Origin: Bdellovibrio sp.
GTDB lineage: Bacteria; Bdellovibrionota; Bacteriovoracia; Bacteriovoracales; Bacteriovoracaceae
Assembly (NCBI GenBank): GCA_022729855.1
Contig: DZBG01000015.1
Span: 1 to 35,692 of the forward strand
Length of the DNA stretch: 35,692 bases
Direction: 5' to 3'
Both the position numbers and the translations under genes were made by a program. Below are positions 1-35,692 of this stretch, piece after piece. The notes beneath the pieces were generated by a model that made no database searches, had not been told where the DNA came from, and saw nothing but the letters and a program-made list of their open reading frames with translations. Numbering within the stretch: the stretch's first letter is position 1; every line of letters starts with the position of its first letter.

Positions 1-13
1 CTTTTGACTTAAA

Positions 14-874
14 TTATGACCTAAAGTGTGTCGATTGAGCCCGGACAGCACAATTATAAGTAAAAAATCCAAGTCTCTCTTCAAGTCCATCTGCATAAAT
101 TCTTGAAGCCAGAATCATTCGTTCACCGTGATGATCACAAGGTGAATAAAAATATTTTGTATTCTTGTCTTGATAAACTTCTTTCATATCAAGAATCAAA
201 GCATCCAAATGTGAATCAGGATTTTTTGGAGCAAGAGCATAAATATAATGTTGTTTCCCAAGAGTCCCTGGAGTAATCCCCACCTCATCTACATTATAAT
301 CATCCATCAATTTTTCTTCATGACGATTAGATAAGAAGTGCTCAAGAATATTTTTGACAGCGACATCATCGGGCGAGACAGGAAAATCTCGCATTTTTTT
401 TGACCATTTTTTATTCGACTTAAGATAGTCCTTGGCACTGACTTGCCACTTAAGAGGAGTAATATCTTTAAGCATTTTTATTTGTCTAAAGGGAATCTCA
501 GGATTTAAAAAATGAGTGATATAGCCATCGATAAAAGCTTCCACTATTTTTTTATCTAAAAAACCATCATCATCTTGTCGTCTTAAAGAAAGCGAAGAAA
601 GAAATCTGATAATATCCCATGAGTATGGCCCTATACGAGAACGATCAAAATCCACCATTCCTGCTCCACGAGCAGTTTTTACATAATTATCTAAATGAGG
701 GTTTCCATGAATAAAGACCGCAGGAATCTTACTGAGATCGAGAAATTTCGACATCTTTGCCTGCATCAAAGGGCCCATCATCCTAAAATAAAGAAATCTA
801 GCCGTTTTGCCATTAACCGACTGGGTTTGTAGTCTTTTTTCAAAAAGATGTGAGTTACGTAGATAATCTTCCAT
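14..874 (-). CDS. DUF2252-like protein (kinase-like fold)
   Basis: Predicted 286-residue protein resembling the DUF2252 family, whose fold is related to aminoglycoside/choline kinases. The family core is visible as HGNPHLDN at residues 56-63, DFDRS at 75-79 and GPYSWD at 82-87, matching the usual GDAHLEN, FDxNDFDE and GPWEWD blocks. The Asp expected in the first block is Asn here, so catalysis is doubtful. The ATG at 874 is preferred over a longer upstream frame because AGGAAG lies 5 bases before it, and the extra 28 residues would overlap the divergent gene starting at 935. Substrate and function are unknown. The gene is divergent from the membrane-protein gene, with a 60-base gap. Confidence 0.65.
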   Translation of the reverse strand: MEDYLRNSHLFEKRLQTQSVNGKTARFLYFRMMGPLMQAKMSKFLDLSKIPAVFIHGNPHLDNYVKTARGAGMVDFDRSRIGPYSWDIIRFLSSLSLRRQDDDGFLDKKIVEAFIDGYITHFLNPEIPFRQIKMLKDITPLKWQVSAKDYLKSNKKWSKKMRDFPVSPDDVAVKNILEHFLSNRHEEKLMDDYNVDEVGITPGTLGKQHYIYALAPKNPDSHLDALILDMKEVYQDKNTKYFYSPCDHHGERMILASRIYADGLEERLGFFTYNCAVRAQSTHFRS

Positions 875-934
875 ATTTCTTCCTAGATTAAGGAGATTGT
901 TAACAAATATTATAACATAGGCTAACATGATCGG

Positions 935-1438
935 ATGATAGAGAAATGCCAAAATCACTTTAAAAAATGGAATCCAAAGACCTTTTTATGGGTTGCGGTT
1001 CTCATTTTGCTTATTCTGGACATCGGTAACGGCCAATTTTTAAGATTAAGCTGGCTAGAGAAGAACACTTCGATGTTTATCATCAATATTATGACTTCAA
1101 GTGGTGAGCTTAGTTTAAATGAGCTATCTGGCGACACAGTTACCGAGTTACTGGGTATGTTCAATAATACCTTTCTCTTCTTTCTTTTTATTATTTTACT
1201 GAATAACTTATTTTTCTACTGCTTCACTCTACTCAGAAAAGCATGGGCCCATAGCTATTTAGTTTTTTATACAATGACGGGAGCATTCTTTTCATTGTTT
1301 ATGGTTTTTGATTCTTTTGGCATGGGAAGTTTTTGGGGATTCTTTAATATCATAAGCATCATTATCTATACTTATTTATTTGTTGGATTAAAGCTTGTTC
1401 CTTTAAATCCAACTTCTAGCGAAAACTCGGCACAATAA
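935..1438 (+). CDS. small multi-pass membrane protein
   Basis: Predicted 167-residue protein that I do not recognise. It has four hydrophobic segments, at roughly residues 17-34, 77-97, 107-125 and 131-152, with a hydrophilic loop between the first and second. It probably sits in the inner membrane. No catalytic motif is visible. The Shine-Dalgarno before the ATG is weak, so the start is uncertain. Its last 23 bases overlap the 3' end of the convergent gene ending at 1416, so the two transcripts must be antisense at their tails. Confidence 0.6.
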   Translation: MIEKCQNHFKKWNPKTFLWVAVLILLILDIGNGQFLRLSWLEKNTSMFIINIMTSSGELSLNELSGDTVTELLGMFNNTFLFFLFIILLNNLFFYCFTLLRKAWAHSYLVFYTMTGAFFSLFMVFDSFGMGSFWGFFNIISIIIYTYLFVGLKLVPLNPTSSENSAQ

Positions 1439-2372
1439 AATTACCTTTATCTGCATTCCCCCAAACAGGAATCTCTTGTAGGTTTTCCATCAGCATTCTT
1501 TGCCCGACAACGGCTAAAAGAAATGAATCAAAGGCCTGAGGATTTTTGACAATCACATCAATATCTCGCTCATAAATAAAGATCCCAATCTTCTTTTCAA
1601 TTTCAATAATAATGGTCTCTCTCGCAATAGGAGCGAGATCAAGATCAAAGAGTTGAACGAGAGTTTGTTTTCCGATAATTTTTGCACGATAGAGCTCAAG
1701 CAAACAAATCTGCGTACTCGATTCAAACATCGTGAGATCAACTGGTAAGTGTCTCACCAAATAATTTAAACGAGACAGAAGCATGAGTGAAACATGCCCA
1801 AAAGAGTCATAAGTATTTTTAAAAATGCTTAAGAGTTGATCGTAGTAATTACACCAGACCCAAAAATCAATGGGTCTGTGCCAGTAAGGAATAAACCCTT
1901 TGCGAAGTTTTCTTTTAAAAGAGCGTGAGAGAATATGATGATCAGTTTTTTTATCTAAAAGATTTCGTGAATGATCAAACTCATTCATCTTCTGTCTTTC
2001 TTGCTCATACTTTTTGGGATTTTTATTATAGAGTTTTGAATCCTCTTCAAGAAGAGCATTCATCTCATCCCTCACCGCCATCACCGGAGGTTGAGGACAA
2101 ATAGTGGCCCCAGGGCATTTAAGAGCACAAGTTTCACAAGGTGCTTTTGAGAGAGGGAAATCCACTACGAGCTGGCGAATACTATACTGTTCAATCCAGC
2201 TGGTAATAATTTCATCTCGGTCTTGAACTTCTTCATCACGTACTTGATGAAGAGATTTTAAGAACCAGCGATCGCGGTCCTCATAATATTCTAGCAACGC
2301 GAGGAAAAAATTTTCTTTCGAACCGCCGCCGAGACTCATCCCTGCAACATTTTTAATTTTAACCTCGGTCAT
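1416..2372 (-). CDS. putative RNase-H-fold protein with four-Cys cluster
   Basis: Predicted 318-residue protein that I can place only tentatively. The N-terminal strand (VAGMSLGGG, residues 9-17) followed by VVDFPLS (69-75) resembles the first and later strands of DUF429-type predicted nucleases with an RNase-H fold. The first acidic residue of that fold is not obvious, because Ser13 occupies the place. Four cysteines at 79, 82, 86 and 92 (CX2CX3CX5C) directly follow the acidic strand and look like a metal or Fe-S site. The rest is mainly helical and charged. It is the last gene of the salvage run, 16 bases after the GHMP kinase, with AAGGA as ribosome binding site. No function can be assigned. 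Confidence 0.55.
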   Translation of the reverse strand: MTEVKIKNVAGMSLGGGSKENFFLALLEYYEDRDRWFLKSLHQVRDEEVQDRDEIITSWIEQYSIRQLVVDFPLSKAPCETCALKCPGATICPQPPVMAVRDEMNALLEEDSKLYNKNPKKYEQERQKMNEFDHSRNLLDKKTDHHILSRSFKRKLRKGFIPYWHRPIDFWVWCNYYDQLLSIFKNTYDSFGHVSLMLLSRLNYLVRHLPVDLTMFESSTQICLLELYRAKIIGKQTLVQLFDLDLAPIARETIIIEIEKKIGIFIYERDIDVIVKNPQAFDSFLLAVVGQRMLMENLQEIPVWGNADKGNFIVPSFR

Positions 2373-2388
2373 TAGTTAGTCCTTATAA

Positions 2389-3402
2389 CTAAAGTGGAGA
2401 CTCAACTTCAAAAGGGAGAATCTGCATATCGTGCTCTTGGACTTTAGCTGCGATAGTCGCTCTATCAAGTCCTTCGTGAACGAGAATAAAACATCCTCCT
2501 CCACCAGCTCCACACATTTTCACACCTAATACTTTACCAAGAGATGAGATATCTTTTGTAAAAGTATTAATTTTATCTGTCGTGATCCCTGGGAATAGTT
2601 TTTCGCGAAGTTTTCCTTCACGAGCAATCCCTTCTAACATTTTACCCCAATCTTTGGCCTTTAGGGCAAGATAAGTTTCATAACTTACCTCTGCAATACT
2701 TGTGAGTCCCGAAACAACTTCTGGACGCTTATCAAAGAAACCTTTGTAAACTTCCCAATTATTGATCCCTGAAGCTCGAGATTGCCCTGAATAGATAAGA
2801 ACAAGATGCTTTTCGAGAACACCTTTTAATTCATCTGAATAAAGTTGCTCAACTTTAATCTCTCCCTCAATCCCTTTCACTGCAAGAACACCGCCAGTTA
2901 AAGCGGGGAAATAATCTTGGTATCCGGCCACCCCTTGATTCAAAATTCTTGATTCAACGGCCTTTACTCTTTGTACGGCAATATTTCGATCGTAATTATC
3001 CCCAGTCAAATTACAAAGTGCCTTATATAAAGTCACTCCCATGGCCGAAGATCCACCAAGGCCTGAGCCTGCTGGAGCACCAGATGAGAGTTCCAGTTTG
3101 TGTCCTGAAGTAATCTTAAAGAGACCCAAGATTTGAAGAACAAAAGTCATCTCTTCAAAACGACGAGAATACACAACATTGTCTTCAGTTAAATCTTTGG
3201 CATCAAATTTATAAGTTTTATTATAATCAGTTGAAACAATTTCGATTCCATCAAAACTTGTCTCTGAGATTGAAACTTTTGCTTTTAATCCTGTGGCCAC
3301 ATTGAGTGTCACTACATTTTTAATAATGAGATTAATGGGCTCAATATCAAGAGTTCCACCAACAAGATCAACTCTTACACTTCCTTGATTAGTTACCAGC
3401 AT
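2389..3402 (-). CDS. GHMP-family sugar kinase
   Basis: Predicted 337-residue cytosolic ATP-dependent kinase of the GHMP superfamily. Motif 1 is near residues 9-20 (VRVDLVGGTLDI). The glycine-rich ATP loop is at 107-122 (SGAPAGSGLGGSSAMG). The C-terminal motif 3 is at 293-308 (MCGAGGGGCF core). Length and motifs fit heptose-7-phosphate kinase (HddA)-like or galactokinase-like enzymes, but the substrate cannot be fixed from sequence. Its start overlaps the 3' end of hpt by 14 bases, implying translational coupling. A sugar kinase between purine salvage and a putative nuclease is unusual. It may simply share the operon, or it may act on a sugar derived from nucleosides, which is inference. Confidence 0.8.
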   Translation of the reverse strand: MLVTNQGSVRVDLVGGTLDIEPINLIIKNVVTLNVATGLKAKVSISETSFDGIEIVSTDYNKTYKFDAKDLTEDNVVYSRRFEEMTFVLQILGLFKITSGHKLELSSGAPAGSGLGGSSAMGVTLYKALCNLTGDNYDRNIAVQRVKAVESRILNQGVAGYQDYFPALTGGVLAVKGIEGEIKVEQLYSDELKGVLEKHLVLIYSGQSRASGINNWEVYKGFFDKRPEVVSGLTSIAEVSYETYLALKAKDWGKMLEGIAREGKLREKLFPGITTDKINTFTKDISSLGKVLGVKMCGAGGGGCFILVHEGLDRATIAAKVQEHDMQILPFEVESPL

Positions 3403-3919
3403 TTAAAACTCCAATATATGGTAGTTCGCGGTATCTCCCTGCATAGTCAAGGCCAAATCCAATAACAAATTTATCTTCAATTTCAAATCCAAGATAATTG
3501 ATATCCACTCTGTGTTTTAGTTTTGCAGGCTTAAATAAAAGTGAAGCCAGTTTTACTGAAGAAGGTTTTCTTAAAGCAAGCATGTTCAATAATGTTTTAA
3601 TTGTCAGTCCGGTATCAACGATATCCTCGATCACAAGAACATGTTTCCCTTCGATATTGGCCGTAATATCCATCTCAAGACGTACATTACCAGAGCTATT
3701 AGTTCCGTCACCGTATGAAGATAATGAAATAAACTCAAGACGAACTGGGCGATTAATTTTTTTGATTAAATCAGAGCAAAACATAAATGCTCCTTTTAAA
3801 ACACAAATCACGACAAGTTCTTCGTTCTCGTAATCATTAGTGATCGCACGTCCAAGTTCACTAATTCGAAGAGCAATCTCTTCTTCTGAGATCAAAACCT
3901 CAGGTGTGTACATTTCCAT
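3389..3919 (-). CDS. hpt: hypoxanthine phosphoribosyltransferase
   Basis: Predicted 176-residue cytosolic enzyme converting hypoxanthine (and usually guanine) plus PRPP to IMP or GMP. The PRPP-binding signature VLVIEDIVDTGLT is near residues 95-107. The early VLKGAF segment, the flexible-loop SLSSYGDGT and the C-terminal FVIGFGLDYAGRYRELPYIG are all typical, as is the length. The ATG at 3919 has AGGAG 6 bases upstream, and that site overlaps the stop region of upp, so the two genes are probably coupled. It belongs to the tdk-upp-hpt salvage run. Confidence 0.95.
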   Translation of the reverse strand: MEMYTPEVLISEEEIALRISELGRAITNDYENEELVVICVLKGAFMFCSDLIKKINRPVRLEFISLSSYGDGTNSSGNVRLEMDITANIEGKHVLVIEDIVDTGLTIKTLLNMLALRKPSSVKLASLLFKPAKLKHRVDINYLGFEIEDKFVIGFGLDYAGRYRELPYIGVLNAGN

Positions 3920-3928
3920 TTCTATCTC

Positions 3929-4747
3929 CTAGCAATATGAATTATTTAAAATTTCACCAAGACCACCAGCTCCGGGAACAATATATTGATGCTGATTCAG
4001 TCCTTTCTCTTCATTTATATGAGTTCCAGGAATTGTTTGAAGAATCTCTTCTCCCGACAATCCTCTATCAAGTCTTAAGGCCACAATTTTTATATCAGGA
4101 CACTCTTTAGTCACTTTGCGAATATACTCAGGAGTAATAATTAAATGCATGGCCACCATCAAACGTGGAGTGCCCAGCACTTGCTTGTGATAATGATTAT
4201 AAGCACGAACGATTGTTGATCCAGTGGCACCCATTGGGTCAGGAAAAAGAACGATGGCTTTCTCAACATCGCCACCAATCTTTGAACCGGCCACACTCAC
4301 ACCAGTGACTTGCCCAGATTCATCACTCACTCGGGCCACATAAAAATGATCCTGACGAACGTGTTTTGGATTCATGAGATAATTGAGTTTGTTATAACAA
4401 AGATGACTTGGAAATGTTCCTGCACGGGCCAGATCAACCGAGACCACAGGAACTTCAGGATCAATGATCTCACCTTCATACTCGGCTTCCGTATGCACAT
4501 CTCTCATGCGTGTCTCAAGAACCACTTTCTTTTTAGGAAAATAAAGATCGATGGTCTGATCAACAAGATAGCTATAAAGCATTTGTGTTAGTTCATTAAT
4601 CTGTGGTTGATGAGTCGAAGGATGCCCAAGCTTGGCGAGTAAACTCAGCATCAAGGGTGATGAGAGAAGAATAACATTCTCGCCATACTTATGAGCAATT
4701 TGAGTAGGAATAAACTTTAAATTTTGGTGTTGAATATCGTTAGACAT
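3929..4747 (-). CDS. upp: uracil phosphoribosyltransferase, divergent
   Basis: Predicted 272-residue enzyme making UMP from uracil and PRPP. The PRPP motif FPDPMGATGSTI matches the family DPMLATGGS block. The C-terminal GLNQHQYIVPGAGGLGE matches the uracil-binding GLNEHGYIIPGLGDAGD block, and the VDLARAG segment matches PILRAG. It is about 60 residues longer than the usual bacterial Upp (about 208), with added length between the RAG segment and the PRPP loop and at the N-terminus, so it is a divergent form. Its start codon lies in a perfect 11-bp inverted repeat, and no good Shine-Dalgarno is seen. It lies 43 bases downstream of tdk and 9 bases upstream of hpt. Confidence 0.88.
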   Translation of the reverse strand: MSNDIQHQNLKFIPTQIAHKYGENVILLSSPLMLSLLAKLGHPSTHQPQINELTQMLYSYLVDQTIDLYFPKKKVVLETRMRDVHTEAEYEGEIIDPEVPVVSVDLARAGTFPSHLCYNKLNYLMNPKHVRQDHFYVARVSDESGQVTGVSVAGSKIGGDVEKAIVLFPDPMGATGSTIVRAYNHYHKQVLGTPRLMVAMHLIITPEYIRKVTKECPDIKIVALRLDRGLSGEEILQTIPGTHINEEKGLNQHQYIVPGAGGLGEILNNSYC

Positions 4748-4770
4748 GGCAAAAGGGTACCATGTCTAAC
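4739..4770 (-). promoter_or_regulatory. start-codon-sequestering hairpin of upp
   Basis: A perfect 11-bp inverted repeat has arms at 4739-4749 and 4760-4770 with a 10-base loop. In the minus-strand transcript the 3' arm reads CCATGTCTAAC and contains the upp start codon (4745-4747). The 5' arm, GTTAGACATGG, carries a second ATG that opens a seven-codon frame ending at 4740-4742, overlapping the upp start. There is no U-run after it, so it does not look like a terminator. The likely role is control of upp translation, which is inference from position. Confidence 0.6.
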
Positions 4771-4790
4771 TCTGAATTGTGGAGAACTTA

Positions 4791-5417
4791 TTAGTTTGAA
4801 AGAGAAGCAGCGATAGTCTTTGACTCTACATCCAATGGAAGCTGAGTTTGCTCTTCAGCGTCATCAAAATGGTAGTGTCCACGGCAACGAGCTTCGTATG
4901 CATCTGTCTCACCAAGAAGGATTTGATCTTTTTGAGAGAGGCTTAGACGCTGAGAACGAGTGGCCGGAGCTCCACAAACAGTACAGATGGCATGAATTTT
5001 AAAAACATCATCAGCAAGCGCAAGAAGAAGAGGCATTGGGCCAAATGGCTGTGCTCTATAATCAAGGTCAAGCCCAGCACAGATCACTCTGTATCCACGA
5101 GCGGCCAGCTTAGTCACCACAGTGATGATGGCCTCATCAAAAAATTGAACTTCATCAATGGCCACAACACGAGTTGAATCTTTAAGACGAATCAGAATCT
5201 CAACAGCACTTTCTACTGGTTCAGATTTAATCGCTTGAGATGAGTGTGAAACGACATCTTCAATATCGTAACGAATATCAATGGCCGGTTTAAAAATTTG
5301 AACTCTTTGCTTGGCGATCTGAGCGCGCTTTACTCTACGAATAAGCTCCTCAGTTTTACCTGAAAACATCGGGCCGCAAACGACCTCAATAGAACCGTGA
5401 TGATACTGATGTGTCAC
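4791..5417 (-). CDS. tdk: thymidine kinase, type II
   Basis: Predicted 208-residue cytosolic enzyme that phosphorylates thymidine with ATP for dTMP salvage. The P-loop GPMFSGKT is at residues 15-22 and the DEVQFF Walker-B/active-site motif is in the middle. A zinc site is seen as CTVC plus CRGH near the C-terminus. The start is set at GTG 5417 because GAGGAG sits 6-7 bases upstream and the P-loop then falls at the usual distance from the N-terminus. An in-frame start at 5525 would add 36 atypical residues. It heads the salvage run, followed by upp and hpt. A structured leader lies upstream at 5496-5549. Confidence 0.93.
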   Translation of the reverse strand: MTHQYHHGSIEVVCGPMFSGKTEELIRRVKRAQIAKQRVQIFKPAIDIRYDIEDVVSHSSQAIKSEPVESAVEILIRLKDSTRVVAIDEVQFFDEAIITVVTKLAARGYRVICAGLDLDYRAQPFGPMPLLLALADDVFKIHAICTVCGAPATRSQRLSLSQKDQILLGETDAYEARCRGHYHFDDAEEQTQLPLDVESKTIAASLSN

Positions 5418-5495
5418 CTTTCTCTCCTCATCAAAAAATCTTTTTTTGCTGTATATGTGTGTGGAGTGATATTTTCGGCCAGAGGAGAAAATGTC

Positions 5496-5549
5496 TACGG
5501 CCCCTCTTTGTTTAGTCGAGGCCAAGTCTCGATAATTGCATGGGCCGTA
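5496..5549 (-). promoter_or_regulatory. structured 5' leader of tdk
   Basis: In the 156-base gap between the Yip1-like gene and tdk, an 8-bp perfect inverted repeat (arms 5496-5503 and 5542-5549, TACGGCCC/GGGCCGTA) encloses a 5-bp hairpin (5516-5520 with 5528-5532, 7-base loop). The GC-rich stems stand out in AT-rich surroundings. No U-run follows. It may be a cis-acting RNA controlling the salvage operon, but no known riboswitch was recognised. Confidence 0.4.
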
Positions 5550-5573
5550 AGAAAATTTATGACTTTTTACAGG

Positions 5574-6221
5574 TTAAAATAAACAATAAATCAGAAAAGA
5601 TGCTGAGCACAAAACCATAGTCAATAAAATTGCTGGGGCCACCAGAATAACGATGGCCAGGGAACGAGAGGCACGGAGGTTCTCTCTGAGACCGGCATAG
5701 AGCATGATATAGTACATAAAACTTTGAATCACTTCACCAATGAGTGGGACGAGAAAAAAGACATAAGAACTTAAAGCAGTGATCGTAATCTGATGAGACA
5801 CTTCATCACTGTCACCTTCAAACTTCATCAGCTTGGCAAAGACTCGAATAACCCATGCCCAAAACTCTGTGGTCACCATGGTTAAGATTGGAAAAAAAAC
5901 AATATCAAGCATTGCTGAGAATAATAAAAAATAATAAGTCGTCAGCCCTGCTTCTTGGGCCACCATTTCAAAGAAAGGAAAGTTTGCTGATTGAAATGAG
6001 ATGAAAGACTGGATAAAAACATTTATGAGAACAATTCTCATCAGGCCTTTTAGAACGGCAAAGATCCACGAAAATAAAAGGGCCTCAGATAAACTCAGTG
6101 TTCCCACTTGCTCACCTTCTCGTCCAGGCAACGGTACATTCATATGAAAGTAGCGATGAATCCTAAAAGGATGAACTATAGGGAGCAAATAAGTTTCGAA
6201 GAGATTGAGCAATTGTTGCAT
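5574..6221 (-). CDS. Yip1-like multi-pass membrane protein
   Basis: Predicted 215-residue integral membrane protein with about five hydrophobic segments and the general layout of bacterial YIP1-domain proteins: a soluble N-terminal stretch starting FETYLLPIVHPFR, then helices spread to the C-terminus. No catalytic motif is visible. It lies 23 bases downstream of the DUF4340 gene in the same direction and may be the last gene of the Gld-type ABC operon. Function is unknown, and the family assignment is by overall look only. Confidence 0.6.
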   Translation of the reverse strand: MQQLLNLFETYLLPIVHPFRIHRYFHMNVPLPGREGEQVGTLSLSEALLFSWIFAVLKGLMRIVLINVFIQSFISFQSANFPFFEMVAQEAGLTTYYFLLFSAMLDIVFFPILTMVTTEFWAWVIRVFAKLMKFEGDSDEVSHQITITALSSYVFFLVPLIGEVIQSFMYYIMLYAGLRENLRASRSLAIVILVAPAILLTMVLCSASFLIYCLF

Positions 6222-6244
6222 GTCAAAATTAAATCAATCAGTGG

Positions 6245-7552
6245 TTAAGAAGTAAAGAAGTCTTCCCACTGATCTCCAATAGAAATATCAAAAAGGATGA
6301 AATGCGCTTTAAACCCCTGAGTAAAATTAACCACTACTAGTTCATTGCTTTTACGGATGAGCATAAGATCCTGCCCAAAGACATTCATTCTAATATGAGC
6401 TTCGTTCTGATATTGCTGTTTTTCACTTTTAGTGAGTATGGAAACTCTTGAAGCTTCATCATACTGTCCAAGATTAAATAAAATCCCAAAAAGGTTATGA
6501 AGCTTGTCTTCTTTCAGCTTTATCAAGTTATCTGGAGACGAGAACCCCAACGGTTCTTGGTTTAAAACGTTAACAGTGGCTTCTTTATCACCTAAGATAA
6601 ATTGCACTCGCATTTCATCAAAGGCCTTAAAAACATTTCTTGGAATGATTTTTCTATCCCAATAATCTTGAACCTGATCAAAAAAGACCTTTGCCGTACT
6701 TCCTTGAACTTTAAACATTCGTCTCTCTTCTGGAACATAAACAACGGCATCAGCATTCAGTGGCCCTATACGATGCAACTCAAAGCTCAATACTTTTTTC
6801 TCATCTTGATAGAGATTAATCGCCGCCATCTTTTGATAGAGTAAACCAAGATCAGGAGTTATTTGTTCAGTGAACTGAATTCTGTCCATCTCATGCCAAA
6901 ACTTCTGATCAATATGAGGATGTTGAAGAATACCAGCAATGGGTTTAGGAGTTGTCACCTTATTGACTAAATCTAACTCAAAACTCAAAATCCCAGGCGT
7001 CTCAAACACCGCCTTCTGAAAATTTACATTTGAAAAATAGGGAAAGACTCTTTTCTCAATCATCTGCTCAGCGGTTTTCTCTTTTACTTCATCAAGCATT
7101 TGAAAAAGATCACTTGGAAAAAGTTGCATCTGTAATATTTGATGACGTTCTTTATCAAATAAATAAATCCCTTTCTCATCACTTGTTTTGTCTCCCAAAA
7201 TGAACTCTTGCCCATCAATTTTAAGCGAAAATCCATCAGTGATAAAATCATCGAATTTGACTGTTTCTGTTAAAGGGATAGCACGCTCAAGTTTTAAACT
7301 GGTAAGAGTTCTGCGCCATTTGGCCCAAGCTGGTATCGCCATTAAATCTTGTCCATGGGTCCAAAGATTATCGACCAATTTCCACTCAACACCTTGGACT
7401 TCAAAACTTTGAGCATTATCAACTAATTCTTTTAGTTGAAAACTCTCATCATGGCCTCTCCACCACTCTCTATCTGGACGTTCAATCCACACATAAGTTG
7501 CTGTGAGAAGCACAAGTAAGATGGCAAATAATTTTAAATTGCTCTTCATCAT
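6245..7552 (-). CDS. DUF4340 domain-containing protein
   Basis: Predicted 435-residue protein with one N-terminal membrane anchor (about residues 4-21) and a large periplasmic beta-rich region of DUF4340 type, including the repeated KxDGQEFILGDKT-like strands around residues 110-150. DUF4340 genes commonly accompany GldG-like ABC genes, as here. The ATG at 7552 overlaps the stop of the GldG-like gene as ATGA, which fixes the start and implies translational coupling. A 14-residue longer reading from 7594 would run into the upstream gene. The exact role is unknown; it is probably a periplasmic accessory of the transporter. Confidence 0.8.
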   Translation of the reverse strand: MMKSNLKLFAILLVLLTATYVWIERPDREWWRGHDESFQLKELVDNAQSFEVQGVEWKLVDNLWTHGQDLMAIPAWAKWRRTLTSLKLERAIPLTETVKFDDFITDGFSLKIDGQEFILGDKTSDEKGIYLFDKERHQILQMQLFPSDLFQMLDEVKEKTAEQMIEKRVFPYFSNVNFQKAVFETPGILSFELDLVNKVTTPKPIAGILQHPHIDQKFWHEMDRIQFTEQITPDLGLLYQKMAAINLYQDEKKVLSFELHRIGPLNADAVVYVPEERRMFKVQGSTAKVFFDQVQDYWDRKIIPRNVFKAFDEMRVQFILGDKEATVNVLNQEPLGFSSPDNLIKLKEDKLHNLFGILFNLGQYDEASRVSILTKSEKQQYQNEAHIRMNVFGQDLMLIRKSNELVVVNFTQGFKAHFILFDISIGDQWEDFFTS

Positions 7553-9087
7553 AACTGTCTTCTCTTTCTGTACATCATATAGGCCAAGGCCCAAAAGATA
7601 ACCGGTACTAATAAAATTGAGATCACAAAAATAAGGTTCAGATGAACAGAACTTAAAACAACAGGAGACTCTGCCTCAATACTTTTATTAAAAGAAAGAA
7701 TTCCTTCATCAAAAGCGAGCCATGCTACAGCTTGTGAAAATAATTTTCTATTTCCTTCTTGCTGAATATAACCGTTCACCATGGCCGAACTTGAGCCACT
7801 TAATAAAATTCGAGAATCTTTGATTTTGGCATTATGTGAATGTTTTTCAGCTGCGGCGAGAACGGCCACAGGACCTTTGAGATCTTTCTCATCAAAAGCT
7901 GCCTTACCTTTGATCACTGTCTCAAGATCGCTTTCGGCCCAGCTTCCTGGAAATTGAGTTGTCATGGCCAGAAGAGAAGAATGAATATCATCAACCTTCA
8001 CTTTTGAAATTGATGAACTCATAGGAAATAAACTTCGGCTCTTCAAATCTTTTGTGAGTTCGTGATCACTGGCATAACTATTAATAAGGGGAATAGTGGC
8101 ATCTGCCCCTTGAACAGTTGAAAGACGATCAAGGACAAGATCATTTCTTATATCAAGTCCCCACTTCTTCATCAGCTCTCGCAAATTAGAATAACGATCA
8201 ATTTCAAATGAAGGGGCCAGGGCCATGAGAAGGGCCCCACCATTATCTAAATACTTTCCGAGTCGATCCACTTCTTCTTTGAGAAAAGCCGAGTCAGGCC
8301 CGGCCACGATCACCACATCGGCATCAGCTGGGACAGCTTGCTCTTTCATGAGATCAAGTTCGGCCAATTCATAGTTTGTGTATGTGAGTGAGTCACAAAA
8401 AGTCGAAAGACCTTCGGCTTCTTTGCTTTTGCAAGTCAGCTCATTGTGTCCAATTGTGAAATAAACCTTCACTGATTTTGAGCGCAGAGTTTTAAGGATG
8501 GCATTTGTTAAAGTCAGCTCTGAATCAAGAAGCACAAGCAGTTGAGTTTTATCTGAGACAACCTCAATCGTTCCACTCTCAGTGATCCCCTTCTCTTTTG
8601 CCAAGTGAGGCTTCAAATCAATATCAATGGCCTCAACTTGAATCTTAGGACTGGCGTTGGTAAACATTTTAAGTAAACCGAGATATTTTCCCCAGTCCTC
8701 ACGTTTAGCATAAAGAGTAATCTTCACTGGATTTTTAACCATCTCTAAAACTTTCAGAGATTGAGGAGCAATCGTATTGGTTTTTCTCGCCGTAATATCA
8801 TAGGTAATAATCCGTTTATTTCCTAAATAATTAAATAGTCCAATGATCGAAAGAACGAGTCCGATATTAATTCCTAGACCAATAAGTTTTTTAAAGTATG
8901 AACTTTTCACAAACTGGCGAATTTCATTTCTTTGAGGATAAAGAAGGACAATAGTTAAGACTAAAGCAAATACACTCAATGAAATATTTAGCGTCACCAT
9001 TCCAGGAGCCGCTAACCACAGGACCATCGTTGAGATGATAATTAATAAATCAATAATGGCCCAAATTCTTATAATCCAAATTTTCAT
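7549..9087 (-). CDS. GldG-like ABC transporter auxiliary protein
   Basis: Predicted 512-residue protein of the ABC_transp_aux (GldG-like) family. Three hydrophobic helices occupy roughly residues 3-90. A family-typical block follows, ITYDITARKTNTIAPQSLK, and then a large periplasmic domain. A final helix near 480-505 precedes a basic KRRQL tail. The ATG at 9087 shares one base with the permease stop (TAATG), which argues against the TTG two codons earlier. It sits inside a four-gene coupled module. In Bacteroidetes, GldA/F/G are linked to gliding, but the module occurs widely in non-gliders, so motility cannot be concluded. Confidence 0.85.
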   Translation of the reverse strand: MKIWIIRIWAIIDLLIIISTMVLWLAAPGMVTLNISLSVFALVLTIVLLYPQRNEIRQFVKSSYFKKLIGLGINIGLVLSIIGLFNYLGNKRIITYDITARKTNTIAPQSLKVLEMVKNPVKITLYAKREDWGKYLGLLKMFTNASPKIQVEAIDIDLKPHLAKEKGITESGTIEVVSDKTQLLVLLDSELTLTNAILKTLRSKSVKVYFTIGHNELTCKSKEAEGLSTFCDSLTYTNYELAELDLMKEQAVPADADVVIVAGPDSAFLKEEVDRLGKYLDNGGALLMALAPSFEIDRYSNLRELMKKWGLDIRNDLVLDRLSTVQGADATIPLINSYASDHELTKDLKSRSLFPMSSSISKVKVDDIHSSLLAMTTQFPGSWAESDLETVIKGKAAFDEKDLKGPVAVLAAAEKHSHNAKIKDSRILLSGSSSAMVNGYIQQEGNRKLFSQAVAWLAFDEGILSFNKSIEAESPVVLSSVHLNLIFVISILLVPVIFWALAYMMYRKRRQL

Positions 9088-9854
9088 TACCAAGTCCGAC
9101 GTTCTAGGTTTCTTACTGTTGAAAACAGCATGAGTCCTATAAAAGAGAAATAAAAGAGAAGATCATTACTTCCAATCATGCCGTGAACAAGACGCTCAAA
9201 ATGGGGAGTGAATGAAAGATAGAGAAAAATCTCAGAGAATATATAATTAGAAGTCACATTACCGGCCCAAGCGAGCATCCAGCCCATCATGATTCCAATG
9301 ACTGTGAGTATCCCCGCTACAATTGTCTGGTCAGTGAGGCTTGAGCACAGAAGGCCCAAAGCAATATAGCTCACACCATTTAAGAAAACTCCGAGGAAGC
9401 AACTTCCAAGATGTCCGATATCGTTGATTCCTGCTCCCATAAGAATAATGGGATAAACTAGAATGATAAGAAGCATACAGACAAATAAAATAGTCGAACT
9501 GAAAAATTTCCCCAGTACGACTTGCCACTCTTTTAAGGGAGAGAGCCAGTACAGATCCAGGGTATGAGTTCTTTTTTCTTCTGCAATACTTTTCATCGTG
9601 ATCATGGGCATGAAAAGAATCATCAAGAAATTGATATTGGCAAAAAGCTTATACACCACTTCTTGCATGAATGAGATGCCTTGGTTTTCGGCAATTTGAG
9701 TTGTCACAACTTGAAGCTGATCGGCATAAGTTAAAAGGAGATTCACAAAGATCACTCCTGTGATCGCCGAGAACAACCCAATAATCACATAGGCCAGTGG
9801 TGAACCAAAGAGACAACGAAGTTCTTTTAAGGTCATAATCCAAATCATTTTCAT
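9087..9854 (-). CDS. ABC transporter permease (GldF-like)
   Basis: Predicted 255-residue ABC-2 type permease with six hydrophobic segments, beginning TLKELRCLFGSPLAYVIIG, the usual N-terminal pattern of GldF-like permeases. The EEKRTHTLDLYWLSPLKEW stretch in the first half is the coupling-helix region conserved in this family. The start ATG overlaps the ATPase stop as ATGA and has GAGGGGG a few bases upstream. It should pair with the ATPase at 9851-10804. The transported substrate is unknown. Confidence 0.88.
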   Translation of the reverse strand: MKMIWIMTLKELRCLFGSPLAYVIIGLFSAITGVIFVNLLLTYADQLQVVTTQIAENQGISFMQEVVYKLFANINFLMILFMPMITMKSIAEEKRTHTLDLYWLSPLKEWQVVLGKFFSSTILFVCMLLIILVYPIILMGAGINDIGHLGSCFLGVFLNGVSYIALGLLCSSLTDQTIVAGILTVIGIMMGWMLAWAGNVTSNYIFSEIFLYLSFTPHFERLVHGMIGSNDLLFYFSFIGLMLFSTVRNLERRTW

Positions 9855-10804
9855 TGGACCCCCTCAGCCACTGTTAATTTCATAAATATCTCTTCCAGAT
9901 CGAAATCTGCACTTTCAACTGAATAAACATCAATCTTCTGACTGACAAGCCATGCAATCAGAGCAGGCCTCATATCTTCATCACCTTTAAGAATCATTTC
10001 TAAATTCATCTTCTTATGATCAAAATGAGAATTTAAAATAGAGTCGGTAAAAGGTAATTTCAAAAGATCAGACTCAAGATGCTTTTTAACCCCAACTTCT
10101 ATTTTAATTTTTTGGCCGTGATTAAACTTTTTTTGAATATCAACAAGCTTTCCTGTTGCTTTAATCTGCCCTTGGTTAATAACTGTAATATCATCACAAA
10201 GATGCTCTACTTCACTCAAAACATGACTTGAGAAAATAATTGTTTTTCTTGGAGTTAATTTTTTGATCCAGTCTCTCCACTCAACCACTGAGTGAGGATC
10301 AAGTCCTGTTGTGGGCTCATCCATAATAATAATCTCTGGATCATAAATCATCGCTTGGGCGAGTCCTACTCTTTGTCTGTATCCCCGCGAGAGATGACCT
10401 ATAAGGCGACTACTCACCTCACCTAACTGAAGCTCCGAGATTAATCTATCAACTTCTGATTTTTCAAATTTTTGATGAATCTTCAAAACAAACTGCAAGT
10501 ACTCCTTCACTGTTAGCTCAGGATAAAGAGGTGCATGTTCTGGTAAAAGACCGATTTGATTTTTTAATAAATTATTTTCAGGAGTCTGAATCATGCCATT
10601 GATAAGAATTTTCCCATCTGTCGCACTCAGAAGTCCTGCAATCATTTTTAAAGTTGTGGATTTCCCAGCTCCATTGGGTCCCAAGAATCCATGAATCGTT
10701 CCACGTCTCACGCTAAAGCTCAGTGAGTCCACAGCTCTTCTTCCTGGGTAATCTTTAGTCAAACCCTCAACTACTATCGTTTTATCACTATCATTATTGG
10801 CCAA
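9851..10804 (-). CDS. ABC transporter ATP-binding protein (GldA-like)
   Basis: Predicted 317-residue cytosolic ATPase. Walker A GPNGAGKST is at residues 42-50, the signature is LSRGYRQRVGLAQ, Walker B is IIIMDEPTTGLD, and the switch His lies in SSHVLSEVEH. The extra C-terminal domain is typical of ABC-2 exporter ATPases. The start is a TTG at 10804, with a GGATGG-like ribosome site upstream and no in-frame ATG nearby. It is the first gene of the Gld-type module and is divergent from nrnA. A 7-bp inverted repeat lies between the two. Confidence 0.92.
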   Translation of the reverse strand: MANNDSDKTIVVEGLTKDYPGRRAVDSLSFSVRRGTIHGFLGPNGAGKSTTLKMIAGLLSATDGKILINGMIQTPENNLLKNQIGLLPEHAPLYPELTVKEYLQFVLKIHQKFEKSEVDRLISELQLGEVSSRLIGHLSRGYRQRVGLAQAMIYDPEIIIMDEPTTGLDPHSVVEWRDWIKKLTPRKTIIFSSHVLSEVEHLCDDITVINQGQIKATGKLVDIQKKFNHGQKIKIEVGVKKHLESDLLKLPFTDSILNSHFDHKKMNLEMILKGDEDMRPALIAWLVSQKIDVYSVESADFDLEEIFMKLTVAEGVQ

Positions 10805-10833
10805 AAGCTACCATCCGTTTGAAAATAGGAGAA

Positions 10834-10851
10834 AAGGTTACAGTTAACCTT
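10834..10851. promoter_or_regulatory. inverted repeat between divergent ABC and nrnA genes
   Basis: A perfect 7-bp inverted repeat (AAGGTTA, 4-base spacer, TAACCTT) sits in the 70-base divergent intergenic region. A TAATAT sequence directly after it could be a -10 element for nrnA. It may be an operator, but nothing identifies a regulator. Confidence 0.3.
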
Positions 10852-10874
10852 TAATATGCCGAAAATTAGGGTGC

Positions 10875-11873
10875 ATGACTATTGTAGATATTTTTAGATC
10901 AAGAATTCAAGGGTCACAGAACATTCTGGTGACAACACATGAGTTTCCCGACGCTGACGGGATCGGTAGCGAAATAGCCCTTACTCTGGCCCTCAAAAGC
11001 CTTGGTAAGAACGTTATTTGTGTGAACGAGGAGACTCTCCTTGAGAGGTACCGCTATTTGGACTCTGAGCATGCTGTGATAAGCCTTGATGAGTACAAAA
11101 AAAATCACAAAAATTTTACTCCAGACCTTTTAATAGTGGTTGATACCAACGCCATTGAGCGAGTTGGCCCAAATTTTAATAAACATCTAAATAAAAATAC
11201 TAAAATTCTTTATATTGATCACCATCCTGCTCGTGGAAATGATTTTGCTGAACATTGCCTCAATGTTCAGGCCGCTGCCACTGGTGAACTTGTGGCCGAA
11301 TTGATTGAATCAGTAGGTGTCACACTTACTAAGAAGATGGCCCTTCCTCTTTATACGGCCATCATTATTGATACTAGTAGTTTTAGATATCCTAATGTCA
11401 CGGCGAAAACCCATGAAATGGTGGCCAAGCTGATGGCTACAGGGATTAGTCCTCCCGAAGCGTACAACGGTATTTATGGAACTAAAAAAGTTCCTCATAT
11501 GCATTTGCTTGGAATGATTCTTCAAACCGCTCAAATTAATAAACGTGAAGACATTGCTTGGATTGTTTTTAAGCGCGAAGATATTGAGCGCTATGGTTCA
11601 GATGTTGAAGATACACATGCCTTTATTAACCATCTCCTTATTCTTGCTCATATGCGTGTCGCTTGTATGTTCCGAGATGATGGGGACATGGTGAAGATTT
11701 CACTCCGTTCACAAGGTGATTTAGATGTAGGTCTTATTGCTCAAGGTATGGGCGGTGGAGGGCACTCTCACTCTGCGGCCACTATTGTGCCTAAGAACGG
11801 AAGAACTTGTGAAGTTGTTGTTTCTGAATCAATCCAAAAAATTGAAAGTCTTATTGATGGTCTAAAAAAATAA
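10875..11873 (+). CDS. nrnA: DHH-family nanoRNase/pAp phosphatase
   Basis: Predicted 332-residue cytosolic phosphoesterase of the DHH/DHHA1 family. NrnA-type enzymes degrade 2-5-nt RNAs and dephosphorylate pAp. Metal-binding blocks are HEFPDADGIGSE (residues 17-28), VVDTN in the middle, then YIDHHPA, the hallmark DHH motif. The C-terminal DHHA1 motif is GGGGHSHSAA. Length is normal. The ATG has AGGG about 5 bases upstream. The stop codon directly abuts the stop of the convergent glycosyltransferase gene with no spacer. The exact substrate preference within the family cannot be told from sequence. Confidence 0.88.
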   Translation: MTIVDIFRSRIQGSQNILVTTHEFPDADGIGSEIALTLALKSLGKNVICVNEETLLERYRYLDSEHAVISLDEYKKNHKNFTPDLLIVVDTNAIERVGPNFNKHLNKNTKILYIDHHPARGNDFAEHCLNVQAAATGELVAELIESVGVTLTKKMALPLYTAIIIDTSSFRYPNVTAKTHEMVAKLMATGISPPEAYNGIYGTKKVPHMHLLGMILQTAQINKREDIAWIVFKREDIERYGSDVEDTHAFINHLLILAHMRVACMFRDDGDMVKISLRSQGDLDVGLIAQGMGGGGHSHSAATIVPKNGRTCEVVVSESIQKIESLIDGLKK

Positions 11874-12926
11874 TTACTTCTGATCGAAAAAATGTCTCAT
11901 CTTAGATTTAAATAAACGCTCATTCCACTTAAGCCCTGCTCTTCTTAAAAGTTTGCGATCAAATTGAAGATACTTATTCTCAACTTGAGTCAAAAGATCA
12001 CTTAAATTTTCCTGAGTCCACTCATTCACAAAAAAGCTCATTCCTTCAGGAAGATATTCTTTATAAACAGGTGTGTTCATCACAACTGCAGGTCTTCCAT
12101 TACAAAGGGCCCCAAAAGCACGTGAAGGAAACGATGAGTTTGAAAAATCACAAACGGCTTTGGCCTGATGAGAAACCATTGAAGCTGTTGCTTCACAATG
12201 ATCTCCAATAAATTCCACTTCAGGATATTTTGATTTAAGGCTTTCCAGATGGGCATCTGGTCCCATGATTTTGAGAGAATGCTTAAGTTCACGGGCCACT
12301 GAGAAAAGAAGATCTAATTCTTCAAGAGTGCGTCCATAAGTGTAAACAAGAGTATGTGTGAATAAGAAATTATGATCTTCATCTTTAACAAAATTATAAT
12401 CTTCTGTTTTAAATGTCGGGGCGATCACTTCTGCCTCAGAGAGTCCTAGTTTATTTTTTAAATGCTCAGAACTTACGGCGATATGATGAAACTGCTTTAA
12501 ACTTTTAAGGCGCCAGTCATTCACGTAGGCCTTGAAAAGTTTTTGGAATCCAGAGACTTTATTTGAATCAAGATAGGTATCCCACTCGTAAATATAAAGA
12601 GATGTTTTAATATTTTTTGGAATATTAAGCCCATGAACATAACCACGAGAAAAAATAATTAGCTCAGTTGTCTCAGCCGGTAAGTTAAGAGATTTAGTTC
12701 CCGAAGGAAGAACCCAAAAATTTGAAAGAAGGCCTTTGATATCTGTTACTTTTTTGGCCAGGAAACTTGAAATCACTTTATGAAATTCAACAGTCCCTAG
12801 GATTCCCCCTTGCTTGTGAGCAAGAGTCATAATCGTCGCTTCATGATCTCTTTGGAGCATCAGCTCAAAACAAAAGATCGCTTGATCACGAGAGAGAAGA
12901 GAATCGATAGCAAATACTGTACTCAT
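11874..12926 (-). CDS. GT-B fold glycosyltransferase-like protein
   Basis: Predicted 350-residue cytosolic protein with the two-domain look of GT4-type glycosyltransferases. The second half begins near the LFTHTLVYTYGRTLEEL stretch, has KIMGPDA, and carries a donor-site-like region with SRAFGALCNGRPAVVMNTPVYKE, in which the invariant Glu of EX7E is only partly recognisable. Assignment is by fold pattern and the acceptor is unknown. It starts 2 bases after the EamA-type transporter gene in the same strand and is likely co-transcribed with trmFO and that transporter. Confidence 0.65.
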   Translation of the reverse strand: MSTVFAIDSLLSRDQAIFCFELMLQRDHEATIMTLAHKQGGILGTVEFHKVISSFLAKKVTDIKGLLSNFWVLPSGTKSLNLPAETTELIIFSRGYVHGLNIPKNIKTSLYIYEWDTYLDSNKVSGFQKLFKAYVNDWRLKSLKQFHHIAVSSEHLKNKLGLSEAEVIAPTFKTEDYNFVKDEDHNFLFTHTLVYTYGRTLEELDLLFSVARELKHSLKIMGPDAHLESLKSKYPEVEFIGDHCEATASMVSHQAKAVCDFSNSSFPSRAFGALCNGRPAVVMNTPVYKEYLPEGMSFFVNEWTQENLSDLLTQVENKYLQFDRKLLRRAGLKWNERLFKSKMRHFFDQK

Positions 12927-12928
12927 AA

Positions 12929-13843
12929 CTAATACTTTTTAAGTTGAATCACAAGAGAGCCTAAAATAAGAAGCCCTCCTCCGACAAGTTGAATCTCAGA
13001 CAATTGTTTTCCAAGAAAAACCCAATTGGCAATGACTGCAAAGAAGGGAAAAAACATTTCAGCGATAGCACAAGACTTAGCCGAAATTTTATTCAATCCT
13101 TGGTAATATAGATACATGGCGAGACCGCCAGAGATAAGAACCATAATCACTAGTTTTAGGTAATCAGTAGGATCACTAAAGAACATTCCCGTATTCCATT
13201 TGATAAAGGGAATCATCGCCATCATCCCAATAAAAAACCGTCCACCCATAATGGTGCCAGCGCTATAGCCCTGCATGGTGAGTTTTTTTCCGAATACAGT
13301 TGTCGCTCCCCAACCAAGAATGGAGATACCAACAAGGCCATATCCGTAGAGGGCCGAATCAGAACTTACCTTTCCAAAGTCAGTGACCATTAAGTCATAA
13401 AAGCGAGCGATGTCTGGCGCACTGACTAGGTAGCCACCAAATAAACAAACACCGGCCCAGAATAAAAACTTGGGAGCAATTTGTTCTTTAAGAAAAATCG
13501 CAGCAAGGAGAATCGCCACAATTGGCTGAAGCTTTTGAAGAAGAATAACCAGTGAAGGATTGAGGTACTGAAATGATTCTGTAAAACAAACAGTGGCAAA
13601 GGCCGAACCGATGGCACCTACAAACAGAAAGTAAAACTGATCGCCTAATCTGAATTCACCAATACGCTTGATATTTCCAATTAAAGGAAGAGCAAAAAGA
13701 ATTGTCAGAATAATATGCTCAAAGAAAACAATATTAAGGGGATTAATCCCCTTCTCCACTAAAGGATAGCGAATTAAAGTATCAAGTGCCCAAAGGAATG
13801 AGGCCAGAACAACCAATAAAATACCAATCACAGGTGTACCCAC
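12929..13843 (-). CDS. EamA/DMT-family transporter
   Basis: Predicted 304-residue inner-membrane protein with ten hydrophobic helices arranged as two EamA repeats of five, typical of drug/metabolite transporters. Signature-like stretches are ASFLWALDTLIRYPL at the start and a repeat beginning GISILGWGATTVFGKKL. The start is called at GTG 13843; the ribosome site is weak, and a second GTG four codons on is possible. It lies 18 bases after trmFO and 2 bases before the glycosyltransferase. The substrate cannot be inferred. Confidence 0.85.
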   Translation of the reverse strand: MGTPVIGILLVVLASFLWALDTLIRYPLVEKGINPLNIVFFEHIILTILFALPLIGNIKRIGEFRLGDQFYFLFVGAIGSAFATVCFTESFQYLNPSLVILLQKLQPIVAILLAAIFLKEQIAPKFLFWAGVCLFGGYLVSAPDIARFYDLMVTDFGKVSSDSALYGYGLVGISILGWGATTVFGKKLTMQGYSAGTIMGGRFFIGMMAMIPFIKWNTGMFFSDPTDYLKLVIMVLISGGLAMYLYYQGLNKISAKSCAIAEMFFPFFAVIANWVFLGKQLSEIQLVGGGLLILGSLVIQLKKY

Positions 13844-13861
13844 TGTTAAAACTTATGTGGC

Positions 13862-15217
13862 TTATTGTAACTCAGAAATAAACTGCTCGAAAACCTCTCT
13901 GGCCTTAATTGCCACTAATTCTTTTTTGATTTTCTTACGGTTCTTATTTCTTCGTTGCTCTTTCGTTAACTCAATCGAAGGGAGAAGCCCAAAGTTGATA
14001 TTTGACGGCGTCGGCTTTTGGCACGTCATGATATAATTGACTAAGCAGCCCATCCCCGTTTGCACAGGAAAGATAGCTGCCTCTTTGTTCTGAATTTTAC
14101 GCCAGAGTTGAAAAGCCGCATAGATTCCCATACTGGCACTTTCTGTATAACCTTCAACACCCGTAATCTGGCCGGCAAAATAAACATTTGGTTTTGTTTT
14201 CATTGAAAGATCTTGGTTCAAAAGCTTTCTCGCATTCAGGTAACTGTTACGGTGAACTGAACCTAAATGAATAAAACTTGCTTCCTCAAGACCTGGAATC
14301 ATTCGGAATACACGCACTTGTTCTTTATAAGTCAGGCGTGTTTGAAATCCTACTAAGTTAAAAGCAGAACCTAGAAGATTCTCTTTACGAAGCTGAACAA
14401 CCGCCCAAGCCTCAGTCCCATCAGGGAGTTCAAGACCGATAGGCTTCATGCAAGAAAATCTCGCTGTATCTTTTCCACGCTCGGCCATAAGGTCAACCGG
14501 TAAGCATGATTCAAAAAATTTCCAGTCTTCAAATTCTTTGGCCTGACTTTTCTCCGCATTCACAAGCTCTTCCATAAAGGCTTCATACTGAACCTTGTTC
14601 ATGGGAGCATTCAGATAATCCGCAGATTCATCTGGTGATTTATGGCGGTCTTTAAAATAAAGTTTTGAATAATCCAGAGTATCAGCATCCACAACCGGAG
14701 CGATGGCATCGTAGAAATAGAAATCATCAGAAGATACTTCTGACATAATCCAGTTTTCAAGTTTTTTTGTCGTGAGTGGGCCACTGGCCACAATCACATA
14801 TGAACATTCAAAATCTTTCATCATCTGATCAGGATTTTCAGCTTCAGCTTCAACCACACGAATCAATGGATGAGATTTTAATGTTGTTGTGACTTCAGCA
14901 GAAAAGAGTTCACGATCAACAGCAAGAGCGTCCCCTGCCGGCACGGCATGAAGATTAGCTGCTTTTAAAATAAGCGACCCAAAAGCACTCATCTCCGACT
15001 TTAAAAGTCCATGAGCTGAGTTGGCATCTTTTGATTTGAGTGAATTAGTACAAACAAGTTCTGCAAAACTAGCGATTTTTTGGGCCGGATTTTTTTGAAG
15101 AGTTTTATTCTCAACTAAAACCACCGGAATTCCCTTCTCTGCCAAAAAATATGCGGCTTCTGAACCGGCCATTCCGGCACCAATAACTAGAACTCGAGTG
15201 GAATTTTTATCAATCAT
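13862..15217 (-). CDS. trmFO: tRNA uracil-54 methyltransferase (folate/FAD-dependent)
   Basis: Predicted 451-residue cytosolic flavoprotein that makes ribothymidine at position 54 of tRNAs with methylene-tetrahydrofolate. The FAD-binding VIGAGMAGSEAAYFLAEKG is at residues 11-29. The conserved ELVCTNSLKS carries Cys56, the SCMKPIG block carries a second family cysteine, and GQITGVEGYTESASMG is near the C-terminus. Length is normal. The ATG has GAGAAGAG upstream. It heads a three-gene minus-strand operon with the transporter and glycosyltransferase, and is divergent from nadE. Confidence 0.95.
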   Translation of the reverse strand: MIDKNSTRVLVIGAGMAGSEAAYFLAEKGIPVVLVENKTLQKNPAQKIASFAELVCTNSLKSKDANSAHGLLKSEMSAFGSLILKAANLHAVPAGDALAVDRELFSAEVTTTLKSHPLIRVVEAEAENPDQMMKDFECSYVIVASGPLTTKKLENWIMSEVSSDDFYFYDAIAPVVDADTLDYSKLYFKDRHKSPDESADYLNAPMNKVQYEAFMEELVNAEKSQAKEFEDWKFFESCLPVDLMAERGKDTARFSCMKPIGLELPDGTEAWAVVQLRKENLLGSAFNLVGFQTRLTYKEQVRVFRMIPGLEEASFIHLGSVHRNSYLNARKLLNQDLSMKTKPNVYFAGQITGVEGYTESASMGIYAAFQLWRKIQNKEAAIFPVQTGMGCLVNYIMTCQKPTPSNINFGLLPSIELTKEQRRNKNRKKIKKELVAIKAREVFEQFISELQ

Positions 15218-15248
15218 AACTCTTCTCTCAAAACTGTGATTTTTTATG

Positions 15249-15311
15249 TATAATAATAGTGTTCCAATATCGCAAAATTAAGCCTTGTGTCAAGGCGATT
15301 GTCCTCGAGGA
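15249..15311 (+). promoter_or_regulatory. nadE leader: -10 element, hairpin and palindromic ribosome site
   Basis: In the gap between trmFO and nadE, TATAAT at 15249-15254 is a likely -10 box for nadE; no clear -35 is seen. Downstream, GCCTTG-TGT-CAAGGC (15282-15296) can form a tight 6-bp hairpin. The Shine-Dalgarno GAGGA lies inside the 10-base palindrome TCCTCGAGGA (15302-15311). A regulatory role is inference. Confidence 0.4.
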
Positions 15312-15314
15312 TTT

Positions 15315-17057
15315 ATGAGTAAAATTAGTCTCCATCAAACACACCAAACCCTTGCTGATTTCTCTAGTATTAGTCAGTACTTAAAGACCCATTTTAATGA
15401 CACTGGATTGCATTTATTTCCAGAGCTTTTCCTCTCAGGATATTCTCTGCAAGACCTCTGTCTTCAGCGCTCATTCATAAAGGCCTATGAGGCCCATCTT
15501 AAAGAACTCAATACTTGGGTAAAAACTCTTCCAAAAACTTGGAAATCAAGGGCCCTTATTGGTGGCCTTGACTATGAAATGGATAAAGCGGGACTCCCCT
15601 TAAAAATTAAAAATAGTATTTATGAACTCACTCCAGGGATTGGACTTAAAAGTATTTATACCAAACGCCTTCTCCCTAATTACGATATTTTTGATGAACA
15701 AAAATACTTCTCTGCTGGAAATGAAAACAGCTTTTATGAATTTGACAGTAAAACCTATGGCCTTCTTATTTGTGAGGATATGTGGCACTCAAGTGTTCAC
15801 TCAGTAGATCCATGTGCAGACTTAAAAGCTGAATGTGATAAGAAGAAACTCAAACTAGATGGTGTGATCAATCTCAGTGCCTCCCCTTTTGACTTAGATA
15901 AAATCGGCAAAAGACTCAAACGCGGAAAAGAGCTCTCTCATCTTTTTAAAGCTCCCTTCATGTATGTCAATTGTGTGGGTGGTGAAGACGAAGTCCTCTT
16001 TGATGGTTCAAGTTTTGTCATCCATGGGGATGAGGTTCTTCATCAAGGAAAACTTTTTGAATCACAAATCATCGAATGGGAAAATAATATTAAACCCGTT
16101 CCCTTTAAAGATGAAGTTCTCGGAAATGAAAATACTTGGGAAGGACTCTTCACTCCCCGTCTTGATCAAACTAAAAAGCCCATGACTCTACTTCCCTGGT
16201 CAGATCAGCAATGTGAAATCATTCTCAAAAGTTTATGTTTTGGCCTTCAGGAATATGCTTTAAAATCTGGCTTTAAAAAATTTCTCGTGGCCCTTTCAGG
16301 TGGAATTGACTCTGCTCTTGTGATGGCAATTATTAAATTAAGTTTAAAATCTGAGCAGACAATTGAGGCCATTTACATGCCGAGCATCCACTCAAGCTCC
16401 CTTTCAACCCAGCTTGCTGATGAAATGTGCCGCCGAATCGGGATCAGAATGCAATTTCTTCCTATTAAATTCTTCCACTCATCAGTGAAAAACGCCTTCA
16501 CCCAAACTTTCTCAGAACCCTTTGAAGGTCTGACAGATGAGAATATTCAAAGTCGCCTCAGAGGTGCACTTCTCTACACTCGCTCTAACCAAACCGGTGC
16601 GATGGTGGTGAATACTTCCAATAAATCAGAGCTTGCTGTGGGATATTCAACTCAGTACGGAGACTCTGTTGGTGCCATCTCTCTCATCGGAGATCTATTT
16701 AAAACAGAGGTTTACAGGCTTTGTAAGTACATCAACAAGCATCACGGAGACCTCATCCCGGCCGGTATTATTGATCGCGGTCCATCAGCTGAACTTCGTG
16801 ATAATCAACTCGATCAAGACTCACTTCCACCTTATGAACGCCTCGATGCCATCCTTGAAGGTGTCTTGAGCTACCGTTTAGATGCTGATGACTTAATTAA
16901 AAATGGCTTCTCAAAAGATGAAGTCCATAAAGTTTTTTCTCTATATGTGAAATCTGAATACAAACGTAAGCAATTTTGTCCTATTATAAAGACCAAGACA
17001 AAAAGCTTTGGATTCGGCTACCGAGTTCCGATAAGCAAAAGCTTGAAGTTTTACTAG
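15315..17057 (+). CDS. nadE: glutamine-dependent NAD+ synthetase
   Basis: Predicted 580-residue two-domain enzyme making NAD from deamido-NAD, ATP and glutamine. The N-terminal nitrilase-type glutaminase domain has its triad at Glu37 (FPEL), Lys117 (YTKRLLPNYDIFDE) and Cys153 (LICEDMW). The C-terminal synthetase domain has the PP-loop SGGIDS at 328-333 and the NTSNKSELAVGYSTQYGD block. The ATG at 15315 is chosen over one ten codons upstream because GAGGA lies just before it and the protein then begins at the expected beta strand. It is followed 25 bases later by the H1-like gene. Confidence 0.95.
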   Translation: MSKISLHQTHQTLADFSSISQYLKTHFNDTGLHLFPELFLSGYSLQDLCLQRSFIKAYEAHLKELNTWVKTLPKTWKSRALIGGLDYEMDKAGLPLKIKNSIYELTPGIGLKSIYTKRLLPNYDIFDEQKYFSAGNENSFYEFDSKTYGLLICEDMWHSSVHSVDPCADLKAECDKKKLKLDGVINLSASPFDLDKIGKRLKRGKELSHLFKAPFMYVNCVGGEDEVLFDGSSFVIHGDEVLHQGKLFESQIIEWENNIKPVPFKDEVLGNENTWEGLFTPRLDQTKKPMTLLPWSDQQCEIILKSLCFGLQEYALKSGFKKFLVALSGGIDSALVMAIIKLSLKSEQTIEAIYMPSIHSSSLSTQLADEMCRRIGIRMQFLPIKFFHSSVKNAFTQTFSEPFEGLTDENIQSRLRGALLYTRSNQTGAMVVNTSNKSELAVGYSTQYGDSVGAISLIGDLFKTEVYRLCKYINKHHGDLIPAGIIDRGPSAELRDNQLDQDSLPPYERLDAILEGVLSYRLDADDLIKNGFSKDEVHKVFSLYVKSEYKRKQFCPIIKTKTKSFGFGYRVPISKSLKFY

Positions 17058-17082
17058 TCACAAACATAACGAGGAGTGAAGT

Positions 17083-17523
17083 ATGGAATCTGAAAAGAAA
17101 GATGGTGTCATGGGTAAGATCAAAGGGATCAAAAGCAATATCGAACACATGATTTCTGATGTGAACGTTGCTGATCTCAAAAAATCAATCAACAGCATGG
17201 TTAAAGATGCTCAAAAAGATTTTTCAAAACTTGTTGAAAAAGATCTGGCTGACGTAAAAAAGAAATTCAAAAAAGAAAAAAACAGCATTGAGAAAAAAGT
17301 GAATTCAACTTTGAATGCAGAACTAAGCAAAGCAAAGAAATTCATGGAAGCTCAAACTAAAGAAATCAAAGCTCTTCAATCAAAACTTGAAAAGATGATG
17401 AAATCTGGTTCATCAAAGTCATCTGCAAAAAAAGCAACGAAGAAAGTAGCGGCAAGTAAAAAAGCTGTGAAGAAAGTTGTAAAAGTTGCGAAGAAAGCGA
17501 CAAAGAAAGTAGCTAAGAAGTAA
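17083..17523 (+). CDS. lysine-rich histone H1-like protein
   Basis: Predicted 146-residue basic protein. Residues 1-110 are highly charged and helical with coiled-coil potential. Residues 112-146 are almost entirely Lys, Ala, Val, Ser and Thr in KKATKKVA-type repeats, like the tail of histone H1 or chlamydial Hc1. That tail suggests DNA or RNA binding, perhaps nucleoid condensation, but low-complexity tails are weak evidence of homology. The start has GAGGAG 6 bases upstream. It follows nadE closely and ends in a strong hairpin terminator. Confidence 0.75.
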   Translation: MESEKKDGVMGKIKGIKSNIEHMISDVNVADLKKSINSMVKDAQKDFSKLVEKDLADVKKKFKKEKNSIEKKVNSTLNAELSKAKKFMEAQTKEIKALQSKLEKMMKSGSSKSSAKKATKKVAASKKAVKKVVKVAKKATKKVAKK

Positions 17524-17532
17524 TTCGTTATA

Positions 17533-17577
17533 TTTTAGTAAAGGATGATGTGAAGTCATCCTTTACTAAAAATTTTT
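17533..17577 (+). terminator. intrinsic terminator after H1-like gene
   Basis: A perfect 16-bp stem (arms 17533-17548 and 17556-17571) with a 7-base loop is followed by TTTTT at 17573-17577. It lies between two convergent genes and may slow transcription from both sides, though the U-run favours the plus strand. Confidence 0.88.
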
Positions 17578-17580
17578 GGT

Positions 17581-18039
17581 TCATTTCACGTTTAGTTCTT
17601 CAGCCTTGTAAGAATAATCATAACAAATATTGTCTACCGCTTTATAAAACTCAGCATAATTTTTATCATCTAATTCCACTGCAAACAGAGTGCTGAATTT
17701 TTCTTTCATTATGAGTTTTGTTCGAACCACCTGAGGACATTTTGTCATTTCAAGAAATGTATCTAAATATTCCCCGTTCCCTCTAGCGACATCCTTCTTC
17801 ATTTGCTCAGAGTTCTTTAAAACATAATGTTTCATTTCTTCTTCGTGAGACATTCCTATGACAGAGCATTCTCCGGTGGATGAAATATAACTACCAACGG
17901 CAGCAGAGGTAGCAGAGACAGCTGTAAATATATTTGCGCCAGTTGTCTTTATAGACTCTTTACAATTTTTCCAATTAAACGCTTGTCCCTGAAAAGGAGT
18001 AAGTGTGATTAATAGGATTAAAATAATTATTTTATGCAA
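17581..18039 (-). CDS. DUF3015-like secreted protein
   Basis: Predicted 152-residue exported protein with a signal peptide (about residues 1-20, ending QGQA). Features resembling DUF3015 are the TAVSATSAAVGSYISSTGEC segment and the later NSEQMKKDVARGNGEYLDTF helix (compare the family DMARGEGE-LDTL pattern). Four cysteines in the mature part could form disulfides. The start is TTG 18039 with TAGG upstream; no ATG is available. Function is unknown; the family is typically periplasmic. Confidence 0.6.
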   Translation of the reverse strand: MHKIIILILLITLTPFQGQAFNWKNCKESIKTTGANIFTAVSATSAAVGSYISSTGECSVIGMSHEEEMKHYVLKNSEQMKKDVARGNGEYLDTFLEMTKCPQVVRTKLIMKEKFSTLFAVELDDKNYAEFYKAVDNICYDYSYKAEELNVK

Positions 18040-18071
18040 TTTAAAAACCTATGAATTAATAAAGGATTATT

Positions 18072-19409
18072 TTATTTCGGCTCTAAAACTTCCGTCACAT
18101 GAAATACTTTTCCGCGCCCAGACTTCTTAGACATGTACATCATTCTATCTGCAAAATCGATAATCGCTTTGGCACTTGTTGCGTCTGATGGATACTCGGC
18201 CAAACCAATTGAAAGTGAGAGGCGGTATTTGATTCCACCTTGGATGAGGAACTCTTTATTCTTAACTGATTCAGAAATTCTGAGAGCGATTCTTTTTGTT
18301 TCGTCTAAGTTGGCCTTCGGTAGAAGGACGATGAACTCATCTCCCCCGTAGCGGTAGACAAGATCGCTGGCGCGAAGCTCATGTCTGAGAACCACGGCCA
18401 TATCAATGAGAAGCTGACTTCCGACGATATGTCCGAATTGATCATTTACGTTTTTAAAGAAGTCGATATCGATGAATAAGAGATTAAAGGGTCTGCGCTC
18501 TTGCTGGTACATTTTTATATAATGATCCAGATCGGCCAAAAGCTTTCTTTGGTTATAGGCCCCTGTGACTTCATCAGTGAGAGCGAGATGCTCGACTTGA
18601 TCTCGTTCATCTTTTTGATGAAGACGAGTCAGTGAGGAGTGGATCATGTTTTTTAGATATGGCCCAAAGATCTCATTGATGTCGAATGGTGAATTATTTT
18701 CAGCGGACACAATACTAATTTCATGATTCTGGTGTTTCAGGAGAAAAACAACTTTTGAAGAATTGGCCAGATGGATTCCGAAGATGAGTCCATAAGGATC
18801 AACTAAAAATCTCTGGAGCTTATGATCTTGTTTTTCATTCTTAATCAGACCCATTTCTTTGAGACCTAAACGAAGTTTCGTGGGAGTCTTAAAAAATTTC
18901 TGATCATTAAGAACTAAGAAGTAATTTAAATAATGCCAGAGAACTGATGAGAGCTCTTCTCTTGATTCAAAATGATCAGGTCTCACGAATAAATGTAGGA
19001 CTGCTCTCTCTGGACTTGTGCCCGTTGATGAGTGAGAAGTGGTCATATATTTTAAGCGGATATTAAATTCTTCTAGGTCTTCTTCAAGAATGGGATGAGT
19101 GAGGATATCAAAGATCCCTGTTCTCATGGCACCCATAACTAAAGGGAGCTCAATTTTTGAATGAATCAGAACAATATGGGACTGAGGAAACTGAAGTTTC
19201 AGCTGATTCAGTTCTCTTTTAATTTTTGAAATTTGAATATTAGATTGAACAAAAATGAACTGATAATCTTTTTGTTTTAAAGAATATACTTCTCTAGCGT
19301 TCTCTAGGATCGAGAGTCTGTATTCGATATTAAGATTTTTAAAATTCTTTTTTAACGTTTCTGTGACTTCTGGGTCAGTCCCGATAAAAAGAGTTTGTAT
19401 TACATTCAT
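18072..19409 (-). CDS. diguanylate cyclase with degenerate receiver
   Basis: Predicted 445-residue GGDEF protein synthesising cyclic di-GMP. Residues 1-120 resemble a response-regulator receiver, but the phospho-acceptor position is Gln55 (IFVQS) and the conserved Lys is replaced (THP), so it should not be phosphorylated. A middle region of about 130 residues is unassigned. The C-terminal GGDEF domain has an intact GGDEF at 355-359 and an RASD inhibitory I-site at 346-349, so it is probably active and product-inhibited. It starts 3 bases after the pseudo-receiver coiled-coil gene, implying co-expression and perhaps localisation by it. Confidence 0.88.
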   Translation of the reverse strand: MNVIQTLFIGTDPEVTETLKKNFKNLNIEYRLSILENAREVYSLKQKDYQFIFVQSNIQISKIKRELNQLKLQFPQSHIVLIHSKIELPLVMGAMRTGIFDILTHPILEEDLEEFNIRLKYMTTSHSSTGTSPERAVLHLFVRPDHFESREELSSVLWHYLNYFLVLNDQKFFKTPTKLRLGLKEMGLIKNEKQDHKLQRFLVDPYGLIFGIHLANSSKVVFLLKHQNHEISIVSAENNSPFDINEIFGPYLKNMIHSSLTRLHQKDERDQVEHLALTDEVTGAYNQRKLLADLDHYIKMYQQERRPFNLLFIDIDFFKNVNDQFGHIVGSQLLIDMAVVLRHELRASDLVYRYGGDEFIVLLPKANLDETKRIALRISESVKNKEFLIQGGIKYRLSLSIGLAEYPSDATSAKAIIDFADRMMYMSKKSGRGKVFHVTEVLEPK

Positions 19410-19412
19410 TAA

Positions 19413-21485
19413 CTAAACTTCAATATTCTTTTTTAATTTTTCAAGCACTCTCGCCGCTTCCGAATCATTTTCAAGGATGGTAATCGCCCCTTTTAATGTT
19501 CTGATCGCTTTATCGAGTTTTTGCTCAAGTTCAACTTTTCCTTCAAGAGATTTTTTCTCTTGATGCCCCATACTCTCCATATCAAACTCCATTCCGTCAA
19601 CTCTTCGTTTGAGTTCTAGAATTTTTTGATCTCTATGGCGAATCTGTGTTTCAGCATCAATTTTTAAGAGCTCAAGTTTCTGCTCAAGCTCACGCTCTCT
19701 TCCTTGAACTTTTCTCACGTCGAGACGAGTCTTTTGTGAGACCTTCTCTACTTCGATTTGAAGGGCCTTGTTTTTTTCTTCCAAGATCATCTTCATCTCT
19801 TCATGAATTTTTACTTTATCTTTAAGCTCATTGTTTTCTTCATTGAGCTTCTTCTTAATAATTGTAAGCTCAATTTTCTTCTCATCAAGCTCTGCCCGCA
19901 GACTTAAATTCTGTCTGTGCTGAAGAAGTTTTTCTTCTTCAAGCTTTTGAATTTTATTTAATAATTCTTCTCTATCTACTCGAAGATTAGATAATGTGGC
20001 CGCTAGGCGCTCCATTTCTCCTGAATAGTTCCCGACAATTTCTTTAATGTCTTGATTGAGACTTCTCTCTGGAGCGGCTTCTTGAACTTCCGCTTCTTTC
20101 TTTTTCTTAGCAGGTTTTTTAACCTCAGGTTCTGGACTTGCAAACATATCATCATCAGAACTACTCAGATCAATTTGTCCAAGATCAATATCATCTGAAA
20201 CCAGAGACTCATCAGCTGGGTCTCCCATCATTTCATCAATTTCTTTTAATTTTGCCATCGCATCGTCAGAGAGATCTCCAGAGTCAGGAGCGACTTCCTC
20301 ATCCATGCTAAAGCTGAGATCATCACCAAGTCCTAGACCCAAATCCAGACCAGCATCGAGTTCTGGTTCCGGTGTCACTTCTGGGGCCTCATCCTCTCCG
20401 CCGAGTGAGAAATCAAGGGAATCATCTTCACCAAGTGAATCTGCACTTAATTCAGGAGAAGTGTCTCCCAGACTTAAATCATCTCCACCAAGATCGAGAA
20501 TATCATCATCGGTTCCCACTTCATCACCAAGTGAGAGGTCATCATCAACGCTCAGATCATCAGACAATGATAAATCATCATCTCCTAACGAGAACTGGTC
20601 ATCACCATCATCAGAGAGATCACTGACAGCTAGATCGTCTCCATCCTCAGAAAGACTAAAATCATCTCCACCAGTATCACCTAAACTAAACTCATCATCA
20701 GAATCCATCTGGGCCGATTCAACAACTTCCCCTTCCGCAGAAAGATCAAGCTCTTCAGAATCATCAAGACTCAAATCAAAGCCGCCGTCATCTTCGACAG
20801 TTTCTTCAGATGCAACAATATCGGCACCCAATTCCAAGTCACCTAAATCATCTAGGTCAAGTTCTTGGTCTTTATCACTCATATCATCACCCTCTGAAAG
20901 ATTCACTTCGTCTATAATCGGTTCCTCATCGGGAACCGAGGCGAAGCTACTTACACTTTGAAATTTAATTTTTGATTTTGGAACTATGACAGATTCAAAT
21001 ATTTCATCCAAACTCTGCGACCCATAAGATTTTTTCCACTCATCAAGAGTGCTTAAATTCTGAAGATCATATTTTTTTAAAATATTTTGATTATTATTTT
21101 CTAATCTATTTCCCTTCGTATTCATGTCTTGGGGAGTCAGGGCCAAAAGCATCTGATCAAAATCCGCTGGAGAAATATCAAAGGGAAGATAGGCATCTCC
21201 ACCTACTGTCGACCCTTGGTGATCTTTTAAAATTTGCCCTTCGAATTCTTGACAAAAATAGATAAGTTTAAATTCTTGTTGTTTTTTTATTTGAGTAAGT
21301 TGCTCAATAAAAAAATCCTGTGAATCGAAGTCTATGAAATAAAAAGAAAACTCGCCTGCTAGAGCGGCACTTAGAGTTGATAGTCCTCCACCCTCGGTGC
21401 ACCACTGAGCTTTAGAGAGGACTGAATACTTGTCGAACGTACCCTTGAGTTCCTTGGGTCGTGTCGTAATGATGACGTAGGCCAT
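19413..21485 (-). CDS. pseudo-receiver, acidic-repeat, coiled-coil protein
   Basis: Predicted 690-residue cytosolic protein in three parts. Residues 1-118 look like a receiver fold (FYFIDFDSQD at 49-58, GGDAYLPFD at 95-103) without the usual Lys. Residues about 184-445 are a very acidic Asp/Ser/Leu/Gly tract of loosely repeated DDLSLGDD-like units. Residues about 475-690 form a long coiled coil, preceded by a Lys-rich hinge (456-465). The layout is like the polarity/motility proteins FrzS and AglZ of myxobacteria, though homology is not demonstrated. It is followed after 3 bases by the diguanylate cyclase. Confidence 0.75.
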   Translation of the reverse strand: MAYVIITTRPKELKGTFDKYSVLSKAQWCTEGGGLSTLSAALAGEFSFYFIDFDSQDFFIEQLTQIKKQQEFKLIYFCQEFEGQILKDHQGSTVGGDAYLPFDISPADFDQMLLALTPQDMNTKGNRLENNNQNILKKYDLQNLSTLDEWKKSYGSQSLDEIFESVIVPKSKIKFQSVSSFASVPDEEPIIDEVNLSEGDDMSDKDQELDLDDLGDLELGADIVASEETVEDDGGFDLSLDDSEELDLSAEGEVVESAQMDSDDEFSLGDTGGDDFSLSEDGDDLAVSDLSDDGDDQFSLGDDDLSLSDDLSVDDDLSLGDEVGTDDDILDLGGDDLSLGDTSPELSADSLGEDDSLDFSLGGEDEAPEVTPEPELDAGLDLGLGLGDDLSFSMDEEVAPDSGDLSDDAMAKLKEIDEMMGDPADESLVSDDIDLGQIDLSSSDDDMFASPEPEVKKPAKKKKEAEVQEAAPERSLNQDIKEIVGNYSGEMERLAATLSNLRVDREELLNKIQKLEEEKLLQHRQNLSLRAELDEKKIELTIIKKKLNEENNELKDKVKIHEEMKMILEEKNKALQIEVEKVSQKTRLDVRKVQGRERELEQKLELLKIDAETQIRHRDQKILELKRRVDGMEFDMESMGHQEKKSLEGKVELEQKLDKAIRTLKGAITILENDSEAARVLEKLKKNIEV
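20151..20936 (-). repeat. acidic Asp/Ser/Leu/Gly repeat tract
   Basis: Within the coiled-coil protein gene, this stretch encodes residues about 184-445 as degenerate short repeats (DDLSLGDD, DDEFSLGD, DLGLGLGDD). The DNA is correspondingly repetitive (ATCATC-rich on the plus strand), so recombination-driven length variation between strains is possible. Unlike a CRISPR array it has no regular spacer structure. Confidence 0.7.
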
Positions 21486-21645
21486 ACTCTTTAATCATAA
21501 CCGAATCTTTCAGCAGGATGACATAAGAGTAAAAACAGGCAAAGATTGCATAGTTAAGGGTTTGAAAGATAAGGAGATTCTTTGTTGCTCAGTGACCTTT
21601 ATCCAAGTTAGAATCTTAGTATATCTGTCTCTCTTTGGAGGATTC

Positions 21646-22641
21646 GTGCGTATTTTAATCGCCTACTTACTACTAAGCCTTAGTCTACTTCCCTCGCCGG
21701 CCATGGCCGAGGATAGTGCCTATTACCCATCAAATATTCTTATGCTTGATAGCAAGTTTGCTCACCATGTGATCCTTGTTGAAAAATCAACGCATAAACT
21801 CTATTTGTACGAGAACGATGCCACTAATCCAAAACTGATTAAAAGCTTCCCCATCGCTTCAGGAAAACTTAAAGGCGATAAGGCCAATGAGGGTGATCAC
21901 AGAACTCCAGAAGGCGTTTATACGATTGAAGAGTTTCTTTCAAAAGAAGAGCTTCTTCGTAAACATGGAAGCTATGCTAAAATTTATGGAAGTGGCGCTT
22001 TCCCAATGAACTACCCTAACTTCATGGATGCCATTGAAGGAAAAACTGGCGGAGGAATCTGGTTACACTCAACAGATGATGACTCTCGGGTTTTTAAAGG
22101 CTTAGACTCTCGTGGTTGTGTGGTTGTTCAGAATGCAGACCTTAAAGAAGTTTCTAAGTATATCGAAATTGATAGAACACCCATTATTGTAGTTCAAGAT
22201 GTATTCTTCCTTTCAAAATCAACTTGGGAGAGAAATCGTAAAGACATCAATGAAACAATTCAAAACTGGGGCAAAGCTTGGGAGTCTAAAGATTTTAATA
22301 ACTATATTTCTTACTATGATGAGAATAGCTTTTACGACCGAACGAAAGGTAAATTTAACGCTTACAAAAATTATAAGCGTGCCGTTTTTTCAAGACCTGA
22401 CCCTTGGTCAATTCAATTTGATTTCCTTTCAATTATGACAACAAATGATTATGCCGTGGTTCAACTTCAGCAAAATTATAAATCTTCAGTCATCAACGAT
22501 ATTGGTAAAAAAACTCTTTATCTTAAAAAAGATAAAAACTATGAGTGGAAAATTGTTGGAGAGCTTTTCTCAAAAAATGGCGTTGAAAGCAATATCGCAA
22601 CATTCTCACCCTCAATGAGATTTTTTAAAGAGCAAGAATGA
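21646..22641 (+). CDS. YkuD-NTF2 L,D-carboxypeptidase/transpeptidase (Csd6/Bd1075-like)
   Basis: Predicted 331-residue periplasmic peptidoglycan enzyme. Signal peptide is at residues 1-21 (ending PAMA). The YkuD catalytic domain spans about 38-185, with His141 in IWLHSTDDD and Cys158 in the SRGC motif. A C-terminal NTF2-like domain spans about 200-322. This architecture is shared by Csd6 (Helicobacter), Pgp2 (Campylobacter) and Bd1075 (Bdellovibrio), L,D-carboxypeptidases that trim tetrapeptides and set cell curvature. The GTG at 21646 is chosen because GGAGG lies 4 bases upstream and the signal peptide then begins correctly; an in-frame upstream start would add 28 residues. It overlaps the next gene as ATGA. 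Confidence 0.85.
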   Translation: MRILIAYLLLSLSLLPSPAMAEDSAYYPSNILMLDSKFAHHVILVEKSTHKLYLYENDATNPKLIKSFPIASGKLKGDKANEGDHRTPEGVYTIEEFLSKEELLRKHGSYAKIYGSGAFPMNYPNFMDAIEGKTGGGIWLHSTDDDSRVFKGLDSRGCVVVQNADLKEVSKYIEIDRTPIIVVQDVFFLSKSTWERNRKDINETIQNWGKAWESKDFNNYISYYDENSFYDRTKGKFNAYKNYKRAVFSRPDPWSIQFDFLSIMTTNDYAVVQLQQNYKSSVINDIGKKTLYLKKDKNYEWKIVGELFSKNGVESNIATFSPSMRFFKEQE

Positions 22642-23393
22642 ATTCATTAGAAGAAAAGTCTGACGAAGTTTCAATTGTTATTTACGATGCTCCTCGGCCA
22701 CCAAGATACCTTAAGTTCAATAAGTCTTTCTTAAGCTGGATGCTTTATGGTGTTCCAACAGTGATTGGAATCATCATCAGTGCCTCAGTTGTGATGGCCC
22801 TTCTTCCAAGAAAAGGCTCTACCAGTTTTTCGACTCCATCACTTCAGCTTCCAACGAACATGAATGAAAAGAGTGATGAACTAAAAATGAAAGAAGCGAG
22901 TGCTCAAATTAGAGAACTTGAAGTTGAAAATCAAAAACTGCAAGAGAAGCTTGCGGGGACCCCAGCGGAAGGAAGTGATATCTATTTCGGACAAATTCTG
23001 CGTCCTTATGGTTCACAGAATTTAACTGAAAAAAGTTTACTTCAACTTGAGCAGATTGATTTTACAAGTGACTCAAAGAAGATGGTTCTTAATTTTCAAA
23101 TTATCAATCCTCATCCTGAAGCAAGAGTCACAGGCCATATTATTGTTTTTGAGTACTCGGGCCTTGAAACAAGAGTTTACCCAGGCGTTCTTCAAAACAG
23201 TGCAATTGAAGGAATTAAATTTTCACAAGGTGAAGGTTTTGCAGTTTCAAGACTTCGCCCTACAACGGCTGAATTCTCGGGAATACCGACATCGAACAAA
23301 GTAAAATTTGTTATCTATATTTTTAATCGTGAAGGTGACTTACTTGTTAAGCATGTCACTCGTGATTTTGAAATGACCACTAAGGCACAATAA
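22638..23393 (+). CDS. single-pass membrane protein of the bactofilin operon
   Basis: Predicted 251-residue protein not recognised by family. A short cytosolic N-terminus ends in a membrane helix at about residues 37-57. A short coiled coil follows (about 80-112, ELEVENQKLQEKL), and then a periplasmic beta-rich domain to the end. It is coupled on both sides: its ATG overlaps the YkuD gene stop as ATGA, and its TAA shares a base with the bactofilin ATG. Topology suits a bridge between cytosolic bactofilin and the periplasmic hydrolase. That role is inference. Confidence 0.75.
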   Translation: MNSLEEKSDEVSIVIYDAPRPPRYLKFNKSFLSWMLYGVPTVIGIIISASVVMALLPRKGSTSFSTPSLQLPTNMNEKSDELKMKEASAQIRELEVENQKLQEKLAGTPAEGSDIYFGQILRPYGSQNLTEKSLLQLEQIDFTSDSKKMVLNFQIINPHPEARVTGHIIVFEYSGLETRVYPGVLQNSAIEGIKFSQGEGFAVSRLRPTTAEFSGIPTSNKVKFVIYIFNREGDLLVKHVTRDFEMTTKAQ

Positions 23394-23734
23394 TGGAAGA
23401 GCTAGACTTTAAGACCTATCACTATAATGTTGTCGGAATTGAATCAGAGATGACTGGGGTTCTTAAGCTTAAAGGTGACACAATCTTTAATGGCACTATC
23501 GATGGTGAACTTCACTTAGCTGAAGGCAAACTTGTTCTTGAACGAGGAAGTAAAATCAAAGGTAAAGTCATCGGACATGAAATTGAAGTTTTCGGTGAGA
23601 TTAACGGAGACATCATCTGTACTGGTAAGCTTTCTTTTAGATCATCTGCTAAATTTGATGGGGATATTAAATCAAATTCTCTGGTTATTTATCCTGGGGC
23701 CCAAGTCAATATGCATGCTCAGGCCCAGGATTAA
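23393..23734 (+). CDS. bactofilin
   Basis: Predicted 113-residue cytoskeletal protein of the bactofilin (DUF583) family. The whole chain is a run of short beta strands with regular Gly and small hydrophobic positions (GDTIFNGTIDGELHLAEGKL, then IEVFGEINGDIICTGKL), the right-handed beta-helix pattern of the family. Bactofilins polymerise without nucleotide and recruit peptidoglycan enzymes that shape the cell. It is the last gene of the coupled operon with the YkuD-NTF2 enzyme. Its stop is 3 bases from the stop of a convergent protease gene. Confidence 0.92.
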   Translation: MEELDFKTYHYNVVGIESEMTGVLKLKGDTIFNGTIDGELHLAEGKLVLERGSKIKGKVIGHEIEVFGEINGDIICTGKLSFRSSAKFDGDIKSNSLVIYPGAQVNMHAQAQD

Positions 23735-23737
23735 TTC

Positions 23738-25096
23738 TTAAAGATATTTTTTATAATCAACTATTGTAACTGGCGCAATTTTCTTAAGAGACTTCTCAAG
23801 ACTTTTACTCCCCACAACAACAATCACCTGACGATCCCATTGAAACAACTCTCCTACACCAGCAGCTAATTCAGAAGGTGTAATAGACTTAATTTTCTCA
23901 GGGAAACTAGCAAGTTCAGTGAGTGGTCGACCTTGAAGATCATACATAAAGACCTGTGATAAGAAGGCCTCAGACTGCTCAAATTGAAAAGCATAGCCAC
24001 CAACTAAATGTCCAAGTTGATGTTCATATTCTTTCTGAGCAATCCCTTTGTCTTTAATTTCAGTTAAAATATTTTTGATCACTTCAATCGTCTCGGCCAC
24101 AGTTTCATTCTTTGAAAAAGTTGTGATCCCTGCTCGTCCATAAACACCTTGAACCGAGGCATAAGCTCCTGCTGAATAAGTCAGACCTCTTTTCACACGA
24201 ATCTCTTGGATAAGTTTAGAAGTGAAACCTCCACCTAAATACGAGCTTACAAAATTATAAAGATCATTTTTTCCAGCAAATTCATGTTCAGTCAGATAAC
24301 GACCTAGACGGATTTGCGCCTGATTGGCCTCAGGAACTGGGACTAAAATGATTCTTCCCACTTTTCCTGAATCATTCAGACTCAATTTTTTAAGGGCTTC
24401 TTTCTCAACTGTCTTCCACCCACACTTAGCAATGGTTTTTTCAATTGATAAAACATCCTTAGGTCCAGTGATATAAAGAGTTTTCGGTGAATTTTTTAAA
24501 CTCGCAAGCCTAGACATTAAATTGTCTGTTTTAAGTTTTTGAATGCTCTTAAGAGTTCCTTCAGCAGGAGAACTAAAAGGAGTTGTGCTCAATGATTCTT
24601 GTCTAAAAACACGATCGGCCAGGGCGGCATGTGAAGTCACAATACTCTTAATCTTACTTTGTTCGCGAGACAGGAGTGATTTAACTTCATTTGATGGATA
24701 GTTTGCTTCATCCAAAAGATGGCAAACTCTTTCCATAATAATGTCGGCATCTTTAACAAGTCCCGTGACTGAGATTGATGAGTATTCATGAGTCACTGAA
24801 GTTTTAGTACTCACACCGTAGAATTCAAAAAAATCATTCAACTCATTTTGATTATACTTTTTTGTTCCGGCCGTTAAAAAATCGAGAGCAAAATGTGTTT
24901 GTCCCTCAAGACCTTTCTCGTCTGAGAGGGCCCCATCTTTAAAAACGAGTGACCATGTATATTTGGGAAACTTTTCATCACGGATCCAAACAACATCGAG
25001 CTCTCCCCACTTCATTCTTTTAACTGAATCAACCCATTCAGTATTGGCCATGACAGGAAGAGAGAACATAAAGAGAAGATATAATATTTTTTTCAT
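23738..25096 (-). CDS. M16-family protease homologue, non-catalytic
   Basis: Predicted 452-residue exported protein with a signal peptide (residues 1-17, ending VMA). It has the two-repeat M16 fold, with the C-terminal half carrying a recognisable GGGFTSKLIQEIRVKRGLTYS motif that binds substrate in M16 proteins. The zinc HXXEH motif is absent: the corresponding segment reads EGQTHFALDFLTAG, so it is probably the structural partner of the catalytic subunit encoded 8 bases upstream at 25105-26463. The two likely form a periplasmic heterodimer. Confidence 0.85.
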   Translation of the reverse strand: MKKILYLLFMFSLPVMANTEWVDSVKRMKWGELDVVWIRDEKFPKYTWSLVFKDGALSDEKGLEGQTHFALDFLTAGTKKYNQNELNDFFEFYGVSTKTSVTHEYSSISVTGLVKDADIIMERVCHLLDEANYPSNEVKSLLSREQSKIKSIVTSHAALADRVFRQESLSTTPFSSPAEGTLKSIQKLKTDNLMSRLASLKNSPKTLYITGPKDVLSIEKTIAKCGWKTVEKEALKKLSLNDSGKVGRIILVPVPEANQAQIRLGRYLTEHEFAGKNDLYNFVSSYLGGGFTSKLIQEIRVKRGLTYSAGAYASVQGVYGRAGITTFSKNETVAETIEVIKNILTEIKDKGIAQKEYEHQLGHLVGGYAFQFEQSEAFLSQVFMYDLQGRPLTELASFPEKIKSITPSELAAGVGELFQWDRQVIVVVGSKSLEKSLKKIAPVTIVDYKKYL

Positions 25097-25104
25097 TTTA
25101 ATTC

Positions 25105-26463
25105 CTAGTTTTTATTTTTTTCCCAAACAGTGATAAAAAGTGAAGGCTCCTTCACTAACTCTTGGCATACCGCCTTCACATCACCCACGCCAATAGCAGC
25201 ATAGATCGCAAGCTCTTCTTTATAGGCCTTATAATCTCCATAGAATGTGTGTCTCTCACCTAAAAATGAAGCCAGCCCTGCATTTGTATCAAGCCCCTTG
25301 TATACATCTAAAAGATAATTGTTTTTTACTTTCATGATGGCGTGTTCGGTAATTTCACTCTCACAAGCAAGGGCCAATTCAGACTGAACCGTTTTCTTGA
25401 ACTCAGCTAGCTTCACACCTTTCACTAACTCTCCACCAAGAAAAAAAACTCCTGATTTCTCAAGAGTGTAATTTCCTGCATAAATTGATGAGGCCATTGG
25501 TTTTTTCACAAGGACATAACGCTTTTTAAGAAATGAGCTGTCCCCATCTCCTAGAACCGAACCTAAAATATCAAGAGCATAAGATTTTGGATGTCCGTGT
25601 GCATATGAAGGATACGACATCATGAACATAGGTTGCGGAGTTGCCCCTTTAAGATGAACTTCACGGTCTTTTACGAGCTCAGACTTAAACATCGCAGGAG
25701 TTAAGCTATCATGCTCTCCTTGAACTGAAGGAGAAGAAGCAATCTTTCCAAATTTTTCTTCAATCATTTTGCGAGTTTTAGAAGATTTGATATCTCCCAC
25801 GATCACCATCGTGACATTATTAGGGGCATAGAATTTTTTGAAGTATGCAAAAATTTGCTCACGTGAAACTGATTTCAGATCAGGGATATTTCCAATAACC
25901 GATGTTCCATAAGGAGTTCCCTTAAAAACTTCGGCCATCATCTGCATAAATAATTGTCCACGTGGAGAATTCTCGTAACGCATTTTACGTTCTTCAAGAA
26001 CCACTGATCTCTCTTTTTCGAAATCATCAGGCTTTAAGAGTAAGTTCTCCATTCTGTCGGCTTCAATATCAAGCATGATATCAAGCTGACTTGAAGGAAG
26101 GTTCTCATAGTAAACAGTAAGATCATTAGTCGTATAAGCGTTGGTTGATCCCCCACTACCTTCAATCGTAAAATCGATAATTCCCGGGCCGTATTTTTTT
26201 GCTCCCTTAAACATCATGTGTTCAAGAAAGTGACTGGCCCCTGTGATTCCTGGATGCTCATTCTTACCACCAACTTTATAAAACATATAAAGTGAGAAGA
26301 TAGGTAGTTTAGGATTTTCTACCATCAATACTGTGAGTCCATTTTCGAGCTTGACCTCTTGGACATCAATATCAATTTCAATATCAGCAAGACCAGTTTT
26401 CGGTTTGTGATTGGCACAACTCATGGCCAGAACCAGCGGGAGAAAGAGCATAAACTTCATCAT
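25105..26463 (-). CDS. M16 zinc metalloprotease, catalytic subunit
   Basis: Predicted 452-residue pitrilysin/PqqL-type protease. The zinc motif HFLEH is at residues 78-82 and the third ligand is likely in the LDIEADRM segment further on, as in family members. The N-terminus is a signal sequence with Cys16 in AMSC, a weak lipobox, so it may be a lipoprotein. AAGGA sits 5 bases before the ATG pair. It is the first gene of a two-gene operon with the non-catalytic homologue and is divergent from the alanine dehydrogenase gene. Substrate is unknown. Confidence 0.9.
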   Translation of the reverse strand: MMKFMLFLPLVLAMSCANHKPKTGLADIEIDIDVQEVKLENGLTVLMVENPKLPIFSLYMFYKVGGKNEHPGITGASHFLEHMMFKGAKKYGPGIIDFTIEGSGGSTNAYTTNDLTVYYENLPSSQLDIMLDIEADRMENLLLKPDDFEKERSVVLEERKMRYENSPRGQLFMQMMAEVFKGTPYGTSVIGNIPDLKSVSREQIFAYFKKFYAPNNVTMVIVGDIKSSKTRKMIEEKFGKIASSPSVQGEHDSLTPAMFKSELVKDREVHLKGATPQPMFMMSYPSYAHGHPKSYALDILGSVLGDGDSSFLKKRYVLVKKPMASSIYAGNYTLEKSGVFFLGGELVKGVKLAEFKKTVQSELALACESEITEHAIMKVKNNYLLDVYKGLDTNAGLASFLGERHTFYGDYKAYKEELAIYAAIGVGDVKAVCQELVKEPSLFITVWEKNKN

Positions 26464-26678
26464 AAGAATCCTTTCTAATATTTAAGTCTTCCTATTTTAG
26501 GCTTGATAGGTATTAATTTCCAGTGCTCAGATTGAATAAAACACATATTTTCTGCCTCGCTGCGCAATTAAATCGACAAAATCACACTTTTCCCTCCTCC
26601 CCAAGACTGAAAAAGAGAGCTAAGATGATCCCACTTTTATCTGCCTTTTTTAGTTTAAAAAATATCGAGGAGTACCCG
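26464..26678. other. divergent intergenic region, M16 protease / alanine dehydrogenase
   Basis: About 215 bases separate the two divergent genes. A strong GAGGAG ribosome site precedes the alanine dehydrogenase ATG. The frame is open upstream of that ATG to a GTG at 26523, but the encoded residues do not resemble the family. A weak AT-only inverted repeat lies at 26646-26662. No clear promoter pair or known riboswitch was recognised. Confidence 0.4.
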
Positions 26679-27797
26679 ATGAAAATTGCTGTGCCAAAAG
26701 AAATTAAAAACAATGAAAACCGTGTTGGTCTAGTTCCAGGTGGCGTACGTCAACTAGTTCTAGATGGTCATGAAGTTTACGTTCAACACAATGCTGGAAT
26801 GGGAATTGGTATCTCTGATGAAGAGTATATCAAGGCCGGAGCAAAGATTGTTGATACACTAGAAGATGCATTTGCTGTTGGCGAAATGATCATCAAAGTA
26901 AAAGAGCCTCAAGCTAATGAGATCGCTCTTCTTAAACCTCACCATATTCTTTATACGTATCTTCACCTTGCTGCTGATAAGCCGCAAACTGAAGGCCTGA
27001 TGAAGTCTGGGGCGACTTGTATTGCTTATGAAACAATTCAACTTGAAGACAACTCTCTTCCACTTCTAGTCCCTATGTCAGAAGTAGCAGGACGTATGTC
27101 GGTTCAAGTAGGAGCGACTTATCTACAATTAGATAAAGGCGGAAAAGGAATTCTTCTTGGTGGTGTTCCAGGAGTAAAACGCGCAAAAGTAACAATCATT
27201 GGTTGTGGGATTGCAGGAACAAATGCAGCTCAGATGGCCGTTGGTATGGGTGCTGATGTGACTCTTATCGATCTTTCGACAAAAAAACTTGCTGAAATGG
27301 ATCACCTTTTTGAAAACAAAGTGAACACTATTTTCTCTAACACAACAAATATTGAAGAGTGTGTTATTCACTCTGACCTTGTGATCGGTGCAGTTCTAGT
27401 TCCAGGTGCCAAAGCTCCAAAACTAGTGACTCGTGAAATGATTTCAAAAATGGGTAAAGGTTCAGTTGTTGTTGATATCGCCGTAGATCAGGGTGGATGT
27501 ATTGAAACTTGTAAGGCCACAACTCACGAAAACCCTACTTTCATCGTTGATGGTGTTATTCACTACTGTGTGGCCAATATGCCAGGTGCTGTAGCAAGAA
27601 CATCAACTTTTGCTCTTACTAACGTGACTCTTAAGTACGCTCGTATGATTGCTAAAGAGGGTGTTGACCGCGCTATCATGAAAGATAAGCCCCTTCGCCT
27701 TGGTGTGAACATCTACAAAGGGAAGCTCGTTTATGAACAAGTAGCTATGGATCTTGATCTTCCATACACTCCCCTTGCTTTAGATAAATATCTTTAA
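26679..27797 (+). CDS. ald: alanine dehydrogenase
   Basis: Predicted 372-residue cytosolic NAD-dependent enzyme interconverting L-alanine and pyruvate plus ammonia. The N-terminal [17 protein letters not shown], the catalytic-region YLHLAADK (Lys/His nearby), the dinucleotide fold [14 protein letters not shown] followed by a VTLID strand, and the C-terminal [14 protein letters not shown] are all characteristic. Length is normal. The ATG at 26679 is set by GAGGAG 6 bases upstream and by alignment with the family N-terminus (MKIAVPKE). It would let the cell use alanine, abundant in protein and peptidoglycan, as a carbon and nitrogen source. Confidence 0.96.
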
Positions 27798-27845
27798 TCT
27801 ATAAAATTCTCTTTTCTCGTCATGGCCTTGTGTTAACATAAAGCT

Positions 27846-28319
27846 ATGACGGGAAAACCACTTCTAGATAAAATTCTTATTGCACTTAATGCACTCGTTG
27901 TTCTTGGAGCAGTGGGACTGATCGTTTATTCTCATATGGGAATCAAAAGAGAGCCTACCAATCAAGTAGCAGAGGCCGATCGCCTTCTACAAGAGGCCAA
28001 AGACCTGACTTTTATCAAGCCCCATTCAATGAAAAGCTTCACTGTTAATCTACTCTCAAATACCAATCGTCTTCGCTTTCTTGAAGTCGAGATGAACGTA
28101 GTCCCTTTTCAAATGTCACAACTTCCTGAATTGAAAAATGCAGAAACAATTATCAAAGATTCTTTGATTCAAATTGGAGCTGAAATGAGTCCTGATGATG
28201 TAGCGAGTGTGACGGGGAAAATTCTATTGGAGAATCGTTTGAAGAAAGCGGTTAACGACCGAATTGGTGGTCAACCGCTTATAAAACAAATTCTTTTTTC
28301 TAAGTTCGTAATACAGTAA
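27846..28319 (+). CDS. FliL-family protein
   Basis: Predicted 157-residue inner-membrane protein with one helix at about residues 11-29 and a periplasmic domain. The C-terminal pattern, a charged helix NRLKKAVNDRIG followed by IKQILFSKFVIQ, matches the FliL ending (VREVYFTEFVVQ-like). FliL associates with the flagellar basal body and stators. No other flagellar gene is nearby, so this may be a stand-alone paralogue. It lies 48 bases after ald and ends 4 bases from the convergent small gene. Confidence 0.75.
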   Translation: MTGKPLLDKILIALNALVVLGAVGLIVYSHMGIKREPTNQVAEADRLLQEAKDLTFIKPHSMKSFTVNLLSNTNRLRFLEVEMNVVPFQMSQLPELKNAETIIKDSLIQIGAEMSPDDVASVTGKILLENRLKKAVNDRIGGQPLIKQILFSKFVIQ

Positions 28320-28323
28320 AAAA

Positions 28324-28497
28324 TTACTGCATTTTCTTTGCTTCTTCCTGATCTAAAGGAACAGCATTTTTTGAATCATCTGGAAGGTTATCAAGATGTT
28401 TCTCTAATTGTTCTTTTGTAATTTTACCTTGAGCAAGTAAACGATCGCGAAGGCGAACATCTACTAATTTTTCTTCATTGGCCATCTTAAGTCTCAT
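28324..28497 (-). CDS. small hydrophilic protein
   Basis: Predicted 57-residue charged protein, not recognised. It is mostly helical, with a VDVRLRDRLLAQGKITKEQLEKHLDNLPDD core that looks like a small folded helical unit. The ATG at 28497 has GAGG 6 bases upstream. Another ATG four codons on (28485) has no ribosome site. It lies 69 bases downstream of the rhomboid-like gene. That it is a real gene rests on the ribosome site and the coding-like composition. Confidence 0.55.
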   Translation of the reverse strand: MRLKMANEEKLVDVRLRDRLLAQGKITKEQLEKHLDNLPDDSKNAVPLDQEEAKKMQ

Positions 28498-28566
28498 GGG
28501 GAACCTCACTAAAATTTCGGAATCAACTTTCTATCATTTGGTCTATTTAAAGTCTAGTACTAACGC

Positions 28567-29286
28567 TTATTGCCAATATTTTGGTGGATTTTCTTTATCA
28601 TCCTTCACTATCGAGAGCTTCGCTTTTGATTTCGGTCTCGCTGGAGATGGGTTTAAGATTCTTTTTATAACAGGCTGCGTCTGATATTTGATTAAGATAA
28701 AGGCCACGGCCATGCTTAAAATATGGGCCCAACTGCTGAGTCCGCTACTCGTGAAAGCAAAATAAAACTCGATAGCAGCAAGGATTAAACAAAAATAGCG
28801 GGCCTTCACTGGAAAGAGCATCATCAAAAGCATCTCTCTATCTGGATACAACATAGCATAGCTGATAAGAAGTGCGTAATTCAGTCCCGTGAGTCCCACT
28901 AGAACCGAGTAATGAAGAGATGTCCCAAAGAATAAAAGAAAACTCACTAATGAATAAATAATTCCAACAGCTAGAATATTGATCCCTAGGAAACGGCGAT
29001 AGATCCCTTCACCCCAAGATGATTCAAGCTCACTTCCGATAAACCACAAAACCAATCCATTAAAAAGCACACTCATGAAATGAGCATCAACAAATGGATA
29101 AGTAATAAATTGGAAAATAAAACCGCGAGCAAGTCCCGCACTTGAAAGGCCTAAGATACTTGTCAGTGAGAGGGCTCCCACTGCCGTTAACAGAGCTTGG
29201 AGAATGAATCCCGCTGCCGCCACAATAAGAATCATTTTATTGGTTTTTGTCATTTTAGGAGCTGAAAACTGAACACGACCATTCAT
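28567..29286 (-). CDS. rhomboid-family membrane protein, probably inactive
   Basis: Predicted 239-residue protein with six membrane helices in the rhomboid pattern. The HFMSVLFNGLVLWFIGSELE segment (69-88) matches the conserved first-loop/helix region. GLTGLNYALL (131-140) aligns with the catalytic GxSG block, placing Thr133 where the Ser nucleophile should be. His188 (SWAHIL) matches the second catalytic residue. The loss of Ser suggests a pseudoprotease. The C-terminal tail is soluble and Lys-rich. AAGG lies 8 bases before the ATG, and the gene follows the epimerase by 3 bases. Confidence 0.75.
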   Translation of the reverse strand: MNGRVQFSAPKMTKTNKMILIVAAAGFILQALLTAVGALSLTSILGLSSAGLARGFIFQFITYPFVDAHFMSVLFNGLVLWFIGSELESSWGEGIYRRFLGINILAVGIIYSLVSFLLFFGTSLHYSVLVGLTGLNYALLISYAMLYPDREMLLMMLFPVKARYFCLILAAIEFYFAFTSSGLSSWAHILSMAVAFILIKYQTQPVIKRILNPSPARPKSKAKLSIVKDDKENPPKYWQ

Positions 29287-29289
29287 AAA

Positions 29290-29712
29290 TTAAACCTTCT
29301 CAGAGAGTTCGATTAAAACTCCCCCCGTTGATTTGGGATGCATAAAATTCACAAGACACCCACCTGCACCAAGTTTAGGTTCAGGATAAATAAATCGGTA
29401 CCCCTTTGCAAGAAGCTCCGCTTGTTTGGCCTTCACATCAGTCACTCTAAAACAAAGATGGTGAATTCCCTCACCTTTGCTTTGGATATATTTATGTATC
29501 GTACTTTCTTCTGATGTAGGTTCCAAGAGTTCAATATGCCCATGTTTATCAATTTGCGCAAAAGCGGTGATCACTTTCTGCTCTTTGACTTCTTCTAGAT
29601 TGGGGCTAAAGACTAGGCCCATATCCTCATAAATTTTTTTAGCAGATGAAATACTTTTCACGGCAATCGCCACATGATCTAGCACACAATCGTTCAGCTC
29701 GGGTAATGACAT
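29290..29712 (-). CDS. mce: methylmalonyl-CoA epimerase
   Basis: Predicted 140-residue metal-dependent enzyme of the vicinal oxygen chelate family, interconverting (R)- and (S)-methylmalonyl-CoA. Metal-binding and catalytic positions are visible in LDHVAIAV near residue 13, HIELLEP in the middle, GIHHLCFRV, and VLIELSE at the end. Length is typical. It serves propionyl-CoA metabolism (odd-chain fatty acids, Val, Ile). Methylmalonyl-CoA mutase and propionyl-CoA carboxylase are not in the window. The gene is just upstream of the rhomboid-like gene in the same strand. Confidence 0.92.
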   Translation of the reverse strand: MSLPELNDCVLDHVAIAVKSISSAKKIYEDMGLVFSPNLEEVKEQKVITAFAQIDKHGHIELLEPTSEESTIHKYIQSKGEGIHHLCFRVTDVKAKQAELLAKGYRFIYPEPKLGAGGCLVNFMHPKSTGGVLIELSEKV

Positions 29713-29775
29713 AAAATCCGTCCTTATAAGAGACTTTAGTATGCCAGAGCTATGACAGTGGGTGAAGTGTCTATT

Positions 29776-31737
29776 CTAAAAATTTGGAGCCGCTACAGCA
29801 TTTGAACAATCAGGGTTGTTGTAGTCAAAAGCAGGCGGACTAGATTGAGGAGGTGCCACACACACACCGTTCTTACAATCACCATACTCTTGAGTCACAT
29901 AGCTTCTCAGCGTACATGTGATATTCCCTTGAGTATCAGTTCCTGTTTTAACAATTAAATATGTCGTGACCGGAGTTTTCTGACACCATTCTTTAGCGAT
30001 ACAGAAATCCCCTATTGGCTTTTGGCAAAGCACAGCAGGATTAAGTAATGTATTGTGAACAGCACATTTTCCAGAAGTTCTATTACAACATAATGACTGA
30101 CACTCAACATCAGTCAAACATGTATCCCCTACCGGCTTGTTACCAACATAACTACCACTATCGATACATTGAGAAACAAGAGTCTCATCCCAACAACGAT
30201 TGTTATAACAACACTCACTTGATCCACACATTGAATTGCTATTACATGTTTTATAATTGCTATAAAGCACGTTATCGTTAAGCTCTGTTGAGTATTGAGT
30301 AGGTCTTACTAATTGAAGTTTTACATCTTTTGATTCAGAAACCACGTACCAAACATTATTATCATCTTTGGCCACAATTTCCATACTGGCCGTGACACTA
30401 CAAGATCCAACGTGCTCACCATCATAATTCTTGTTCACGCGCTCATTAGCACCATCTAACCATTTAGACTCACCATCTACACTTGCTCCCCCCTGAGGTG
30501 TTTTCACATCAAAAGGATTATCTGAACCGAGGTAATCAACACCGGCGCGGATACTTTTAATTTTTGTCGCTAGAGGGAACATATACGATTTGTAATAGAG
30601 AGTATTTGTTCCAAGTAAGTGAGCCGCTTCTTTAAAAAGTTTATTTTTATTTGTCAGCGTATCAGAGTTGCCTGAAATAAAAGCTAAATCATTTGACCCA
30701 TAAGTACAGCGATTGAATTGCCATTCAGAACAGTTTTGAATTCCATATGGCCCTTGGTATTTATAATTTCCAAAAGCTCCAATCGCTTTAATCGTTGAGG
30801 CAATCACTTCTGCTTGAGTATAGTTGTAAGCAGCGGCCATATTGAAAAGGAAGTCACCAGAACCAGTGGTTGTATAATCATCTGGGAGTGGTCTTTTTAA
30901 GATTTCAGAAAGCACATCACCGTAATAACCATTCACGCCTTGTTCAACCTGAGGAACAGAAGGAACAACTGGAACGTAAACAGTACTTGTCACACCATTT
31001 GTAGTCACAGAAGTTTGTTTTAATAATCCCTGATCTGAAATTTTAGCATAAGAATATAAACAGTCCTCAGAGCTCGCATCACAAGCTCCTACACCATTAA
31101 AGGTTGGATCGTTTTCAAGCTTAAGAGCACGACAATAAAGTCCGCTATCTCTGTTATCTTGAACAGGCCCAGTGGTTGAAGTTGAATAGTCGTTATAATC
31201 AAAGAGATCATAAATCAGACGAATATTACGGAATGGTTCAGCTCTTAAATCTAGAATTAAAACATCCACATTCGTTTGTGGTGTAATCCCTGGAGCTTTT
31301 GCTACTGTCGCATTGATTTCTACAGGTTCAGCATTAAGACCAAATTTAAAACGCACTTTAACGTTTCTCGCGCCAAGCGTGCTGATATTAATCCCAGCGA
31401 CATAAAGTTTTCCGGCATAGTTTTTGGGAAGAGTTAATTTACGAAGATAACTTCCTCCACCAGTGTAACCAGTACCTGATGAATAATTAGGATCGGTAGA
31501 GAGATTGGGTTCGATTAAATGTCTGATTTCAACTTTTGGTGTGATGTCTGTTTCGTCAGTTGATGTATCAGTTCCACCAGCATTAGCTCCTGAAGTAGAC
31601 GAGCCACCAGTAGTCGCAACAGATGAACCAAAGCGCTTAGACGACTTAGCAGCATTCTCAGAGACACATCCTCCAAGAACGAATTGTCCTGCAAGCAGAA
31701 CACCGATAAATGTTTTTCTAAACGATCTAAAATCCAT
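29776..31737 (-). CDS. large lipoprotein with tandem Cys-rich repeats
   Basis: Predicted 653-residue exported lipoprotein, not recognised as a whole. The lipobox LGGC places the lipidated Cys at residue 24. A Ser/Thr/Gly/Asp-rich linker (about 30-65) is followed by a beta-rich region and a central domain with many aromatic residues. The C-terminal part, roughly residues 495-580, holds two Cys-rich units of pattern C-x5-C-x3/4-CC-x4/6-C-x8/12-C, each ending KP[VI]GD, and the start of a third. These should be disulfide-bonded outside the cytoplasm. It has GAGG 8 bases before the ATG, inside an inverted repeat. It is probably surface-exposed; the role is unknown. Confidence 0.8.
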   Translation of the reverse strand: MDFRSFRKTFIGVLLAGQFVLGGCVSENAAKSSKRFGSSVATTGGSSTSGANAGGTDTSTDETDITPKVEIRHLIEPNLSTDPNYSSGTGYTGGGSYLRKLTLPKNYAGKLYVAGINISTLGARNVKVRFKFGLNAEPVEINATVAKAPGITPQTNVDVLILDLRAEPFRNIRLIYDLFDYNDYSTSTTGPVQDNRDSGLYCRALKLENDPTFNGVGACDASSEDCLYSYAKISDQGLLKQTSVTTNGVTSTVYVPVVPSVPQVEQGVNGYYGDVLSEILKRPLPDDYTTTGSGDFLFNMAAAYNYTQAEVIASTIKAIGAFGNYKYQGPYGIQNCSEWQFNRCTYGSNDLAFISGNSDTLTNKNKLFKEAAHLLGTNTLYYKSYMFPLATKIKSIRAGVDYLGSDNPFDVKTPQGGASVDGESKWLDGANERVNKNYDGEHVGSCSVTASMEIVAKDDNNVWYVVSESKDVKLQLVRPTQYSTELNDNVLYSNYKTCNSNSMCGSSECCYNNRCWDETLVSQCIDSGSYVGNKPVGDTCLTDVECQSLCCNRTSGKCAVHNTLLNPAVLCQKPIGDFCIAKEWCQKTPVTTYLIVKTGTDTQGNITCTLRSYVTQEYGDCKNGVCVAPPQSSPPAFDYNNPDCSNAVAAPNF

Positions 31738-31742
31738 GGCCT

Positions 31743-31811
31743 AAACCTCAAGAGTCTATTCGGCTTTTTCAAGCTAAATCATTAAGATCATTATCCCCTA
31801 ACTTGAGGTTT
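31743..31811 (-). promoter_or_regulatory. Shine-Dalgarno-sequestering inverted repeat
   Basis: A perfect 10-bp inverted repeat has arms 31743-31752 and 31802-31811. In the minus-strand transcript the 3' arm is CTTGAGGTTT, containing the GAGG ribosome site of the lipoprotein gene, and the 5' arm is AAACCTCAAG. Inside the 49-base loop, GCTT-GAAA-AAGC can form a small GNRA-capped hairpin. This could switch translation of the lipoprotein on and off. Confidence 0.5.
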
Positions 31812-31906
31812 TCAGGAGATCAAACTTGATACTTATTGATTTTCGATGACTTAGAGGAATAGTTGATAAATTTATGCAGGAAAAATTGGGTCTATAAATT
31901 GGCAAC

Positions 31907-31932
31907 GAGGGGAGAAATATCGCTCTCCCCTC
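31907..31932 (-). terminator. hairpin after S1/P1 nuclease gene
   Basis: A perfect 9-bp GC-rich stem (GAGGGGAGA/TCTCCCCTC, arms 31907-31915 and 31924-31932) with an 8-base loop lies 12 bases past the nuclease stop. The following bases in the transcript have no long U-run, so termination may be weak or factor-assisted. Confidence 0.55.
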
Positions 31933-31944
31933 TGGTCTTCATTC

Positions 31945-32775
31945 TTAGTGAGCGTAAATATCATCAAGAATTTTAGCTAAACGAACTCCACCTTGAAACA
32001 ATCTCTTTTCAAGAACAGGAACAAATTTATAGCTATATTCGTATGAGAGTTTAGGCAAATTACTGGCCGTTTCACTGTAAGGGCGAAGACAGTATGTCAG
32101 AGCATTTTGTCCTGCTTGATCCACAACTACTGGAGCTGGATAAAGAGTCATACGAATTTCTTTTGATTCAAGGGCCCAATCAAGAATTGACCCTTTTTTA
32201 TTTTCATTTGTTTTTGATCCGTGTGTGCGATTCACAAAGTCAGCAAGCTCAGTATAACTTAACTTTGTAAAATCAATCATCGCCTCATCCCATAAGTGAT
32301 GAAGATTTGTTTGAGTGTTCTGAAAGAAAACTCGGCAGTAGTTCCCACCTTGATCAACTCCATTCCCCACATGAAGGGGCATATGAAGATCTCCCACTAA
32401 ATGGATAAGAAATTTTAAAGCAAAAGATTTTTCTTCTTTTGTTTTTTTATCATCTTTTAAAGTTGCGATTTGTTCTTCGATCGCTGGAATAAGTTTTCCA
32501 GAACTATTTTCATGATCATGAGTTTCTTGATCATCTTTCCAATCTGTGTAGTGCCAGTTGAATGTATAACTATATTTATTTGGCTCTGATTTTATTTCAT
32601 CTGGCCAATTCGCCACACGGGCCATTGACTCGCCACCAAGAATTTCTCTTACTTTCACAAGAGTTTGAACTTCTACATGTTTCTCTGCCACTTCCCCAAC
32701 AACTCTGTGGCCAGTTGGTCCCCATGCAAATACTGATGTACTAAAAAGTACTAGTGCGCTTAATAAAGTTTTCAT
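31945..32775 (-). CDS. S1/P1-type zinc nuclease
   Basis: Predicted 276-residue secreted nuclease with a signal peptide (residues 1-17, ending VFA). The mature chain starts at Trp18, the N-terminal zinc ligand of the family. The other ligand positions are visible: His23 (WGPTGH), Asp in NWPDE, His in NWHYTDW, the HLVGDLHMPLH cluster, and HHLWDEAM. All nine family zinc ligands therefore appear present. S1/P1 enzymes hydrolyse single-stranded RNA and DNA and 3'-nucleotides. Its ATG overlaps the asparaginase-like gene stop as ATGA. A secreted nuclease would feed the salvage enzymes found elsewhere in the window. Confidence 0.93.
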   Translation of the reverse strand: MKTLLSALVLFSTSVFAWGPTGHRVVGEVAEKHVEVQTLVKVREILGGESMARVANWPDEIKSEPNKYSYTFNWHYTDWKDDQETHDHENSSGKLIPAIEEQIATLKDDKKTKEEKSFALKFLIHLVGDLHMPLHVGNGVDQGGNYCRVFFQNTQTNLHHLWDEAMIDFTKLSYTELADFVNRTHGSKTNENKKGSILDWALESKEIRMTLYPAPVVVDQAGQNALTYCLRPYSETASNLPKLSYEYSYKFVPVLEKRLFQGGVRLAKILDDIYAH

Positions 32776-33293
32776 TCGATCTCCTCGAAAGTGCCTTTGG
32801 TTTTATTTTTACGAACATTAGGAATATTAAAAAGTTTTCCGTGAAAAGTAGCATAGAATCCAGCATCAAGAATGCGAGCTGCAAAAACAGCTTCAATAAC
32901 ATTTTGAGCGGCATCAGAATCATCAAAGCCCAGTGGCTTCATGGCACCCGTGAAAACCACAGGGACTGAAATATCTTTAAATTTTTCGAAACAGAATTTT
33001 GCCGTGAGATCTAAAGTATCCGTGCCATGCAGAACCACAATGGGATTTCCGAATTTTGCATATGTTTGAATTGAGCTCAAAATTGATTCGCGATCTTTAT
33101 CATCCATATGAAGCGAATCTTTTGACATGATTTGTTTCACTTGAATTTCAGTATAAGGAAGACGCAACTTCTGAAGGATTTTGTTTTTTACAATTGTGTC
33201 GCGATTTTGAAGTGAACCTTCAAATTCATCGTAGATTTTCTCAATCGTTCCACCTGTAGTTAAAATAAAAAGTGGCATAATCTGATTGCCCAT
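32772..33293 (-). CDS. single-domain asparaginase-like protein
   Basis: Predicted 173-residue protein corresponding to only the N-terminal domain of type I/II asparaginases (normally about 330 residues). Active-site elements are all present: TTGGTIEK (nucleophile Thr), SKDSLHM (substrate-binding Ser), HGTDTL (Thr/Asp) and TGAMKP (Lys). It stops shortly after. No second-domain remnant lies downstream, because the nuclease gene overlaps its stop, so it looks like a natural short form, not a break. Whether it hydrolyses asparagine is uncertain. Start at ATG 33293; an ATG five codons later is also possible. Confidence 0.82.
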   Translation of the reverse strand: MGNQIMPLFILTTGGTIEKIYDEFEGSLQNRDTIVKNKILQKLRLPYTEIQVKQIMSKDSLHMDDKDRESILSSIQTYAKFGNPIVVLHGTDTLDLTAKFCFEKFKDISVPVVFTGAMKPLGFDDSDAAQNVIEAVFAARILDAGFYATFHGKLFNIPNVRKNKTKGTFEEIE

Positions 33294-33305
33294 GTACTTG
33301 CTGCC

Positions 33306-33333
33306 CTTGACGAATGAAAACTTACTCCCATAC
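33306..33333 (+). promoter_or_regulatory. RpoH-type heat-shock promoter of htpG
   Basis: CTTGACG (33306-33312), 13-base spacer, TCCCATAC (33326-33333) closely matches the sigma-32 consensus CTTGAAA-N11-16-CCCCATNT. It lies about 60 bases before the htpG start, in the gap between divergent genes. htpG is a classic sigma-32 target, which supports the call. Confidence 0.65.
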
Positions 33334-33394
33334 TTCTAATAGATTTCACTATTAAATGACAAGATGCCAAAATGACACTAGATCGGAGGATTTT

Positions 33395-35248
33395 ATGACG
33401 ACACGTAAGGGTGCGATTTCAGTTAAAACAAATGACATTTTTCCTATTATTAAAAAATGGCTCTACTCTGAGCATGACATTTTTACACGAGAGCTTGTCT
33501 CGAACGCTTGTGACGCGATCACAAAAAGAGCGACTTTGGCCAGAACAGCTGGTTATGACACGCCCGAAGGAAAGGTTCAGGTAGAATTAAATAAAGAACA
33601 AAAGACGATTAAAATTATTGATAACGGTCTTGGGATGAATGAAGCAGAGATCGAAAAATACATCGCTCAGCTTGCTTTTTCTGGTGCTGAAGAATTCGTT
33701 CAAAAAATGAAAACAGAAGGTGTTGGAACAACTAAAGATGAGATCATTGGAAAATTTGGTCTTGGTTTTTATTCAGCATTCATGGTGGCCGATAAAGTTG
33801 AAGTTGAGTCTCTTTCGATGACTCCTGGTGCAGTCGCTGCAAAATGGACTTGTCTTGGTGATACTGATTATGAATTCTCTGATTCAACACGCACTGAAGT
33901 AGGAACAGAGATCACTCTTCATATTAATGATGATGCCGCTGAATTTCTAGATATCTGGAAGCTCAGAGAAACACTGACTCGTTATTGTAATTTTATGCCA
34001 TACACTGTGGCCCTTCTTAATACTGATGATAAAGAAGCTAAAGTTGATATCATTAATGAGACAACTCCCCTTTGGAAAAAAGATCCGACAACAATTACGG
34101 ATGAAGAATATAAAGACTTCTATCGTAAACTTTTCCCTATGGATCAAGAGCCACTTTTCTGGCTTCACCTTAATGTTGACCATCCTTTTACTCTTCAAGG
34201 GATTTTATATTTCCCGAAGGTCAATCTTTCAAAACCAGTGACAGAGAATGGTGTAAAACTTTATAGCAAACAAGTTTTTGTTTCAGATAATATCAAAAAT
34301 ATCATGCCAGATTTCTTATCACTTCTTAAGGGAGCGATTGATTCAACTGATATTCCTTTGAACGTTTCAAGATCAGCTCTTCAGGGTGATCCAAATATCA
34401 AAAAGATCTCAAACTATATCATCAAAAAAGTAGCAGAGAGCTTGAAGAAACTTTTCAATAATGATCGCGAACGCTACAACACTGCTTGGGAAGATATCGG
34501 GCTTTTTGTAAAATATGGTTGTGTTCAGGATAATAAGTTTGATGAAATGATGAGATCGATGGTTCTTTTTGCTAACTCTGAAAACAAGCTCACAACTCTT
34601 GGAGAATACCAAGAATCAATCCCTGAAGCTTCAAAAGAGAAGCTCAAAAATAAATTCGTTTATTTCGAGAAACATGCTTCTGATGAATCACTGAGAAAGC
34701 AACTTCTAGCTGAAAAGATTCAAACCATTGAAACAGACAATTATATCGATCCACACTTTATGCAACATTCTGAAATGCATAAGCTTGGAGACAATGAAAT
34801 GAAGTTTGTTTCAATTGATGCAGAAATAGAGAACTTACTTGAAACAAATGCAGTCACAGAAACTGATATGCAAATCAAAGAATTCTTTACAGCGACTCTG
34901 TCTGGTCAAGAGATTGAAGTAAAATCTCTTAAGAACTCTACATCGGCTGCTTATTTTAAAATTGATGAAAATTCAAAACGTATGCAGCAGATGACAAAGA
35001 GTATGGGACCCAATGCCTTTAACATCCCTCTTAAGAAAACTTTGATTGTGAATCCTTCTCACCCACTTATTAAGAATGCTTTTAGTCTTTGGAATAAAGG
35101 GGAGAAAAAAGACCTTGCTGAAAAGATGGTTCACTATGTTCAAGACATGGCGACGATTTCATCTGAGGGACTTTCGATTGATGAAAAAGAAAAATTTGTT
35201 TCAAGATCACAAGATTTGATTCAAGAACTTTCAAATTTAGCTCTTTAA
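33395..35248 (+). CDS. htpG: Hsp90-family chaperone HtpG
   Basis: Predicted 617-residue cytosolic ATP-dependent chaperone. The GHKL ATPase domain shows IFTRELVSNACDA (catalytic Glu and Mg-binding Asn), DNGLGMNEAE and GKFGLGFYSAFMVADKV. The middle domain has LYSKQVFVSDN and LNVSRSALQGD. The C-terminal dimerisation domain ends near SQDLIQELSNLAL. Length is typical. The ATG at 33395 has GGAGGATTTT before it; an in-frame upstream ATG at 33356 would add 13 unlike residues. It is preceded by an RpoH-type promoter and followed by a hairpin terminator. Confidence 0.97.
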   Translation: MTTRKGAISVKTNDIFPIIKKWLYSEHDIFTRELVSNACDAITKRATLARTAGYDTPEGKVQVELNKEQKTIKIIDNGLGMNEAEIEKYIAQLAFSGAEEFVQKMKTEGVGTTKDEIIGKFGLGFYSAFMVADKVEVESLSMTPGAVAAKWTCLGDTDYEFSDSTRTEVGTEITLHINDDAAEFLDIWKLRETLTRYCNFMPYTVALLNTDDKEAKVDIINETTPLWKKDPTTITDEEYKDFYRKLFPMDQEPLFWLHLNVDHPFTLQGILYFPKVNLSKPVTENGVKLYSKQVFVSDNIKNIMPDFLSLLKGAIDSTDIPLNVSRSALQGDPNIKKISNYIIKKVAESLKKLFNNDRERYNTAWEDIGLFVKYGCVQDNKFDEMMRSMVLFANSENKLTTLGEYQESIPEASKEKLKNKFVYFEKHASDESLRKQLLAEKIQTIETDNYIDPHFMQHSEMHKLGDNEMKFVSIDAEIENLLETNAVTETDMQIKEFFTATLSGQEIEVKSLKNSTSAAYFKIDENSKRMQQMTKSMGPNAFNIPLKKTLIVNPSHPLIKNAFSLWNKGEKKDLAEKMVHYVQDMATISSEGLSIDEKEKFVSRSQDLIQELSNLAL

Positions 35249-35256
35249 GATAAACT

Positions 35257-35286
35257 GTCTCAGTAGTAGTCTTCTGCTACTGAGAC
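35257..35286. terminator. hairpin between convergent htpG and membrane gene
   Basis: An inverted repeat (GTCTCAGTAG, arms 35257-35266 and 35277-35286), extendable to about 13 pairs with a tetraloop, lies 9 bases after the htpG stop and 8 bases before the stop of the convergent gene. Short U-rich flanks on both sides suggest a bidirectional terminator. Confidence 0.7.
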
Positions 35287-35293
35287 TTTAAAC

Positions 35294-35578
35294 TCACTCA
35301 GCGCTTTTACTTTTCCCTTCTTGATTACGATTTTCTTCTCTTTCTTTTACAAAATCAAAAATAAGAGCAGCAAGAGCGGCTTCAACATGTCCAGTACTAC
35401 TGGCCTGACTCACCTCTTTCTTTTGCAACTCTTCTGGCTTATCAATGACCTTTCTTAGAGACCAAAAAATCATTCCAAAATCAACGACGATAAGAACAAG
35501 AAGAAAAATAATGGAATTAGAAAGATGAAAATCCTGTGCATCCAAAAGACTTAGGCATCGATCTATAAGATATCCCAT
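35294..35578 (-). CDS. small membrane protein, 5' end apparently frameshifted
   Basis: Predicted 94-residue protein from the ATG at 35578. It has a membrane helix at about residues 19-41, then a charged cytosolic tail. The frame stays open upstream to a stop at 35675-35677 and encodes another hydrophobic helix (ILQSLIILIICSTLLC), but has no ATG, GTG or TTG until 35581. A plausible ATG pair at 35676-35681 is one base out of frame; dropping one A from the AAAA run (35669-35672 on the plus strand) would give a continuous two-helix protein starting MMKKVALG. It is unrecognised; a small AtpI-like protein is a weak possibility. Confidence 0.6.
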   Translation of the reverse strand: MGYLIDRCLSLLDAQDFHLSNSIIFLLVLIVVDFGMIFWSLRKVIDKPEELQKKEVSQASSTGHVEAALAALIFDFVKEREENRNQEGKSKSAE

Positions 35579-35692
35579 CAAGACACATAATAAGGTTGAG
35601 CAGATAATAAGAATAATAAGAGATTGAAGAATCTTTTTTAAACCCCAACTACCATTTCCTAGTGCAACTTTTCTTCATCATAACTTCATAAG

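Follow-up and report, generated by a model that had tools for sequence, protein, structure and literature searches.

Three tightly packed genes on a Bdellovibrio sp. contig probably encode one envelope-spanning cell-shape module. They lie on the plus strand of the window (the whole 35,692-nucleotide stretch that was analyzed; assembly GCA_022729855.1, contig DZBG01000015.1) in the order LD-carboxypeptidase (LDC), linker, bactofilin. The linker would be an enzyme-free adaptor resembling LmdC that is recruited by bactofilin and docks the LDC. The evidence consists of the gene order and coupling, a co-loss of all three genes, natural domain fusions, the architecture of the proteins, and hairpin and transmembrane sequence shared with M23 proteins of the LmdC architecture. 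In the mechanism we propose, bactofilin would polymerize in the cytoplasm and hold the linker through a cytosolic beta-hairpin, as bactofilins hold LmdC. The linker would span the inner membrane once, with its coiled coil and Ig-like domain extending into the periplasm, and there the Ig-like domain would dock, steer, or activate the soluble LDC. Tetrapeptides would be trimmed by the LDC where bactofilin sits, leading to curvature. By analogy with Bd1075, we infer that the trio affects cell shape.

Table 1. Coordinates of the three genes and of the domains and elements within them
Feature	Position in window	Strand	Basis or remark
LDC gene (gene 1)	21646..22641	+	YkuD and NTF2-like Cds6_C domains; predicted secreted LD-carboxypeptidase
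Probable Sec signal peptide of LDC	21646..21708	+	VRILIAYLLLSLSLLPSPAMA, followed by ED after the cleavage point; read by eye from the sequence
YkuD catalytic domain of LDC, residues 41-182	21766..22191	+	Pfam
NTF2-like Cds6_C domain of LDC, residues 201-306	22246..22563	+	Pfam
Linker gene (gene 2)	22638..23393	+	Single-pass membrane adaptor (predicted); without Pfam family
Cytosolic beta-hairpin of linker, residues 10-28	22665..22721	+	AlphaFold; proposed bactofilin-binding element
Transmembrane helix of linker, residues 29-55	22722..22802	+	AlphaFold
Coiled coil of linker, residues 77-106	22866..22955	+	AlphaFold
Periplasmic Ig-like beta domain of linker, residues 130-242	23025..23363	+	AlphaFold; proposed LDC docking domain
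Bactofilin gene (gene 3)	23393..23734	+	Pfam Bactofilin 2e-18

The initial annotation had described three overlapping genes, the first built like Csd6, Pgp2, and Bd1075, the last a bactofilin, and the middle one encoding a single-pass protein with a coiled coil and a periplasmic domain. All three open reading frames were found in the window, and both overlaps could be read directly from its sequence as ATGA (LDC/linker, 22638-22641) and TAATG (linker/bactofilin, 23391-23395). Pfam domains and the nearest solved structures bore out the description of gene 1, Pfam that of gene 3, and an AlphaFold model supported the predicted topology of the middle protein. The best start for the LDC gene is a GTG at 21646 with GGAGGA on its 5' side (21637-21642); mechanical open reading frame calling lengthens the gene to a TTG at 21562. 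A promoter scan found none. The operon is flanked on its 5' side by a divergent gene, here termed U1 (19413-21485, minus strand), and on its 3' side by two convergent M16 peptidase genes (23738-26463, minus strand).

The linker matched no Pfam family and points to a protein family without a Pfam name so far. Its structure was predicted with AlphaFold using 46 relatives, with a pLDDT of 88. In this model, the hairpin is formed by strands at residues 10-17 and 20-28 (pLDDT 92-94 in these blocks), and the strands of the periplasmic beta sandwich span about residues 136-240. Foldseek matched the periplasmic domain weakly to Ig/FnIII-like folds. Two other leads to the kinship of the linker were rejected: sequence matches to solved structures were coiled-coil noise alone, and DUF6776 of gammaproteobacteria was absent both from the Pfam matches and from papers.

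The closest known system is the bactofilin-LmdC module of Hyphomonas neptunium and Rhodospirillum rubrum, in which BacA works with the M23 endopeptidase LmdC (PMC10945521). Like the predicted linker, LmdC is bitopic, its single transmembrane helix joining a beta-hairpin in the cytosol to a coiled coil in the periplasm; it too is encoded in an operon overlapping a bactofilin gene, and its module controls cell shape. LmdC contacts bactofilin via its cytosolic tail in both species, with a KD of ~15 µM in H. neptunium, and substitutions in the beta-hairpin of R. rubrum LmdC abolish recruitment (PMC10945521). However, the linker is not an LmdC, because it is without an M23 domain (no Pfam domain was matched and the predicted fold is Ig-like). 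Where LmdC carries its C-terminal M23 domain, the linker has a nonenzymatic Ig-like domain, and the enzymatic part falls to a separate LD-carboxypeptidase, elsewhere fused to the linker domain.

We searched a profile of the linker hairpin and transmembrane helix against 7,683 distinct open reading frames from the collected loci. With the linkers and one truncated linker set aside, the best matches were to proteins at loci L163, L305, and L301 (modest E values of 3e-5 to 8e-4, with noise from 0.01 up). Those of L301 and L305 (the same as L338/L344) are Pfam M23 peptidases encoded 55 and 15 nt upstream of bactofilin, that of L163 is an M23 protein as judged by its sequence, and all three share the LmdC architecture. 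A profile of the hairpin alone did not match the M23 proteins significantly among the same open reading frames. The hairpin and transmembrane anchor of the linker is therefore likely, but not proven, to be homologous to that of LmdC-type M23 peptidases, since the hairpin by itself is too short to find them. By analogy with LmdC, the hairpin would bind the operon bactofilin in the source organism.

The operon bactofilin contains the bactofilin beta-helix domain (PF04519), with a match above the curated cutoff. A membrane-targeting sequence of the MFSKxxK type was absent from the window bactofilin, which has an acidic N-terminus, and from most of 34 operon bactofilins; such an N-terminus is common but not universal among bactofilins and is not required for membership. 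The 34 N-termini were mostly neutral or acidic, with a mean net charge of -1.1. Bactofilins without a membrane-targeting peptide may get to the membrane via partner proteins (PMC12448750). The absence of the peptide is compatible with the linker as membrane anchor, though not proof of it. A second bactofilin in genomes of the family is a different gene, located directly 3' of parB.

The initial annotation had called for a check of whether the gene order is conserved among relatives; it proved to be near-universal in the family, was lost as a unit once, and recurs in another phylum. Within the family (Bacteriovoracaceae/Halobacteriovoraceae), 115 of 129 genomes, 45 of 48 genera, and 70 of 73 near-complete genomes had the linker. 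It was followed by the bactofilin in all 90 loci read and preceded by the LDC in all but two, where the contig ends. Wherever the contig was long enough, the trio lay on the same strand in the same order. The LDC-linker gap was -4 to +5 nt in 68/89 loci and the linker-bactofilin gap -4 to +3 nt in 62/91, counts that take in the window twice. As an exception, one metagenome-assembled genome (MAG) of the family has a divergent LDC that adjoins neither linker nor bactofilin. Chance is very unlikely to account for this arrangement of the trio.

Synteny in the family extends to the flanking genes (U1 in 84/84 loci, GGDEF in 78/82, and M16 in 70/84), and conservation of the trio inside the family is therefore partly background. 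Indeed, with flanks conserved almost like the trio itself, and flanking linker-bactofilin pairs in other families as well, the three genes could be co-regulated without being physically joined, the linker acting separately and the conservation reflecting a generally stable neighborhood. We consider this unlikely, since one genus, g27, speaks against a stable-neighborhood reading. Linker, LDC, and every type of bactofilin are absent from its four genomes (88 to 99% complete, three of them 94 to 99%). At the syntenic locus both flanks are intact: a gene matching the M16 gene at 23738-25096 adjoins a gene matching U1, separated by ~90-120 bp in two genomes and by a single unrelated small open reading frame in the others. 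This is one evolutionary event that deleted exactly the trio and kept its flanks. In addition, LDC-linker adjacency occurs independently in other phyla, and natural fusions of LDC and linker domain, described below, speak against mere co-regulation. We accepted only g27 as a loss of the trio because the other linker-less genomes were less complete and had a broken or unfound locus; in two of them the contig breaks at the site, and in six of the nine checked no flanking M16 gene passed the cutoff used.

Outside the family, two arrangements were seen in Bdellovibrionota. In other families (f20-f27), the linker adjoins the bactofilin, the LDC is located elsewhere in the genome, and many of the loci are flanked by U1, GGDEF, and M16 genes as in the window. 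In Bdellovibrionaceae-like families, no linker was found, and the LDC is a solitary gene that in most cases diverges from a small gene and an M16 pair. Linker candidates from two of these families (f3 and f10) were rejected as partial coiled-coil or transmembrane matches, one of them being the LmdC-type M23 protein at L163.

Beyond Bdellovibrionota, a search with the LDC found LDC-linker pairs in a KSB1 MAG, in deltaproteobacterial MAGs, and in one further bacterium, and the next gene in three of four such pairs encoded a Peptidase_M99 of the Csd4/Pgp1 family. Linker operons in other phyla thus resemble the Csd4/Pgp1 systems of Helicobacter and Campylobacter in including this type of M99 carboxypeptidase; M99 was essentially absent from a sample of Bacteriovoracaceae. 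In the phylum around locus L250, 40 of 297 genomes had the linker, and 27 of the 30 loci read adjoin an LDC, an M99, and/or a bactofilin; the remaining 3 loci have none of these. The commonest arrangement was LDC-linker-M99 without an adjacent bactofilin (17/30, one with a split M99). Linker-bactofilin pairs accounted for 5/30 and LDC-linker-bactofilin for 2/30, one of which (L326) carries an M23 peptidase gene between linker and bactofilin, giving a four-gene cluster. A bactofilin gene, an LDC fused to a linker domain, and an M99 gene follow one another in 3/30.

These fusions join the LDC and the periplasmic domain of the linker in one chain. The fusion protein of L234 has 542 residues and reads signal sequence, YkuD, NTF2, spacer, and linker periplasmic domain, with a linker profile match of 3e-15 over residues 427-540. 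Its gene starts 6 nt 3' of a bactofilin gene that follows parB. Loci L317 and L321 encode the same fusion, L317 with a full linker after it as well, and all three have a bactofilin gene directly upstream and an M99 gene downstream. The fusions retain the periplasmic domain of the linker alone, without hairpin and transmembrane helix, and they put that domain together with the enzyme in the periplasm. Backed by them, we propose that the linker docks the LDC in the source organism. The initial annotation had taken the middle protein for a linker; this is now supported from both ends, by a hairpin that corresponds to the bactofilin-binding element of LmdC (PMC10945521) and by a periplasmic domain that other genomes encode in fusion with the LDC.

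The same fusions, together with the prevalence of LDC-linker-M99 loci without adjacent bactofilin in the phylum around L250, would also suit a linker that mainly serves wall carboxypeptidases (LDC and M99/Csd4) in the periplasm, as their partner or as an allosteric regulator, its tie to bactofilin being secondary or lineage specific. This is improbable given that linker-bactofilin pairs without an LDC are common in Bdellovibrionota and recur in the phylum around L250, that free-standing linkers retain the hairpin, and that even the fusion genes still adjoin bactofilin. With the linker as an adaptor between bactofilin and LDC, a wider view can be put forward tentatively, and we hold it to be possible: hairpin and transmembrane helix may form a general bactofilin plug that carries interchangeable periplasmic modules, either an M23 domain, as in LmdC, or an Ig-like domain capturing a diffusible LDC and possibly a Csd4-type carboxypeptidase. 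If this is true, the linker founds an unnamed adaptor family that places Csd6/Bd1075-class enzymes by bactofilin across several phyla.

The LDC matched the Pfam families YkuD (4e-20) and Cds6_C (NTF2-like; 7e-18). Its nearest solved structure was 7O21 (Bd1075 of Bdellovibrio bacteriovorus; 1.9e-50), followed by Csd6 (4XZZ) and Pgp2 (6XJ6). Catalytic His141 (22066-22068) and Cys158 (22117-22119) were invariant among 34 relatives and align to 7O21. Judged by sequence, gene 1 therefore has what characterizes an LD-carboxypeptidase of the Csd6/Pgp2/Bd1075 type, namely, YkuD followed by Cds6_C with the catalytic His and Cys. YkuD domains span LD-carboxypeptidase, L,D-transpeptidase, and DpaA-like activities, and homology alone leaves the reaction of gene 1 unfixed, but it is very doubtful that gene 1 encodes an L,D-transpeptidase or releases lipoproteins from peptidoglycan in the manner of DpaA, since it aligns near full length to Bd1075 with the same two-domain architecture and its active site, RGCVV, has as in Bd1075 a V two residues past the Cys, where most transpeptidases have R and Csd6, Pgp2, and YafK have A. 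One difference from Bd1075 is that the window LDC has Phe where the family consensus Trp aligns with W303.

A conserved tail, FxPSxRFF, follows the NTF2 domain of the LDC in the family (22564-22638 in the window) and is absent from Bd1075-like enzymes. We rejected it as a strict linker-docking motif because the pairing of tail and linker is broken on both sides, by a linker without the tail (L228) and by tails without an adjacent linker (L266 and L267).

Bd1075 has LD-carboxypeptidase activity and produces curvature, and bd1075 was reported as monocistronic (PMC8938487). Gene 1 shares the enzyme class, both domains, and the catalytic residues of Bd1075, whereas the bd1075 locus has neither linker nor bactofilin and Bd1075 is targeted via its own NTF2 domain. 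One LDC from the Bdellovibrionaceae-like families aligned to the entire 7O21 chain with a score of 733 bits; the published Bd1075 itself is therefore without a linker. Since Bd1075 is a proven curvature enzyme, this enzyme class can do without the linker. The operon LDC is likewise of the class of Csd6 and Pgp2 from Helicobacter and Campylobacter. Csd6 apparently binds none of CcmA, Csd5, and Csd7, and no such adaptor has been reported for it (PMC9507126), in contrast to the LDC here, which has a linker encoded beside it.

The initial annotation had suggested that the trio forms an undescribed complex. The general principle of joining bactofilin to a wall enzyme through a bitopic protein is already known from LmdC, PbpC, and Csd5/Csd7; an adaptor specific to an LDC does appear to be undescribed. 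Csd5 and Csd7 are transmembrane, nonenzymatic partners of the bactofilin CcmA with a similar role in joining bactofilin to wall enzymes, and Csd7 stabilizes Csd1 (PMC9507126). By their descriptions they differ from the linker, Csd5 having an SH3 domain and Csd7 serving an M23 enzyme. No account of this operon turned up in a collection of largely open-access papers searched for bactofilin with YkuD, LD-carboxypeptidase, or Bd1075. The authors of the Bd1075 study stated that, to their knowledge, the mechanistic basis for targeting curvature enzymes was not known (PMC8938487). The operon offers a concrete candidate mechanism for aiming enzymes of the Csd6/Pgp2/Bd1075 class to one side of the cell, with a candidate adaptor whose cytosolic hairpin is of a type known to bind bactofilin and whose periplasmic domain occurs in natural fusions with the enzyme. 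Its relatives in other phyla suggest a general, unnamed way of aiming cell-shape enzymes, and their gene clusters join three shape-enzyme classes (Csd6, Csd4, and LmdC-type M23) with bactofilin outside Helicobacter.

Several further observations concern neighboring genes and related loci. U1, which adjoins the trio in all of the family loci counted and lies near linker-bactofilin pairs in other families, encodes 690 amino acids with an N-terminus resembling a degenerate receiver domain, acidic repeats, and a coiled coil. It had no Pfam or PDB matches; its layout presumably recalls AglZ/FrzS. The GGDEF diguanylate cyclase gene (18072-19409, minus strand) adjoins U1 and is also found near linker-bactofilin pairs in other families. 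M16 genes flank the lone LDC in Bdellovibrionaceae-like genomes and the linker-bactofilin pair at five loci of another phylum (L328, L329, L331, L332, and L334); the M16 association predates the family.

Two genomes of family f26 (loci L266, L267, and L195) carry an additional LDC that closely resembles the Bacteriovoracaceae type (E value of ~1e-138) without an adjoining linker or bactofilin, for which transfer of the LDC gene alone or MAG mixing are candidate explanations. An in-frame stop breaks the LDC of one near-complete genome (G140; L279/L349) from the genus that bears Bd1075. Finally, a Csd6-type LDC lies near a Csd4-type M99 at seven loci (L236, L239, L240, L245, L249, L250, and L259), the two genes being mostly adjacent or having a linker between them. 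MAGs with LDC/M99 pairs are labeled Aminicenantes, Latescibacterota, Nitrospirae, KSB1, and Deltaproteobacteria, which places pairs of these shape enzymes outside Campylobacterota.
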